From: Leptotrichia sp. oral taxon 498
GTDB taxonomy: Bacteria > Fusobacteriota > Fusobacteriia > Fusobacteriales > Leptotrichiaceae
Assembly: GCF_002240055.1 (NCBI RefSeq)
Contig: NZ_CP016753.1
Span: 1,674,001 to 1,738,000, forward strand
Reading direction: 5' to 3'
DNA: 64,000 nt
The notes under the pieces were generated by a model, which ran no database searches, was not told where the DNA came from, and saw only the letters and a list, made by a program, of their open reading frames with translations. Below are positions 1 through 64,000 of the stretch, piece after piece. The position numbers were made by a program, and so were the translations under genes. Numbering within the stretch: position 1 is the stretch's first letter; each line of letters starts with the position of its first letter.

Positions 1-609
1 TTATTTATAGCTCCAGTATTATTTGGATTACATGCAGTACTAGCTGCAACAATGTCAACATTGATGTATATGTTCGGAGTTGTAGGAAACTTTGGTGGAG
101 GATTCTTAGACTTTATGTTCTTAAACTGGATTCCAATGTTTAAAAACCACAGCGGAACAGTAATTACTCAAATTGTAATTGGATTAATCTTCACATGTAT
201 TTACTTCATATTATTCAGATTCTTAATTTTAAAAATGGATTTAAAAACTCCAGGTAGAGAAGATGAAGATGAAGAAATGAAACTTTATACAAAAGCTGAT
301 TATAGAGCTAAACACGGTGAAGGTGGAGCACAAGGTGCAGCTGCCGCAGCTGGTGGAGATGAATATGCTCAAAAAGGTGCAATCATTCTTGAAGCATTAG
401 GTGGAAGAGAAAACATTGAAGAACTTAACAACTGTGCAACTAGACTTAGAGTAAGTGTAAAAGATGCAAGTAAATTATTACCAGATGCAGCATTTAAAGC
501 AGCAGGAGCTCATGGTGTAGTTAGAAAAGGAACAGCTATTCAAGTAATCATCGGATTGTCAGTACCTCAAGTAAGAGAAAGAATTGAAGACATGATGAAA
601 AAAGGGTAA
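1..609 (+). CDS. PTS alpha-glucoside transporter EIICB, 3' part
   Basis: The reading frame is open from base 1, so the start lies outside the window; 202 residues are visible. The first ~80 residues are the hydrophobic end of a glucose/maltose-type EIIC domain. A charged, Ala/Gly-rich linker follows, then an EIIB domain at about residues 120-200 whose phosphorylated cysteine is in NNCATRLRV (visible residue 145). EIICB proteins import a sugar and phosphorylate it on entry. The GH4 phospho-alpha-glucosidase and GntR regulator just downstream suggest an alpha-glucoside such as maltose or a sucrose isomer (inference). No EIIA domain is visible in this part. Confidence 0.9.
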   Translation, partial: LFIAPVLFGLHAVLAATMSTLMYMFGVVGNFGGGFLDFMFLNWIPMFKNHSGTVITQIVIGLIFTCIYFILFRFLILKMDLKTPGREDEDEEMKLYTKADYRAKHGEGGAQGAAAAAGGDEYAQKGAIILEALGGRENIEELNNCATRLRVSVKDASKLLPDAAFKAAGAHGVVRKGTAIQVIIGLSVPQVRERIEDMMKKG

Positions 610-806
610 AAATAAAATTTGATAAATAATAAATAATTGAAATTAAATTTTATAAAAAAATTAAGAAAGAATTTTCAAAAGTCAAAAATTTTAAGTATAA
701 AATTATAAAACTTGCGAAAGTTCTTTCTTTTACATAAATTTATTTTTTGATATTTATATGATTGGATTTGTTAAAGCGTTTGAAAAAATTTAAAAATAAA
801 AGAAAA

Positions 807-845
807 AGAGGTTGTTTCAAAAGTGATATAACCTCTATTTTTTGT
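807..845. terminator. Bidirectional terminator between PTS gene and gntR
   Basis: Inverted repeat AGAGGTT (807-813) / AACCTCT (830-836) followed by a T-rich tract. It lies between convergent genes, and A-rich sequence on its left would give a U-tract for the opposite strand. The rest of the 610-852 gap shows nothing else. Confidence 0.75.
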
Positions 846-852
846 ATAAAAA

Positions 853-1560
853 TTACCTTTTTGCAATAGCAGTAAAAGTAAATTTCTCAGGATGATGGAT
901 TATTGTTTCATATTGGAATAATGTGCCGTTTGACAAATAGGCGTGAGTTTCGATGACAACAACCATATTTATATCTTTTAATTTGAGATATTTCTGTTCT
1001 TCTGGCGTAATCTTTCTGAAATTAATATCTCTTCGAGAATAACCAATCTTTAATTTTAAATCCTTTTCCAAATATTCATATATCGACTTTTTGGCAATCT
1101 CTTCATTCAAAAAAGGTACAATTTTTCTGTCAAAAAAACTTGTGGAATAATTTAAGACTTCCCCATTTAAGGAATTTGTACGGACAACTTTGTAGAAATC
1201 GGCACTTTCAGAAACTTGAAATTCTTTCATTAACTTTTTATCTCCCTGAACAATATATAAGCTAATTAAGTCAGTTTCAAGATTAATATTTTGAAGTTTA
1301 TTGAGTTCCTGCACAGTTTGAATTGAAGTCAGAGAAATATTTTCCAAATTTTTTTTTTCCAGTACAATTGATTTTTTTCCCTTCACTTTTTGAATAAAAC
1401 CCTCAGTTTCCAGCATAGAAAGAGCTTTTCTTACAGTAAGTTTGGAAAAATTATAATCTTTTGCCAAGTCATCTTCTTTTTTTAAAAAATCTCCTGGTTT
1501 AATAATACCATTTTTAATTTTGTCTTTTATATCATAATATACTTTTTCATATTTAGTCAT
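853..1560 (-). CDS. GntR-family regulator with UTRA domain
   Basis: 235 residues. An N-terminal GntR winged helix-turn-helix (about residues 1-68, with the typical SKLTVRKALSMLE recognition region) is followed by a UTRA effector-binding domain (about 90-230), as in HutC/TreR-type regulators. The start has a GAAAGG Shine-Dalgarno. It sits divergently from the GH4 gene and convergently with the PTS gene, so it probably represses or derepresses this locus in response to a phosphorylated alpha-glucoside (inference from context). Its own promoter on the minus strand is TTGTTA-N17-TATAAT (1591-1619). A TATAAACCT motif occurs near both divergent promoters and could be its operator. Confidence 0.9.
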   Translation of the reverse strand: MTKYEKVYYDIKDKIKNGIIKPGDFLKKEDDLAKDYNFSKLTVRKALSMLETEGFIQKVKGKKSIVLEKKNLENISLTSIQTVQELNKLQNINLETDLISLYIVQGDKKLMKEFQVSESADFYKVVRTNSLNGEVLNYSTSFFDRKIVPFLNEEIAKKSIYEYLEKDLKLKIGYSRRDINFRKITPEEQKYLKLKDINMVVVIETHAYLSNGTLFQYETIIHHPEKFTFTAIAKR

Positions 1561-1563
1561 TTG

Positions 1564-1678
1564 TATAAACCTTTCATGTTATTTTTATACATTATACACT
1601 AAATTGCTTTAAATAACAACTAAAATAAAAAGATTTATATAATAATAATAAAATTTTTAAAAGGATTTATATAAACCT
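1564..1678. promoter_or_regulatory. Divergent promoter region with repeated TATAAACCT
   Basis: Minus-strand promoter for gntR: -35 TTGTTA (1614-1619), -10 TATAAT (1591-1596), 17-bp spacer. TATAAACCT occurs at 1564-1572, just past the predicted gntR start, and again at 1670-1678, abutting the -35 of the GH4 promoter. The second copy is part of the near-palindrome around TTTATATAAA. Placement at both promoters suggests a GntR operator; binding is inferred. Confidence 0.5.
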
Positions 1679-1679
1679 A

Positions 1680-1707
1680 TTGACTTTTTAAAAATTTATG
1701 ATATAAT
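1680..1707 (+). promoter_or_regulatory. Promoter of the GH4 gene
   Basis: -35 TTGACT (1680-1685), 16-bp spacer, -10 TATAAT (1702-1707), about 60 bp before the GH4 start codon. Confidence 0.7.
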
Positions 1708-1761
1708 AGTTACTGAAATGAGAAAACAAAAAATATATAACTAATAAATTATAGGAGATGA

Positions 1762-3090
<1,329 letters not shown>

Positions 3091-3133
3091 ATTACATCTG
3101 AATAATTTTAAAATGAAAATAAATTTTTAGTGC

Positions 3134-3162
3134 TTGAAATGTTAATTAGTTTATGATATAAT
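3134..3162 (+). promoter_or_regulatory. Promoter of candidate antitoxin sRNA
   Basis: -35 TTGAAA (3134-3139), 17-bp spacer, -10 TATAAT (3157-3162). No open reading frame follows before the terminator at 3221-3255. Confidence 0.7.
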
Positions 3163-3168
3163 TACAAT

Positions 3169-3255
3169 AAGAAAAGAAAAACCAACTGTTTCGTTTGGAA
3201 ATAAAAAATTTGCAGAAGAAAAGGCTCTATTCTTTATTGAATGGGGTCTTTTTTT
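3169..3255 (+). ncRNA. Candidate antitoxin sRNA (~87 nt)
   Basis: Defined by a near-consensus promoter (TATAAT at 3157-3162) and a strong intrinsic terminator: a 12-bp stem at 3221-3232/3239-3250 with two G-U pairs, loop TTTATT, then seven T. Bases 3182-3197 can form 16 contiguous pairs (two G-U) with 3295-3310, the start of the Shine-Dalgarno region of the small peptide gene downstream. A diverged copy of this RNA lies at 29.1 kb. The ncRNA call is inference from promoter, terminator, complementarity and repetition. Confidence 0.6.
3221..3255 (+). terminator. Intrinsic terminator of the sRNA, overlapping the next promoter
   Basis: Stem AAGGCTCTATTC (3221-3232) / GAATGGGGTCTT (3239-3250), 6-nt loop and T7. 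The -35 box of the following promoter (TTGAAT, 3237-3242) lies inside this hairpin, so the two units are very tightly packed. Confidence 0.8.
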
Positions 3256-3265
3256 ATGATATAAT
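3237..3265 (+). promoter_or_regulatory. Promoter of the small membrane peptide gene
   Basis: -35 TTGAAT (3237-3242), 17-bp spacer, -10 TATAAT (3260-3265). It overlaps the sRNA terminator. The predicted transcript has a ~50-nt leader before the peptide start. Confidence 0.7.
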
Positions 3266-3322
3266 TACCAAGTTAGTTCTGCAAAACTAACAAACAAATG
3301 GAACAGTTGGGAGGTGGTAAAA

Positions 3323-3439
3323 ATGAATTGGGATTTTACTATTTTTATAGCTATAATCGTATTATTTTTGATTATTAGTAAAAAATGGTTAAAATTCATC
3401 ATCGGTATCACCTTAATGCCTGTCAATCTGTATATTTAG
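3323..3439 (+). CDS. 38-residue hydrophobic peptide, candidate type I toxin
   Basis: A short ORF beginning MNWDFTIFIA and ending PVNLYI, with a single predicted membrane helix (about residues 5-19), then a KKW basic step and a second hydrophobic stretch. The ribosome site GGGAGG (3309-3314) is ideally placed 8 nt before ATG. The gene has its own promoter and a hairpin at its 3' end. Size, hydrophobicity and the complementary upstream sRNA are the hallmarks of type I toxins such as the Fst, TisB or Ldr groups, but I do not recognise the sequence as a named family. It could instead be a harmless regulatory membrane peptide. Confidence 0.6.
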   Translation: MNWDFTIFIAIIVLFLIISKKWLKFIIGITLMPVNLYI

Positions 3440-3450
3440 ATTGGCAGGTT
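3419..3450 (+). terminator. Hairpin at the 3' end of the small peptide gene
   Basis: CCTGTCAATCT (3419-3429) / AGATTGGCAGG (3438-3448), an 11-bp stem with one G-U pair. It overlaps the last codons and stop of the peptide. Only a short T-tract follows, so it may stabilise the 3' end as much as terminate. Confidence 0.6.
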
Positions 3451-3487
3451 TAAAAAAATAACTTTATTGAATATGAAGGAGAAAAAT

Positions 3488-5227
3488 ATGGATATAAAAA
3501 AATTAAATAAAAAATGGTGGAAAAAAGAAGTTGGATATCAAATTTATCCAAGAAGTTTTTATGACAGTAATAACGATGGAATTGGGGATTTGAATGGAAT
3601 TACAGAAAAGTTGGATTATTTGAAGGATTTAGGAATAACGCTTATTTGGGTTTGTCCGATATTTAAGTCGCCAATGGATGACAATGGGTATGATATTTCA
3701 GATTATTATGATGTGAATCCTGAATTTGGGACAAAGGAAGATTTGGAGAGATTGATTGCGGAGGCTGAAAAAAGAGGAATAAAAATAATTCTAGATTTAG
3801 TAATTAATCATACTTCTGATGAGCACGAGTGGTTTTTGGAAGCATTGAGAAATCCTGAAAGTAAGTATAGAGATTACTATATTTTTAAAAGAGGAGAAAA
3901 CGGATTGCCACCGACAAACTGGAGAAGCCATTTTGGTGGTTCTGCTTGGGAAAAAGTTGAAGGGGAAACAGATGAAAACGGGAATGAAATGTATTATCTG
4001 CATTTATTCTCAAAAAAACAGCCTGACTTAAACTGGGAAAATCCTGAAGTTAGGGAAGAGCTTTACAAAATGGTAAATTATTGGCTTGAAAAGGGAATTG
4101 CTGGATTTAGAGTTGATGCAATTAATTCGATAAAAAAAAATGCAAGATATTTGGATTTGCCTGTTGATGGAGCGGATGGATTCGCCTACAGTATTAAATA
4201 TACATTAAATCAACCTGGAATCGAGGAATTTTTGGGTGAATTAGCGAAAAAAACTTTTAAAAAGCATAATTGTATGACTGTGGCTGAAACGCCGTTGTTG
4301 GAGTATGAAAGATACAATGATTTTATTGGTGCAGACGGATTTTTTTCAATGATTTTTGATTTCAGTTATTCAGATTTGGATATGGCGAAAGAAGGTTTTT
4401 ATTATTCAGTGCAGGATGTGAAAATTAGCGAATTAAGAAATAAAATTTTTGAAAGTCAATTGACACAGCAGAAATATGGCTGGGGAGCACCATTCCTTGA
4501 AAATCATGACTTACCTAGAAGTTTAAATAAATTTTTAGGGGAAAAAGCAAATGAAATAAATGCAAAACTACTTGCAACATTATTTTTCTTTTTACGTGGG
4601 ACACCGTTTATCTATCAGGGACAGGAAATAGGAATGGACAATTTTGAGAGAACTGATATAGCACAGTTTGATGATATTGCCAGCAAAGATCAGTATCAGC
4701 GTGCATTGGGAGAAGGATTTTCTCCTAAAGAAGCACTATATTTTGTAAACAAAAGAAGCCGTGACAATTCAAGAACACCTTTCCAATGGAATAGCAGTAA
4801 AAATGCTGGATTTTCAAAAAATGAAGATGTAAAAGCATGGATAGAATTAACTAGAAGTCAAGATAAAGTAAATGCAGAATCTCAAATAAATAATGAAAAT
4901 TCAATTTTTGCCCATTATAAAAATATGATTGAGTTACGGCAAAATGGAAAATATTCAGATTGTCTAACTTTTGGAGAATTTATTCCAGTAGAATTGGAAA
5001 ATGATGAAATAATCGCATATATAAGAAAATATGAAAATCAGAAAGTTCTTTGTATCAATAATTTTTCTGACAAAAATCAGCAAGTGGAATTAAGTGAAAT
5101 TGCCAAAAATATTGGTAAAAAAGAAATCAAATTAAGAGATATTTTGATTAATAATTATGGGAATATTGAAAATGACGGAAAAGTGTTAGTTCTTGAAAGA
5201 TATCAAAGTTTATTAGTTGCAATTTAA
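3488..5227 (+). CDS. GH13 alpha-glucosidase / oligo-1,6-glucosidase
   Basis: 579 residues from ATG 3488. An in-frame TTG at 3467 and ATG at 3473 precede it, but the GAAGGAG ribosome site at 3475-3481 lies between them and 3488, so 3488 is the better start. It is a typical GH13_31-like enzyme: N-terminal VGYQIYPRSF, nucleophile Asp210 in GFRVDAINS, acid/base Glu267 in VAETPL and the third carboxylate Asp341 in ENHDLPR. There is no signal peptide, so it acts in the cytoplasm, cleaving the terminal alpha-glucosyl residue of short oligosaccharides. It complements the upstream phospho-alpha-glucosidase. Exact linkage preference cannot be read from sequence. Confidence 0.92.
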   Translation: MDIKKLNKKWWKKEVGYQIYPRSFYDSNNDGIGDLNGITEKLDYLKDLGITLIWVCPIFKSPMDDNGYDISDYYDVNPEFGTKEDLERLIAEAEKRGIKIILDLVINHTSDEHEWFLEALRNPESKYRDYYIFKRGENGLPPTNWRSHFGGSAWEKVEGETDENGNEMYYLHLFSKKQPDLNWENPEVREELYKMVNYWLEKGIAGFRVDAINSIKKNARYLDLPVDGADGFAYSIKYTLNQPGIEEFLGELAKKTFKKHNCMTVAETPLLEYERYNDFIGADGFFSMIFDFSYSDLDMAKEGFYYSVQDVKISELRNKIFESQLTQQKYGWGAPFLENHDLPRSLNKFLGEKANEINAKLLATLFFFLRGTPFIYQGQEIGMDNFERTDIAQFDDIASKDQYQRALGEGFSPKEALYFVNKRSRDNSRTPFQWNSSKNAGFSKNEDVKAWIELTRSQDKVNAESQINNENSIFAHYKNMIELRQNGKYSDCLTFGEFIPVELENDEIIAYIRKYENQKVLCINNFSDKNQQVELSEIAKNIGKKEIKLRDILINNYGNIENDGKVLVLERYQSLLVAI

Positions 5228-5310
5228 CAATAAAATTTAAGGTAAGATTTTTTCAAGAATTGAATAAAAATAAAAATAGAACTAAAGATAATTGATTACT
5301 CGGAGGAAAA

Positions 5311-5982
5311 ATGAAAATAAAAGGGATATTATTTGATTTTAATGGAACAATGCTTTTTGATAGTGCTTTACAGGAAGATGTATGGAAAAAATTTTTAAGA
5401 AGCAAAATTGGTAGGGAAATAACAAATGAAGAAATTCATAAGTATATTCATGGTGGAAATAATAAAACTGCACTTTCATACTTTTTTAACAAAAATTTTT
5501 CAAATGAAGAAGTTCAAAAACTAGGAGAAGAAAAGGAAAGCATGTATCGGGATATGTGCCTAAAAGATGAGAAAATGTTCAAATTAGTAAAAGGATTGCC
5601 AGAATTTCTTAATAAGTTAAAAGAGGCTGGTATTCCAATTACTATAGCAACAGGTGCTCCGATAAGCAATGTAAAATTTTATTTTGAACATCTAAATTTG
5701 GGCAAATGGTTTGATATAAATAAAGTTGTTTATACTGACGGAAGTTTTAAAGGAAAGCCAGAACCAGATATTTTTTTGAAAGCAGCCAAAAATATAAATG
5801 TGGATATTGAAAACTGTGCAGTATTTGAAGATGCGATACTTGGAATAGAGGCGGCAAAAAGGGCAAATGCTGCAAAAATTATAGCTGTTTCCTCGACTCT
5901 TGAGAACAATAAATTATTATCAATTGACGGGATTTCGTATGTTATAAAAGATTTTACGGAAATATCAGTAGATAATCTGTAA
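5311..5982 (+). CDS. HAD-superfamily hydrolase, beta-phosphoglucomutase-like
   Basis: 223 residues, with the HAD subfamily IA layout of core plus helical cap. Motif I reads FDFNGTM, with nucleophile Asp9; the residue two positions on, normally the acid/base Asp, is Asn11. The Ser/Thr of motif II is in TIATGA, the motif III Lys in GKPEPD, and motif IV is VFEDAILGIEAA. Beta-phosphoglucomutases and sugar-phosphate phosphatases share this fold, and the position after two glucosidases suggests a sugar-phosphate substrate (inference). The DxN version is known from some HAD members but would alter proton transfer, so the activity is uncertain. SD CGGAGG precedes the ATG. Confidence 0.8.
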   Translation: MKIKGILFDFNGTMLFDSALQEDVWKKFLRSKIGREITNEEIHKYIHGGNNKTALSYFFNKNFSNEEVQKLGEEKESMYRDMCLKDEKMFKLVKGLPEFLNKLKEAGIPITIATGAPISNVKFYFEHLNLGKWFDINKVVYTDGSFKGKPEPDIFLKAAKNINVDIENCAVFEDAILGIEAAKRANAAKIIAVSSTLENNKLLSIDGISYVIKDFTEISVDNL

Positions 5983-6000
5983 TTTAAAAATAAAAAAAGA

Positions 6001-6049
6001 AAAAACTGACTTTTATTCTTAAAAATAGGAATATCAGACAGTTTTTTTT
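6001..6049. terminator. Terminator between HAD gene and toxin-antitoxin pair
   Basis: AAAAACTG (6001-6008) pairs with CAGTTTTT (6039-6046), with additional inner pairing, then a run of T. It sits between convergent genes. Confidence 0.75.
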
Positions 6050-6094
6050 AAATCCTCAATTTAACCCAATAATTTAAAATTCAATTCAAAGATT

Positions 6095-6361
6095 TTAAAT
6101 ATAAATTTTATCCCTTTTATCTATTTGAACAACCAAAATAAGTAATTCGTTTTCTTCAATTTTTACAATAATTCTATAATTTTCAACTCGATATCTCCAG
6201 AATCCTTTTAGATTATATCTCAAAGCTTTTCCAAATTTTTTTGGATTATCTGTATCAAAAAGATTTTGATCAATATATTTTAAAATTTTTGATTTCATAG
6301 AATTATCTAGTTTATTTAGTTGTTTCTGCGCTTTTTCAGAGTACATTAGACTATATTTCAT
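6095..6361 (-). CDS. RelE/ParE-superfamily toxin
   Basis: 88 residues, the standard size. The pattern (EKAQKQLNKLD near the N-terminus, then LRYNLKGFWRYRVENYRIIVKI and a final VVQIDKRDKIY) is that of RelE/YoeB-like mRNA interferases, which cleave mRNA at the ribosome. Conserved basic and aromatic residues (R at WRYR, NYR; K/R at DKRDKIY) are present. The start overlaps the end of the antitoxin gene by 11 bp, so the two are translationally coupled. RelE and ParE subtypes cannot be separated with certainty by eye. Confidence 0.9.
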   Translation of the reverse strand: MKYSLMYSEKAQKQLNKLDNSMKSKILKYIDQNLFDTDNPKKFGKALRYNLKGFWRYRVENYRIIVKIEENELLILVVQIDKRDKIYI

Positions 6362-6587
6362 TTTCCAACCCTAATTTTTTTATTAAATCTTCGTGGCTAA
6401 TCCAGTTTTCTCTGTTGTCTTTTTCTTCTTCATAAGCCTCAACAGCCAACTTATAGTCCTCTTCATCTTCGATTTTTTCAAGAATTAAATCTAACATTAC
6501 TTGGTTTAAATTGATATTATTTTCCTTAACATAATTGTTTATTTTATTTTCTATGTCAGGATTAGCGTTTATAGAAACGGTTATCAT
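6351..6587 (-). CDS. RelB/DinJ-type antitoxin
   Basis: 78 residues from the ATG at 6587, preceded by an AAAGGG ribosome site. The frame extends upstream to 6653 but that part has no ribosome site and would overlap the -35 of the promoter. The N-terminal ITVSINANPDIENKINNYV pattern is a ribbon-helix-helix DNA-binding region, and the acidic C-terminus (EEEKDNRENW) should wrap the toxin. Promoter on the minus strand: TTGCTT (6648-6653), 17 bp, TAAAAT (6625-6630). Autorepression by the pair is usual for the family. Confidence 0.88.
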   Translation of the reverse strand: MITVSINANPDIENKINNYVKENNINLNQVMLDLILEKIEDEEDYKLAVEAYEEEKDNRENWISHEDLIKKLGLENEI

Positions 6588-6624
6588 TGATTTCACACCC
6601 TTTCTGATTATTTCTATTAATGTA

Positions 6625-6653
6625 ATTTTAACATAAAAAGGAAAAAAAAGCAA
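6625..6653 (-). promoter_or_regulatory. Promoter of the RelB/RelE-type operon
   Basis: On the minus strand: -35 TTGCTT, 17-bp spacer, -10 TAAAAT, about 40 bp before the antitoxin start. Confidence 0.6.
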
Positions 6654-6708
6654 TAAAAATGTTATTTTTCCTAAAATTTTTATAAAAATAAGTTTTTTTA
6701 ATTTTTTA

Positions 6709-6737
6709 TTGAAAAACTAAAAAATATTAGGTATAAT
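6709..6737 (+). promoter_or_regulatory. Promoter of the first amino-acid ABC operon
   Basis: -35 TTGAAA (6709-6714), 17-bp spacer, -10 TATAAT (6732-6737). The predicted start of transcription (~6744) coincides with the first ATG of the permease frame (6745). Confidence 0.75.
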
Positions 6738-6744
6738 GTAATAT

Positions 6745-7533
6745 ATGAAAAAGTTTTGGAAGGAGGATGTGGACAAAAAAGTTCATAAAATTATGAAAAA
6801 TATAGAAAAGTTAAGAAAAGTATTAAAAATATCATATTTTCTAATAATTGTGGCAGTTGGTTTGATATTGACATTTCCAAAAGAATTGAAACCAAATGAG
6901 TGGAAACTTTACATCGTTGACAGTTATTTGATAACAACAGTTGGTTTGACAATTGGAGGAGCTTTGATTGGAATATTTTTGGGGATGTTTTTAGCATTTT
7001 TAAAATTTTTGAGAACAAACTTTCCAGTTTTTGATATGATAAAAGAAATAATAATTGATGAATACATAGATATAATGCGTGGAACGCCTATGATATTACA
7101 ATTACTTATACTTTCAGTACTTATAAAATTATTTGCTAACTATTGGATAGCGATGATTGCACTAGGATTAAATAGTGCTGCCTATGTTGCAGAAGTAGTT
7201 CGTTCGGGAATTGAAAGTATTGATAAAGGACAAATGGAAGCGGCAAGGGCAACAGGTATGCCTTACAAAATGGCAATGAATGAAATAATTATGCCACAAG
7301 CGATAAAAAATATATTACCCGCACTTGTAAATGAGTTTATTACATTATTTAAAGAAACATCGGTTGTGGGATATATAAGTGTCGTTGATATAACAATGAA
7401 TAGTAACGGACTTCAAGCAACTTATTACAGTGTTGGACCAATATTATTTACAGGTATTATTTATTATGTGAGCGTAAAAATATTTTCATTTTTAGGAAGA
7501 ATGCTGGAAATGAGGTTGAGAAGAAATGACTAA
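6745..7533 (+). CDS. Amino-acid ABC transporter permease (HisM/GlnP type)
   Basis: Up to 262 residues. An N-terminal hydrophobic helix (~28-43) is followed by the five-helix polar amino-acid permease core. The MRGTPMILQ signature and the EAA loop ([18 protein letters not shown]) that docks the ATPase are both present. The start is uncertain: ATG 6745 would be essentially leaderless given the promoter at 6709-6737, while a strong GGAAGGAGG (6758-6766) lies inside the frame, followed too closely by GTG 6769 and too distantly by ATG 6793. It is the first gene of an operon with the ATPase (8-bp overlap) and the binding lipoprotein. Confidence 0.9.
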
Positions 7534-8314
7534 TTCGAAAGATTTAACTCAAATAAAAAAAGAAATTAACACAAATGAAATGATTAAAATAAAAAATCTT
7601 AAAAAGTCATACGGTAAATTGGAAGTTTTAAAAGGAATTGATACAAAAATAAGAGAAGGTGAAGTAATTTCAATAATAGGACCGTCTGGTTCAGGAAAAT
7701 CAACTTTTTTAAGATGTATTAACAGACTTGAAGAGCCAACTTCAGGGCAAATTTTTATACATGGGACGGATGTTTTAGGAAAAAAAGTAAACATAAATAA
7801 AATTCGTGAAAATGTCGGAATGGTCTTTCAGCATTTTAATTTGTATCCTCACAAAACTGTACTTGAAAATATTACTTTGGGACCAATAAAATTAAAAAAA
7901 ATCTCAAAAACGGAAGCGGGAAAAAAGGCAGTTGAACTTTTAAAAAAAGTTGGCTTGGAAGATAAAAGAGATGTTTATCCAAATAAATTGTCAGGAGGAC
8001 AAAAACAAAGGGTGGCAATTGCAAGGGCGTTAGCAATGGATCCTAAAATTATGCTATTTGATGAACCTACGAGTGCGCTTGATCCTGAGATGATAGGAGA
8101 AGTTCTAAAAGTTATGAAAGAACTGGCTCAAGCAGGAATGACAATGATTGTGGTTACTCATGAAATGGGATTTGCAAGAAATGTTGCAAATAGAGTGTTC
8201 TTTATGGATGATGGATATATTTTGGAAGATGATTTACCAAAAGAGATTTTTGACAATCCAAAAAATGAAAGAACAAAAGAGTTTTTGAAAAAAGTTTTGA
8301 ATCCAATTGATTAG
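7526..8314 (+). CDS. Amino-acid ABC transporter ATPase (GlnQ/HisP type)
   Basis: 262 residues. Walker [11 protein letters not shown]-loop [10 protein letters not shown], signature [16 protein letters not shown], Walker [14 protein letters not shown] and switch His in VVTHEMGF are all intact. A short N-terminal extension of ~20 residues precedes the usual start. The gene overlaps the permease by 8 bp, so translation is coupled. It energises import of a polar amino acid; the substrate cannot be told from the ATPase. Confidence 0.95.
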
Positions 8315-8381
8315 TTTTGGGAAAGAAATATAAAAAATAAAATTTATAAAATAAAAAAATTAAATGCAAAGGAGAAAAAAT

Positions 8382-9122
8382 ATGAAAAAAGTATTTTTAA
8401 TGTTAACATTGTTAGTTTTTGGACTGACTTCATGTGGCGGAAATAAAGCGGCAAAGGACTCAAAAAAATTGAGAGTGGGATTGAATGCAGTATTTGCACC
8501 GTTTGAATATAAAGAGAATGGGCAAGTTGTAGGATTTGATGTGGATTTAATAAATGAGATTGCAAAAGATTTAAACTATGAAACCGAAATTATTGACCAG
8601 TCGTTTGATGGACTTATTCCTTCATTAAAAGCTGGAAAAATTGACGTTATAGTTTCAGGAATGACAGCGACAGATGACAGAAGAAAATCAGTGGATTTCA
8701 CAGATGACTACTTTGTGTCAAAACAACTTTACATCAGAAAAAAAGGTAACAGCTCAGTTACGCCTTCAACTTTAAAAGGAAAGAAAATTGGAGTCTTACT
8801 TGGGTCAATACAGGAAATTGCAGCTAGAAAAATTAATGGTGCTGTTGTTGTGCCAAATAAGAGTATTGTAAATACAATCTTAGATTTAAAAATGGGAAAA
8901 GTTGACGCTCTTATAATGGATAACGTAGTTGCAATTGAATATATGAAAAAAAATCCTGAAATGGAAATTTTTGATGAAAAAGTGGATAATGATGGAATGG
9001 CAATGGCATTTGACAAAGGAAAAAATGCTGAGTTAATTCAGAAGATAAATGCAGAACTTAAGAAATTAAAAGAAAATGGAAAATATGATGAGTTACTTAA
9101 AAAATATGATTTAAGAAAATAA
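8382..9122 (+). CDS. Amino-acid ABC transporter substrate-binding lipoprotein
   Basis: 246 residues from ATG 8382, which follows an AAAGGAG site. An upstream in-frame ATG at 8364 lacks one. It has a lipoprotein signal with lipobox GLTSC. The mature part is a family 3 solute-binding protein: GLNAVFAPFEY, GFDVDLINEIAK and the DGLIPSLKAGKIDVI region are typical of glutamine/arginine/cystine binders. It is anchored in the cell envelope and delivers substrate to the permease encoded upstream. The gene order permease-ATPase-binding protein differs from the second importer at 24.1 kb, so the two are not a simple recent duplication. Confidence 0.93.
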   Translation: MKKVFLMLTLLVFGLTSCGGNKAAKDSKKLRVGLNAVFAPFEYKENGQVVGFDVDLINEIAKDLNYETEIIDQSFDGLIPSLKAGKIDVIVSGMTATDDRRKSVDFTDDYFVSKQLYIRKKGNSSVTPSTLKGKKIGVLLGSIQEIAARKINGAVVVPNKSIVNTILDLKMGKVDALIMDNVVAIEYMKKNPEMEIFDEKVDNDGMAMAFDKGKNAELIQKINAELKKLKENGKYDELLKKYDLRK

Positions 9123-9176
9123 TTGATTATTTGAAATTTTATTCTTAAAAAATAAAAGATAAAGGAGGTAAAATTG

Positions 9177-9899
9177 ATGAAAAAACCGGTAGTGTTAGCG
9201 ATGTCCTCGATTGTAGCAATGTCAGTACCGACTGTTTCAGGCAAAGTGACAACTTCGGAAATGAGAAAAGAAATCATTCGTGCAAATGTAGCTGATGTGA
9301 CAGAAGAAGATGAAGAAGAAGATGTGCCAACATTGGATCCGCCTAATCCTGAAAAGCCCGTAGATGATCCTGATTTGATAACAGTTTCACTCACTCGGGA
9401 CGGAACAGGTACAAAGATAGATAAAGATGAAAATGATGTTCAAAAGAAAAATTCCGATTTGAGTTTGACACAGAAAAAAATTTCTAAAGCAGTTGACGAA
9501 ACACCATTAGATGAAAATGACAAGTTTGAGTTGACAAAGTCTGATTTTATTTCACTTCGTTCTCATGAATTAGTTTTTGATAAAAATAGTGCTGAGCTAA
9601 AAAAAGCAGCTTATCCTATATTGGAAGATGTAAAAGCTTATGTTGAAAAAAATGATTTTTTAGTTTCGGTAGTTGGATATACTGATACAACTGGTATGAA
9701 ATCATATAATAAAAGATTATCACAAAAAAGGGCAGAAAATGTTAGTTCCAATCTTTTAAATATTGGTCTTGCAGAAGATAGAATTGTAAGTGTAATGGGA
9801 CGGGGCGAAAAAAATCCCATAAGTTCAAATGATACTGAAGAAGGAAGAATCAAAAATAGAAGAGTGGAATTTAAATTTATAAAAAAAGGTCAAATATAA
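9177..9899 (+). CDS. OmpA-family peptidoglycan-binding protein
   Basis: 240 residues from ATG 9177, 8 nt after GGAGG; TTG 9174 is a weaker alternative. It has an N-terminal signal peptide (to about residue 22, ...VSGK), a variable acidic, proline-rich linker (~40-70), and a C-terminal OmpA-like domain (~125-235). Typical OmpA landmarks are VVGYTDTTG, the RLSQKRAENV helix and GRGEKNP...NRRVEF. Such proteins tether the outer envelope to peptidoglycan. No beta-barrel or lipobox is apparent, so it may be periplasmic. Confidence 0.85.
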   Translation: MKKPVVLAMSSIVAMSVPTVSGKVTTSEMRKEIIRANVADVTEEDEEEDVPTLDPPNPEKPVDDPDLITVSLTRDGTGTKIDKDENDVQKKNSDLSLTQKKISKAVDETPLDENDKFELTKSDFISLRSHELVFDKNSAELKKAAYPILEDVKAYVEKNDFLVSVVGYTDTTGMKSYNKRLSQKRAENVSSNLLNIGLAEDRIVSVMGRGEKNPISSNDTEEGRIKNRRVEFKFIKKGQI

Positions 9900-9923
9900 A
9901 TTTTCAAGACAAATTGTTAAAAA

Positions 9924-9961
9924 AAAACTGTTTCACAATATCTAGATTTAGAAACAGTTTT
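9924..9961. terminator. Bidirectional terminator
   Basis: AAAACTGTTTC (9924-9934) / GAAACAGTTTT (9951-9961), a perfect 11-bp stem between two convergent genes with A- and T-tracts on either side. Confidence 0.85.
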
Positions 9962-9970
9962 AAAATATAA

Positions 9971-11107
9971 CTATTTGTCTTTTTTTTGTATCTTTTTATT
10001 GCTGTTGTCTCCAGCATCTCCAAAAATATCTCTGAAGAATCCGACTTCCAGTTCTTTTGAAAAGACATTTTTTAAAATAATCATGACAACAGGTCCGATT
10101 AAAAATCCGCTGACTCCAAAGACTTTAAAGCCTGAATACATTGAAATAAGAGTAATCAAAGGATGAACTCCCAAATTTTGACTTATTAATTTTGGTTCCA
10201 ACATCTGTCTTACTGACATAATTATTAAATAACAAATAAGTAGTGCAATTCCCAATTTTATATTTCTTGTAGCAAAAGATAGAATAGACCAAGGAATTAA
10301 AATTGTCCCAGCACCTAAAATTGGTAAAATATCAGCAATACAAATGATGATGGACATTAAAAGGGGATACGGTACATCAAATTTTAAAAACGCCAGTAAA
10401 TTTAATAATATTAATGATTCAATAAGACAAATAGTTCCTAAAATTGCCTGTGCTTTTAAATATGAAACAAGCACTGTAAACATTTCCGTTTTTATGCTGA
10501 ACACTTTATCAAGCCAACTTTTTGGCAATTGATGCTCCAAATAATTAAGTATCTCATCTCTATCTAAAATCATAAAAAAAGTAGATAAAATTGTAATCAC
10601 AATATATAAAATTAAAGTTGGAATAGATGTAACAAAACTGATAACAGCATTTATAAAAGAGCCAATTTTTACAGAGCCCTTTGAAACAAAGCTATTTATT
10701 GTATTGTTTAGCTGATCATTAAATCCAGCGGGAAAATTACCTAGATAAATATAAATTTTTTTAACATTTTCTGTCCATAACTTTTGAATATCAGTGCTAT
10801 AACTATTTAAATTTTGAGATAATTTATAAATTTCAACAAAAAATTTTAAAGAGAGAATTCCAATTATTCCGAAAAATACTATTAAAAATGTTACAATTGA
10901 AATTATGGAAGCCGTTTTTCTGGAAAACTTCAATTTATTCATTAAAAACCTTGTAAGTGGTCGAATTATTATTGAAATAAATAGTGCAAGAGTAAATGGA
11001 AATAAAAAAATTCCCAGTTTAAACAGTAAAAAAACTACTAATAAAATTAGAGCTATGTATACAATAAAATATAATTTTTTAAAGTCAAAATCTTTATAAC
11101 TAGCCAT
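9971..11107 (-). CDS. AI-2E/YtvI-family membrane permease
   Basis: 378 residues with about eight membrane helices in the arrangement of the AI-2E transporter family (old DUF20). The conserved C-terminal region is clear: ADILPILGAGTILIPW, the polar MSVRQMLEPKLISQNLGVHPL stretch and the final GFLIGPVVMIILK. Members range from the AI-2 exporter TqsA to Na+/H+ antiporters and the YtvI sporulation protein. The SVRQMLEPKL form is closest to YtvI-like proteins, but the substrate here is unknown. The start has an AAAGGAG site. It is a single gene transcribed against its neighbours. Confidence 0.85.
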   Translation of the reverse strand: MASYKDFDFKKLYFIVYIALILLVVFLLFKLGIFLFPFTLALFISIIIRPLTRFLMNKLKFSRKTASIISIVTFLIVFFGIIGILSLKFFVEIYKLSQNLNSYSTDIQKLWTENVKKIYIYLGNFPAGFNDQLNNTINSFVSKGSVKIGSFINAVISFVTSIPTLILYIVITILSTFFMILDRDEILNYLEHQLPKSWLDKVFSIKTEMFTVLVSYLKAQAILGTICLIESLILLNLLAFLKFDVPYPLLMSIIICIADILPILGAGTILIPWSILSFATRNIKLGIALLICYLIIMSVRQMLEPKLISQNLGVHPLITLISMYSGFKVFGVSGFLIGPVVMIILKNVFSKELEVGFFRDIFGDAGDNSNKKIQKKDK

Positions 11108-11299
11108 AAATACTCCTTTATTTTTATTGTTTTTGTATATTATATACTAAAATGATATAATTGTAAATGATTATATTATTAGACAGAATAAAATAAAAAT
11201 TGTAAAATAAAGTGTTGCTATTAGAAATAAAAAATAAGAATCATAAAAATTTTCTGTAGTATAATTGATTTAAGCCAAAAATCAAAGGAGAAAACTAAT

Positions 11300-11511
11300 A
11301 TGATTCATACAAGCAATACGATAAAAAAGGATTACAAAGAAACAAAAAGTGGAAAAGAAGAAAAAAAATAAAAGGTAAGTATACAACAGTTTATCAAGGT
11401 GAAAAGATTATAATTTATATGGAAAGTAATGCTAATTTGCGTACTTCGTATGGTTCATATAAAATATCTTATGAAGAATTTCTAAAATTAGTGAAGAAAG
11501 CAGGAAAATAA
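11300..11511 (+). pseudogene. Small frameshifted gene at head of toxin/immunity cluster
   Basis: An AAAGGAG site (11284-11290) and ATG 11300 open a 23-codon frame that stops at 11371. A shifted frame then reads on from the A-rich tract around 11360-11368 to the stop at 11511 (GKYTTVYQGEKIIIYMES... ...KLVKKAGK). One extra A in the A8 run would join both into a ~70-residue protein. The product is not recognised. It ends 4 bp before the next gene. It could be a true pseudogene, a slippage-controlled gene or a sequencing error. The 11108-11299 gap holds only a -10-like TATAAT near 11255. Confidence 0.5.
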
Positions 11512-11515
11512 AATT

Positions 11516-12145
11516 ATGTTTAAATTTAATTACTTAATATACGATAGTATGAAAAAAAAATTAAAAAATATTTCGATAAAAGAATTTGAAGAAGAATATA
11601 GTATGATTTATGGAGCTTTTGAACTTTTAATTAATGATAAAATGTATAATTATATTGTAAGGTATAAAGATCAAAAATTTTGTAATGAAAAAGAAAAAGA
11701 GGAATTTGATGATTTATTTGAACTTCAAGATATTATAAGTTTATGGATAATAATTTTTTTAGAAATTTGTATTGAATTGAAAAAAAAGGATTATGTTGCT
11801 GTAATGGATATTGAATCAAAAAATTGGATCGAATTTAAGAGAATAAATAACGAATTATACATAAGTCAAATTGAAGAAGAAAAAGTAAAATTAAAAATAA
11901 CAAATTCACATATTGTAAAAGTATATAATAAATTTTATGATGAAGATAAGAATAAGAATATTTTTTTCAAAGAGGAAAAAATTAATTTTGAAGAATTTAT
12001 ATCAGAAATACAAATAACTACTAAAAAATTTATTAAAGAAATAAAAGAAATAAATCCAGTTTTATTGAAAAGTAAAGAAGTTAGTAGTATAATAAAAAAA
12101 TATAATATTTTGACATCTAAAGAGTATTCGGCAGAGGAAAATTAG
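11516..12145 (+). CDS. Hypothetical protein, possible immunity protein
   Basis: 209 residues, Lys/Glu/Ile-rich, no signal peptide or clear membrane helix except a hydrophobic patch (ISLWIIIFLEICIEL, ~80-95). I do not recognise a family. Its setting, 4 bp after a broken small gene and before a toxin-tail fragment in a run of similar cytoplasmic acidic/lysine-rich proteins, suggests an immunity protein of a polymorphic-toxin or CDI-type system (inference). Confidence 0.6.
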   Translation: MFKFNYLIYDSMKKKLKNISIKEFEEEYSMIYGAFELLINDKMYNYIVRYKDQKFCNEKEKEEFDDLFELQDIISLWIIIFLEICIELKKKDYVAVMDIESKNWIEFKRINNELYISQIEEEKVKLKITNSHIVKVYNKFYDEDKNKNIFFKEEKINFEEFISEIQITTKKFIKEIKEINPVLLKSKEVSSIIKKYNILTSKEYSAEEN

Positions 12146-12149
12146 AATT

Positions 12150-12356
12150 ATGAGAGTTTCAAATAAAGGGGTAGGTGGAGCTAGACAGATGTCTCCTGAC
12201 TGGGTAAGAAATGTATTAAACAAATTAGAAAACAATAATCCTGTTAAATATACAATTAAAAATGCTAAGAATAGCGGAAAATTGAATACAGGATTAGTTG
12301 GAGTAGATAAAAAAACAGGGGAATTAATTTTTGTACCTGTAAGGATTACAAAATAA
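12150..12356 (+). CDS. Short toxin-tail-like fragment
   Basis: 68 residues (GVGGARQMSPDWVRNVL... ...VDKKTGELIFVPVRITK). The stop of the previous gene is 4 bp upstream and there is no good ribosome site; the frame is open a little further upstream without a Met. It looks like the C-terminal end of a larger secreted toxin left behind by recombination, but the toxin family is not identified. It could be a genuine small protein. After it, 12357-12459 has only a weak SD for the next gene. Confidence 0.45.
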   Translation: MRVSNKGVGGARQMSPDWVRNVLNKLENNNPVKYTIKNAKNSGKLNTGLVGVDKKTGELIFVPVRITK

Positions 12357-12459
12357 ATAATTAATGAGCAAGGATTTAAAATGAGTGTAGTAGCAAGTAA
12401 AAATAAATATGAAAAAGGAATTAATTTAATTTCAAGTTTTTTAAGAAAGGAATCATAAT

Positions 12460-12849
12460 ATGGAAGTTAATTATTATATTACTTCTGAATTTGAAAAATA
12501 TAAGAAATATGCAGAAGAAGGAATTATGGAATTAATAGAACTGAAATTTTTAAATATTTCAAAAGAAGAAGAACAAATTTTAAAAAATCTTAACATAAAT
12601 TATAAAATATATAGGAATAAAACTATAAAAATTCAGCTATTGAATTTTATAAACTATATAGTTGAAAAAGATGGGGAGGAAAAAGGAATATATATCAAAA
12701 AAACAAAAGAATATGAAAAATTTTTTAAAGAAGCAAATATGATTTTTAATAAAAATGAAAAATATGAAAATTTGATAATATCAAAAGATAAAGTAAGAGT
12801 TGAAATTATTATAGAAAGGGATATAAATAATGTTAAAACAGAAATTTAA
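12460..12849 (+). CDS. Hypothetical protein, possible immunity protein
   Basis: 129 residues, soluble, charged, no recognised domain. An AAAGGA site precedes the ATG. It overlaps the next gene by 20 bp, so the two are probably translated together. Position right after a toxin-tail fragment suggests an immunity role (inference only). Confidence 0.6.
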   Translation: MEVNYYITSEFEKYKKYAEEGIMELIELKFLNISKEEEQILKNLNINYKIYRNKTIKIQLLNFINYIVEKDGEEKGIYIKKTKEYEKFFKEANMIFNKNEKYENLIISKDKVRVEIIIERDINNVKTEI

Positions 12850-13111
12850 AAATATTTTTATAAAAAAATGTAGATATAAAGATACAAAATTATATATTTA
12901 TTATAGGCATAAAAATAATAGTAAATGTCTGGTTTTTTCTAATGTAAAAAGTTTTAAGTCAGTATTTTCTGAACTTTATTGTTATGATAGTCTGTTAAAG
13001 AAATTAGAAATAAATGAGTTTTCGAATATGATAAATAGAAATTATAAAGATAATGAAGTATATATAATTGATGGACTGTGGATGAGATATATCATAAAAT
13101 TCAATGATTAA
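12830..13111 (+). CDS. Hypothetical protein in toxin/immunity cluster
   Basis: 93 residues, basic, with no recognised domain. It starts inside the previous gene (AAAGG at ~12815-12820) and ends just before the CdiA/FhaB-like fragment. Coupled expression with the 129-residue protein suggests a joint function, perhaps a two-part immunity unit (inference). Confidence 0.55.
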   Translation: MLKQKFKNIFIKKCRYKDTKLYIYYRHKNNSKCLVFSNVKSFKSVFSELYCYDSLLKKLEINEFSNMINRNYKDNEVYIIDGLWMRYIIKFND

Positions 13112-14122
13112 TAAAAAAATACGGAATAGGTGTAAATATAGGAAACACAGGACGTGTGGAAGGATGGAATAATCTGCTTACGCTAAGTGGTTTCTACATA
13201 CCGTCAGCAAGACCTGACTCGAAGTATATAGTTGAGAGCAGGGCTGAATTTACAGACATAAGCGGATTTTATGGAAGTGAATACTTCCTTGACAGGGCAG
13301 GATTTAAGGAGGACTGGAACAGGACAAAGCTTCTAGGGGATGCATACTATAAGAACGGTAACAGGGTCAGTTGTTCCAAATCTGATTACATCAGGAAAGA
13401 GTGTGACAACACTGGAAGCACCAAAGAATCCTGTAGTTAAACCAGTTACTAAAGTTGAACAGAATATAGAAACAGTAAAGCAACCAGCTGTTACTTCTGA
13501 GAAACCTAAAACAGTAGAGAAAAGTCGTTCTCAGGGAAGTAATAATCATAACAGTAATAAAGAAAGTTTTAATCAGAAAAGAAAAACAGGAGAAAACAAA
13601 TCTGATAATGGAGATCTTTACTATGAAGGGCGGAAAGTTTATACTGCAAGTGAACTGAATCAGTTAGGAAGAGGAAGTGATGCTACTCCTAACAGAGGAG
13701 TTGAGTATATATTTGAAACCCCTGCAGGAAAGCCTAAAGCACAAGAATTTCAGTGGGGAACAGCGGGAAGTATGATGCAGCAGACCCCAGATGGACCGAA
13801 AAATATAATTCCGGCTTTAAGATATGACAATAGTAACCCCAGAGGAATGAACTTCATAAAATTTGATGGAATCAGAGTAGAGAATGGTACAACTTATTTG
13901 ATTGACGCAAAGAGAAATATTCCTTATTGGATTCCAGAAGCAATGGAAGGTTACAAAAACACATTTGATAGAATAAATGAAGCTAAGAAACAAAATCCAG
14001 AAATTAAAATAATATATGAATTTCCAGATAAAAAAGCAAAGACTAAATTTACTGACTGGTTAGATAAGAATCCATTGTATCAGAAAACAATTGATGAAAT
14101 TAGGATTAGACCAGAAAAATAA
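13108..14122 (+). pseudogene. CdiA/FhaB-type C-terminal fragment with REase-fold toxin
   Basis: The part from 13108 to ~13360 has no start codon and encodes the repeat found before the toxin in large two-partner exoproteins (YIVESRAEFTD... ...YFLDRAGF... ...LLGDAYY). Near 13345-13360 the frame shifts by one and continues to 14122 through a Pro/Lys/Gln-rich linker. The final domain (~residues 95-260 of the ORF starting at 13340) contains QEFQWGTAGSMMQ and KFDGIRV...YLIDAKRN. The Asp and DxK spacing fits a PD-(D/E)xK nuclease toxin, probably Tox-REase-5-like. The fragment is an orphan toxin end; the giant exoprotein and its TpsB partner are not in the window. Its base composition is higher in GC than its neighbours, a sign of transfer or recombination. 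Confidence 0.6.
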
Positions 14123-14144
14123 TGTTGAAAGGATATTTAAATTT

Positions 14145-14864
14145 ATGAAAAATAAAGAAAGAACCATCAGAATATACAGAAAAGTAGATGTAAATGAGTC
14201 AATGGAAGAAAGACATAAGAAAGTTATGGAAGGGCTGTCGAAACTGGAAGCTCCTTTAGGCTTAAAAGACAGTGAGATCCCGGAAGTACCAGATTTTGGT
14301 ATAGAAATAAGAGCCTATTACCGTACAAAAAATTCTAAAACTAAAGGAGTTTCAATAGAAGGTGTATATAGATGGAGAGGACTTAAATATGTAACTTGGG
14401 ATGAGTTACTATATGAATTTAAGATAACATACAATCTGATAGACTATAAGAAAATAATATATGAAGATCTTCCAAAGGTAATAAATATTTTTGATCCTTA
14501 TGTTGCTGATTTATATGTAGCTTATAATGGTTCCTACGAAGAAGGAAGAACACCGGAAACAAGAACATATGGAGAAAGTATAAATCCTGAATTTTTAAAA
14601 CTGAAGGAGAAAAATTGTAACATAGGAATGCTGGAAGATGTATTATTTACACTATCCCCAGTGATGTATTTCAATGAAGAGAGTTATACTAAGCTAATAA
14701 AAATACCTAAGGAAGAGCTTCTAGAAAGACTCAAAGGGAAAGCGAATGAAGTTCTGTTACTTGAAAAGGGTATATACATTATCTTTAATGACAAGGCAGA
14801 TATTACTTATAAAGAATTTGTGGAAATGAATAATATATTTAAACCGTTATTAGGATTAATCTAA
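14145..14864 (+). CDS. Immunity protein, probably Imm52-like
   Basis: 239 residues from ATG 14145, with AAAGGA 11 nt upstream; the frame extends upstream to 14091 within the toxin end without a good site. Soluble alpha/beta protein. Features such as VYRWRGLKYVTWDELLYEF and the position directly after the REase-fold toxin fit the Imm52-type immunity proteins that accompany Tox-REase-5 effectors. The family assignment is from memory of the pairing and should be treated as likely, not proven. An intact immunity gene behind a broken toxin gene would protect against the same toxin delivered by siblings. Confidence 0.6.
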   Translation: MKNKERTIRIYRKVDVNESMEERHKKVMEGLSKLEAPLGLKDSEIPEVPDFGIEIRAYYRTKNSKTKGVSIEGVYRWRGLKYVTWDELLYEFKITYNLIDYKKIIYEDLPKVINIFDPYVADLYVAYNGSYEEGRTPETRTYGESINPEFLKLKEKNCNIGMLEDVLFTLSPVMYFNEESYTKLIKIPKEELLERLKGKANEVLLLEKGIYIIFNDKADITYKEFVEMNNIFKPLLGLI

Positions 14865-15060
14865 AAGAAATTGAAAATGTCCAAAATTTTTGTGTGAGTG
14901 TGTAAAAAATTTTATGTAAACCTCTAAATAACATATGGTAAAATAACTGTATAATATTTAAAGGTTTTTGTTATGGCTAAAAAGCAATCTGTCTGTTAAA
15001 ATATAGTTATAGAAATATTTAATAATCTGAATAGAAAAAATGAAAGTTTCTTATAAATAG

Positions 15061-15183
15061 AGGTTTAAAGCAAGGTGTGGAAAAAAATACAAAACAGTAC
15101 CATTATTAGAATATAAGCCAGATTATATAAATAATATACAAAATATAATTCAAAAACAACAAATGAAAATACCTATAAAATAA
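15061..15183 (+). pseudogene. Toxin C-terminal tail fragment
   Basis: A stop-bounded frame of 40 codons without a start (KYKTVPLLEYKPDYINNIQN... ...QQMKIPIK). It ends 18 bp before the ankyrin-type immunity gene, which is the arrangement of a toxin end plus its immunity gene. No toxin family can be named from so little. The rest of the 14865-15060 gap shows no gene. Confidence 0.45.
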
Positions 15184-15201
15184 TAGGAAAGGGATATCAA
15201 A

Positions 15202-15753
15202 ATGTCAAAATATAAAACAATATGGGCAGCAGTAAGATTTGGAACATTAAAAGATGTTATAGAAATATTCAAAAAAGGAGATGAAAAAATTGGAGATGCA
15301 TCAGGAGATAGTATCTTATTTGATGCATTAGCAAATACTAATAGCATTGCACGTTATGAAATTACTAATTTTTTAATAAATAAAGGAGCTGATGTTAAAG
15401 CAGTAACAGAAGATGGGATAAGTTTATTTTTCCCGTTATTCTCATATGGTTGGACAGATATAGTAAAAACAACAATATTATGTAAAACATTATTGGAAAA
15501 AGGCGCGGATATAACAACAATATATAAGAAAGAGAAAACGGTTTCTTTCAAGGAATTATTTAATATTGGTGCTCCTGAAATGGAAATGTTACCGTTATAC
15601 CAACTGATATTTTCTCAACCAGGACTTCCTCTTTTAGTAAAGGATAAATGGGGATTAACAGTGATTGAATTTGCCAGAAGATCTAATAGGCCAATAGCAG
15701 TGAAAATGATGGAAGATTATGTAAAGAAATATAATTTGAAAGAAGAAAATTAG
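15202..15753 (+). CDS. Ankyrin-repeat protein, likely immunity protein
   Basis: 183 residues with three to four degenerate ankyrin repeats: TLKDVIEIFKKG; ARYEITNFLINKGADVKAVTEDG; CKTLLEKGADITTIY; a final WGLTVIEFARRSNR. No signal peptide. Small ankyrin proteins placed directly after toxin tails are frequent immunity proteins in CDI/MafB-type clusters. The role is inferred from context; ankyrin repeats only show protein binding. Confidence 0.75.
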   Translation: MSKYKTIWAAVRFGTLKDVIEIFKKGDEKIGDASGDSILFDALANTNSIARYEITNFLINKGADVKAVTEDGISLFFPLFSYGWTDIVKTTILCKTLLEKGADITTIYKKEKTVSFKELFNIGAPEMEMLPLYQLIFSQPGLPLLVKDKWGLTVIEFARRSNRPIAVKMMEDYVKKYNLKEEN

Positions 15754-15762
15754 AATTTTTAG

Positions 15763-15797
15763 ATAACCGTTGTTGTAAAAAACAGCGGTTATTTTTT
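15763..15797 (+). terminator. Terminator closing the toxin/immunity cluster
   Basis: ATAACCGTTGTT (15763-15774) / AACAGCGGTTAT (15781-15792), one G-U pair, followed by T-rich sequence. A TATAAT at ~15898 further on is the likely -10 of the efflux operon. Confidence 0.85.
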
Positions 15798-15966
15798 ATT
15801 TATTACGTTTAATATTGGAAATAAGCCTACCTAGGCTTTTATACTCTAAATTGAAAAAAATATTAAAAATTTGTCATACTTTTGTCAAAAAAATATGATA
15901 TAATAAAAAAAAATTTTTTAAAATGAAACTTTTGTTTATAATAGTTTTATTTGAGAAAGGAAAGTG

Positions 15967-17238
15967 ATGTTTAAAACGTTTTTTGATATTAAGATTATTA
16001 ATGTAAGTATACTGTTTTGTTTTATGGAAACTTTGAGCTATGGGATTAACGTTGATGACGTGATTTCACAGTATGAAAAAAATTCTTACACGACGAAAAT
16101 AAACGAAGTTAATATGAAAACTTATGACATAAAAGACAAAGCTTTAAAAAATGGTGACTGGAATGAAATTAAAGTAACTTCTGATAGTAATTATACATTA
16201 CACGGGGATTTTGATGGCTTAACTATGGAAAATAATGTGAAATACGGAATGCTTTATTACAAAAATGGGTATAATTTTAGAAATAAAAAGGTTACAGAAA
16301 ATAAAATAGGAATTTCTAAAGAATTAAATGATTATTTTGGGTATAGCGACAATAAATATAATAAAAGTACTAATGATATTTCAAGAAATATTCAAAAAAT
16401 AAATAATGAGACTACTAAAAATTCTGAAATTAGGGATTTAATTGATTTGTATAAAGATTATAAAAATAAAGAAAAAGAAATCGAGCAGGAAAAATTGACA
16501 CTGGAAGACAGTAAAAGAGATTATGCCATTCAGTCGGAAAAATGGAATTTGGGAACGACAACGCTTTATGATTTTGAGCTGGCAAAAACAGAATATGAAA
16601 ATTCCCAGTTAAAATGTGAAAATCTTGAAAGAGAGTTAAAGATTTTGGGAGAAAAATTTATGATTTATAATGTGAAATTGCCTGAAAAAAGCGAACTTGA
16701 AGATTTAAAAAAAGTTGAATTAAAAAAAGAGGATTTTTATAATTTGAGATTGTCAGAAGCGGAGTCGATTGAGTTAAATGGCAAACTCAATGATGAAAAA
16801 TTGAGAAAGGAATCAATAGATTATAAGTATCCAAAATTGACGGCGGATGTCGGATATTCATTAAAAAATCATTCAGTTGTATTTGGTCTTGGCGTTACTA
16901 AAACATTTAAAAGGTACAACGATACGATTGAAGATTTGAAAAATGAAAAAGAAAAATTGGAACTACAGTATGCGCAGAAAAAAAATGAGCTATTATCAAA
17001 TGTGGGACAGCAAATGATAACTTATACGACTTATGAAACCAATGAGATAACTGCTGAAAACACTATGAACATCACAAAGAGAAACTCTGAAATTTATGCG
17101 AAAAAATACGAATTGGGAGTTGATACTTTTGAAAACTATGTGGAAAAAAGAAATGAGTACAGAAAAGCTGTAAAAGATTATGAAAAAGCTAAAAATGAAC
17201 TTGCGGCATTTACGAAAAAGATAAAATATTATAAATAA
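15967..17238 (+). CDS. TolC-family outer membrane efflux protein
   Basis: 423 residues from ATG 15967 (AAAGGA upstream; GTG 15964 is an alternative). A signal-like N-terminus (about 1-25) is followed by two long helical segments typical of TolC (about 135-235 and 300-420, e.g. YAIQSEKWNLGTTTLYDFEL and YAKKYELGVDTFENYVEKR), with shorter beta regions between. It would form the outer membrane duct of a tripartite exporter with the MacA- and MacB-like proteins encoded next, 21 bp downstream. The N-terminal ~100 residues are not typical of E. coli TolC. Confidence 0.82.
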   Translation: MFKTFFDIKIINVSILFCFMETLSYGINVDDVISQYEKNSYTTKINEVNMKTYDIKDKALKNGDWNEIKVTSDSNYTLHGDFDGLTMENNVKYGMLYYKNGYNFRNKKVTENKIGISKELNDYFGYSDNKYNKSTNDISRNIQKINNETTKNSEIRDLIDLYKDYKNKEKEIEQEKLTLEDSKRDYAIQSEKWNLGTTTLYDFELAKTEYENSQLKCENLERELKILGEKFMIYNVKLPEKSELEDLKKVELKKEDFYNLRLSEAESIELNGKLNDEKLRKESIDYKYPKLTADVGYSLKNHSVVFGLGVTKTFKRYNDTIEDLKNEKEKLELQYAQKKNELLSNVGQQMITYTTYETNEITAENTMNITKRNSEIYAKKYELGVDTFENYVEKRNEYRKAVKDYEKAKNELAAFTKKIKYYK

Positions 17239-17259
17239 TACAAAAAAAGAGGTGATTTT

Positions 17260-18576
17260 GTGAAAGGAAGTTATATTTTGAATAAAAAAAATATTATGAA
17301 AATATTATCAATTTTTATTATTTTATCATTTCTTTTAATTAGTTGTGGTAAAAAGGAAGCTGTTTTGGAATATGAAGTAACAAAAGTCGGTGTTGGAGAT
17401 ATAGAACTTTCCGTGTCAAAAACGGGACAAGTGGTGTCTGAAAATGAAGTGTCAGTATATACGAGTTCCAGTCAAAGAGTAAAAGATGTATTTTTTAAAA
17501 CAGGTGATAATGTAAAAAAAGGAGATGTAGTCGTAACATTTTATCCAGCTGATAAAAATGAAACTTTGAGAAAAATTCAGATGAAAAATTTAGAAATTAA
17601 AAAATATGAAAGAAATTTAGCTAGTGCTCAAAGTTCCCTTAGAAGAAAAAAAGAAACTAAAAGTTTGGAAATTCAGCAAAAGTCACGAGATTTGCATAAC
17701 GCTGAAGAGCTTTACAAAGTTGGAGGGGAAACTAGGGTTAATGTGGATGATGCAAGAAAAGCATTAAGAACTTCTAGGCTAGAATCAGATACCGTTGATA
17801 GCGAAGAAAGAACTAACATAGAAGACGCAAGGACAGCGTTAAAGACTGCAAAATTGGAACTAGCGACATTGCAGGAAGATATGACGCTTATAAAAAATGA
17901 AATAACAAGTCCAGTAGATGGAGTTATTACAGAGATGACTGCCGATGAAAATTATAAAGTAAACACTGAAACAACTTTATTCAAGGTATCAGATTCCAAA
18001 AATATGAAAGTGGAAGTGAGTTTATCAGACACGCAAGTAAAAGATATAGAAGTGGGACAAAGAGTAGAAATTACATCAGATGCATTGCCTAAAGGAGAAA
18101 AAGTCGAAGGATATGTATCGCAAATTTCAGGAGTGGCTAAAAAAAGTGAGAATTTGGATGAAAGTAACACGACTGTTACTATAAAAATGAACGATACAAA
18201 AAATTTAAGACCAGGAACTACAATAAGTGCCACAATTTTTTATAAAGAGAGAAAAAATATTATAAAAATTCCGTATAGCGCAGTAATAAATGAAAACGGA
18301 AAGTATTTTGTGTTTATAGTTGGAAAGGATAAAAAAATTACAAAAAGAGAAGTAAAAGTAGGAATCAGTGATGAAACTTATTATGAAGTAACTTCTGGAT
18401 TGAGCTTAGGAGATAATATAATTTCTATTGTTGACGAAACATTAAAAGATGGTCAGAAAATAAAAATTGCGGATCCTAAAAAACCTAGAAAAGATAACAA
18501 AAAAATAATAAAACAACAAGATGTAGAAAGTGTACCAGCAGGTGATGCAGCGCCAGGAGGTCCAGGACCTATGTAA
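17260..18576 (+). CDS. MacA-like periplasmic adaptor lipoprotein
   Basis: 438 residues. GTG 17260 follows AGAGGTGA at ~6 nt. The lipobox is in FLLISC. Then come the HlyD/RND adaptor order: half-lipoyl region (VFFKTGDNVKKGDVV), a long coiled coil (~105-205), second half-lipoyl (ITSPVDGVITEM), beta-barrel and membrane-proximal domain. The tail is Lys-rich and ends in PGGPGPM. It links the inner membrane ABC exporter encoded downstream to the TolC-like protein. Confidence 0.9.
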   Translation: MKGSYILNKKNIMKILSIFIILSFLLISCGKKEAVLEYEVTKVGVGDIELSVSKTGQVVSENEVSVYTSSSQRVKDVFFKTGDNVKKGDVVVTFYPADKNETLRKIQMKNLEIKKYERNLASAQSSLRRKKETKSLEIQQKSRDLHNAEELYKVGGETRVNVDDARKALRTSRLESDTVDSEERTNIEDARTALKTAKLELATLQEDMTLIKNEITSPVDGVITEMTADENYKVNTETTLFKVSDSKNMKVEVSLSDTQVKDIEVGQRVEITSDALPKGEKVEGYVSQISGVAKKSENLDESNTTVTIKMNDTKNLRPGTTISATIFYKERKNIIKIPYSAVINENGKYFVFIVGKDKKITKREVKVGISDETYYEVTSGLSLGDNIISIVDETLKDGQKIKIADPKKPRKDNKKIIKQQDVESVPAGDAAPGGPGPM

Positions 18577-18621
18577 AATTATGTAAAAAAATTTAAAATC
18601 TGATAAAGGAATTATAAATTT

Positions 18622-19314
18622 ATGATAGATGTAAAAGATGTTGTAAAGACGTATAAAAATGGAAATTTGGAATTGACTGTATTAAAAGGACTTAATCTAT
18701 CAGTCAAAAAAGGAGAGTATGTCGCATTTATGGGACCAAGTGGAAGTGGAAAATCTACTCTTATGAACATTTTGGGCTGCCTTGACAGTCTGACTTCAGG
18801 AACATATATTTTAGACGGTCAAGATGTTTCTAGAATAAAAGGCGATGCACTGGCAAAAGTAAGAAATGAAAAAATTGGATTTGTGTTTCAGACTTTTAAT
18901 TTGCTTCCCAAAATGAATGCTGTTGAAAATGTTGCACTTCCAGCACTTTATGCAGGGGTAAAAAAGTCAGAAAGAATGAGAAGGGCGATAGAAGCACTTG
19001 AAAGTGTAGGACTTGGAGATAGAATTCACCATAAGCCAAATGAGATGTCTGGAGGACAAAGACAAAGGGTTGCAATTGCAAGAGCCATCATTAATAGTCC
19101 AAATATACTTTTGGCAGATGAGCCAACTGGAAATCTGGATTCCAAATCGACTGAAGAAATTTTGGAAATCTTTAAAAAATTAAACGATAAGGGGACAACG
19201 ATTGTTATGGTAACTCACGAAGAAGATGTCGCCGAGCACTGTAAAAGAATTATTAGATTAAAGGATGGCGTAATTGAAAAAGATGAAATTGTCGTAAATC
19301 GGAGAGGAGTGTAA
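18622..19314 (+). CDS. MacB/LolD-type ABC transporter ATPase
   Basis: 230 residues. Walker [10 protein letters not shown], signature [15 protein letters not shown], Walker B ILLADEPTGNLDS and switch His in VTHEEDV are intact. The EPTGNLD form is diagnostic of the MacB/LolD/FtsE group. The stop touches the start of the permease gene (19314/19315). In E. coli MacB these two are one polypeptide; here they are split, as in YknY/YknZ. Confidence 0.93.
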   Translation: MIDVKDVVKTYKNGNLELTVLKGLNLSVKKGEYVAFMGPSGSGKSTLMNILGCLDSLTSGTYILDGQDVSRIKGDALAKVRNEKIGFVFQTFNLLPKMNAVENVALPALYAGVKKSERMRRAIEALESVGLGDRIHHKPNEMSGGQRQRVAIARAIINSPNILLADEPTGNLDSKSTEEILEIFKKLNDKGTTIVMVTHEEDVAEHCKRIIRLKDGVIEKDEIVVNRRGV

Positions 19315-20529
19315 ATGGATTTTTTGGAATCGCTAAAGTTGTCTTTATCCAATTTATTTAGTTATAAAGTGAGGTCATTTTTGACGATGTTAGGTATAAT
19401 AATTGGAATTGGAGCAGTTATTATGATGTCATCATTGGGAGCTGGAATGAAGCAAAATATAACGGGAGACTTAAATAAGCTGGGAGTGGGAAATTTTAAC
19501 GTTTCGATTGATACCTCTCCTGGACAAACTTATAAAAGCGAAGATCTGATGACAGAAAAAGATATTGAAAATATAAAAAAAATAGAAGAAGTTGAAGCGG
19601 TTAGTCCAACTTCCAGTGCCTTTGCCAGAATTGAAGTTGATGGAAATACAAAAATGTTTATGGGAACGGGAGTTACACAAGATTATTTTAAGATATCAAA
19701 TTTTACTATAGTAAAAGGAAGAAAATTTTTACCAAGCGAGTATAAAAAAGATGGAAGATTCATAATAATTGACAGTTCTACAGCAGAGCAGCTGTATCCA
19801 GATGAAAACCCGATAGGAAAGAAGGTAACTCTAAACTTTAAAAAGAACAGATATGAATTAGTCATTGTCGGAGTGTATAAAGATCCCTATTCAAGTCTAA
19901 ATTTTGGAGGTGGAGGAGGTGCGCCATCGAGTGGACTTATACCAAACCAGTTTTTAGTGTTTGTCAATGGAGGAGAGCAAAATAAGTTTGAAGAACTGCA
20001 AGTAAAGGTGGCTTCTGCAAATTCATTAAATATCGCAATGGCGGAAGTTAAAGATTTGATGTCAAGAAGGGGAAGTTCTCCTGATATATATAATGTGAGA
20101 TCAGAAAGTTCTGGATTAGATCAATTTAATAATATCTTAAATATGGTAACTTTATTTATAAGCGGAGTTGCTGGAATTTCACTATTTGTCGGTGGAATTG
20201 GAGTAATGAACATTATGCTTGTCAGCGTTACCGAAAGAATAAGGGAAGTTGGCCTAAGAAAAGCACTGGGAGCCAGAACGAAGGACATTCTTGTGCAATT
20301 TTTGATTGAAGCGGTAATCTTAACATTTTTTGGAGGTATAATTGGAGTTATAATTGGGTATTCTTTGGCACTTTTAATTGGTATCTTTATTAAGACATCT
20401 CCAATATTAAGTCCAGGTGTAGTGTTTGTATGTATATTTGTTTCTACAATGTTAGGACTTGCATTTGGAGTTTATCCAGCTAAAAAAGCGGCAAAATTGG
20501 AACCTATGGAAGCACTTAGAACAGATTAG
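19315..20529 (+). CDS. MacB-like ABC transporter permease (FtsX domain)
   Basis: 404 residues: first membrane helix (~18-40), MacB_PCD periplasmic domain (~45-265), then three C-terminal helices of the FtsX domain with the conserved GIGVMNIMLVSVTERIREVG and LRKALGA. It would use ATPase power to push a substrate (peptide, drug or toxin) through the adaptor and TolC-like duct. A Gly-rich patch (NFGGGGGAPSSG) sits in the periplasmic domain. The substrate is unknown. Confidence 0.93.
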   Translation: MDFLESLKLSLSNLFSYKVRSFLTMLGIIIGIGAVIMMSSLGAGMKQNITGDLNKLGVGNFNVSIDTSPGQTYKSEDLMTEKDIENIKKIEEVEAVSPTSSAFARIEVDGNTKMFMGTGVTQDYFKISNFTIVKGRKFLPSEYKKDGRFIIIDSSTAEQLYPDENPIGKKVTLNFKKNRYELVIVGVYKDPYSSLNFGGGGGAPSSGLIPNQFLVFVNGGEQNKFEELQVKVASANSLNIAMAEVKDLMSRRGSSPDIYNVRSESSGLDQFNNILNMVTLFISGVAGISLFVGGIGVMNIMLVSVTERIREVGLRKALGARTKDILVQFLIEAVILTFFGGIIGVIIGYSLALLIGIFIKTSPILSPGVVFVCIFVSTMLGLAFGVYPAKKAAKLEPMEALRTD

Positions 20530-20581
20530 AAAAATAAATCAACGCCTTTTTGCTTTTATGTTAAAATCTTATTAATAAAAG

Positions 20582-20610
20582 TTGACTTTTCTAAATATAT
20601 GTGGTATTTT
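20582..20610 (+). promoter_or_regulatory. Promoter of the HAD-IB gene
   Basis: -35 TTGACT (20582-20587), 17-bp spacer, -10 TATTTT (20605-20610). Confidence 0.5.
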
Positions 20611-20668
20611 TATAGTAGTATTTATGGCAATATTTCTCATAAAAAAATGAATTTTAAGGAGAATAGTT

Positions 20669-21397
20669 ATGACGAAGAATATAGCGGCTTTTTTTGATAT
20701 AGATGGGACGATTTACAGAGATTCGCTATTAATTGAACATTTTAAAATGTTACTGAAATATCAATATATAGATATGACGAGCTGGGAGCTGAAAGTAAAA
20801 GAAAAATTTTCTAAGTGGGAAAATAGAACTGGAGACTATGATGATTATTTAGATGAGCTTGTTAGAACGTATACAGAAGCGTTAAAAAATTTTAGTAAAA
20901 GTGATATGGATTTTATAGCAAAAAGGGTAATGGAATTAAAAGGCGACAAAGTCTATCGCTATACAAGGGAAAGACTTTTATTTCACAAAAATGAAAATCA
21001 TAAGGTCATCATAATTTCTGGGAGCCCAGATTTTCTGGTAAGTAAACTTGCTATAAAATATGGAGTCAAGGATTATCGTGCTTCTATTTATAAAGTTAAT
21101 AAAAATGGGATTTTTACGGGGGAAGTGGTGCCGATGTGGGATGCCGAAAGTAAGCAAAAAGCAATTTCTGATTTCGTAAAAAAATATAATATTGATTTAA
21201 AGAAATCTTACGCCTATGGAGATACGACGGGTGATTTGACAATGTTTAAGAATGTGGGAAACGCCATTGCAATTAATCCTGCAAAAAAGTTGCTAGAAAA
21301 AATAAAAAAAGATATAGATCTGAGTGAAAAAGTTAAAATTATAGTTGAAAGAAAAGATGTTATCTATAGTTTGAATGCAAAAGTTGAAATTTTATAA
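20669..21397 (+). CDS. HAD-IB family phosphatase
   Basis: 242 residues. Motif I FFDIDGTIYRDS with both Asp residues (10 and 12), motif II IIISGSP, motif III Lys near SKQKAISDF, motif IV AYGDTTGD. This is the SerB-like HAD-IB layout also found in phosphoserine and lipid-phosphate phosphatases. AAGGAG precedes the ATG. The substrate cannot be read from sequence; it is followed by a lipoprotein gene 17 bp away, probably in one transcript. Confidence 0.85.
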   Translation: MTKNIAAFFDIDGTIYRDSLLIEHFKMLLKYQYIDMTSWELKVKEKFSKWENRTGDYDDYLDELVRTYTEALKNFSKSDMDFIAKRVMELKGDKVYRYTRERLLFHKNENHKVIIISGSPDFLVSKLAIKYGVKDYRASIYKVNKNGIFTGEVVPMWDAESKQKAISDFVKKYNIDLKKSYAYGDTTGDLTMFKNVGNAIAINPAKKLLEKIKKDIDLSEKVKIIVERKDVIYSLNAKVEIL

Positions 21398-21414
21398 ATA
21401 ATGGAGGCAAAACT

Positions 21415-22398
21415 ATGAAAAAAAATATTTTTATTGGAGTTTTAGCATTACTCGTCACAGTTTCATGCGGAAAAAAGGATGGCAGTAAAAGTGGTGCAAA
21501 AGATAAAGCGCAAATTACTTATGTCAAAGATGATTTAAGTTCCGACCGTCTATCTAAATATACGGAGTATGTGAGAATAAGCGAAGTACCTAATTCAGAT
21601 GAATGGCTTATGCTATTTGATGGAATTGATGAGGGAAAATTTAAAAATGCAAATGGAGAGGTTTTAACTAATTTAAAAGGGAATGATGCCGTTGAAAATA
21701 TAAAAAGTTCAGTAAAATTGCTGGGAAACCAAATTCGAGATTTGGAAGATGTGATGCAAAGAAATCCAAAATTTGAAACTATTGACAAAAATGCGGAAAA
21801 TCTTTTGAAATCGCTTGTTGAAGAACAAAAGGTGCTAAACGAGATAGACGATTATTTTGAAAAAGGTGAGTATAAAGCAGATAATTTGGGAAAAGTAAAA
21901 GAATTGAATGATAAATATAAATTAGTCTCACAGACAAGAAAAGAAAATGACAAAATTTTGACAACTTCATTGCAGGAAATGTCGATTTTGTTAAATAAAA
22001 AATTAGCTGAAAAATTTGAGAAAAATAATAAAAAAGTTAAATCAAGTGTAGTTCAATTTGTAAATGACATAAATAAATTTTCAGAAGAGGCATTTTCAAA
22101 AAATAATTTAAGCTACGATGAAAATGAGATTGCAAATTTGGAAAAATTAAAAGAAGAAGTAAAAAAATCGTATAAAAATATTGAAATTCTAACTTTTGAA
22201 GATGCTAGAAAAGAAAATATAAGCAAGGAAAGCTATGAGAAACTTAAGAAAAATGCCAAGATATTGACTGAAAGCATAGAAAATATGATAAAATCCATAA
22301 GAGCCAAAAATATTGAAGCAACAGTCAAAAATGCAAGTAATATTTTAGGAAGTGAAACAGACTTAAAAAATATCTATGGAACATTAATAATGAAATAA
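21415..22398 (+). CDS. DUF3829 (YiiG-like) lipoprotein
   Basis: 327 residues with lipobox TVSC at ~20. The mature part is helical and charged, with the pattern of DUF3829 proteins such as YiiG (YVRISEVPN near the N-terminus, then heptad-like helices). GGAGG precedes the ATG. Function unknown; it is probably exposed in the periplasm. Ends before a clear terminator. Confidence 0.75.
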   Translation: MKKNIFIGVLALLVTVSCGKKDGSKSGAKDKAQITYVKDDLSSDRLSKYTEYVRISEVPNSDEWLMLFDGIDEGKFKNANGEVLTNLKGNDAVENIKSSVKLLGNQIRDLEDVMQRNPKFETIDKNAENLLKSLVEEQKVLNEIDDYFEKGEYKADNLGKVKELNDKYKLVSQTRKENDKILTTSLQEMSILLNKKLAEKFEKNNKKVKSSVVQFVNDINKFSEEAFSKNNLSYDENEIANLEKLKEEVKKSYKNIEILTFEDARKENISKESYEKLKKNAKILTESIENMIKSIRAKNIEATVKNASNILGSETDLKNIYGTLIMK

Positions 22399-22407
22399 TA
22401 ATTTTTT

Positions 22408-22436
22408 ACAGGAGATAAACTTTCTCCTGTTTTTTT
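22408..22436 (+). terminator. Terminator after the DUF3829 gene
   Basis: ACAGGAGA (22408-22415) / TCTCCTGT (22423-22430) followed by T6. Confidence 0.9.
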
Positions 22437-22504
22437 GATATGTTAACAAAAAATGTGACATAACTAAAATACTTAATATATAAAATTTTAAGAGGAGAAA
22501 AAAG

Positions 22505-22831
22505 ATGTTTGAAAAAAATGAGTTCAATTTGATGGAATATCTTTTAGTAAATATTGATTACGAAACGGAGTTTGAAATTATTTCAAATCCCAAAACTTCT
22601 TACAGTAATTTACTTTTGACGGGAGAATTTAATTTTGATGGAAATCTTCTGTTCAATGCAAAATTTTTTGCAAAAAGAACAAATGTTAAAATTGCAACGG
22701 TTGTGCTTCAAATTATAGATTCTGAAAAAGAATCAGAATCATTTCCAAAAACGGCAGTTGAGATTAAAAAATTGAAAGTGGTGGGAAATGGAGAAATAAA
22801 ATTTAAAGTTGGAACTTTATGTAATTTTTGA
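22505..22831 (+). CDS. Hypothetical 108-residue protein
   Basis: A good AGAGGAG site precedes the ATG. Mixed beta-rich, soluble sequence (NFDGNLLFNAKFFAKRTN; FPKTAVEIKKLKV) with no signal peptide. Not recognised. It stands alone between a terminator and the aldolase promoter. Confidence 0.65.
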   Translation: MFEKNEFNLMEYLLVNIDYETEFEIISNPKTSYSNLLLTGEFNFDGNLLFNAKFFAKRTNVKIATVVLQIIDSEKESESFPKTAVEIKKLKVVGNGEIKFKVGTLCNF

Positions 22832-22866
22832 AAAATTAATAATAAAAATAATTTTACTTTTTACTC

Positions 22867-22894
22867 TTGACATTTTAAAAAAAAGTGTTATCAT
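22867..22894 (+). promoter_or_regulatory. Promoter of the aldolase gene
   Basis: -35 TTGACA (22867-22872), 16-bp spacer, -10 TATCAT (22889-22894), ~58 bp before the start codon. Confidence 0.65.
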
Positions 22895-22951
22895 AAAAAT
22901 AGAAAGAGAAGTTTGTGAATCAAACTATTTTAAATTAGGAGGATTATTACA

Positions 22952-23836
22952 ATGAAAAAAAGATTAGAAAGAATGAGAAATGGTAAAGGATTTATTGCAG
23001 CATTGGATCAAAGTGGTGGAAGTACTCCGAAAGCATTAAAATTATATGGAATTGATGAAAGCGAGTATTCTAATGATACAGAAATGTTTGACTTAATTCA
23101 TAAAATGAGAACAAGAATCATAAAAAGTCCTGCTTTTAGTGATAAGGAAATTGTAGGAGCTATTTTATTTGAGCAAACTATGGATAGAAAAATTGATGAT
23201 AAATATACAGCTGACTTTTTGTGGGAAGAAAAAGGAGTTTTACCTTTCTTGAAAGTTGACAAGGGACTAGAAGAATTGGAAGATGGAGTTCAAATTATGA
23301 AACCTATCCCAGGATTGGACGATCTTTTGAGCCGAGCAAATGAAAGACATATTTTCGGAACAAAAATGCGTTCTGTTATTAAAAAAGCGTCTCAAACAGG
23401 AATTGCAAAAGTTGTAGACCAGCAATTTGAAGTTGCAGATAAAATTATTGCAGCTGGTCTTGTTCCAATTATTGAGCCAGAAGTAGATATTCATAATGTT
23501 GACAAAGCAGAATGTGAAACTATTTTGAAAAATGAAATCAAAAAACATCTTGATAAATTACCTGAAACTTCAAATGTTATGTTAAAAGTTACACTTCCAA
23601 CAGTTGAAAACTTTTATGAAGATTTGACAAAACATCCAAGAGTTGTAAGAGTTGTTGCATTATCAGGAGGTTATCCAAGAAAAGAAGCAAACGAAATTCT
23701 TGCTAAAAATAAAGGAGTTATCGCAAGTTTCTCAAGAGCATTAACTGAAGGATTGTCAGCACAACAAAGTGATGATGAATTTAATAAAGATTTGGCAAAA
23801 GCTATTAAAGAAATTTATGAAGCATCTGTAAAATAA
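22952..23836 (+). CDS. fda: Fructose-bisphosphate aldolase, class I
   Basis: 294 residues, the length of the staphylococcal-type class I enzyme, which it resembles closely by eye: [33 protein letters not shown] and IIEPEVDI. The Schiff-base lysine is Lys212 in VMLKVTLP. It cleaves fructose 1,6-bisphosphate to DHAP and glyceraldehyde 3-phosphate in glycolysis without a metal. AGGAGG precedes the ATG. A monocistronic gene with its own promoter and terminator, consistent with high expression. Confidence 0.96.
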
Positions 23837-23892
23837 TTTTATAAAAAATAAAAAATATTATAGGACATTCTAAAATATTTAAAATATTAAGA

Positions 23893-23937
23893 AAAATCAC
23901 AGTCTTAAATTTAATTTAATTGATTGTGATTTTTTTT
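23893..23937 (+). terminator. Terminator after fda
   Basis: AAAATCACAGTC (23893-23904) / GATTGTGATTTT (23922-23933), with one G-U pair, then T-rich. Confidence 0.8.
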
Positions 23938-24001
23938 AAATTTATTTTATAATAATTTTTATTATTATTTATTTAAAGATCTTTTTTTCATTTTGGCTCC
24001 A

Positions 24002-24030
24002 TTGCTTTTTCAAATTATCTATGGTAAAAT
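24002..24030 (+). promoter_or_regulatory. Promoter of the second amino-acid ABC operon
   Basis: -35 TTGCTT (24002-24007), 17-bp spacer, -10 TAAAAT (24025-24030). Confidence 0.55.
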
Positions 24031-24111
24031 AATGTATATCAAAGGAAAGCCTTGTTTATTTGAAAAATGATGTTTTTTGAAGGAAAAATATTAAAATTAT
24101 GGAGGTAAAAA

Positions 24112-24897
24112 ATGAAAAAAGTATTATTACTAATGATCGCGGCGCTGTTGTTTGTAATGTGCAGTGTTAAAAAAGATGAAAAAAAAGAAGTTAGTAAAGA
24201 TGGAATCCCAAAAAAAATTATTGTGGGACTTGATGACTCATTTGTTCCGATGGGATTCAAAAATGAAAAAGGTGAAATTGTGGGATTTGACATTGACTTA
24301 GCTCGTGCAGTTGCTAAAAAAATTGGAAGTGAAGTTGAGTTTAAACCGATAAACTGGGATTCTAAAATTTTGGACTTGAATGCAGGAAATATAGATTTGA
24401 TTTGGAATGGACTTACTATTACAGATGAAAGAAAAAAGGAGACAGAAATGTCTAATCCTTATTTGACAGTGCATCAACTTATTGTTGCAAGAGCTGGTGA
24501 AAAAATTGAAAATAAAAATGATTTAATTGGAAAAAATGTTGGAAGCCAGACTCAGAGCAGTGGGGAAGAAGCTGTGAAAAAATCTGGATTTGACAAGAAA
24601 TTTAAAGAATTTAAAACATACGCTCAATATGACCAGGCGTTTATGGATTTAGATGCTAGAAGAGTGGATGCAATTGTAGCAGATGAAGTTTTGGCAAAAT
24701 ATACAAAAAAAGTAAAAGAAACACAAGCTAAAAAAGAGTTATATAAAATTTTAAAAGAAGATTTTGGACAGGAAGAATATGCGGTTGCTGCTAAAAAAGG
24801 AAATACAAAACTGATTGATGCAATTAATAAAGCAATTGAAGAATTGAAAAAAGACGGGACTTATCAGCAAATTTATTCAAAATGGTTTAAAGATTAA
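24112..24897 (+). CDS. Amino-acid ABC transporter substrate-binding lipoprotein
   Basis: 261 residues with lipobox FVMC at ~17. Family 3 binding protein: GLDDSFVPMGF, VGFDIDLARAVAKK, LIWNGLTITDERK and a C-terminal DGTYQQIYSKWF that is typical of cystine/glutamine-type binders. GGAGG before ATG. First gene of a binding protein-permease-ATPase operon. Confidence 0.93.
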   Translation: MKKVLLLMIAALLFVMCSVKKDEKKEVSKDGIPKKIIVGLDDSFVPMGFKNEKGEIVGFDIDLARAVAKKIGSEVEFKPINWDSKILDLNAGNIDLIWNGLTITDERKKETEMSNPYLTVHQLIVARAGEKIENKNDLIGKNVGSQTQSSGEEAVKKSGFDKKFKEFKTYAQYDQAFMDLDARRVDAIVADEVLAKYTKKVKETQAKKELYKILKEDFGQEEYAVAAKKGNTKLIDAINKAIEELKKDGTYQQIYSKWFKD

Positions 24898-24899
24898 AT

Positions 24900-25562
24900 A
24901 TGGAAAAAATGACCTTTTTTCAAATATTTTTTGAACTTGTAAAGACATTGCCAAGTATGTTTCTATTGTATATAACAACGATAGTATTTTCCGTCCCGTT
25001 AGGAATTTTAGGTGCGCTGTCATATACTGGGAAAAATAAAATTATAAAATTTTTGATTTCAACTTACACTTGGATTTTTCGTGGAACGCCGCTTATGCTG
25101 CAACTTTTGATGGTGTACTATGGATTGCCGCTTATAAAAATAAAAGGATATAGTATAACTTTGACTGCTTATATGGCTGTTGCAATAACATTTGTGATAA
25201 ATTATGCAGCGTATCTTATTGAAATTATAAGAAGTGGACTTGAGAGCATTGATAAAGGGCAGCACGAAGCTGCAAAAGTCTTGGGTTATACATATTGGCA
25301 AAAAATAATTTATATTATTTTGCCACAGGCGCTAAGAAGAGTTCTTCCCACTCTGGGAAATGAAGCGATTACCCTTATAAAAGACACATCGCTTATGTAT
25401 ATTTTGGCTGTTACAGAAGTTATGAAGAGAACAAAAGATTTGGCGAATATTTCTTACACAATAACTCCTTATATTTGTGCAATTATCATTTATTTGATTT
25501 TGAGTTTTTGTATTGACAGATTGTTTAAAGTTATTGAAAAACGAAATAAAGTTAGAATATAA
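24900..25562 (+). CDS. Amino-acid ABC transporter permease
   Basis: 220 residues, five membrane helices, IFRGTPLMLQL signature and EAA loop EAAKVLGYTYWQKIIYIILPQA. The start is 2 bp after the previous stop with no clear ribosome site, so translation is probably coupled; ATG 24909 is a possible alternative. Forms the membrane channel with the ATPase encoded next. Confidence 0.93.
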   Translation: MEKMTFFQIFFELVKTLPSMFLLYITTIVFSVPLGILGALSYTGKNKIIKFLISTYTWIFRGTPLMLQLLMVYYGLPLIKIKGYSITLTAYMAVAITFVINYAAYLIEIIRSGLESIDKGQHEAAKVLGYTYWQKIIYIILPQALRRVLPTLGNEAITLIKDTSLMYILAVTEVMKRTKDLANISYTITPYICAIIIYLILSFCIDRLFKVIEKRNKVRI

Positions 25563-25603
25563 TATAAAATTGGGCAGAAAAAAGAGAAATTGGGAGTTAA
25601 ATA

Positions 25604-26332
25604 ATGGAAAAAATAATTGAAGTAAAAAATTTGAGAAAAAATTTTGGTAAAAATGAAGTCTTGCACGATATAAATTTGACTGTTAATAGAGGGGAAGTCG
25701 TTTCGCTTATAGGACCTTCAGGAAGTGGAAAATCTACAATTTTGAGATGTATCATTGATTTGGAGACAATTACCAGCGGCGATATTCTTATCGAAGGGAA
25801 AAATTTGAAGGATAGAAAATTAAAAAAAGAGATTTTATTAAAAACAGGGATGGTTTTTCAATCATTCAATTTATTTCCGCATATGACGGTGAGAAATAAT
25901 ATTGTGAGAACACTAAAATTGGTAAAAAAATCTTCTGTGGGTGAAGCTGCAAAAATTGCAAAAGAAGTTTTGGAAGTCGTTGGACTTGCCGATAAAATTG
26001 ATAATTTTCCGAGTGAGCTTTCGGGAGGGCAAAGACAGAGAGTGGCAATTGCTAGAGCGCTGGCACTTAGACCTGATATTTTGCTTTTTGATGAGCCGAC
26101 TTCGGCACTTGATCCAGAGCTTGTAAAAGAAGTCTTAGATATTATAAGAAAATTGAAGAATGAAAGAATAACAATGTTAATTGTAAGTCACGAGATGAAT
26201 TTTGTGAAAGAAATTTCAGATAAAGTTGTCGTTTTGGAAAATGGGAAAATATTGGAAAAAGGAACTTCTAAACAAATTTTTGAAAATCCAGAATCTCACC
26301 GTGTAAAAGAATTTTTAAATACAATTTATTAA
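25604..26332 (+). CDS. Amino-acid ABC transporter ATPase
   Basis: 242 residues. Walker [11 protein letters not shown]-loop VFQSFNLFPH, signature [16 protein letters not shown], Walker [14 protein letters not shown] and switch His SHEMNF are intact. It belongs to the GlnQ/HisP group. GGGAG precedes the ATG; last gene of the importer operon. Confidence 0.95.
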   Translation: MEKIIEVKNLRKNFGKNEVLHDINLTVNRGEVVSLIGPSGSGKSTILRCIIDLETITSGDILIEGKNLKDRKLKKEILLKTGMVFQSFNLFPHMTVRNNIVRTLKLVKKSSVGEAAKIAKEVLEVVGLADKIDNFPSELSGGQRQRVAIARALALRPDILLFDEPTSALDPELVKEVLDIIRKLKNERITMLIVSHEMNFVKEISDKVVVLENGKILEKGTSKQIFENPESHRVKEFLNTIY

Positions 26333-26358
26333 TATTTTTGAAAAATCAAAAAAAACGT

Positions 26359-26387
26359 TTGCATATACACATAAAAAATGATATAAT
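26359..26387 (+). promoter_or_regulatory. Promoter of metNIQ
   Basis: -35 TTGCAT (26359-26364), 17-bp spacer, -10 TATAAT (26382-26387). The leader to metN is only ~70 nt, too short for a SAM riboswitch. Confidence 0.7.
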
Positions 26388-26462
26388 GAACCATAATAAT
26401 TCTAATTTTAAAATTATTCAAAAATATTAGAAGTAAAATAAATATGAAAGAGGTGAAAATGG

Positions 26463-27536
26463 TTGGAAAGTTTTATAGAAATAAAAGATTTGGTAAAAAA
26501 GTATAAATTAGCCGATGGAAAAGAGATTTTTGCAGTAAATAACATAAATCTTGAGATTGAAAAGGGCGATATTTATGGAATTATGGGGCTTAGCGGCGCT
26601 GGAAAATCAACACTTATAAGGCTATTAAATAGGCTTGAGGAACCGACTTCAGGACAGATTCTGGTTGAAGAAAATGCTGATTCAAATGGTACAGACTCTG
26701 ATTTTTCAAAAAAGAATATTTTGGAATTTAATGAAGCGGAACTTAGAGAATACAGGAAAAAAACTGGAATGATATTTCAACACTTCAATTTGTTAAATTC
26801 GAGAAATGTTGCACAAAATGTTGCGTTTCCGCTAGAAATTTCTGGGTGGCAAAAAGCTGATATTGATAAAAGAGTGGATGAATTGCTTGAAATTGTTGGG
26901 CTTTCAGACAGAAAAGAAAATTATCCTGAACAACTTTCAGGAGGGCAAAAGCAAAGAGTGGCAATTGCTAGGGCTTTAGCGAATAATCCTAAAATACTTC
27001 TGTCTGATGAAGCGACTTCAGCGCTTGACCCTAGAACTACAAATTCAATTTTAGATTTATTAAAACAGATAAATAAAGATTTTGGGATAACTATTATTCT
27101 AATTACTCACCAAATGGAAGTGATTAGAAAAATATGTAACAAAGTTGCGATTATGTCGAATGGGGAAATTGTTGAAAGTGGAACTACAAAACAAATATTT
27201 TTAAGTCCCAAAAATGAACTAACTAAAGAATTTGTCGCTCACTTGTCACACGATACTTTTAGAACGGAAGAAGAAATTAAGAGAAGAAAAGAAAATAGCA
27301 GTGGCGGTAAACTAAGATTAAAATTAAAATATAACGAAGAGCAAGTTAGCCGTTCTTATATTGCAGAACTTATAAGAACTTTCGATGTGGAAGTAAATAT
27401 TTTAGGTGGCTTTATTGACAAAGTAAGCAACATCATAATTGGAAATTTGCTTATTGAAATTACAGCGAATGAAAAAAAAGTTCACGAAATTATAGATTGG
27501 CTTACAAAACATAAAATAGATTCGGAGGTGTTATAA
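26463..27536 (+). CDS. metN: Methionine ABC importer ATPase MetN
   Basis: 357 residues. The start is TTG 26463, 7 nt after AGAGGTGA; ATG 26459 is out of frame. ABC domain (1-245): LSGAGKST Walker [17 protein letters not shown] signature, ILLSDEATSALDP Walker B. The Ser in place of Phe before DEATSALD and 'DEATSALD' itself are typical of MetN. A C-terminal NIL domain (~270-355) senses methionine and inhibits transport in known MetN proteins. Forms an operon with metI and metQ. Confidence 0.95.
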   Translation: MESFIEIKDLVKKYKLADGKEIFAVNNINLEIEKGDIYGIMGLSGAGKSTLIRLLNRLEEPTSGQILVEENADSNGTDSDFSKKNILEFNEAELREYRKKTGMIFQHFNLLNSRNVAQNVAFPLEISGWQKADIDKRVDELLEIVGLSDRKENYPEQLSGGQKQRVAIARALANNPKILLSDEATSALDPRTTNSILDLLKQINKDFGITIILITHQMEVIRKICNKVAIMSNGEIVESGTTKQIFLSPKNELTKEFVAHLSHDTFRTEEEIKRRKENSSGGKLRLKLKYNEEQVSRSYIAELIRTFDVEVNILGGFIDKVSNIIIGNLLIEITANEKKVHEIIDWLTKHKIDSEVL

Positions 27537-27539
27537 TTT

Positions 27540-28223
27540 ATGAGATTTGATTGGATAGAATTTTTTCAATTTCAAAATATGATTGTACCACTTTGGGAAA
27601 CAATTTATATGGTTGGAATTGCGACTTTAATTTCATTAATTATTGGTTTTCCAATAGGAATTTTGTTGGTTACTTCTGAAGAGAAAGGAATTAAGCCGAA
27701 TAAATCACTGCATAAAATCTTAGATGTTATTTTGGTAAATATAACAAGATCAATTCCATTTATTATATTAATGGTTTTGTTGCTTCCATTAATGAGATTT
27801 ATTGTGGGAACTTCCATTGGAAGTGTTCCGTTTATTATACCACTTGCGTTAGGTGCTGCTCCATTTGTTGCAAGAATAATTGAAGGAGCATTAAAAGAAG
27901 TGGATGAAGGATTAATAGAAGCTTCAAAATCAATGGGAGCAACTTCTAAAGAAATAATTTTAAAAGTGATGATACCAGAAGCATTGCCTTCGTTAGTACA
28001 TGGAATTACTTTGACAATTATCACGCTTATTGGGTATTCCGCACTTGCTGGAACTATTGGCGGTGGAGGATTAGGAAATTCGGCTGTAATGGATGGTTAT
28101 CAAAATCAAAATTATGCAATTATATGGCAAGCTACAATAGTTATTATTGTTTTAGTTCAAATTATACAATTTATTGGAGATACAATTGTAAATAAAATTA
28201 TTGAAAAAAGAAAAAAAGTATAA
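27540..28223 (+). CDS. metI: Methionine ABC importer permease MetI
   Basis: 227 residues with five membrane helices. The MetI hallmarks are VNITRSIPFIILMV, the EAA loop EASKSMGATSKEIILKVMIPEA, and GYSALAGTIGGGGLGNSA. GGAGGTG precedes the ATG by about 10 nt, and it lies 3 bp after metN. Carries methionine across the inner membrane. Confidence 0.95.
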   Translation: MRFDWIEFFQFQNMIVPLWETIYMVGIATLISLIIGFPIGILLVTSEEKGIKPNKSLHKILDVILVNITRSIPFIILMVLLLPLMRFIVGTSIGSVPFIIPLALGAAPFVARIIEGALKEVDEGLIEASKSMGATSKEIILKVMIPEALPSLVHGITLTIITLIGYSALAGTIGGGGLGNSAVMDGYQNQNYAIIWQATIVIIVLVQIIQFIGDTIVNKIIEKRKKV

Positions 28224-28265
28224 ATAAAAAATTTAATTTAATTTAAAAAGAAAGGATGATGCAAA

Positions 28266-29042
28266 ATGAAAAAAATATTAGCATTGTTAGTTGCACTTGC
28301 ACTATTTGTAGTGTCTTGCGGAAAAGGGGAAAAATTGAAAGTTGGAGCGACTCCAGTTCCACATGGAGAGTTCCTAAAATTAGTAAAAGATGATTTGAAA
28401 AAACAAGGAGTTGATTTGGAAATTGTTGAATTTAACGACTATATTTTGCCGAATAAGGCTCTTGCGGATAAAAGTATAGACGCAAACTTTTTCCAACATG
28501 TTCCATATATGGAAGATTTTGCAAAAAGAAATAACATTCCTTTAGTTTCAGTTGGAAATGTGCACTTGGAACCAATGGCGCTTTATTCTAAAAAAATTAA
28601 AAATATAAAAGATTTGAAACCGAATGACACATTAATTATTCCAAACGATCCGACAAACGGTGGAAGAGCTTTAATTTTGCTTGACAAAGCGGGAATTATA
28701 AAATTAAAAGATAACAAAAAATTGGATTCTACAACTAAAGATATAGCAAGCAATCCTAAAAAAATTAAAATTGTAACTTTGTCAAATGAACAAATTGCAC
28801 CAAGATTAGTTGAAGTAGCAGGAGCAATCATTAATTCAAACTTTGCAATTAATGCGGGAGTTACTAAAAACGAAATTATTTTGCAGGAAGATAAAAATTC
28901 GCCTTATGCAAATGTTGTAACTGTTCTAAAAGGTAATGAAAATGACCCTAGAATACAAAAATTGATGAAAGCGTTGCAAAGTGAAAAAGTAAAAAAATAT
29001 ATTGAAGAAAAATATGAAGGAAGAATTATTCCAGCATTTTAG
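28266..29042 (+). CDS. metQ: Methionine-binding lipoprotein MetQ
   Basis: 258 residues with lipobox FVVSC at ~18. NlpA/MetQ family: VGATPVPHGEFL, EFNDYILPNKALADKSIDANFFQH and the VHLEPMALYS region are diagnostic. AAAGGATG precedes the ATG. Captures D/L-methionine for MetNI. No terminator is visible before the predicted sRNA promoter at 29.07-29.10 kb. Confidence 0.96.
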   Translation: MKKILALLVALALFVVSCGKGEKLKVGATPVPHGEFLKLVKDDLKKQGVDLEIVEFNDYILPNKALADKSIDANFFQHVPYMEDFAKRNNIPLVSVGNVHLEPMALYSKKIKNIKDLKPNDTLIIPNDPTNGGRALILLDKAGIIKLKDNKKLDSTTKDIASNPKKIKIVTLSNEQIAPRLVEVAGAIINSNFAINAGVTKNEIILQEDKNSPYANVVTVLKGNENDPRIQKLMKALQSEKVKKYIEEKYEGRIIPAF

Positions 29043-29106
29043 AATTTATTTTAAAATTTCAGAAAGTTTTTTATTAAATTAAAAAAATGAGCGGTATAAT
29101 AGTTTT

Positions 29107-29183
29107 GAGGAAAAACCAGTTAAGAGGGTAAAAAAAGCAGCAAAAATAAAGACTCTGTTCTTATTGAATAAGGGTCTTTATTT
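29107..29183 (+). ncRNA. Orphan relative of the 3.2-kb antitoxin-like sRNA
   Basis: A -10 TATAAT (29095-29100; -35 weak) precedes a ~77-nt unit that shares blocks with the RNA at 3169-3255: GAGGAAAAACCAGTT, GCAGCAAAA, and the terminator AAGACTCTGTTC...GAATAAGGGTCTTT. No small hydrophobic ORF with a ribosome site follows. It may be a solitary regulatory RNA or the remains of a second toxin-antitoxin unit. After it, to 29432, only a stop-bounded degraded frame ending at ~29372 is seen. Confidence 0.45.
29149..29183 (+). terminator. Terminator of the orphan sRNA
   Basis: AAGACTC (29149-29155) / GGGTCTT (29172-29178) with an inner TTC/GAA pair around the loop, followed by T-rich sequence. Confidence 0.7.
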
Positions 29184-29432
29184 ATTAATTAATTTGTGAA
29201 TCATCTTCAAAAAATTGGACAGATATTTTTGTGTACCACCATTTATTTTCAATAAGCTAATTTTGTCAACACATAAAAATACTCCGTATGAAAAGTGTCG
29301 TGATTTAAAATTGACTTTACTGTTTCCATATGATAGTATTCATATAGAAGAGATTGCTAATTTGAAGACATAAGTCATTTAGTAAATAATAATATTAAAT
29401 TCAAGAAAATAAAAAAGTGAGGAAGTGATTTT

Positions 29433-30698
29433 ATGGAGAAAAAAGCGGCTCCCGTAGGAATTGAAAATTTTAAAGAATTGATACAAGACGGATATTATTA
29501 TATTGACAAAACTTTGTTAATAGATGAAATATTAATAACCAAAGCAAAAGTTACACTTTTTACAAGGCCACGGCGATTTGGAAAAACACTGAATATGTCA
29601 ATGATAAAATACTTTTTCGATGTAAAAAATAAAGAAGAAAATAGAAAACTTTTTGAAAATTTAAAAATATCTAGCAGTAAATATATGAGTGAACAGGGGA
29701 AATATTCTGTTATATTTATTTCACTAAAAGATTTGAAGGGAAATACTTGGGAAAAGTGCTTTGAAAATTTAAAAAAAACAATGTATAAAATTTTTAATGA
29801 ATACGAATTTGTGCGAGAAAAATTAAATATTGTTGAAAAAAGAGAATTTGATAAAATTTGGGAAATGATAGATAGTGAAGAAAGTTTTAAAACCTCGCTT
29901 TTGGATTTATCGAATTATTTGTGTAAATATTACGGAGAAAAAGTAATAATCCTAATAGATGAATATGATGCTGCAATAATAAATGCTTTTGATAAAGGAT
30001 ACTACAATGAAGCAATAAACTTTTTCCAAGTATTTTACAGCTCAGCATTAAAAACAAATGATTCCTTAAAATATGGTATTTTAACTGGAATAACAAGGAT
30101 TATAAAAGAAGGAATATTTTCAGGATTAAATAATCTTTATGTGAATACAATTCTAAGTAAAAATTACTCAGAGTATTTTGGACTTCTTGAAAGTGAAGTA
30201 ATTGAAATGCTTGAGTATTTTGATATGAAATACAGAATAGAAGAAGTCAGAGAATGGTATGACGGATACATTTTTGGAAACAAAAAAATTTACAATCCTT
30301 GGTCTATTGTGAATTATGCGGGAGAAAAAGAAATAAAAGCGTACTGGGCAAATGTTTCGGGAAATACACTTTTAGAAAATATGCTTTATCACGCTGGAGA
30401 AAGTGTTTACAATGATTTAAAAAGGTTTACTGAAGGGGAGAGTATTGAAAAATATATTTCAGATGGGACTACGATAAAAAGCCTTTTAAACAGTGATGAT
30501 GAAATATGGCAGCTACTTTTATACAGCGGATATTTGACAAAGGATGAAAAGCAAAGAGAGATAGATGTAACTTCAGAATATACGAATATTTACAATTTAA
30601 AAATACCAAACAAGGAAATACGAAAGTATTTTGGAAATATGTTTTTAGATAGATTTTTTGGAACAGAAATAAAGACTGATATTTTAACAAAAAGATAG
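29433..30698 (+). pseudogene. AAA-ATPase-like / PDDEXK_9 protein, 3' truncated
   Basis: 421 residues. The AAA-ATPase_like domain (old DUF1703 group) is clear: PVGIENFKELIQDGYYYIDKT, Walker A RPRRFGKT (~47), Walker B VIILIDEYDAAI (~165) and a following YGILTGITRI. Relatives normally continue for another ~100-130 residues with a PDDEXK_9 nuclease domain after the motif seen here as NKEIRKYFGNMFLDRFFGTE. This copy stops 14 residues later, just before a tnpB element. I therefore call it broken by the insertion or by a deletion next to it. Members are abundant, often multi-copy genes of unknown function in anaerobes. Confidence 0.75.
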
Positions 30699-30754
30699 CA
30701 AGAAGTCGTAGGCTTTCTATAAGTGGGAGATGAATTGCTTTTTTTGTAAAAAAA

Positions 30755-30783
30755 TTGAAAAAAGGACACACCTATGATACAAT
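30755..30783 (+). promoter_or_regulatory. Promoter of tnpB
   Basis: -35 TTGAAA (30755-30760), 17-bp spacer, -10 TACAAT (30778-30783). Confidence 0.6.
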
Positions 30784-30850
30784 TTTTGTATAAAATATTG
30801 AAGAGAAGTCATTAAAAATAATATTCAAAATTAAAAGGAGGTGTAATTTT

Positions 30851-31948
30851 ATGAAATATAATTTAGCATTCAAATACAGAATTTATCCAAATAAAGAGCA
30901 GGAATTATTGATAAACAAGACTTTTGGATGTGTTCGTTTTGTCTACAATACGCTCTTGTATACTGCTAATAAAATTTATGAAGAAACCGGAAAAAATAAA
31001 ATAATTACACCTGCCAGTTTGAAAAGTGAAAATCAATTTTTAAAAGAAGTGGACAGTCTGGCACTTTCAAATGCTCAATTGAATGTAAAACGATCGTTTA
31101 CGAATTTTTTTCAGAAGAGGGCAAAGTTTCTAAGGTTCAAATCTAAAAAGAATAGTGTTAAAAGTTATACGACAAATTGTGTGAATAATTCGATACGAAT
31201 TGAAGAAAATAAATATTTGATTTTGCCAAAATTGAAAAAAGTAAAATTGAAATATCATAGAGAAATACCAAAGGATTACAAGATAAAGTCGGTAACATTG
31301 ACAAACAGTAATGGAAATTACTATGTTTCTGTTTTGACGGAATTTGAAAAAGAAATTCAAAAAATACCAAGTAGCGATAAAGTAATTGGGCTTGATTTTT
31401 CAATGCCTGAATTATTTGTCAGTTCTGAAAACCAAAGGGCTGATTATCCAAGATATTTTAGGATGCTGGAGAAAAAATTGAAGAAATTACAGAAATCATT
31501 GTCAAGAAAAGTGAAATTTTCTAAAAATTGGTATAAGCAAAAAGCGAAAATATCGAAATTACATGAGTATATCAAAAATTGTCGAAGAGATTTTCTACAT
31601 AAATTATCGAAAAAATTGTCTGAAGCGTATAATGCTGTAGTTGTTGAGGATTTGAATATGAAAGGGATGAGCCAGGCATTAAATTTTGGGAAAAGTATAG
31701 GAGATAATGGGTTGGGAATGTTTTTGAAAATGCTTGAGTACAAGTTGATGTTTTTGGGAAAGCAATTTTTGAAGATAGATAAGTGGTTTCCATCGTCGAA
31801 AACTTGCAGTAAATGTGGAAATATTAAAGAGGAACTGAAATTATCAGAAAGAAGTTATAAATGTGAATGCTGTGGGATTGAAATTGATAGAGATTACAAT
31901 GCGGCACTGAATATAAAAAACATTGGGAAATTGATGTTGGAATATTAG
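30851..31948 (+). CDS. tnpB: RNA-guided endonuclease TnpB
   Basis: 365 residues, full length. Helix-turn-helix_OrfB_IS605 N-terminus (AFKYRIYPNKEQELLI). RuvC-like catalytic residues: Asp in VIGLDFS (~183), Glu in VVVEDLNMKGM (~265), Asp in EIDRDYNAALNI (~346). A four-cysteine zinc knuckle CSKCGN...CECCG lies between the last two. Every catalytic position appears intact, so the nuclease should be active, guided by an RNA from the element's right end. AGGAGG precedes the ATG. Confidence 0.93.
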   Translation: MKYNLAFKYRIYPNKEQELLINKTFGCVRFVYNTLLYTANKIYEETGKNKIITPASLKSENQFLKEVDSLALSNAQLNVKRSFTNFFQKRAKFLRFKSKKNSVKSYTTNCVNNSIRIEENKYLILPKLKKVKLKYHREIPKDYKIKSVTLTNSNGNYYVSVLTEFEKEIQKIPSSDKVIGLDFSMPELFVSSENQRADYPRYFRMLEKKLKKLQKSLSRKVKFSKNWYKQKAKISKLHEYIKNCRRDFLHKLSKKLSEAYNAVVVEDLNMKGMSQALNFGKSIGDNGLGMFLKMLEYKLMFLGKQFLKIDKWFPSSKTCSKCGNIKEELKLSERSYKCECCGIEIDRDYNAALNIKNIGKLMLEY

Positions 31949-32062
31949 AAAAATAAAAAAAGACAGGGTAGGGACTGCCCGAAGAGCTTGGTAAATATAT
32001 TTGGCTAGCAAAAGCAGATACTTCCCAAGAAGCTCCCGCTTCTAAAAGCGGGAGTAGTTCAC
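31900..32062 (+). ncRNA. Predicted omega RNA (reRNA) at the right end of the tnpB element
   Basis: TnpB guides are made from the 3' end of tnpB through the element's right end. Here that stretch holds GACAGGGTAGGGACTGCCC, a region with further pairing, and the final CCCGCTTC/AAGCGGG hairpin ending in GTAGTTCAC. The guide segment would start at 32063 (attgtagttt...). The 5' boundary is approximate and transcription is inferred from the family. Confidence 0.5.
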
Positions 32063-32146
32063 ATTGTAGTTTAAAATTAAAAGATGAGAGATGTAGTGAT
32101 TTTGAAAAAAGTCATTTGATATGGAAATAGGTAAATTACAAAAATT

Positions 32147-32179
32147 AAGACTCTGCTATTGAAGTAGTGTCTTTTTTTT
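32147..32179 (+). terminator. Terminator downstream of tnpB element
   Basis: AAGAC (32147-32151) / GTCTT (32169-32173) with inner CTA/TAG, then T8. The sequence AAGACTCTG...TTGAAG resembles the terminators of the two sRNAs at 3.2 and 29.1 kb. No convincing promoter precedes it. Confidence 0.7.
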
Positions 32180-32333
32180 GTAACTAAAAATAAAAAAAAT
32201 TTTTTCCTAAAATAAATAAAAAACTTTTTTACGCTATACCTATAAATATTGAAATTGCGTTTGTTTTTCCTTTTTAAATAAATAAAAAAATTATTATTTA
32301 TTTAAATTTTTTTGCTATTTCTTAAAAAAATAC

Positions 32334-32362
32334 TTGTTTTTTTTTTTTTTTTTTGTTATAAT
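32334..32362 (+). promoter_or_regulatory. Autotransporter promoter with poly-T spacer
   Basis: -35 TTGTTT (32334-32339), exactly 17 bp, -10 TATAAT (32357-32362). A run of 18 T (32337-32354) fills most of the spacer and the end of the -35. Slippage in such a run changes the -35/-10 distance, so transcription is likely to be phase variable. The region 32180-32330 upstream is very AT-rich with no gene seen. Confidence 0.7.
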
Positions 32363-32420
32363 GTTAATGGTTCAAGAAATAAAAACAAATAAAATTGAAG
32401 AAACTGAAAAATCTATTAAC

Positions 32421-32461
32421 CACTCACTCACTCATTTAAAACTATTCTTGATAGTTTTTTT
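32421..32461 (+). promoter_or_regulatory. 5' leader with CACT repeats and terminator-like hairpin
   Basis: About 3.5 copies of CACT/ACTC (32421-32434) are followed by AAAACTAT (32438-32445) / ATAGTTTT (32451-32458), a perfect 8-bp stem with a 5-nt loop and T-rich sequence. The hairpin lies between promoter and ribosome site (AGAGG, ~32484), so it could attenuate the autotransporter mRNA. Confidence 0.5.
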
Positions 32462-32496
32462 GGATTTTTTAATTTTAGGAAAGAAGAGGTAAAAGT

Positions 32497-35400
32497 ATGA
32501 CAAATGATTTGAGAATTCTAAAAAAAGAATTGAAATCTTTTGCAAAAAGAGTTAAAGATTTTAAATACACCGATTCGGCACTTATTACTTTCTTACTTAC
32601 TGGGCTAATAATGCTTAGCGGTATTTCACTTAATCTTTACTCAGATGAAATCAAGACACAGCAGGAAGCAATAAACACATCAATATTCCAGCTGCAAAAG
32701 GACTTTAAGCGTGCAAGGCAGGAAAACAATAAACTTTTGAGAAATACGAATTTAGAATTGATTCAGTTAATGGAACAGGGGGATCATGTAGTAAAATCAC
32801 CTTGGGGCAGTTTTCAGTTTGGTTCAAACTATGTGTATAACGACTGGAAAGGGACTTACAAAGGTCGTGGAGATAAAAAAGAAGCTGTAAAATATGCAAG
32901 AGAAAATGACAAGTTTGGGACTTATGCGGGAGCAAAGCAGGGGACTACTGAGTTGAAAAGGGTTATTGAACCGATTTCAGCTGTGCCTGTGGATGCAGCG
33001 GTTAGACCAAAAACTGTAACTATAGATGCTATAGCTGGTGCTTCAGCTCCAGTTATAAAAACACCAACTTTGAATGTTAATGTGTCAAGTGTGACACCAT
33101 CGACTGCATCGGTTCCATCTATAACACCGCCGAAGGTTAATATTCCTGGTGTTAATATGAATTCTGTTAGTGGATTTACATTATTTTTTCCTAGTTCAGG
33201 ATATTTTTTACCTAACAAACCTACAAATGTTGATGGCACATATGATATAACACCTAGTGATTTGCCAGGTTTTTCAGGTATGATTCCTGCTGGTGGTCAA
33301 AATGATTATATAGGATATCATTATTTTGCTGCTGGTGGTGGTATAACCACAGCAACTCCTGTAACAGCAACTATGAGGGGACATGGAGTAGCAAATAATA
33401 TTAGAGATGCTACTACTTATTATGGTGGTGGAAGTCGATATGCATTTGTTGATGATGTGAGAAATTATACTGGTGGTGGCCCTAGTATAACACCTAATTC
33501 TCAAGTAAAATTCACTTTGCGAAATGAAGCTAATATTGAGTTAAGAGGACCTGCAATAGCTGCCATATTAAATGAAGAAACAGATTGGACAGACGGTAAA
33601 ACAACTACTAATATTACAAATATGGGAAGTATTAATGATGAAAATGAAAATATAACTGGTTCATATAGTGGAACATTATTAGAAAAGGCATCTGGAGGAA
33701 CTTATACTAAGACGATTACAGCAAACTCTAAAAATAAGATTGGTTATAAAGTGGGTATGACACAGACTGTTGAAGAAACTATTGATCATACAAGTGGTAC
33801 TAACTATGAATTTTATAATGGTGATGGTATAGCAAGTGCTTCTTTTAAGGGCTTTGCTACTTTTGACTCAACATTGGAAACTGCTATTAGAAATAATCCG
33901 ACTCTTACTTCACTTGGTACAACAGGAACGAAGACAAAAATTGATGGAACAAGCAATAAATTTTCACAAGATGGGGTAATACATTTTAATGGAGATTATT
34001 CGACAGGAATACAAGTTGCTTCTGAAAATAGACCGGTTATTAGTGGGGCGTGGCCTTCGGGGACTCCTAGTACTTGGAGTGATACTAATTCACGTTCATT
34101 AGTTAGAGCTACCAATAAATCAAATGGCTATATTCAAATGGATGGTTCACATTCTTACGGGATGAAATTATCAGGGACGGCTCTGTTTGTTGATGATAAA
34201 GATTATATTCAAAAGTTAGCAGAAACTGATATAAAGAAGATATCTTCTCATATGGTAAATGAAGGTTTAATTTTAATTTCAGGTTCGTATGACACAGCAA
34301 TAAATAAAGAGGGTTCGTCTGCCGGTATTGCAAAATTAAAAGAAGCAAAATGGTCTTCGTTAAAAACAATATTCAATAATGGTAAAATTTATGTAGGAGG
34401 TTATAATAATTCAGGAATTTTATTGGAATCAATTTATGATGATACTGTAACAAATAATGGAAATATTACTATTGATAAAGCATATAATTTGTTCAATAAT
34501 CCTGATAATTCAGTTAATTTTTCTAATGCCGTTGCTGAAAGTAATGCTGGAATAAGAGTTCAGAGTTATTATGATACAACACCACCAATGGGTAATGCAG
34601 AAGGGAGTCCTGAAGGGATAAATAATGGGACAATAAATGTTAATAATGGAGAAGGAAATGTTGGTATATATGTTCTGGACGTCGATAGTAATGGTGGTAC
34701 TATTCCTTCAGCTAGTGGAAAAAATATTTTAGGTAATAATACTGGTACTATTAATATTAATGGTGGAAAAAACGTTGGTATGATGGCACAAGATAAGTCT
34801 GGAGCAGCTAATTTCAAAACTATTATTAGAAATAGTGGAACTATAAATGTTGGTGGTAAAGGTTCAATAGGTATGTATACAAATGACAAAGCTTCTTTTG
34901 CTGAACAAAATGGCGGAACTATTGCTGCCTCTTCAAACAATGTAGGAGTTGTAAATAACGGAACCTTTGATTTCAAAGGTGGAACAATAAAAGCAACTGG
35001 AGTAAATTCAGTGGGAGTCTATTCTAAAAATGGTACAAACTCAACTACCACTATAGGTACTGGTACTCCAAATTCAGCAACATTAAATGTTTCTGATGGT
35101 GGAGTAGGACTTTATGCAGACGATGGTTCCACACAAACTTTAAAAGGATTGAATGCCGATGTTTCAGGAACTGATAAGGCTGGATCAATTTTATTTTATA
35201 ACATTAAGTCACAATCAGCAACAAGTGGTGGAAAATTTGATGTAGCAAATGCAAATGCTGGTAATGCAACAATAGGTAAATATTCATTTGCTTTTTATAC
35301 TAACGATAATTTATTTTCAGGTGGAACTACATTTGCTCAATTTTTAAATGATTGGATTGGTGCATCAGGACCAGGAGTGAAATTAACAATGAAGCCTGGT

Positions 35401-38400
35401 TCAAGTTTATTGTTAGATGATGTAAGTGATGCTGGAAATAAAAATGTATTATTCAGTAATATAACACCTATAACAGGACCAACTTTACAAAATAAAAGTA
35501 GTAAAATAGTAGCGACACTTACTGGAGATTATCAATATTTAACAGTAAAAGGGGCAGATGTAAAAATAGACGAAACAAATTATGATTTGTCAGACGTAAA
35601 TAATAAGTTAAATAAAGTTTCAATATATGACTCAAATATAACTGTAAATAATGGAACAACTGTTCATGATGGGGCTTCTCCTAATGTAGCGGCATCAACT
35701 AATTTAGTCAGTCAAGGGTATATTCTTGGAGTAAATAACGGAAGAACCTTGACTAACAAAGGAACAATTACAATGAATTCTACAACGCCGGCATTAAAAA
35801 CATTGGTTGCAATAGGAACTGATGACAAGACACATACAGTAGCTTCAAAAGCTGTAAATGATGGAACTATCACAAGTAAAATCAATGATGGAATTGGAAT
35901 TTATGTTGGAGACGGTGCAGAAGGTACTAATAATAGTGGTAAATCTATAACAATGGACGGAATAAAAGCGTTTGGCATAGTCGGTTCAGAAGCTAATACA
36001 GAAAATAAAGGTGACATTACAATTAATGGAGTATCGTCAATAGGAATGTATTCTGTTGAAGATCCTTTGGCAGTTTTAGATAAAAAAGCAAAAAATAGTG
36101 GAAATATAACGACAACTGGAGACAATAACATTGCAATGGTTGGAGATAATTCCGATATATTAAATGACACAACTGGAAAAATTAATTTAAATAATTCTAA
36201 TAACAATGTTGGAATGTATACAAGTGCTAAAGGAACAATTACAAATAATGGAACTATTAAAGGAATAGATAAAACAATAGGAATTTATGGAAAAGATAAA
36301 ATTGAATTGGGAAGCAGCTCAAGTATAACAGTTGGAGATTCAGGAGTTGCCTTATATTCAAGTACAGGAGATGTTAAAGTTAATCCTGGCGCTAAGATTG
36401 AATTGATAAAAGGTGGAAGCGGGTCAACACCAGCTGACAATGCAACAGGAGTATTTGTAGATAATTCTCGTGGTACAGCTTCAACTGTAAATATAGATGT
36501 GCATGATTTAGTTCAAAGTAATCTTGGTAAAAACTCTTATGGATATTTCTTTAAAGATGTGAATACTTTAAATTATACAAATTCAAATGGAAGCAATCCA
36601 ATTACATTAGATGACGGTTCTATTTTCATTTATTCTGATGCAACAAATGGAAATGTACATAATGCACAGGATTTAACTTCTGTAGGTAATGGAGTAATTG
36701 GTCTATACCAAACTGGCGGAACAATTACAAATACTGGAAAACTTGAATTTAATACAGGAACTAAAAATACCGCAGTATATACTGTAAATGGAGTGGCTAC
36801 AAACCAAGCAGCTGGATCAATTGAGGTAGGTGCTTCCAATTTTGGTATGGTAACAACAGGTGGATTTTTAACAAATGATGGAAAAATTAACATAACAGCA
36901 AATAAAGGTACTGGTATGTATTCATCTAGTTTAAATGCAATAACAAATAATGGTATAGTAACAACAGCAACAGGTGTAACTGATGCAGTTGGTATTTACG
37001 GTAAAACTGTAAATAATACATCAAGCGGTAAAATTACTGTTGGAGATGCCAATGTAGGTATTTATTCCAACGATGGAGATATAACAAATGATGGAACTAT
37101 TTCAGTTGGGAATAATAAAGCAATTGGTATCTATACGGTTGGTTCTAATCAAAACATCAATACAAATGCAGGTTCCACACTTAGCATAGGAGATGACTCA
37201 TTTGGATTTGTGGACGCAGGAAAAGGGAACACGATAACATCATACGCAAATCCAGTAACTCTTGGAAGCGATGCAATCTATGCTTACCAGAATGACAATA
37301 CAGGAAAGATAGTAAACTACACTCCATTGGCATCATCAGGGGACAGAAACTACGGACTTTATGGAAACGGGACTACTGAAAACTACGGAACAATAGACTT
37401 CTCAAATGGAAACGGTAACGTAGGAATTTATTCAACAAACGGCGGAGTAGCGACAAACTTTGGAACAATAAAAGTGGGACCTTCAAACACAAGTGCAAAA
37501 GAATATGGTGTAGGCATGGCAACAGGATACTATGATGAGGCAACAAATAAAACTTCAAATGAAGGAACAATCATAAACAGAGGGACAATAGAAGTAAGCA
37601 AGGCGAACACAATGGGAATGTATGCAGTGGGGCCTGGCTCAAAAGCGATAAACTACGGAACTATAAACCTATCGGGAAGAGATACGATAGGAATGTATCT
37701 TGACAGGGGTGCACATGGTGAAAACTGGGGGACAATCCAGACAACTGTATCAGGACTTAGAGGAGTAAAAGGAATTTATCTTTCAAACGGAAGCTACATA
37801 AAGAACTACGGGACAATAAACATAGCGGCTTCAGATATTAAGAGTGCAGGGATCTGGGCAGATACTCAGTCGTTCCCGAACGCTGAAGAAAATTCAAGCG
37901 GAAGAAACCCGATAACAGGGGCAAGCCAGACAGGAACTTCGACACCGCTAATAAAAGTGGTGACAGCGGATGACATGAAGGAAATGGGAGGAGTGACAAT
38001 AAAAGTTCCGCCAAGAATGACGCCTGTGACAGTGACAGATGCGCAAGGGAATGTGATACCGATAGTAAAAGTTGACACAGACACTCCAGCACCGAATCCG
38101 GTGTCAGTAACGGTGACATCGCCATCAGGGATAACAACATTGAATCTGGCGGTAAACAATATGCAGAACTTCCCGTCAGCTTCGGAAGCGACAAGCATCG
38201 GAATGTATGTGGACACGTCAGGGGTAAACTACACAAATCCGATACAGGGGCTTAACAACTTAGTCGGGCTTGAGGATATAAGCCTGTACTTTGGACCGGA
38301 AGCTTCGAGATACACAACGTCTAAAGCCATAGAAATAGGGGACAACATTTTGAAGCCCTACAATGATGCGCTAAGAGGGCTTGTCACAGCAGGAACGACA

Positions 38401-39621
38401 TTGTATGTAACTTCGCCGAGCCTTACTTGGATGGCGCAGCCTACGAAAGATCCGTCGACAGGACTTCTGGACAAGGTGTACCTGGTAAAAGTTCCTTATA
38501 CAGCGTTTGCAAAAGACGGGGATGACCAGACATACAACTTCCTGGCAGGGCTTGAAAAGAGATACGGAGTCGAAGGACTGGGGACACAGGAGAAACTGAT
38601 ATTCGACAAGATAAGCAGCCTAACTGGCGGAGAAGGTCACATACTGGCACAAGCGATTGACGAGATGAAGGGTCACCAGTATTCAAATATCCAGCAGAGA
38701 ACAAAGGAAACAGGGGATATTTTGAACAACGAGTTCAGCTACCTGCAGAATGAATGGGAAAACCCTACGAAAGACAGCAGCAAGATAAAAGCATTTGGTC
38801 AGAGAGGGGAATACAAGACAGACACAGCTGGAGTGGTAGACTACGCAAGCAACGCCTACGGGGTGGCCTATGTTCACGAGAAGGAAGGCGTGACGCTTGG
38901 AAACAAGACAGGATGGTATGCAGGAGCGGTAACAAACCACTTTAAATTCAAAGATTTGGGAAGATCAAGGGAAGACCAGACAATGATGAAAGCTGGAATC
39001 TTTAAGACAGTGTCGCCAGCAAAAGACCACAATGGCTCACTGCAATGGACAATATCAGGGGAAGCGTTTGCAGGAGCGAACCATATGAAGCGAAGATACT
39101 GGGTTGTAGACGACACATTTGAAGCGAAATCAGATTACGCGACATATGGAGTGGCGCTAAGAAATGAACTTGGAAAGGACATCAGAACGAGCGAGAGAAC
39201 AAGCATAAGACCATACGGGGCGCTAAACTTGGAATATGGAAGATACACAGGAATAAAGGAAGATGGGCCGATGGCGCTTGAAGTGAGAGGAAACGACTAC
39301 ATTTCAGTGCAGCCGGAAGCGGGAGTTTCATTCAACTACAGACAGCCTGTGGGATTAAAGAGCAGCCTGAAAGCAAGCTTGGCAGCCGCCTATACAAATG
39401 AGCTTGGGGAAGTGAATGATGTCAAGAACAAAGCCAAATTGAGAGGGGCGGATGCGCCGCACTATGAACTTCGCGGAGATAAGGAAAATCGGAAAGGAAG
39501 CGGAAAGTTTGACTTGAATTTAGGATTTGAGAACACAAGATTTGGAGTGACAGTAAACGCCGGATACGATACAAAGGGAGAAAATGTAAGAGGAGGTATC
39601 GGATTCAGAGCGATTTACTAA
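32497..39621 (+). CDS. Giant autotransporter (type Va), fusobacterial N-terminal domain
   Basis: 2374 residues. The first ~60 residues (LKKELKSFAKRVKDFKYTDS, then a hydrophobic helix) form the autotransporter-associated N-terminal domain of fusobacterial adhesins, acting as an extended signal. A very long passenger of repeated Gly/Asn/Thr-rich beta-helix motifs (for example GTINVNGG-, NVGIYS-type repeats) spans ~100-2080. The C-terminal ~270 residues are the translocating beta-barrel, starting around KAFGQRGEYKTDTAG and ending in GIGFRAIY with the terminal aromatic needed by the BAM machinery. Likely a surface adhesin or structural fibre. Base composition changes abruptly near 37.19 kb: the last third is distinctly richer in G and C. 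Start has AGAGG 8 nt upstream. Confidence 0.93.
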   Translation: MTNDLRILKKELKSFAKRVKDFKYTDSALITFLLTGLIMLSGISLNLYSDEIKTQQEAINTSIFQLQKDFKRARQENNKLLRNTNLELIQLMEQGDHVVKSPWGSFQFGSNYVYNDWKGTYKGRGDKKEAVKYARENDKFGTYAGAKQGTTELKRVIEPISAVPVDAAVRPKTVTIDAIAGASAPVIKTPTLNVNVSSVTPSTASVPSITPPKVNIPGVNMNSVSGFTLFFPSSGYFLPNKPTNVDGTYDITPSDLPGFSGMIPAGGQNDYIGYHYFAAGGGITTATPVTATMRGHGVANNIRDATTYYGGGSRYAFVDDVRNYTGGGPSITPNSQVKFTLRNEANIELRGPAIAAILNEETDWTDGKTTTNITNMGSINDENENITGSYSGTLLEKASGGTYTKTITANSKNKIGYKVGMTQTVEETIDHTSGTNYEFYNGDGIASASFKGFATFDSTLETAIRNNPTLTSLGTTGTKTKIDGTSNKFSQDGVIHFNGDYSTGIQVASENRPVISGAWPSGTPSTWSDTNSRSLVRATNKSNGYIQMDGSHSYGMKLSGTALFVDDKDYIQKLAETDIKKISSHMVNEGLILISGSYDTAINKEGSSAGIAKLKEAKWSSLKTIFNNGKIYVGGYNNSGILLESIYDDTVTNNGNITIDKAYNLFNNPDNSVNFSNAVAESNAGIRVQSYYDTTPPMGNAEGSPEGINNGTINVNNGEGNVGIYVLDVDSNGGTIPSASGKNILGNNTGTININGGKNVGMMAQDKSGAANFKTIIRNSGTINVGGKGSIGMYTNDKASFAEQNGGTIAASSNNVGVVNNGTFDFKGGTIKATGVNSVGVYSKNGTNSTTTIGTGTPNSATLNVSDGGVGLYADDGSTQTLKGLNADVSGTDKAGSILFYNIKSQSATSGGKFDVANANAGNATIGKYSFAFYTNDNLFSGGTTFAQFLNDWIGASGPGVKLTMKPGSSLLLDDVSDAGNKNVLFSNITPITGPTLQNKSSKIVATLTGDYQYLTVKGADVKIDETNYDLSDVNNKLNKVSIYDSNITVNNGTTVHDGASPNVAASTNLVSQGYILGVNNGRTLTNKGTITMNSTTPALKTLVAIGTDDKTHTVASKAVNDGTITSKINDGIGIYVGDGAEGTNNSGKSITMDGIKAFGIVGSEANTENKGDITINGVSSIGMYSVEDPLAVLDKKAKNSGNITTTGDNNIAMVGDNSDILNDTTGKINLNNSNNNVGMYTSAKGTITNNGTIKGIDKTIGIYGKDKIELGSSSSITVGDSGVALYSSTGDVKVNPGAKIELIKGGSGSTPADNATGVFVDNSRGTASTVNIDVHDLVQSNLGKNSYGYFFKDVNTLNYTNSNGSNPITLDDGSIFIYSDATNGNVHNAQDLTSVGNGVIGLYQTGGTITNTGKLEFNTGTKNTAVYTVNGVATNQAAGSIEVGASNFGMVTTGGFLTNDGKINITANKGTGMYSSSLNAITNNGIVTTATGVTDAVGIYGKTVNNTSSGKITVGDANVGIYSNDGDITNDGTISVGNNKAIGIYTVGSNQNINTNAGSTLSIGDDSFGFVDAGKGNTITSYANPVTLGSDAIYAYQNDNTGKIVNYTPLASSGDRNYGLYGNGTTENYGTIDFSNGNGNVGIYSTNGGVATNFGTIKVGPSNTSAKEYGVGMATGYYDEATNKTSNEGTIINRGTIEVSKANTMGMYAVGPGSKAINYGTINLSGRDTIGMYLDRGAHGENWGTIQTTVSGLRGVKGIYLSNGSYIKNYGTINIAASDIKSAGIWADTQSFPNAEENSSGRNPITGASQTGTSTPLIKVVTADDMKEMGGVTIKVPPRMTPVTVTDAQGNVIPIVKVDTDTPAPNPVSVTVTSPSGITTLNLAVNNMQNFPSASEATSIGMYVDTSGVNYTNPIQGLNNLVGLEDISLYFGPEASRYTTSKAIEIGDNILKPYNDALRGLVTAGTTLYVTSPSLTWMAQPTKDPSTGLLDKVYLVKVPYTAFAKDGDDQTYNFLAGLEKRYGVEGLGTQEKLIFDKISSLTGGEGHILAQAIDEMKGHQYSNIQQRTKETGDILNNEFSYLQNEWENPTKDSSKIKAFGQRGEYKTDTAGVVDYASNAYGVAYVHEKEGVTLGNKTGWYAGAVTNHFKFKDLGRSREDQTMMKAGIFKTVSPAKDHNGSLQWTISGEAFAGANHMKRRYWVVDDTFEAKSDYATYGVALRNELGKDIRTSERTSIRPYGALNLEYGRYTGIKEDGPMALEVRGNDYISVQPEAGVSFNYRQPVGLKSSLKASLAAAYTNELGEVNDVKNKAKLRGADAPHYELRGDKENRKGSGKFDLNLGFENTRFGVTVNAGYDTKGENVRGGIGFRAIY

Positions 39622-39678
39622 GCTGAAGAGGATTTGCTGAAAATGGTTTAAATTATTTGTCATAATATGAAACAAAAG

Positions 39679-39722
39679 AATAACTCCTTTAAATTTAAAA
39701 ATTTATGGGAGTTATTTTTTTT
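39679..39722 (+). terminator. Terminator after the first autotransporter
   Basis: AATAACTCC (39679-39687) / GGAGTTATT (39708-39716) then T6. Confidence 0.85.
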
Positions 39723-39749
39723 GATTTTATTGAAAAAAAATGATATAAT
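39721..39749 (+). promoter_or_regulatory. Promoter of the M13 peptidase gene
   Basis: -35 TTGATT (39721-39726), 17-bp spacer, -10 TATAAT (39744-39749). It abuts the preceding terminator. Confidence 0.7.
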
Positions 39750-39820
39750 TTAAAAAGTAATTTATAAAAAATGAAAATATATAAATCAAAAAAAAGATAA
39801 TCGAGTGAAAGGAATAAAAA

Positions 39821-41947
39821 ATGAAAAAAATATTTATAATTTGGGCAATTTTAATAGCCGCAAATAGTGTTTTTGCGGAAGAAAATACGAATGTAGAAAA
39901 TGAAAAAAAAGTAAATGAAGTAACAAAAAAAACAAATACAAAAAAAATAGAATTTTGGGATTTTTATGAGCAGCAGCAGACAAAATTTTTAAAGCCTAAT
40001 GATCAGAAACTGTTTAATGATTTAGATAAAAGTGTGAGACCGCAAGATGATTTTTACAAATATGTAAACAATAAATGGGATAAAAGTACAGTGATTCCAA
40101 GAGCAAAATCGTCTTGGGGATCATTTGTCGAAGTTACGGAAAAAAATCATGATTTTTTGAAAAATTTGATAAAGGAACTGGAAGAAAAAAATGTAAGCGG
40201 AAATACAAATGAACAGAAAATTTTAACTTTATACAAAAGTTTTTCCGATATGAAAAAAAGAAATGAACTTGGAATTTCGCCGATTAAAAACAGTTTGGAT
40301 AAAATTAATGCGATTAAAGATATAAAAGATTTGCAAAAATATAATATTGAAAATACAAGACAGGGGGAAAACGAATTTTATGGCTGGGGAATTGGAACGG
40401 ATTTTAATAATGCTAAAAATTATGCCGTATTTTTAGGAAGTGCAAGTTTAGGGCTATCTGTAGATTATTATCAAAAGGATACCGCTGAAAATAGAAAAAT
40501 TTTGGCAGAATATACAAACTATGTCAGCGATATATTGAAATTTGCCGGAGAAAAAGATACATTGCAAAAAGCGCAAAAGATTGTACAATTTGAAAAAGAT
40601 ATGGCAAATACGATGTTAAAGGTGGAAGATTACCACGATGTGAAAAAGTACAACAATCCAAAAAGTGTAAAAGACTTGGCAAATATTACAAAAAATATAA
40701 ATTTAGCTGACTACTTGCAAAAAGTTGGAGTAAATACAGATAAAGTCATCATTACTGAGCTAAATTACTTTAAAAATCTGGATAGATTCTTGCGGGATGA
40801 AAATATAGATTTAATCAAGGACTATATGAAATTTCAATTAGTTGACGGCTCATCTTCATACCTTACAGATGAACTTGGAAAAAGAAGTTTTGAGTTTTAT
40901 GGAAAGTATTTAAATGGTCAGAAAGAAAGAGAAACTCTTGAAAAAAGGGCATTGTATTTTACAAACGGCTCACTTGGAGAGATGGTGGGACAAATTTATG
41001 TCAAAAGAAATTTTTCGCCTGAAGCTAAAAGAGATACAAAAGAAATGGTTGAATATATAAGAAAAGCGCTAAAAAATAGAATTACAAAACTTACTTGGAT
41101 GAGTGAAACGACTAAGAAAAAAGCACTGGAAAAATTGGCAAAAATAAATGTTAAAATAGGTTATCCAGATAAATGGAAAGACTACAGCACATTGGTTTTC
41201 ACAAATGACGATACACTTTATGACTTAGTTGAAAAAATGAACGACTGGAGCTATAAAGAAGCTCTAAAAAAAGTTGGAAAACCTGTAGATAAAACTGAGT
41301 GGGGAATGTCTGCGAATACAGTAAATGCCTATTATTCGCCAACTGGAAATGAAATAGTATTTCCGGCAGGAATACTTCAGCCTCCATTTTATGATGTCAA
41401 AAACTCTGAAGCCGCTGCAAATTTTGGAGCAATTGGAACTGTGATTGCACATGAAATAACGCACGGATTTGATGTGTCGGGAGCTTCATATGACGGGGAC
41501 GGAAACGTGAGAAATTGGTGGACTGCTGAAGATAAAGCAAAATTTGATGCTGTTTCAAAAAAATTGGCAAACGAATTTTCAAGTTACACAGTAATAGATG
41601 ATACAAAGGTAAACGGTGAATTTACATTGACTGAAAATATTGCCGATTTAGGCGGGGTAAATATCGCTTATGATGCATTGCAGCTTTATTTAAAAGATCA
41701 TCCAGATGCGACAAAAGCTTATGATGACACAATAAGTAAATTATTCTTCTTAAGTTATGCGAGAATGTGGCGTCAAAAATCAACGCCTGAATATTTGAAA
41801 AATATGACAAAATCAGATTCTCATTCGCCAAACTTTTTAAGAGTAAACGCAATTTTGAAAAATGTCGATGCCTTTGAGAAAACATTTGAAGTAAAAGAAG
41901 GAGATAAGATGTATAAAGCTCCTGCTGATAGAATTAAGATTTGGTAA
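39821..41947 (+). CDS. M13-family zinc metallopeptidase (PepO/neprilysin-like)
   Basis: 708 residues, the usual length. A cleavable signal peptide (1-19, ...NSVFAEE) sends it out of the cytoplasm. Peptidase_M13_N begins at ~RPQDDFYKYVNNKWD. The catalytic domain contains the substrate-binding NAYYSP, zinc motif HEITH (544-548) and third ligand Glu605 in ENIADLGG. These enzymes cut peptides under ~40 residues. GAAAGG precedes the ATG and it has its own promoter. It lies between two autotransporter genes, but nothing in the sequence shows that it processes them. Confidence 0.93.
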   Translation: MKKIFIIWAILIAANSVFAEENTNVENEKKVNEVTKKTNTKKIEFWDFYEQQQTKFLKPNDQKLFNDLDKSVRPQDDFYKYVNNKWDKSTVIPRAKSSWGSFVEVTEKNHDFLKNLIKELEEKNVSGNTNEQKILTLYKSFSDMKKRNELGISPIKNSLDKINAIKDIKDLQKYNIENTRQGENEFYGWGIGTDFNNAKNYAVFLGSASLGLSVDYYQKDTAENRKILAEYTNYVSDILKFAGEKDTLQKAQKIVQFEKDMANTMLKVEDYHDVKKYNNPKSVKDLANITKNINLADYLQKVGVNTDKVIITELNYFKNLDRFLRDENIDLIKDYMKFQLVDGSSSYLTDELGKRSFEFYGKYLNGQKERETLEKRALYFTNGSLGEMVGQIYVKRNFSPEAKRDTKEMVEYIRKALKNRITKLTWMSETTKKKALEKLAKINVKIGYPDKWKDYSTLVFTNDDTLYDLVEKMNDWSYKEALKKVGKPVDKTEWGMSANTVNAYYSPTGNEIVFPAGILQPPFYDVKNSEAAANFGAIGTVIAHEITHGFDVSGASYDGDGNVRNWWTAEDKAKFDAVSKKLANEFSSYTVIDDTKVNGEFTLTENIADLGGVNIAYDALQLYLKDHPDATKAYDDTISKLFFLSYARMWRQKSTPEYLKNMTKSDSHSPNFLRVNAILKNVDAFEKTFEVKEGDKMYKAPADRIKIW

Positions 41948-42106
41948 AAAAATTAAGACTGCTCAATTAAATAGAAAGAGTTAGAAAGAATTGAAATAAA
42001 TGAAATAAAAATAAAAAGTAATATTTATTATAATTCAAATAAATTTTAAGAAAGGAGAGTATGATAATATTAAAATTTTTAAATTTTATCATACAGGAAC
42101 ATAGAT

Positions 42107-45100
42107 TTGAGTAATAATTTAGAGAATTTAAAGAAGGAATTAAAATCTTTTGCTAAACAGGTACTTATAATTTAAATAGCGGTACCGTTGCAAATCAACA
42201 TATTACTAGAAGTTCAGGAGAAAGTGGAGATGATTATGTAGTAGCTTTTATTAGTGATACAAGAGATCACGATACTAGTATTACTGGAAAATATGAGCTT
42301 CACAATAACATAACAAGTCCTAGTGATTCTATTAGTGGTGGAGGTACCATAGCAATGGTACAAAACTATTTTATAGCTTAAATCCAGCTGGAGTTGGTGG
42401 AAAGCCGTTATGGGGATGGAGCGATGGAACTGGAGTTGAACAGCATAGAACGGCTACTATCAATGCTGATGTAAATTTACATGGAGCAAGCAGTGACGGT
42501 ATCAGTACATTAGCCGGATTGGAACTGCAACTTTATAATATTGATAAAGAATCAACTATAAATGCTGATACAAGTGAATGGAAAATTGCAAGTTCTAATT
42601 CTACATTACTAAATAAAGGAAATTTAAATTTAGTCGATGGTTATAACTTAGTTGGAATGATGATAGATATAGAGCGTTCCAATGATACTGATAAAGTGCA
42701 AGATAAAGTTATAAATGACGGGGTTATTAATATAAATTCCCAAAAAAGTGTAGGAATAGATTTTGGTAAATATATGAACGGACTACTTAAAGTTGATGTT
42801 GAACTTGGAACTATCAATGTCAATGGAAGTAATAACTATGGATTTAGAATGAGCAATATTTTTGATGGGACTACGGATTATTATAAAGATGAAGATGGTT
42901 CATCTCCAACAAACGGTGTTGTTCATATGACTTTTAAAGGTGATGATTACTATAACGAAGCAACTGTTGACGGTAAAGGAAAAACTATTACTGTAGCAGG
43001 AAACAATAATGTCGGAGTGTCAATTAGTAAAGGAATGTCAGCTACTGGAAGCAGTATTAATAATCATGGGAATAATGCCAATAAGAATGGGAATACGTCT
43101 GCAGTTGTAGCAAATGGCTCTTCACAAAAATATGGAACTACAAACTCAATTGCAAATGTGAAAAATTTAAATATACTTGTAACTGGAAGTGAAAATGTAG
43201 GATTTCTAAGAAATGAAAATTCCAGTAGTAATAATATAAATGATATTGAATTAAATGACAACACTGTTCAAAGTTTAACATTCGGAGATAATACCGCTAA
43301 TGGTGGAAGTAAAGCTACGAAAAGTACTTTGGTCAGAAGTGATAAATATGGAATTTCGATTAATAGAGATTTGAGTGTAACTTCTGGAGGAGTTAAAAAT
43401 AGTTTTGCGCAGGCTTCTAAAGGTGGATACGTCAAGCTTAATTCTGGAAAAACTTTGACTAGTACATTAGACGAATTTACAGGGATGCTTGCTACTGGTA
43501 AAGATTCCGCTAACAATCCTTCTGAAGTAACAAATGAAGGAACTATTAATTTATCTGGAAATAATGTGAGTGATATTGGACTTGCGGCAGTAGACAGTGC
43601 TATTGCTGAAAATAAAGGTAAAATAATAATTTCTAGTACTGGAAGTAACAATGCCGGAATTTATGTGGGCGGCGGCGCAACTCCTGCAACTGCAAATATA
43701 GGTGTAAATAGTGAAATTACTGTATCTGGGACTAATTCTACAGGTATTTACAATCAGGGAACTGTTAATATAAATGATAACAATAAAATTACTGGAATTG
43801 GAGGGACTACTGGTATATATAGTGATGGTGGGACTATAAATAATAGTTTGAGTAAAGTTGCAACTATTAATATAAATGATACTACAAAAACTGCCAGTGG
43901 TGTTTATATTAAAAACGGAGCTCAAGTTAATCTGACAAATGCTGCGATTAACGTACAAAGTGGTTCTGCGGGAGTTACTTCAGAAGACACTAAAGGAGCT
44001 GCAACTCCTTCAAATTTAAATTTAACAGGAGCTACTCTTACTTATAATGGGGAAGGATATGCTGTTTATTCCAATAATGGGAAAATTAACTTAACTAATG
44101 CGACTATTAATTTAGATGGAAAGGCTACTGGATTTTCTAGGGAAAATGCAAGTGATTTGATATTTAGCAACACAAAATTTATTGCACTTTCAGATGATGT
44201 TACTGTTAGTAATTTAAAAAATATTACACCAGCTCTTAATCAAAATAATTTGAATAATGAAATTAATGGTGCTTTGGGATTAGGACTTAGTGTTAGTGGT
44301 GCGCCTGGAATTAATAATTATAAACTTGCTAATATTGACGGAGCAACTCTGAATATTAATAGTAATATTGATAAAAATGCTGTAGCAAACGGAACAGGTG
44401 ATATTAATGCAAGTACTTATGTCAGAAATACAACATTTCAAAGAACTAATATTATATTAAATTCAGGTTACAATGTAAGTTCATTACTGAATAGTGCAGA
44501 ATTAGCAAATATTAAGAAAGGTGCTGTTGTAGGTCTAGATATTAGTTCCAGCAGAAGTGCAGCAAGTAGTGGAGAAACTGGAATCACAATGCAATCAGGT
44601 TCATACATTAAAGCTGACAGAACTGATGGTGGCAGTGGTGCAGTTGGACTTTATGTGAACTATGGACAAGTTCAAGTTGATAACGGTTCTACAATCAATG
44701 TTGAAAAAGAAGCAACAAATGTGGCAACTTCAACTTCATCGAATTTTAATACAGGAATTTTTACAAAAGATGCGGGAACCAGTATAGAAAATAACGGAAG
44801 TATAATCACAGGAGATAACTCTTACGGAATTTACGGAGTTGGAGATATTACAACGGGCTCAAATTCATTAACCAAAGTAGGAAATAATGGAGTGGCAATA
44901 TTTTCGACAAGTTCACTATTAAATTTAAATGGAACCGTAACAGTTGGACAAAATGAGGCGGTGGGATTATTTACAACAGGAACTAATCCTGTAACAATTA
45001 ATGGAAATATTCAAAATTTTAATATTGGAGACGGTTCTTATGGGTATGTCTTAATGGGAAGTGGCGGAACAACACTATTGAGTAATACACCAAATGTAAC

Positions 45101-47489
45101 AGTAGGAAATGATACAGTATTTATTTATTCTGCCGATAAATTTGGAACAATTACAAATAATACTGCACTCTCTTCTACTGGAAGTAATAACTACGGTATT
45201 TATTCGGCACAAGATGTTATAAATAACGCAAATATTAATTATTCCAGTGGAGTTGGAAATGTGGCAATTTACAGTACCAATGGAACAATTACAAATAATG
45301 CAATAATTGATGTAAGCGCTTCTGACACGATTACCGATCCAGACAATAAAAAATATGGAATTGGTATGGCTACAGGATATTATAACGAAAATACAAGAAG
45401 TGTTACAAATCAAGGTACAATTATAAATAATGGAACAATAAATGTTACAAAAGATGGAAGTATTGGAATGTATGCAGTTGGAAGCGGTTCAATTGCCATA
45501 AACAGTGCAACAGGTGTAATTAACCTAGATGGAAATAACACAACTGGAATGTACATAGATAAAAATGCAGTTGGTATAAATTATGGAACTATTCAAACTG
45601 TTGCAAATTCAAGTGGAACTGGAATAATAGGAGTAGTTGTTGCAAATGGTGGAATAATAAAAAACTACGGACAAATTATTATTTCAGGGAATGGAAATGT
45701 TGGGATTTACAAACAAAATGCAAATCCGTCAAGTGTCATGGAAGGTGAAACTGATCCAGTGACTGGAGCAAGAGGAACAATAACTGCGACAAATGGAGCT
45801 AAAAAAACTGGAACGCCTAACACGGATACAAGTAAAAGAATAAAAGGCTTGGAGATTCAAGCAAGGGGACTTAGTCCAGTAGTTATAAAAAGAAATAATA
45901 TTGTTGTAACGCCAGATACTGTAGATACAGTGGCTGCAACGCCACAGCCAAATTATGTAACTGTGAACTCTAAATTAGTAAATTTAGGAGAAATTCCAAA
46001 TACTGCAAGAAGTGGAAATGGGAATAAAAATTTGGGAACAATCACATCTATTGGAATGTATGTTGATACTTCAGGAGTGAATTATACAAATCCAATAAAG
46101 GGAATACAATATTTAAAAGGCTTGGAAAAAATTGATCTGATTTTTGGGAGTGAAGCAGCCAGCTATACAAACGCAAAAGATATAAAAGTGGCAAATAACA
46201 TTTTGGAACCATATAATAAAGCAATATTGGAAGCAGTAAATCTGGGAGTAGATGCAGAATGGATATTAAATTCTGGAAATTTAAACTGGATAGCTACGGC
46301 TACACAAAAATCTGACAGTACATTGAGTGCAGTTTATTTATCAAAAATACCATATACTTCTTATGCTTTGGACGGTGATACTGATAATTATAATTTTTTA
46401 GATGGTTTAGAACAGAGATATGGAGTTGATTGGTATGGAGATAGAGGTTCAAGAGAAAAAATATTATTTAATAAATTAAATGATTTAGGAAAATCTGAAA
46501 CTAAAATATTCACACAAGCTGTTGATGAAATGAAAGGTCATGAGTATTCAAATACCCAACATAGAATAAAAGAAACAACAGATATATTGTCAAAAGAATT
46601 TGAATATTTAAGAAAAGATTGGAGAAATCCATCTAAACAAAATAATAAAATCAAAGTATTCGGTCAAAAAAATGAATATGAGACAGATACTGCTGGAATA
46701 ATTGATTATACAAGCAATGCTTATGGAGTAGCCTATGTTCACGAAGATGAAACGGTTAAAATGGGAGATTCGCAAGGATGGTATGCAGGAGCTGTTAAAA
46801 ATCATTTTAAGTTTGAAGATTTGGGTGGTTCAAGAGAAAATCAAACTATGATAAAAGCGGGATTATTTAAAACAATGTCGCCTGCAAATGACCACAATGG
46901 CTCACTTAGATGGACCGTTGCAGCAGATATGTTTGGTGGAATTGACGAAATGAAACGTCGATATTGGATAGTTGATGATATATTCAATGCTAGATCTGAT
47001 TATTATTCTTATGGAACTTCTTTAAAAACAGAATTAGAATATGATATAAGACTTAGTGAGAGAGCTCATTTGAGACCTTATGGAGCCTTGAAAATGGAAT
47101 ATGGGAAATTTACGAATATAAAAGAAGATGATGGAGAAATTAGATTAAAAATAGATTCAAATGATTATTTTTCAGTAAAACCAGAAATTGGAGCAGAATT
47201 TAAATATATTCAACCATTAGCATTAAGGACACAACTCTCTGTGGGATTATCAGCCGCTTTCGAAAATGAGCTAGGAAGATTAGATGATGTAAATAATAAG
47301 GCAAAAGTAAGATATACAGCAGCAGATTGGTATAATTTAAGAAATGAAAAAGAAAATAAACATGGTAATGGAAAATTTGACTTGAATATCGGATTAGACA
47401 ATACAAGATTTGGAATGACGTTAAATGCTGGATATGATACCAATGGAAAAAATATAAGAAGTGGAATAGGATTTAGAGCAATTTATTAG
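42107..47489 (+). pseudogene. Second autotransporter gene, 5' end decayed
   Basis: The 3' part (from ~42374, open to 47489; at least 1656 residues) encodes a passenger plus complete beta-barrel ending GIGFRAIY, closely related to the first autotransporter. The 5' end is broken. TTG 42107 begins SNNLENLKKELKSFAKQ, matching the first gene's N-terminal domain, but after 19 codons the match ends and the frame stops at ~42174. A different frame carries passenger-like sequence from ~42163 to a stop at ~42380. A third frame then continues to the end; adding one T in the TTTT at ~42371 would rejoin these two. So there is a deletion of the signal region, a lost ATG and a frameshift. Without its export signal the product cannot be secreted as it stands. 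It may be a silent donor for the neighbouring gene. Confidence 0.8.
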
Positions 47490-47546
47490 AAAATTAATTC
47501 AAAAAAATCATCATTTTTAAAACAACTTTTTATAAAAAATTTTTTG

Positions 47547-47575
47547 TTGAAAAAATACAAAAAGTATGATATAAT
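47547..47575 (+). promoter_or_regulatory. Promoter of the rimP-nusA-infB operon
   Basis: -35 TTGAAA (47547-47552), 17-bp spacer, -10 TATAAT (47570-47575). Confidence 0.75.
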
Positions 47576-47598
47576 AAACATAAGAAAATAGATTTTTA

Positions 47599-47625
47599 AG
47601 AGAGTGGGTTATTCCCACTCTTTAG
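47599..47625 (+). promoter_or_regulatory. Leader hairpin before rimP
   Basis: AGAGTGGG / CCCACTCT with loop TTATT, a perfect 8-bp stem between the promoter and the rimP ribosome site (AGAGGTGG). Similar GTGGG/CCCAC hairpins precede rimP in many Firmicutes. It could be an attenuator or NusA-responsive element; only a weak T-tract follows. Confidence 0.6.
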
Positions 47626-47646
47626 TTTTAGATACAGAGGTGGCTT

Positions 47647-48135
47647 ATGGAAAAAATTTTGAATGAATTTGAAAAGAAAATCGAATTACATTTGAAAGAA
47701 ATGAATTTAGAACTGGCTGATGTTGAATATGTACGAGATGGCGGTTATAATTATTTGAGAGTTTATGTGGAAAAGGAAGAAGGGGTGACGACATTAGATG
47801 ACTGTATTGACTTTAGCAGAAAAATTGATGGAATTGCCGACGAGCTTATAGATGAGAAGTTTTTTCTGGAAGTTTCAACTCCGGGGATTGAACGTAAACT
47901 GAAAAAAGAAAAAGATTTTGTGCGATTTACTGGAGAAAAGATTAATGTTCACACAAAAAGCAATATTGAAGGAACTAAGAAATTTATTGGAAAATTAGAA
48001 AAATTTGAAAATAGTACAATTTTTATTTCTGATGTGAAGTTGAAAAAAGTAGTTCAAATTCCGCTGGAAAAATTGAAAAAGGCGAATTTGGTGTATGAAA
48101 TACCCAACGGAATATTAGATAGCGAGGAGGATTAG
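47647..48135 (+). CDS. rimP: Ribosome maturation factor RimP
   Basis: 162 residues, the usual size. N-terminal alpha/beta domain with LADVEYVRDGGYNYLRVYVE and the conserved DDCIDFSRKI; the VSTPGIERKLKKEKDF motif leads to the SH3-like C-terminal domain. It assists 30S subunit maturation. First gene of the rimP-nusA-ylxR-infB-rbfA operon, with AGAGGTGG before the ATG. Confidence 0.95.
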   Translation: MEKILNEFEKKIELHLKEMNLELADVEYVRDGGYNYLRVYVEKEEGVTTLDDCIDFSRKIDGIADELIDEKFFLEVSTPGIERKLKKEKDFVRFTGEKINVHTKSNIEGTKKFIGKLEKFENSTIFISDVKLKKVVQIPLEKLKKANLVYEIPNGILDSEED

Positions 48136-48138
48136 AGA

Positions 48139-49254
48139 GTGAAAGGGAAAGACCAAAAAATATTTTTGGAAGCGCTTGATGAATTAGAGAAAGAAAAAGG
48201 GATTTTGAAGGAGGAGCTGCTTGAAACGATAGAAACAGCACTTCTTGCAGCATATAAAAAAAATTATGGGGAAAGGGATAACGTTAAAGTTATAATAAAT
48301 AGAAATAGTGGAGATGTGAAGGTATTTTCACAAAAAAAAGTTGTAGAAGTTGTGGAAAATCCAGATGATGAAATAAGTTTAGAAGATGCAGTTTCGTTGA
48401 AAAAGAGATCAAAATTGGGCGATATTTTGGATTTGGAAATCAATGCGGAAAATTTTAAAAGAAATGCTATTCAAAATGCAAAGCAAATTGTTGTGCAAAA
48501 AGTTAGAGAATGCGAAAAAAGAAATATTTTTAACAAATTTAAAGAAATCGAAAACACAATTGTTTCAGCAAATGTCAGAAAAACCGATGAGAAAGGCAAC
48601 TTATATGTCGATATTAATGGACTTGAAGCGATTATTCCCGCAAAGGAGCTCTCAAGTGTGGATTCTTTTAAGCAAGGGGATAGAATAAAAGTTTTTATCG
48701 GGGAAGTTGAAGAAAATACGAAATTTACAAAGACATTTATTTCAAGAAAATCAGAAGAGCTTTTAAGAGGACTGTTAAAACTTGAAATTCCTGAAATTGA
48801 AGAAGGGATTATTGAAATAAAAAATATCGCCAGAGAAGCTGGAAGCCGTGCTAAGGTCGCAGTTTATTCAAATGATGAAAATCTTGATGTAAAGGGAGCT
48901 TGTATCGGGAAAAATGGTCTTAGAATTCAAAGTGTCATTGATGAACTGGGCGGAGAAAAGATAGATGTTGTACTTTGGGACGAAGATATTAAAGAATTTG
49001 TAAAAAATTCGCTAAATCCAGCGCAAGTTTTATCAGTGGAAATTATTGAAGAGGATGGAGAAAATGAAAAAATTAGTGAAAGCGAAGGCGAAAAAACTGA
49101 TAAAGAGCTTGAAAAAACAAAAATTGCAAGAGTATTTGTTAAAGATGGCCAGCTTTCTCTTGCAATTGGGAAAAAAGGTCAAAATTCAAGACTTGCTGCT
49201 AGACTTTGTGGAATAAAAATTGACATTAATACTGTGGAAGATAGTGAAATATAA
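48139..49254 (+). CDS. nusA: Transcription factor NusA
   Basis: 371 residues starting at GTG 48139, 9 nt after AGGAGG. Order: N-terminal RNA-polymerase-binding domain (~1-125), S1 domain (~130-205), two KH domains (GACIGKNGLRIQSVIDELGGEKIDVV and SLAIGKKGQNSRLAARLCG). An acidic insert (GENEKISESEGEKTDKELEK) splits the region between the KH domains. No C-terminal acidic repeats, as usual outside proteobacteria. Modulates pausing, termination and antitermination. Confidence 0.96.
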   Translation: MKGKDQKIFLEALDELEKEKGILKEELLETIETALLAAYKKNYGERDNVKVIINRNSGDVKVFSQKKVVEVVENPDDEISLEDAVSLKKRSKLGDILDLEINAENFKRNAIQNAKQIVVQKVRECEKRNIFNKFKEIENTIVSANVRKTDEKGNLYVDINGLEAIIPAKELSSVDSFKQGDRIKVFIGEVEENTKFTKTFISRKSEELLRGLLKLEIPEIEEGIIEIKNIAREAGSRAKVAVYSNDENLDVKGACIGKNGLRIQSVIDELGGEKIDVVLWDEDIKEFVKNSLNPAQVLSVEIIEEDGENEKISESEGEKTDKELEKTKIARVFVKDGQLSLAIGKKGQNSRLAARLCGIKIDINTVEDSEI

Positions 49255-49289
49255 GAATAAATTTAAAAATTTAAAGGGAAAAATGAATT

Positions 49290-49802
49290 ATGCCAACTAG
49301 AATGTGTGTCTGCTGTCGAAGAAAAGGTGAAAAGTCTTCTTTTTTCAGAATGGCACAAAGAGATAAAAAATATGTTTTTGACAAAGAAATGAAAATTCAA
49401 GCTCGCGGATTTTATGTCTGCAAAATGAAAGAATGTATTGAGAGATTGTCAAAAAATAAAAAATATGATATTGAGATTCAATGTTTGATAAAAATGTTGG
49501 AAAATATAAAGAAAAATGATATAATTGATATTTTAAAACCGATGAAAAATTCAGATTTTTTTGTCTTTGGAATTGAAGAAAATATTTATTATATAAAAAA
49601 GGAAAAAGTAAAATTAGTTGTAATTCCTCGTGATATAAATAAAAAATATATCGAAGAGTTTTTACATTTACAAAAAAAATATTCTATAAATATTATTTTT
49701 ATCGAAAAAAAAGAAAAATTTATTAAACTTTTTATGCGAGATGTGAATGTCATTGGAATTTTTGATAAAAAAGTAATAAAGGGAATATTAAAAAAAATAT
49801 AA
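49290..49802 (+). CDS. YlxR (RnpM)-L7Ae-like fusion protein
   Basis: 170 residues. Residues 1-~75 are a YlxR/DUF448 domain (PTRMCVCCRRK, SFFRMA, ARGFYVCKMKECIERL). The remainder (~85-170) has the alpha/beta pattern of the L7Ae/YlxQ family (VKLVVIPRDIN, INIIFIEKKEK). In Bacillus the two are separate adjacent genes (ylxR, ylxQ) in the same operon position; here they are one polypeptide. YlxR binds RNase P RNA in Bacillus. Likely an RNA-binding protein working with NusA and IF-2. Confidence 0.85.
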   Translation: MPTRMCVCCRRKGEKSSFFRMAQRDKKYVFDKEMKIQARGFYVCKMKECIERLSKNKKYDIEIQCLIKMLENIKKNDIIDILKPMKNSDFFVFGIEENIYYIKKEKVKLVVIPRDINKKYIEEFLHLQKKYSINIIFIEKKEKFIKLFMRDVNVIGIFDKKVIKGILKKI

Positions 49803-49834
49803 AAATACACTGAAGAAAGTGGAGGTGATCTTGG

Positions 49835-52627
49835 ATGAAAAAAGTACATGAATTGGCAAAAGAGATGGGCTACATAGGAACTGCAAAATTTATTGAAGAT
49901 ATTGCTAGATTGGGAGTAAATAAAAAACATCATATGAATGTTTTGACGTCTGAAGAAGAAGAACTCATAAAGAAAAATTTTTCAAAAGAAAAAAAAGAAG
50001 TTGAATCTATAAAAGAAAAAAATTTGAAAAAGAAGGAAACTGCGCAGAAAAACGAGCAAAATCTTAAAGAAAATCAAAAGAAAATGGAGATGAAAGTTAA
50101 TTTGAGCAATCAAAATATAAATAAAAATTTGAATAAACAAAGTAGAGAAAATAATAAAGATAGTAGAAATTCTGGAAATAGAGATAATAGAGAAAATAGA
50201 AACTTTAAAGATAACGACAAAAATTCTGACAGTAAAAATTTTAGAAAAGATAGACCGTTTAATAGAGACAATAGAGACAACAATAGAAATTTTGGAAATA
50301 AAGATAACAGAAATTTTAGAGACAATGACAGAAATTCTGAAAATAAAAACTTTAGAAAAGATAGACCGTTTAATAGAGACAATAGAGACAACAATAGAAA
50401 TTTTGGAAATAAAGATAACAGAAATTTTAGAGACAATGACAGAAATTCTGAAAATAAAAACTTTAGAAAAGATAGACCGTTTAATAAAGATAATAGAGAC
50501 AACAGGGAAAATAGAAACTTTGGAAATAAAGATAACAGAAATTTTAGAGACAATGACAGAAATTCTGAAAATAAAAACTTTAAAAAAGATAGACCGTTTA
50601 ATAAAGATAATAGAGACAACAGGGAAAATAGAAACTTTGGTGCAAAAAAAGAGATTCAGACTGACATCATAGCTACGCCTGTCGCTGAAAAAGGAAAAAA
50701 TAGCGGAAAAGGTAAAGGAAAATTTGAAAAGAAAAAATATGAAAAAAATAGAAGAGACAGAGAAGAAAAAGAACTTCGTTCAGATTTTAGAAGGGATGAC
50801 AGAAAGAAAAAGAAAAATAAAAAACAGGAAAAAGCTGTAAAAGACGAAATTGTGAGAATTGAAGGAGAATCTATCGGAATGATAACTATTGGAGAAGAAA
50901 TAGTTATTAAAGATTTGGCTGAAAAATTAGGAATTAATATTTCAGACATAATTAAAAAATTCTTTATGGAAGGTAAAATGCTTACTGCAAATGCAATTTT
51001 AACTTTTGAAGAAGCTGAAGAAGTGGCGCTTGACTATGATGTAATTGTGGAAAAAGAAGAAATTGAAGAAATTAGTTACGGTGAAAAATATCACTTGGAA
51101 ACTGAGGACAGTGAAAAAGACTTGGTTACAAGAGCGCCTGTAATTACTATAATGGGGCATGTTGACCATGGGAAAACTTCACTGCTTGACGCACTTAGAC
51201 ATACAAATGTAATTGAAGGAGAAGCTGGAGGAATCACTCAAAAAATTGGTGCTTATCAGGTGAACTGGAAAGGTCAGAAAATAACATTTATTGATACTCC
51301 TGGACACGAAGCGTTTACTGAAATGAGAGCTCGTGGAGCAAATATTACAGATATTTCGATTTTGATTGTAGCGGCAGACGATGGGGTTAAACCTCAAACT
51401 GTGGAAGCAATTTCCCACGCCAAAGAAGCTGGAGTACCTATAATTGTTGCAATTAATAAAATTGATAAGCCAGGTGCGGATCCGATAAAAGTTAGGACTG
51501 AGTTGACAGAATATGGACTTATGTCGCCTGAATGGGGTGGAACTACTGAATTTGTAGAAATTTCAGCTAAGAAAAAAATTAACTTGGAAGAACTTTTGGA
51601 AACAATTTTGATTACGGCTGAATTAGAAGAGTTAAAAGCAAATCCTAAGAAAAGACCAAAGGCAGTTGTCGTAGAGTCGAGATTAGATCCGAAAATGGGA
51701 GCAGTTGCCGATGTTTTAGTACAAGAAGGAACGCTTAAAATAGGAGATATTTTTGTTGCGGGAGAAGCGCACGGAAGAGTTCGTTCGATGGTTGATGACA
51801 GAGGTAAAAAGATTAATAAAGCTCTAATTTCTCAACCAGTTGAAATTACTGGATTCAATGTCGTTCCAAACGCTGGGGATATTTTGTATGGTGTGGAAAG
51901 TGACAAACATGCTAAGAAAATAGTCGAAGATTTCATTCGTGAGAAAAAAGTCAATGATCAGAACAAGAAAAAACACATTTCACTTGAAAGTTTGTCTCAG
52001 GAATTGGAAGAGCAGGAATTAAAAGAGTTGAAATGTATTATAAGAGCGGATTCCAAAGGGTCTGTTGAAGCGTTGAGAGAGTCGCTTGAAAAATTGAATA
52101 ATGAAAAAGTTGTTGTAAATATAATTCAAGGAAGTGCTGGAGCGGTAACAGAAGGAGATGTGAAACTTGCTGAAGCGTCAAATGCGATAATTATTGCATT
52201 TGGAGTAAGACCAACTACACCAGCTAGAATTATTGCAGAAAAAGTTGGAGTGGAAATTAGAAACTACAATGTAATTTATCATGCAACAGAAGAAATCGAA
52301 AAAGCGATGAACGGAATGCTTGATCCTGAATACAAAGAAGTATATTTTGGAAGAATTGAAGTTAAACAGGTGTTTAAAGTGTCAAATGTTGGAAATATTG
52401 CTGGAGCAATTGTTGTTGACGGAAAAGTTACAAAAGATTCTAAAATTCGTGTGATTCGTGACGGAATAATCATTTTTGACGGAGAATTAGGTTCACTTAA
52501 GAGATTTAAAGATGATGTGAAAGAAGTTGCAACTGGACAGGAATGTGGAATTGGAATACAGGACTTTAACGACATAAAAGCGGGAGATATTATCGAATCA
52601 TACATCATGGAAGAAATTCCTAGATAG
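49835..52627 (+). CDS. infB: Translation initiation factor IF-2
   Basis: 930 residues. N-terminal IF2_N helix ([20 protein letters not shown]), then a long Lys/Asn/Arg-rich linker with near-identical tandem repeats (~135-268). A second IF2_N-like domain (~340-410) follows. The G domain has G1 GHVDHGKTS (~441), DTPGHEAF and NKIDKPGAD, and domains II-IV close the protein. Delivers initiator tRNA to the 30S subunit. GGAGGTGATCTTGG precedes the ATG. The repeats are the unusual part; the catalytic core is standard. Confidence 0.96.
50237..50640 (+). repeat. In-frame tandem repeats in the IF-2 linker
   Basis: Units begin at 50237, 50348, 50459 and 50576 with NF(R/K)KDRPFN. Periods are 111, 111 and 117 bp (37, 37 and 39 residues), nearly identical in DNA. 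All are multiples of three, so copy-number change would keep the frame. Confidence 0.9.
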
Positions 52628-52698
52628 TCATTTTAAAAAATTTAAATAAAATTTTATCAAATATTTAGCAGAAAAATTTTTGGGGAAGGAGGGGAAAA

Positions 52699-53052
52699 AT
52701 GAACGAGAGAAGAAGACAAGGACTTGAAAAAGAAATTTCAAGAATTATTGGAATGACGCTTTTGACAGATATTGAGAATGAAAAAATAAAAAATCTTGTG
52801 TCGATTCATAAAGTTGAGTTGACAAAGGATGGTCGTTATCTCGATTTGACTTTTTCTATATTGGATTTAAAAAACAATGTAAATAAAGAAAAAATTGAAG
52901 AAGATTTGAATAAGTTAAAAGGATTTTTCAGAAAAAAAATTGGTTCACATCTTTCGATAAGATTTGTTCCAGAAGTGAGAATTCATATGGATAGCAGTGT
53001 TGAGTATGGAGTGAAGATATCATCAATATTAAATGATATTAAAAAAAATTAA
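52699..53052 (+). CDS. rbfA: Ribosome-binding factor A
   Basis: 117 residues with the KH-type fold pattern of RbfA: RRQGLEKEISRII near the N-terminus, VSIHKVELTKDGRYLDLTFS, and the C-terminal SIRFVPEVRIHMDSSVEYG. A cold-response factor for 16S rRNA 5' helix maturation. AAGGAGGGG precedes the ATG. Confidence 0.95.
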   Translation: MNERRRQGLEKEISRIIGMTLLTDIENEKIKNLVSIHKVELTKDGRYLDLTFSILDLKNNVNKEKIEEDLNKLKGFFRKKIGSHLSIRFVPEVRIHMDSSVEYGVKISSILNDIKKN

Positions 53053-53086
53053 TAATATATTAATTTAGAAAGCGATTTAATTTGTG

Positions 53087-54766
53087 ATGAAATGGGAATT
53101 AAAAAAATATGATATAAAATATTTAGCGAAAAAAAGTTCAGAATTTAGTAAAAGTAAATTGATTACGAGACTTTTGCTGAATAGGGGCATTGATACACGA
53201 AAAAAAGTTGAAAAATTTTTAAATACGAGTGAAAATGACTTACTAGATCCATTTTTGTTTGAAAATATGGAAAAAGTCGTTGAAAGAATAAAAGTAGCAA
53301 AATTAAAAAAAGAAAAGATTGTAATTTACGGAGATTATGATGTAGATGGAATTTCAGGAGTCGCGTATTTAGTTATTATGCTAAGAAAATTGGGTTTAAA
53401 TATTGACTACTATATTCCAAATCGTGTGCATGAGGGTTTTGGAATAAATAGATCCACGCTGAATTTTTTGAAGCGAAGAGATACAAAATTATTTATTACA
53501 GTTGACATTTCTATAAATAGTCGTGAAGAAATAATGCTGTTAAAAAAAAATGGAATTGACATAATCGTGACAGACCACCACAGACAAACAACCATTTGTG
53601 ATGAAATGGAAATTTTGACAATTAATCCCAAAATAAGTAAAAGTTATCCAAATAAATATTTATCTGGAGCTGGAGTCGCCTTTAAAGTGGCTTGTGCCAT
53701 TTATGAGAGATCTGGAATGAGTAAAAAGATACTTTATGATTACTTGGATATTGTTATGATTGGGACGGTTGCAGATGTAGTTCCGATGGTCAATGAAAAT
53801 AGATTTATTATAAAAAAAGGATTAAATAATATAAAAAAAACGAAAATAAAAGGTTTAAAGTATATTATTAATTATTTGAAAATAAATCCGAAAAATATTA
53901 CGACGAGTGATATTGGATTTTTGATTGCACCAATTTTTAATGCTCTTGGAAGAATTGACAACTCAAAAATTGTAGTAAACTTTTTTATTCAGGAAGATGA
54001 TTTTAAATTGATTTCCATTATTGAAGAAATGAAAAAAGCTAATAAAATACGGCGTTACTTGGAAAATGAAATTTACAATGAAATTGAAGAAAAAATACAA
54101 AGGTTAAATAGACCCAAATATATTTTTATGAAAAGCAGAAGTTGGCATTCTGGCGTTGTTGGTGTCGTTTGCTCAAGAATTTCCATAAAATATAATATAC
54201 CTGTCATTTTAGTTTCAATAAAAAATGGGTACGGAAAGGCATCTTGCCGAAGTATTGAAGGAATTAATATTTTTGATATGTTAAAAGAAATTTCTACAAA
54301 ATTGGAGCGGTTTGGAGGACATGATTTGGCGGCTGGTTTTTTGGTTTCGGAAAAATATCTTTTTGAAGTGGAGAGATATTTGCGGCAAAGATTGGTCAGA
54401 AAAAATCGGGAAGATGTGGAAAAGATTTTAAATGTGGATTCTTGGTTAAATATTAAAAGTATTAATAAGAAAAAATTATGTGATATAAATAGACTTGCTC
54501 CATTTGGCCTAGACAATCCAGAGCCAAATTTTATTGACACAGAAGTCGAATTTATAGGAATTTCAAAATTTGGAATAAATAATCGGCACTTTAAAGGATT
54601 TGCCAAAAAAAATGACAGGGTTATTTCTGTGATTGGATATAATTTGGGGCATAAATTAAAAGCAAAAAGCGAAAATGAAAGAAAGTACCGAGTTATTTAT
54701 ACTCCAATATTTAAATCGGTTCATTCTGATTTGTATATCGAACTCAGAATAAAAGATTTCATTTAA
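53087..54766 (+). CDS. recJ: Single-stranded-DNA exonuclease RecJ
   Basis: 559 residues from ATG 53087 (GTG 53084 adjacent; no strong ribosome site). DHH-family motifs: VIYGDYDVDGISG, ITVDISIN, IIVTDHHRQ. The DHHA1 domain shows RFGGHDLAAGFLV and a C-terminal OB-like region follows. Degrades ssDNA 5'->3' in recombination and repair. It trails the rbfA gene by 34 bp and is probably in the same transcript. Confidence 0.93.
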   Translation: MKWELKKYDIKYLAKKSSEFSKSKLITRLLLNRGIDTRKKVEKFLNTSENDLLDPFLFENMEKVVERIKVAKLKKEKIVIYGDYDVDGISGVAYLVIMLRKLGLNIDYYIPNRVHEGFGINRSTLNFLKRRDTKLFITVDISINSREEIMLLKKNGIDIIVTDHHRQTTICDEMEILTINPKISKSYPNKYLSGAGVAFKVACAIYERSGMSKKILYDYLDIVMIGTVADVVPMVNENRFIIKKGLNNIKKTKIKGLKYIINYLKINPKNITTSDIGFLIAPIFNALGRIDNSKIVVNFFIQEDDFKLISIIEEMKKANKIRRYLENEIYNEIEEKIQRLNRPKYIFMKSRSWHSGVVGVVCSRISIKYNIPVILVSIKNGYGKASCRSIEGINIFDMLKEISTKLERFGGHDLAAGFLVSEKYLFEVERYLRQRLVRKNREDVEKILNVDSWLNIKSINKKKLCDINRLAPFGLDNPEPNFIDTEVEFIGISKFGINNRHFKGFAKKNDRVISVIGYNLGHKLKAKSENERKYRVIYTPIFKSVHSDLYIELRIKDFI

Positions 54767-54851
54767 AAAATATATAAAAAAATTATTTTAAGTAATAAAT
54801 TAATTAAATTTAATTAATATATAAAATAAAAAAATTAGGAGGAAAAATTAA

Positions 54852-56138
54852 ATGGCAGTAAAAAAATTAGATGAAACAACTTACGAAGTATCAGCAGTTA
54901 GAGAAGGAGAAGAATTTAAACACTTAAAAGAACATGTTTTAGTGCATTTTAAAGATGCTAAAGTGGATGGATTCAGACCTGGACATGTACCTGCAAATGT
55001 TATTGAAAAAAAATTTAAAAAAGAAATTGACGGAGAAATTTTAAATCACATAATATCTGATGAATATCAAAAAGCAGTTGCAGAAAATGAATTAAAGCCA
55101 ATTGCAGATATAAAATTAGAAAAATATGAAATTCAAGCAGACAAAGCTGAAGTTGTATTTACAATTCCTGTATTACCTGCGTTTGAATTGGGACAATATA
55201 AAGGACTAGAAGTTGAAAAAGAAAACTTTGAAGTAACTGATGAAAAAGTGAACGAAGAAATTGAAGGAATGAGAAAAAATGCTTCTAAATTAAAAGAAGT
55301 TCCTGAAAATGAAGAAGCTAAAAACGATGATGTTGTAAATATTAATTTTGAAGGATTTGTTGACGGAGTTGCATTTGACGGTGGAAAAGCCGAAGGATAT
55401 GACTTGACTTTGGGATCTCATAGCTTTATTGACACTTTTGAAGACCAAATCGTAGGACACAAGAAAAATGACGAATTTGATGTAAATGTTAAGTTCCCTG
55501 AAGCATATCATGCGGAAAACTTAAAAGGAAAACCTGCTTTATTTAAAGTAAAGGTAAATTCTATTAAAAGAAAAGAAGAAGCTGAATTAAACGATGATTT
55601 GGCAAAAGAATTAGGATTTGAATCAGTTGACGACATGAGAGCTAAAACTAGAGAAAATATTACAAAAAGAGAAGAAGCTAGAGTAGAAAACGAATTTAAA
55701 AATAAAATAATCGAAAAAGTTGTTGACGGAACAAATGTTGAAGCTCCAAGAGCACTAGTTGACAGAGAAATTGAATTCCAAATTAATAGATTTGCACAAC
55801 AATTGCAAATGCAAGGAATTAACTTGAGTCAATATTTCCAAATGACTGGTCAAACTATTGACAAAATGAGAGAAGATTCAAGAGAAATGGCAGAAAAATC
55901 TGTTAAAACCGAATTAGTTCTTTCTGAAATTTCAAAAGTTGAAAATATCACAGTTACTGACGAAGAAGTTGATAACGAATTTGAAGTAATGGCTACAATG
56001 TATGGAATGGATAAAGAATCAATGTTAAATGAAGTTAAAAAATCAGGGAATTACCAAAGATTTGCCGATGAAGCAAAATATAGATTGGTAAACAAAAAAA
56101 CTATTGATTTATTGGTAAAAGAAACTAAAGTAAAGTAA
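54852..56138 (+). CDS. tig: Trigger factor
   Basis: 428 residues. N-terminal ribosome-binding domain with VDGFRPGHVPANVIEKKF (the family signature GFRxGxxP), FKBP-type prolyl isomerase domain (~160-245, with NFEGFVDGVAFDGG), and the helical C-terminal chaperone domain. Binds nascent chains at the ribosome exit. AGGAGG precedes the ATG. Located upstream of clpP-clpX-lon, a common arrangement. Confidence 0.95.
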   Translation: MAVKKLDETTYEVSAVREGEEFKHLKEHVLVHFKDAKVDGFRPGHVPANVIEKKFKKEIDGEILNHIISDEYQKAVAENELKPIADIKLEKYEIQADKAEVVFTIPVLPAFELGQYKGLEVEKENFEVTDEKVNEEIEGMRKNASKLKEVPENEEAKNDDVVNINFEGFVDGVAFDGGKAEGYDLTLGSHSFIDTFEDQIVGHKKNDEFDVNVKFPEAYHAENLKGKPALFKVKVNSIKRKEEAELNDDLAKELGFESVDDMRAKTRENITKREEARVENEFKNKIIEKVVDGTNVEAPRALVDREIEFQINRFAQQLQMQGINLSQYFQMTGQTIDKMREDSREMAEKSVKTELVLSEISKVENITVTDEEVDNEFEVMATMYGMDKESMLNEVKKSGNYQRFADEAKYRLVNKKTIDLLVKETKVK

Positions 56139-56181
56139 GATAATAATTTAGTAAATCTTAATTATTATATATTTTGATTTT

Positions 56182-56222
56182 AAAAGAATTTTGTGATATA
56201 CTTTATTGCAAGATTCTTTTTT
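56182..56222 (+). terminator. Terminator after tig
   Basis: AAAAGAATTTTG (56182-56193) / CAAGATTCTTTT (56209-56220), with one G-U pair, then T. Confidence 0.8.
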
Positions 56223-56246
56223 ATATAATTTTATAAATTAAAAGTG

Positions 56247-56275
56247 TTGATTTTATGGGAATATTATGATATAGT
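56247..56275 (+). promoter_or_regulatory. Promoter of clpP-clpX-lon
   Basis: -35 TTGATT (56247-56252), 17-bp spacer, -10 TATAGT (56270-56275). I see no CtsR- or CIRCE-type operator. Confidence 0.6.
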
Positions 56276-56346
56276 AAAAATAGTTTAAAAAAATTAGAAA
56301 ATAAAAAAATAAATTTATAAATAAAAAGTAAGAAAAGGAGACGGTT

Positions 56347-56922
56347 ATGTCAGTATATAGTCCAGTAGTTATTGAAAATGACGGTCGTGGAGAAAGAAGT
56401 TACGACATTTATTCAAGACTGCTAAAAGATAGAATAATTTTTGTGAGTGGAGAAGTTGAAGATAATATGGCAAATGCGATTGTTGCTCAACTTTTATTTT
56501 TAGATGCGCAAGATAAGGAAAAAGATATAGTTATGTATATTAACAGTCCAGGAGGTGTAATTACAGCGGGACTTGCAATTTATGACACAATGCGTCATAT
56601 AAAATGTGATGTTTCGACAGTTTGCGTGGGACAGGCTGCCAGTATGGGAGCAGTTCTTTTAGCCGCTGGGACAAGAGGGAAGAGATATTCGTTGCCGAAT
56701 TCTCGGATAATGATTCATCAGCCACTTGGAGGAGCAAGAGGACAAGCGACAGATATTCAGATTCAGGCAAGAGAAATTGAACGAATGAAAGAAATCACAA
56801 GTAAAATTTTGTCTGAAGCAACGAATAAATCGGTTGAAGAAATTTATAGAGATACAGAAAGAGATAATTTTATGTCAGCCGAAGAAGCTGTGGAATATGG
56901 ATTGATAGATAAGATATTATAA
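56347..56922 (+). CDS. clpP: ATP-dependent Clp protease proteolytic subunit
   Basis: 191 residues. Catalytic triad visible: Ser99 in GQAASMGA, His124 in IMIHQPLGG, Asp173 in [10 protein letters not shown]. Oxyanion-region INSPGG is present. Forms the tetradecameric chamber that degrades proteins unfolded by ClpX, encoded 30 bp downstream. AAAAGGAG precedes the ATG. Confidence 0.97.
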
Positions 56923-56952
56923 AAAATTTTAAAAATTTAAAGAGGTGAAAAA

Positions 56953-58203
56953 ATGCCAAAAGATAAGAAAAAATATTACTGTTCTTTTTGCGGTAAAGAA
57001 GAGTCCCAAGTTGAAAGACTTATTCAAAGTCAGGAAGAAGAAGATGTCTTTATTTGTAACGAATGCATAGAAGAAAGTGAACAGTTACTTGAAAGTTTCA
57101 GAGAATATGACGAATTTGAAAATAGACATAAAGAGATAACACTTTTAAAACCAGTTCAAATAAAAGCAAAACTGGATGAGTATATCATTGGTCAGGAAAA
57201 AGCAAAAAAGGTTTTATCTGTCGCAGTTTACAACCATTTTAAAAGAATTACACATAAACAGAATAAATCGGTTGATGACGATGTGGAATTGCAAAAATCT
57301 AACGTTTTGTTAGTTGGACCTACAGGAAGTGGGAAAACATTACTTGCACAGACGCTTGCTAAAACGTTGAATGTACCTTTGGCAATTGCCGATGCGACAA
57401 CTCTTACAGAAGCTGGATATGTTGGAGACGATGTGGAAAATGTGCTGCTTAAATTAATCAAAGCTGCAGACTATGACATTGAAGCTGCTGAACACGGGAT
57501 TATTTACATTGATGAAATTGATAAGATTGCTAGAAAATCAGAAAATATGTCAATTACAAGAGATGTTTCTGGAGAAGGAGTACAACAGGCACTGCTTAAA
57601 ATTATTGAGGGGACAGTTGCAAGTGTGCCGCCTCAAGGTGGAAGAAAACATCCAAATCAAGAGATGATAGAAATTAACACAAAAGATATTTTATTTATCG
57701 TTGGTGGAGCATTTGAAGGGCTTGAAAGCAAAGTTAAAAATAGAATTAATGAAAAGAAAGTTGGATTTGGTTTGGAAACTGAAAATATTAAGTTGGACGA
57801 TTTGACTTTATTTGAAAATGTGCTTCCTGAAGATTTGATTAAATTTGGACTTATTCCTGAAATAATTGGAAGACTTCCAGTTATTACGGCGCTTCACGGA
57901 CTTGATGAAGAAGCTATGATTAAAATACTTACTGAGCCTAAAAATTCGCTTACTAAACAATATAAAAAATATTTTGAGATGGAAAATGTGGAGCTTATAT
58001 TTGAGAAGGATGCGATTGTTGAAATTGCAAAACTTGCTCTTAAGAGAAAAATTGGAGCCAGAGGGCTTCGTTCGATAATTGAAAATGTTATGACAGATTT
58101 GATGTATGAAATACCATCTGAAAAAGGTGTAAAAAAAGTTATCATAACAAAAGAATCTGTTACGGACAAAACTAAAGTAAAGATTGAAAAAGAAGAAAAA
58201 TAA
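56953..58203 (+). CDS. clpX: ClpX ATPase subunit
   Basis: 416 residues. The N-terminal zinc-binding domain has CSFCGK and CNECIEES. The AAA+ core has Walker A GPTGSGKT, Walker [10 protein letters not shown] and the pore loop [11 protein letters not shown]. Sensor region [11 protein letters not shown] near the C-terminus. Recognises and unfolds substrates for ClpP. GAGGTG precedes the ATG. Confidence 0.97.
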
Positions 58204-58236
58204 AACAGAAAAATTTAAATTATGAAAGGGGAAAGA

Positions 58237-60621
58237 ATGTCAAATAAACCATATATAGCGACGAGAGAATTAGTTATATTTCCAGAAACTGTAACGCCGA
58301 TTTTTATTGGAAGAGAAGCTAGTTTAAAAAGTCTGGACGAAGCGATAAATAATTTTGACGGGAAATTAGTTCTTTCAATGCAAAAGGATACGGAGATGGA
58401 AGAGCCAAAATTACCGAAAGATGTTTATACAACAGGTGTTTTAGTAAAAATAATCCAATCTGTTGAAATGCCGAATGGGAATATAAAAATTTTGGTTGAA
58501 TCAAAATCTAAAGTTGTAATAAATAAATTTGAAAAACAAAATGGTGTAATTTTTTGTGAATATGAAAAAATATTTTTAAGACCTATTTCTGAGAGCAAAT
58601 CTCAGGCATTGAGAAAAAAAGTTTTGGAAAAATTTTCAGAATATGCGAAAAAGACGCAAAAAATTTTGCCAGACATTGTTCAAAATATAAATGGGATTGA
58701 AGATGTAGAAAAAGTTTTTAATTTAATTTGTACACATCTGCCAATAAAATCAGTTACAAAGCAGGAAATTTTAGAAATTACGGATATTGAAAAATGTGCT
58801 CTAAAAATTTTGGAAGTATTGAGTATTGAAATGGAAGTATTTGTACTGGATATGAATATTGAGAGCCGTGTAAAGGAGCAGATGGCAGAGTTACAGAAGA
58901 ATTACTACTTGCGAGAAAAAATTAAAGTTATAAAAGATGAGCTGGGCGAAGAAATTGACAATGAAGAAGATGCGCAAGAATTGGATGGAAGAATTAAAAA
59001 TTCTAAAATCCCAAAAGATTTGAAGGAAAAACTTTTGAAGGAAGTGTCAAGACTTAGAAAAATGCCTGATTTCTCTTCAGAAGCATCGGTTATTAGAAGT
59101 TATGTTGAAACGGTTTTAGATTTGCCTTGGAGCAAGTCGACGAAAGATGAAATTGATATTGAAAAAGCAAAAGAAATATTGGATGAGGACCACTACGGTT
59201 TAGAAGAAGTTAAAGAGAGAATCTTAGAATTTTTGGCAGTTAAAAAATTGAATAATACGTTAAAAGGTTCAATTATCTGTCTTGTTGGACCTCCAGGTGT
59301 TGGAAAAACTTCGCTTGCGCACTCAGTTGCTCGTGCGATGAACAGAAAATTTACAAGAATTTCGCTTGGTGGAGTCAGAGATGAAGCTGAAATTCGTGGA
59401 CATAGAAGAACTTATGTGGGAGCTATGCCAGGAAGAATTGTAAATTCGCTGAAACAAGTTGGAGTAAATAATCCTGTTATGTTGTTTGACGAAATTGATA
59501 AAATGGCATCTGATTTTAGAGGAGATCCAGCATCTGCTATGCTTGAGGTGCTAGATCCCGCACAAAATAACAATTTTGAGGACCATTACATAGATCACAC
59601 TTTTGACTTGTCCAAAGTATTTTTCATTTGTACAGCAAACGACTTGGGTGGAATTCCAGGACCATTAAGGGATAGAATGGAGATAATTTTTATCGAATCG
59701 TATACAGAATTTGAGAAATTAAATATTGCAAAAAGATATTTAATTCCACAAACTCAAGAAGAAAATGGATTGAAAGATTATAAAATTCCATTTTCAGATG
59801 CTTCGATTTTAAAGATTATTAACGAATATACGAGAGAAGCTGGAGTTAGAAACTTAAAAAGAGAAATTGGGAAATTATTTAGAAAGATGGCAAAGGAAGC
59901 AGTTCTTTCAAAAACTAAAAAATTGTCGGTTACAGAAACAAAAATTAAAAAATATTTGGGAAATGTCAAATATAGACCTGATAAGATTAGAAAAGAAGAA
60001 GGAAAAGTTGGAGTTGTAAATGGACTTGCATGGACAGTTGTCGGAGGAACTACATTGGAAGTTCAGGCGGTTAAAATGGATGGAAAAGGAAGGCTGCAGC
60101 TCACTGGAAAATTGGGAGATGTGATGAAGGAATCTGCTCAAGTTGCCTATTCTTATGTGAGATATATAAAAGATAAATTGGGAATAAAAGAAAACTTTTA
60201 TGAAAAATGCGATGTTCACTTACATTTTCCTGAAGGAGCGGTGCCAAAAGATGGACCTTCTGCGGGAATTACAATAACTACAGCGATAATTTCTGTCTTG
60301 ACAAATAAAGAAGTGAGACAAGATGTAGCAATGACTGGAGAAATCACGATTACAGGAGAAGTTTTAGCAGTCGGTGGAATTAAGGAAAAAGTTATAGGAG
60401 CGCACAGAGTTGGAATAAGAGAAGTTGTACTGCCTTTTGACAATAAAATCGATACGGAAGAATTGCCAAAGGAAATATCGAAACAAATGAAATTTTATTT
60501 TGCCAAAACTTACGACGATGTTAAAAAAATAGTTTTTAAAGATGAAAAAAAAGCGAAAAAAGTTGTAACTAAAAAAGTGGCAAAAAAGATTTCTGAAAAA
60601 AAAGAAAATAAAGTAATATAA
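58237..60621 (+). CDS. lon: ATP-dependent protease Lon
   Basis: 794 residues from ATG 58237, 5 nt after AAAGGGG (58225-58231). The in-frame ATG 58222 lies upstream of that site and is less likely. LON substrate-binding domain (~1-200), AAA+ module (Walker A GPPGVGKTS, Walker B LFDEIDKM), and a Ser-Lys dyad protease domain (Ser in PKDGPSAGI, Lys in GGIKEKVIGA). The last ~25 residues are a Lys-rich tail. Third gene of the clpP-clpX-lon operon. Confidence 0.96.
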   Translation: MSNKPYIATRELVIFPETVTPIFIGREASLKSLDEAINNFDGKLVLSMQKDTEMEEPKLPKDVYTTGVLVKIIQSVEMPNGNIKILVESKSKVVINKFEKQNGVIFCEYEKIFLRPISESKSQALRKKVLEKFSEYAKKTQKILPDIVQNINGIEDVEKVFNLICTHLPIKSVTKQEILEITDIEKCALKILEVLSIEMEVFVLDMNIESRVKEQMAELQKNYYLREKIKVIKDELGEEIDNEEDAQELDGRIKNSKIPKDLKEKLLKEVSRLRKMPDFSSEASVIRSYVETVLDLPWSKSTKDEIDIEKAKEILDEDHYGLEEVKERILEFLAVKKLNNTLKGSIICLVGPPGVGKTSLAHSVARAMNRKFTRISLGGVRDEAEIRGHRRTYVGAMPGRIVNSLKQVGVNNPVMLFDEIDKMASDFRGDPASAMLEVLDPAQNNNFEDHYIDHTFDLSKVFFICTANDLGGIPGPLRDRMEIIFIESYTEFEKLNIAKRYLIPQTQEENGLKDYKIPFSDASILKIINEYTREAGVRNLKREIGKLFRKMAKEAVLSKTKKLSVTETKIKKYLGNVKYRPDKIRKEEGKVGVVNGLAWTVVGGTTLEVQAVKMDGKGRLQLTGKLGDVMKESAQVAYSYVRYIKDKLGIKENFYEKCDVHLHFPEGAVPKDGPSAGITITTAIISVLTNKEVRQDVAMTGEITITGEVLAVGGIKEKVIGAHRVGIREVVLPFDNKIDTEELPKEISKQMKFYFAKTYDDVKKIVFKDEKKAKKVVTKKVAKKISEKKENKVI

Positions 60622-60623
60622 TA

Positions 60624-60657
60624 AAAAGTCAGATGTTTTGTGCATCTGATTTTTTTG
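60624..60657 (+). terminator. Terminator after lon
   Basis: TCAGATG / CATCTGA stem extended by A/T pairs, then T7. The 60658-60779 gap holds nothing else that I can see. Confidence 0.85.
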
Positions 60658-60779
60658 TATAAAAAATATTTAATAACATTCAAAATCTATATAAGTGTAT
60701 ATAGAAATATAGTGATATAGAAATTTTTTGATATATTTACAAAAAGGTTTATATATCTTAACATTCTTCTTTTAATTTT

Positions 60780-61217
60780 TTAGCTTTTATTTGTTTTATA
60801 AATGCCTTCCGCACGTCTCCTAGTCGCAGTTTTAGAATACCAAGTATCTTCCAAAATAAGCGAATCTCTAAAAGGAGTTTTTAAAACTTGCTGTTTCATA
60901 TGATTTAAAAACATACATCTGGAAGAATGATGATTGTCAAGTGTAACACAGGAAGCAAAGTGTATAGCCACTTCTTCAGGTGTAATCTTTCCTTCTTTTT
61001 TAATACATTTATTCACATTCGACAAAAGGGAATTTATTCCTTTTCCATTACATCCTCCACATTGAAACATAAGAAGTCTTATATCTTGCTCCAATGGATA
61101 TTTTGAAAATCCACCGCTTCTCTCATAAAATGACTGGCTGCAATGATACCCACTACAGCGTCTTTTTGCAATTTCACATTGAATTATTATAACCAATTTA
61201 ATTTTTGATAAATCCAT
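60780..61217 (-). CDS. CGGC-domain protein
   Basis: 145 residues. CGGC-domain pattern: N-terminal KLVIIIQCEIAKRRCSGYHC, central LLMFQCGGCNGKG, then HFASCVTLDNHHSSRCMF. The many Cys and His residues suggest metal or cluster binding; the biochemical role of the family is not established. A GAGGTGAT site precedes the ATG. Monocistronic, minus strand. Confidence 0.85.
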   Translation of the reverse strand: MDLSKIKLVIIIQCEIAKRRCSGYHCSQSFYERSGGFSKYPLEQDIRLLMFQCGGCNGKGINSLLSNVNKCIKKEGKITPEEVAIHFASCVTLDNHHSSRCMFLNHMKQQVLKTPFRDSLILEDTWYSKTATRRRAEGIYKTNKS

Positions 61218-61352
61218 AGCATCACCTCAAAATATATTTAAAACTTTTAAAATCTACTTAAATAAAATTATTTATTATAAAATATCATAATTTTAGGGAA
61301 AAATCAATTAAATTAATTTTACTTGATAAGATAAGTAAATTGCAAAAATTAA

Positions 61353-61381
61353 TTGACATTTTTTTTAAAATAAATTATAAT
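61353..61381 (+). promoter_or_regulatory. Consensus promoter of the SIMPL-protein gene
   Basis: -35 TTGACA (61353-61358), 17-bp spacer, -10 TATAAT (61376-61381): both boxes are perfect. Confidence 0.8.
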
Positions 61382-61420
61382 TTAAAAAGTAAAAACTTCA
61401 ATAACTAAGGAGTGAACAAA

Positions 61421-62176
61421 TTGAAAAAAGTACAATTTATAATAATTTCTACAATATTATCTTTTGGGTTGATTGTGTCGGCGGCGTTAATTTCAAATGC
61501 AATTGATAAGACAAATAAGCTGGATAATAGAATTACAGTAAAAGGAGTTGCCGAAAAGAGAATTAAATCGGACAAGGCACTTATTAAAATAATAATTTCA
61601 AATAAAAATGAAAATTTAGATAATTTAAAAAAAGAAATAGATGCGAGGGAAAAAATTGTAATTGACAAGTTAAAAAGTTTAAAAATCAGTGAAAATAGTT
61701 ACGACATTGAAAATTTAAAAATTCAGCCAAATTATGATAAAGCAAAAGAGAAAGCTTCTCAAAATAATGAAGAGACAGTGGCTTTAGAAAGTAAAATTTT
61801 AAATTACGACGGACAGGAAATTATATCAATTGTAACTGGAGATATTGATAAAGCTAAAAAGTTCTATGAAAATTTATTGGAGTTAAAATTACAAAGTGAC
61901 AATATTGAAATTACAAAGCCAGAATATATTGTTACAAACATTGATAAATATAAGAAGGATTTGTTAGTTGATGCAACAAAAAATGCAGAATTTAGAGCAA
62001 TTGAAATGTTAAAAGTAAACAGCAATGAAATAAACGGTTTAAAAAGTATGACACAAGGACAATTTGAGATATTAAAAGATAATGAAGATATCTTAAATAA
62101 AGATGAAGAAATGCAAAATCAAATTTACAAAAGGATGCGTCTAGTTGTAACAGCCACTTATTTTATAAGATATTAG
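61421..62176 (+). CDS. SIMPL-domain (DUF541) protein
   Basis: 251 residues from TTG 61421, 8 nt after AAGGAG (61407-61412). GTG 61412 overlaps that site and is unlikely. An N-terminal hydrophobic helix anchors or exports it (FIIISTILSFGLIVSAALIS). The SIMPL domain is visible in ITVKGVAEKRIKSDKALIKI, IQPNYD and the C-terminal RLVVTATYFI. Family members are periplasmic and of unclear role. EF-P follows 43 bp later. Confidence 0.85.
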   Translation: MKKVQFIIISTILSFGLIVSAALISNAIDKTNKLDNRITVKGVAEKRIKSDKALIKIIISNKNENLDNLKKEIDAREKIVIDKLKSLKISENSYDIENLKIQPNYDKAKEKASQNNEETVALESKILNYDGQEIISIVTGDIDKAKKFYENLLELKLQSDNIEITKPEYIVTNIDKYKKDLLVDATKNAEFRAIEMLKVNSNEINGLKSMTQGQFEILKDNEDILNKDEEMQNQIYKRMRLVVTATYFIRY

Positions 62177-62219
62177 TTAATTTAAAAATAATAAATAAAA
62201 TAAATCAGGAGGAAAATTA

Positions 62220-62792
62220 ATGAAACCAGCAGCAGAATTAAGACAGGGAAGTACATACAGAAAGGACAACATACCATATTTAATACTAAAAGCTGAAAGA
62301 CATCAATCGACATCAGGAAAAAGACAAAGAGCGGCAGAAGTAAAATTTAAGACAAAAGAATTAATTTCTGGAAAAATTCAAGAAATTACAGTACTTGCTA
62401 CCGAACTTATGGACGACATTATTTTAGATAGAAATCAAATGCAATTTTTGTACGAGAGCGACGGCGATTACAACTTTATGGATCAGGAAACTTTTGAGCA
62501 AATAGCATTAACAGCAGAAGATTTAGGAGATGCAGTAAACTTTTTAGAAGAAGAAATGATTATTCAAGTATTGATGTATGAAGGAAGACCAGTTGGTGTG
62601 GAACTACCTAATACGGTAATTAGGGAAATCACTTATACTGAGCCAGGATTAAAAGGAGATACAATCGGAAGAGCAACAAAACCTGCAACACTAGCAAATG
62701 GTTACAGCTTACAGGTTCCTTTATTTGTCGTAATTGGAGATAAAATCAAAATTGACACAAGAACTGGAGAATACATCGAAAGAGCAAATTAA
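62220..62792 (+). CDS. efp: Translation elongation factor P
   Basis: 190 residues. The three-domain KOW-OB-OB layout is clear from ELRQGSTYRKDNIPYLILKAE, FMDQETFEQIAL, VGVELPNTVIREITYTEPGLKGDT and a C-terminal DTRTGEYIERA. Relieves ribosome stalling at polyproline. The tip loop reads STSGKRQ, with Lys34 in the usual place but without the common PGKG, so the modification state is open. AGGAGG precedes the ATG. Confidence 0.9.
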   Translation: MKPAAELRQGSTYRKDNIPYLILKAERHQSTSGKRQRAAEVKFKTKELISGKIQEITVLATELMDDIILDRNQMQFLYESDGDYNFMDQETFEQIALTAEDLGDAVNFLEEEMIIQVLMYEGRPVGVELPNTVIREITYTEPGLKGDTIGRATKPATLANGYSLQVPLFVVIGDKIKIDTRTGEYIERAN

Positions 62793-62821
62793 TAACGAAA
62801 ATAAAAAAAAGGATAAAATTA

Positions 62822-62857
62822 TGAGCTATCGTTAAAAAACGATGGCTTTTTTTTGAA
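62822..62857 (+). terminator. Terminator after efp
   Basis: AGCTATCGTT / AACGATGGCT stem, with one G-U pair and an A-rich loop, then T8. Confidence 0.9.
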
Positions 62858-62906
62858 AAATAAGTTATAATTAATATTATATTAAAATTTAGGAGATGAG
62901 AAATTT

Positions 62907-63242
62907 ATGGATGATAAAAAAACAAAAAAAGCTGAAATAGCTGAAAAAATAAAAAGAATTGAAGAAATGGAAAAAATTTTGGATAAATCGGCAGATATAT
63001 TTAGAGAAGTAAATTTGGCGCTAGATAAATTAGAAAAAAATTTTTCAGATTATAGAAAATTAGACGAGTATTACAGCAGTAAAAATTGGTTTTCGGATGC
63101 AAACGATTACAATAATGGTAATTTGCCGCAGGACTTAAAATGCGGAGTTTTGAGTGAAGATGCGGCTTATGATTTGTTTGGGGACAGCCATGAGTTGGCG
63201 ATTAGAATGGTGGAAATTGCGGCGAAGATGCTTAGAAGATAG
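62907..63242 (+). CDS. DUF4298 protein
   Basis: 111 residues, soluble and helical. The family pattern is IKRIEEMEKILDKS, then FSDYRKLDEYYSSKNWFSD, and the C-terminal GVLSEDAAYDLFGDSHELAIRMVEIA. Function unknown. TAGGAG precedes the ATG. Confidence 0.8.
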   Translation: MDDKKTKKAEIAEKIKRIEEMEKILDKSADIFREVNLALDKLEKNFSDYRKLDEYYSSKNWFSDANDYNNGNLPQDLKCGVLSEDAAYDLFGDSHELAIRMVEIAAKMLRR

Positions 63243-63322
63243 TTTTTTATTTAAAGGGGAATTAGAGTCTTTTAAATTTATGAAAAATCATTTTAGATGA
63301 AAAAATTAAGGGGTTGATTGAA

Positions 63323-64000
63323 GTGAAAAAAAAGATAATAAAAGGGTTAATATTTATAATTATCATTTTAGGTTTATTTTGCTGTTCAAAAAAGAAAAAT
63401 ACTGATTTAGATTTAGGAAGTGGGATTAATCGGAGTGAAAATACAGTTTTAATTGCTTCGTTTAATGCGTTAAGACTTGGAGAAAAGCAAAAGGATTATT
63501 TAGCATTTGCAAAAATTTTGGCAAATTTTGATTTGATTGGGATAGAAGAGGTTATGAATGAAAAAGGTGTAAAAAAAGTGAAAGCTCAATTGGAAAAATT
63601 GACGCAAGAAAATTGGAATTATATAATTTCAGATCATTCTGTGGGAAGTGAAAATTATCGGGAATTTTATGCTTTTATTTACAGAAAAAATAAATTTTTG
63701 GAAGCAAAGCCAGTCGGATTTTATGTGGAAAAGGATGAAAATGAGTTTATGCGGGAACCTTTTGGCGCATATTTTAAAAGTGGAAACTTCGATTTTGTCT
63801 ACATCATAGCGCACTCGGTTTTCGGGGACAAAGAAAAGCAAAGACTTATTGAAGCTTCAAATTATGCGAATGTCTACGAATATTTTTCAAAACTCACAGA
63901 CGAAGATGACATAATTATTGCGGGAGATTTTAACATGTCTGCGGATAGCTTAGCTTTTAAAAATTTGTCTGAAAAATACGATGTTTCATATATTTTAGAC
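63323..64000 (+). CDS. DNase I-like (EEP family) lipoprotein, 5' part
   Basis: Starts at GTG 63323, ~9 nt after AAGGGG; 226 codons are open to the window edge, so the 3' end is missing. The signal sequence has a lipobox-like LFCC. Endonuclease/exonuclease/phosphatase motifs: SFNALRLG (metal-binding Asn region), LIGIEEVM (catalytic Glu), an IIAHSVFGD His region and AGDFNMSADS. It is probably a surface or periplasmic nuclease that recovers nucleotides from extracellular DNA or attacks DNA nets (inference). Confidence 0.8.
   Translation, partial: MKKKIIKGLIFIIIILGLFCCSKKKNTDLDLGSGINRSENTVLIASFNALRLGEKQKDYLAFAKILANFDLIGIEEVMNEKGVKKVKAQLEKLTQENWNYIISDHSVGSENYREFYAFIYRKNKFLEAKPVGFYVEKDENEFMREPFGAYFKSGNFDFVYIIAHSVFGDKEKQRLIEASNYANVYEYFSKLTDEDDIIIAGDFNMSADSLAFKNLSEKYDVSYILD

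What the first reader, a model, noticed from the sequence alone, without database searches (positions are those of the whole stretch)
3134..3450. Tandem sRNA plus 38-residue membrane peptide with 16-bp complementarity at the ribosome site
Seen: two near-consensus promoters (TTGAAA-N17-TATAAT and TTGAAT-N17-TATAAT) in tandem on one strand. The first drives an ~87-nt non-coding unit ending in a 12-bp-stem terminator; the second promoter's -35 is inside that terminator. Bases 3182-3197 pair without a gap with 3295-3310 (two G-U), and 3310 is within the GGGAGG Shine-Dalgarno of a 38-codon hydrophobic ORF. Known: type I antitoxins often block toxin translation this way, but usual layouts are overlapping antisense, divergent or convergent. 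Here both RNAs are tandem, and a read-through transcript would fold on itself and hide the ribosome site, a built-in failsafe. I do not recognise the peptide.
Basis: partly seen in the sequence, partly recalled or inferred. Interest (0 to 1): 0.78.

Follow-up and report, generated by a model that had tools for sequence, protein, structure and literature searches.

The report
Tandem antisense-RNA toxin–antitoxin family in Leptotrichia
This 300-base locus looks like a self-contained poison–antidote pair in Leptotrichia, in which a small antidote RNA made just upstream sticks to the messenger RNA of a tiny membrane peptide; it belongs to an apparently undescribed family of about 50 related loci whose matching pairing sequences change together.

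Summary
Two near-consensus promoters lie in tandem at 3134-3162 and 3237-3265. Between them is an ~87-nt sRNA unit with a strong terminator, and the second promoter's -35 sits inside that terminator. A 16-bp complementarity (3182-3197/3295-3310) ends in the Shine-Dalgarno (SD) of a hydrophobic ORF.

Comparison across Fusobacteriota turns the lone locus into a family: about 50 loci in the 13 Leptotrichia genomes and one sister-genus genome, two of them on small plasmid-like contigs. The pairing arms differ completely between loci yet stay complementary in nearly all (35/35 tested loci prefer their own mRNA). At one chromosomal site the specificity segment was exchanged wholesale: leader 46% identical, promoter 100%, toxin 99%. 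A second, covarying contact was missed: a leader hairpin loop pairs with the sRNA just before its terminator. Most toxin mRNAs also fold their SD onto a 3'-UTR anti-SD. Several loci keep the sRNA after losing the toxin.

One correction: the 38-codon length is a stop-loss peculiar to this genome; the family peptide has 20-24 residues.

Best explanation: a new family of type I toxin–antitoxin systems with parallel layout. Toxicity and transcripts are untested.

The parts
3134..3162 (+). Promoter P1 of the sRNA (TTGAAA-N17-TATAAT, extended -10)
   Evidence: TTG at the P1 -35 with 16-18 nt spacing in 36 of 37 loci
3169..3255 (+). Predicted antitoxin sRNA, ~87 nt
   Evidence: Bounded by P1 and the terminator; folds with z -3.7; sRNA retained where the toxin is deleted. 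Transcript not shown.
3182..3197 (+). sRNA arm 1 (anti-SD arm), pairs with 3295-3310
   Evidence: 16 bp; replaced in homologous loci together with its partner
3209..3217 (+). sRNA contact 2, pairs with the leader hairpin loop 3277-3285
   Evidence: covaries across loci as TTGCA/TGCAA, TGCG/CGCA, TTGTG/CACAA, TAGCG/CGCTA, GGTGAA/TTCACC, GGTCA/TGACC
3216..3255 (+). Intrinsic terminator of the sRNA, 17-bp stem with U-tract; carries the -35 of P2
   Evidence: conserved in alignment A4
3237..3265 (+). Promoter P2 of the toxin mRNA (TTGAAT-N17-TATAAT), -35 inside the sRNA terminator
   Evidence: TTGA at the P2 -35 in 36 of 38 loci
3272..3291 (+). Leader hairpin of the toxin mRNA, loop CTGCAA
3295..3310 (+). 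mRNA arm paired by the sRNA, reaching into the SD
3309..3314 (+). Shine-Dalgarno GGGAGG
3323..3385 (+). Core toxin peptide, 21 aa: MNWDFTIFIAIIVLFLIISKK
   Evidence: Conserved in same-site orthologues and paralogues, where a stop follows
3386..3439 (+). Read-through extension of the ORF (codon 22 TGG in place of the family's TAG), giving 38 aa only in this genome
3406..3414 (+). 3'-UTR anti-SD, pairs with 3311-3319 in the full-length mRNA
   Evidence: z -5.75; SD paired to the 3' UTR in 19 of 20 loci against 46% with shuffled 3' UTRs
3418..3449 (+). Terminator hairpin of the toxin gene (13-bp stem; only a short T-run here)
29095..29190 (+). Probable second, decayed sRNA relic of the same family with no toxin
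   Evidence: RNA model hit E 6.5e-5; -10 TATAAT at 29095 and arm AACCAGTTAAGAGGGT resembling that of locus G022b

Best explanation
The locus is one member of a new family of type I toxin–antitoxin systems laid out in parallel. P1 makes a short antitoxin sRNA. P2, whose -35 lies inside the sRNA's terminator, makes the mRNA of a 20-24-residue single-helix membrane peptide. The sRNA recognises only its own mRNA through two contacts: an arm that covers the bases up to the SD (in at least one relative also the start codon), and a short contact with the loop of a hairpin at the mRNA's 5' end. Binding blocks ribosome entry and probably exposes the duplex to RNase III. The full-length mRNA is also held silent by pairing of its SD with a 3'-UTR anti-SD, so translation probably needs 3' processing or refolding. 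If the locus is lost or transcription stops, the sRNA should decay first and the peptide should depolarise the membrane. Shown by sequence: architecture, two-contact complementarity with covariation, orthogonality, anti-SD folding (prediction), plasmid carriage, toxin loss with sRNA retention. Inferred: transcripts, toxicity, RNA stabilities, activation step. In this genome the toxin has lost its normal stop codon and may be altered or weakened.
For: Profile search: clear toxin homologues in 12 of 13 genomes of the genus plus one sister-genus genome, up to 6 per genome. The 13th genome, G006, has a sRNA-only locus. Cognate duplex energy averages -31 kcal/mol and beats every out-of-class leader in 35/35 loci. 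Within each of ten genomes every sRNA prefers its own mRNA and vice versa, smallest margin 4.3 kcal/mol. Permutation of non-redundant loci: arm score 24.5 against 12.9 +/- 0.64 (5000 permutations, maximum 15.6); loop-contact score 14.2 against 10.4 +/- 0.42 (1000 permutations, maximum 11.8). At the GH4–GH13 site, two unrelated arm pairs sit between 100%-identical P1 regions and 99%-identical toxin regions. A divergent subfamily keeps the same layout with new peptides. Plasmid-like contigs: G005:C4, 5.4 kb with Rep_1 and Mob_Pre; G003:C4, 8.15 kb. sRNA-only loci where the toxin is gone. Anti-SD folding.
Against: No transcript, toxicity or rescue data could be obtained. One locus (G010b) keeps an intact toxin ORF without an sRNA, although its P2 -35 is also lost. 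The second contact is weak or absent in a few loci (G011c, G009d, partly G002b). The longest-run arm score is row-best in only 23 of 35 loci, because related loci share arms and some arms are split by internal loops. The loci are phylogenetically related, so permutation values are not strict probabilities. The 3'-UTR anti-SD exceeds the shuffle control only moderately (19/20 against 46%). In the window itself the stop codon is lost.
Confidence: 0.85

Rival explanations
1. The sRNA controls a benign or signalling small membrane protein rather than a toxin: same RNA mechanism, no poison–antidote logic.
For: Toxicity is untested. The peptide matches no known toxin family in Pfam or NCBIfam. The window copy persists with an altered C-terminus.
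Against: Multi-copy orthogonal pairs, carriage on small plasmid-like contigs, repeated loss of the peptide with retention of the sRNA and no case seen of an intact P2-driven peptide without an sRNA, predicted double repression of translation and peptide features (20-24 aa, one hydrophobic helix, basic C-terminus) all fit a toxin better.
Confidence: 0.1
2. One transcript from P1 with an attenuator: the 5' part senses something and terminates or reads through to the peptide (riboswitch or leader-type control); P2 is incidental.
For: Tandem layout with a terminator between; the read-through RNA folds very stably.
Against: P2 is as well conserved as P1, with its -35 kept inside the terminator in 36 of 38 loci. 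There is no conserved sensor sequence; the arms are the most variable part. Read-through RNA would be self-silenced. sRNA-only loci persist. No Rfam riboswitch match.
Confidence: 0.03
3. A type III system: the RNA binds the toxin protein directly.
For: Same gene order: RNA upstream, terminator, toxin (layout described in PMC8167048); candidate ToxI RNAs upstream of ToxN are reported from Leptotrichia (PMC8040213).
Against: The gene product is a 20-24-aa hydrophobic peptide, not a ToxN-type endoribonuclease. The RNA has no tandem repeats. P2 gives the toxin its own promoter. The RNA's conserved property is complementarity to the mRNA.
Confidence: 0.01
4. In this particular genome the locus is decaying: the sRNA is intact but the stop-lost, 17-residue-longer peptide is no longer toxic.
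For: Stop-loss is seen only here. Toxin-side decay is common at related loci: frameshift in G010e, truncation in G022b, lost start in G007d, deletions in G003/G006/G022. A second relic lies at ~29095-29190.
Against: Promoters, arms, second contact and anti-SD are all intact in this copy. The extra residues may be tolerated. This is compatible with the best explanation for the family.
Confidence: 0.4

Closest known systems
ZorO–OrzO / ShoB–OhsC / TisB–IstR-1 (type I, antitoxin encoded beside the toxin, limited pairing)
   Same: Short pairing (18-21 nt in those systems, PMC3919570) between the sRNA and the toxin mRNA; tiny hydrophobic toxin; orthogonal specificity between paralogous pairs set by the pairing region (shown for Zor–Orz).
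   Different: Those sRNAs are encoded divergently; here sRNA and toxin are in parallel, with the toxin promoter inside the sRNA terminator. Contact is to the SD plus a leader hairpin loop. No sequence match to their Pfam families, and ohsC is only a sub-threshold Rfam hit (20.4 bits, threshold 50).
hok/Sok and aapA/IsoA (type I with long-distance 5'-3' mRNA folding)
   Same: Full-length toxin mRNA predicted inert through SD–anti-SD pairing of its two ends; aapA is also a multi-copy chromosomal family (PMC6733600).
   Different: Their antitoxins are encoded antisense, overlapping the toxin gene; here the RNAs do not overlap and pairing is short and two-part. 3' processing is not shown here.
Fst/par and other dispersed-contact type I systems
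   Same: Separated RNA–RNA contact sites between toxin mRNA and antitoxin RNA (direct repeats plus the shared terminator in par).
   Different: par genes are convergent and share a bidirectional terminator (PMC8167048); no Fst-like peptide here.
ToxIN type III
   Same: Antitoxin RNA upstream of the toxin on the same strand with a terminator between.
   Different: Protein–RNA neutralisation, one promoter, repeat RNA, endoribonuclease toxin: none of these is present here.

Membership tests
Type I toxin–antitoxin (general) | Toxin is a small, usually hydrophobic peptide with a ribosome-binding site | tested here: met
   20-24 aa, conserved across many loci, maximum 15-residue hydropathy 2.8-3.3, basic C-terminus, SD 8-9 nt before ATG
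Type I toxin–antitoxin (general) | Antitoxin is a non-coding RNA complementary to the toxin mRNA | tested here: met
   Cognate complementarity in 35/35 loci with covarying arms; the RNA itself is predicted, not observed
Type I toxin–antitoxin (general) | Separate promoter and transcript for the antitoxin RNA | tested here: inconclusive
   Promoter and terminator conserved, and the sRNA persists alone; transcript not observed
Type I toxin–antitoxin (general) | Peptide is toxic and the RNA rescues | not testable with these tools
   Needs induction and rescue assays
Type I toxin–antitoxin (general) | Antitoxin RNA less stable than toxin mRNA | not testable with these tools
   Needs RNA half-lives
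Known toxin families in Pfam/NCBIfam | Sequence match to a family model | tested here: not met
   no match near cut-offs
Known antitoxin RNA families in Rfam 15 | Match at gathering score | tested here: not met
   nothing at gathering; ohsC 20.4 bits against 50
hok/aapA-type long-distance mRNA folding | SD sequestered by the mRNA 3' end | tested here: met
   19 of 20 loci against 46% in shuffled 3' UTRs; window z -5.75; prediction only
hok/aapA-type | Antitoxin encoded antisense, overlapping the toxin gene | tested here: not met
   sRNA is upstream on the same strand in all loci that have one
Divergent type I (Zor/Orz, TisB/IstR, ShoB/OhsC) | Divergent gene order | tested here: not met
   Parallel order in all loci
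Type III TA (ToxIN) | Endoribonuclease toxin and repeat-containing antitoxin RNA under one promoter | tested here: not met
   20-24-aa peptide, no repeats, second promoter

The most novel reading that the evidence does not exclude
A type I family built for rapid change of specificity. Because sRNA, toxin promoter and target leader lie side by side, one recombination event swaps the whole recognition segment while keeping the first promoter and the toxin. This generates mutually orthogonal addiction modules on chromosomes and small plasmids, and toxin-less sRNA loci then act as immunity (anti-addiction) genes against incoming modules of the same specificity.
Probability: 0.4. Interest if true: 0.8.

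Novelty: new variant of a known kind. Interest (0 to 1): 0.74.

Why it matters
The paper searches here found no type I system described in Leptotrichia. This family supplies about 50 natural pairs with matched specificities, a rare resource for asking how an antisense RNA and its target co-evolve, how specificity is exchanged in one step, and why antitoxin RNAs outlive their toxins. The layout, with a toxin promoter embedded in the antitoxin's terminator, also couples termination of one RNA to initiation of the next within about 30 bases, which is directly testable.

Tried and rejected
Riboswitch or leader reading: no Rfam match and the most variable part would be the sensor. Type III: rejected on toxin size, absence of repeats and presence of a second promoter. 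Phage or plasmid database origin: peptide and pattern searches of viral contigs, PLSDB and phage records gave nothing real; the single viral-contig pattern hit (L271) lies inside an unrelated ORF and is chance. Genome contigs by peptide returned nothing, probably because tblastn confirmation is too strict for 21 aa; an exact DNA pattern found Leptotrichia hongkongensis JMUB5056, whose chromosome length (2,261,073) equals that of contig 1 of genome G007, which fixes the genus, plus chance hits in unrelated bacteria. RNA-model hits outside Leptotrichia and its sister genus (G050, G064, G090, G094) look like ordinary terminators. MAFFT could not align the exchanged arms for a full structure model, so pairwise and permutation tests were used. 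G019a and G023 peptide hits are not family members (for G019a; only a weak partial match in a 311-aa frame for G023).

Full report
Observation. The sequence at 3134-3450 is as described. Two promoters with extended -10 boxes stand 103 bp apart. The unit between them ends in a terminator with a 17-bp stem, and the second promoter's -35 (3237-3242) lies in the loop and 3' arm of that terminator. Bases 3182-3197 pair with 3295-3310, which ends in the SD. A read-through RNA folds with this helix outermost (z -6.5). The ORF 3323-3439 is open for 38 codons.

Correction to the ORF. Same-site orthologues exist in six other genomes of the genus. All six have TAG where the window has TGG at 3386-3388, and the wider family stops at or close to the same place (20-24 residues in all). 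The extra 17 residues run through the 3' UTR and the toxin-gene terminator. The 38-aa form is therefore a private stop-loss of this genome. One orthologue (G010e) also carries a frameshift.

Family. A profile of the peptide finds about 35 strong loci in 98 Fusobacteriota genomes: in 12 of 13 genomes of the window's genus and one genome of another genus in the family. A promoter-in-terminator pattern and a covariance model of the sRNA 3' part plus leader hairpin add a second subfamily with diverged peptides such as MINGDIVVFVVMVVVLYLIFSK, MIHQDFIMFIIAVVILYLIFSR and MVRDWLVILLAIVIFYFVFQQNK in the same layout. The total is about 50 loci. The genus is Leptotrichia: an exact pattern match falls in L. 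hongkongensis JMUB5056, a chromosome of the same length as contig 1 of genome G007. Loci G005e and G003d sit on contigs of 5.4 and 8.15 kb. The first encodes Rep_1 and Mob_Pre; the second has large ORFs that look like replication and mobilisation proteins, judged by eye and not by a family search.

Pairing. In the complete loci the sRNA 5' part is complementary to the leader just before, and into, the SD, although the sequences differ entirely between classes. Examples: CCATTCAGCGTGG/CCACGCTGAATGG, CAATCACGAGG/CCTCGTGATTG, CCAGTTAAAAGGT/ACCTTTTAACTGG. Cognate duplexes average -31 kcal/mol and beat every out-of-class leader for 35 of 35 loci. Within each of ten genomes holding two to six loci, each sRNA and each mRNA is the other's best partner, with a smallest margin of 4.3 kcal/mol. 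With non-redundant loci, the mean arm score is 24.5 against 12.9 +/- 0.64 for 5000 permutations. Caveat: in the simpler longest-run score the own partner is row-best in only 23 of 35 loci, because some loci share arm classes and some arms are interrupted.

Second contact. The toxin leader starts with a hairpin whose loop is complementary to the sRNA segment just before its terminator (in the window 3209-3217 with 3277-3285). This contact also covaries: TTGCA/TGCAA, TGCG/CGCA, TTGTG/CACAA, TAGCG/CGCTA, GGTGAA/TTCACC, GGTCA/TGACC. Observed mean score 14.2 against 10.4 +/- 0.42 over 1000 permutations, none as high. It is weak in a few loci (G011c, G009d, G002b).

mRNA self-folding. The predicted full-length toxin mRNA pairs its SD with a 3'-UTR anti-SD lying just before the terminator (window 3311-3319 with 3406-3414; z -5.75). 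This holds in 19 of 20 loci, while shuffled 3' UTRs give it in 46%. It is thus above chance, but part of it is expected from composition. It resembles the long-distance interaction of aapA and hok mRNAs (PMC6733600).

Site history. At the GH4–GH13 site (PTS sugar region; Pfam) the 13 genomes show four states. G000, G001, G002 and G010 carry one specificity. G004, G008 and G012 carry another. G003 and G006, and also the sister-genus genome G022, keep the sRNA, the terminator and P2 but have no toxin. G005, G007, G009 and G011 are empty. Between the two specificities the upstream flank plus P1 is 97-100% identical, the leader 44-46%, and SD plus toxin plus 3' UTR 96-99%, so the recognition block was exchanged as a unit. 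Other loci show toxin-side decay with the sRNA retained (G005f, G009d, G010g, G022b). The only toxin found without an sRNA (G010b) has also lost its P2 -35.

Mechanism. The best reading is a type I toxin–antitoxin system of parallel layout in which the sRNA covers the SD, with a second contact giving speed or specificity and mRNA folding as a second lock. Transcripts, toxicity, half-lives and 3' processing are inferred.

Known systems. It works like Zor–Orz or TisB–IstR (short pairing, paralogue-specific in Zor–Orz; PMC3919570) with hok/aapA-like mRNA folding, but gene order, peptide and RNA match no held family. Parallel orientation is mentioned as possible for type I antitoxins (PMC8167048), so the layout alone is not unprecedented. 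The embedded promoter, the covarying two-contact recognition and the exchanged specificity block are the distinctive features. No paper in the library combines Leptotrichia with type I toxin–antitoxin; the library lacks most subscription journals.

Noticed in passing
window 29089-29190 (+): A decayed second member: -10 TATAAT at 29095, arm AAAAACCAGTTAAGAGGGT (close to that of G022b), terminator-like hairpin with TTGAAT, degraded P2, no toxin ORF.
   Followed up: partly
L086 (G010:C12, toxin near 60379, minus strand): Intact toxin, leader and arm but no sRNA gene; upstream sequence replaced and P2 -35 lost; a pattern search of that genome found no exact matching sRNA arm elsewhere (one single-mismatch site on C3 not examined).
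   Followed up: partly
L143 (G005:C4, 5413 bp) and L218 (G003:C4, 8150 bp): Small plasmid-like contigs carrying family members; the first encodes Rep_1 and Mob_Pre, the second large ORFs resembling replication/mobilisation proteins (by eye).
   Followed up: partly
L068 (G008:C1:1650000-1652400): Two family members with different arms lie head to tail about 375 bp apart.
   Followed up: no
L183 (G008:C1:590690): An intact sRNA and leader hairpin now precede a longer, unrelated membrane-protein ORF (MNKLIQNFNYKFKQILFGLLG...), perhaps placing that gene under sRNA control.
   Followed up: no
window 3418-3449: The toxin-gene terminator at this site has only three T after the stem in the same-site copies, so read-through into the GH13 gene (start 3488) is possible.
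   Followed up: no
L187, L191 (G011c, G008i): Divergent members whose toxin appears to start with GTG (VISGDFIFAVIIAIIFYFYFSK-like).
   Followed up: no
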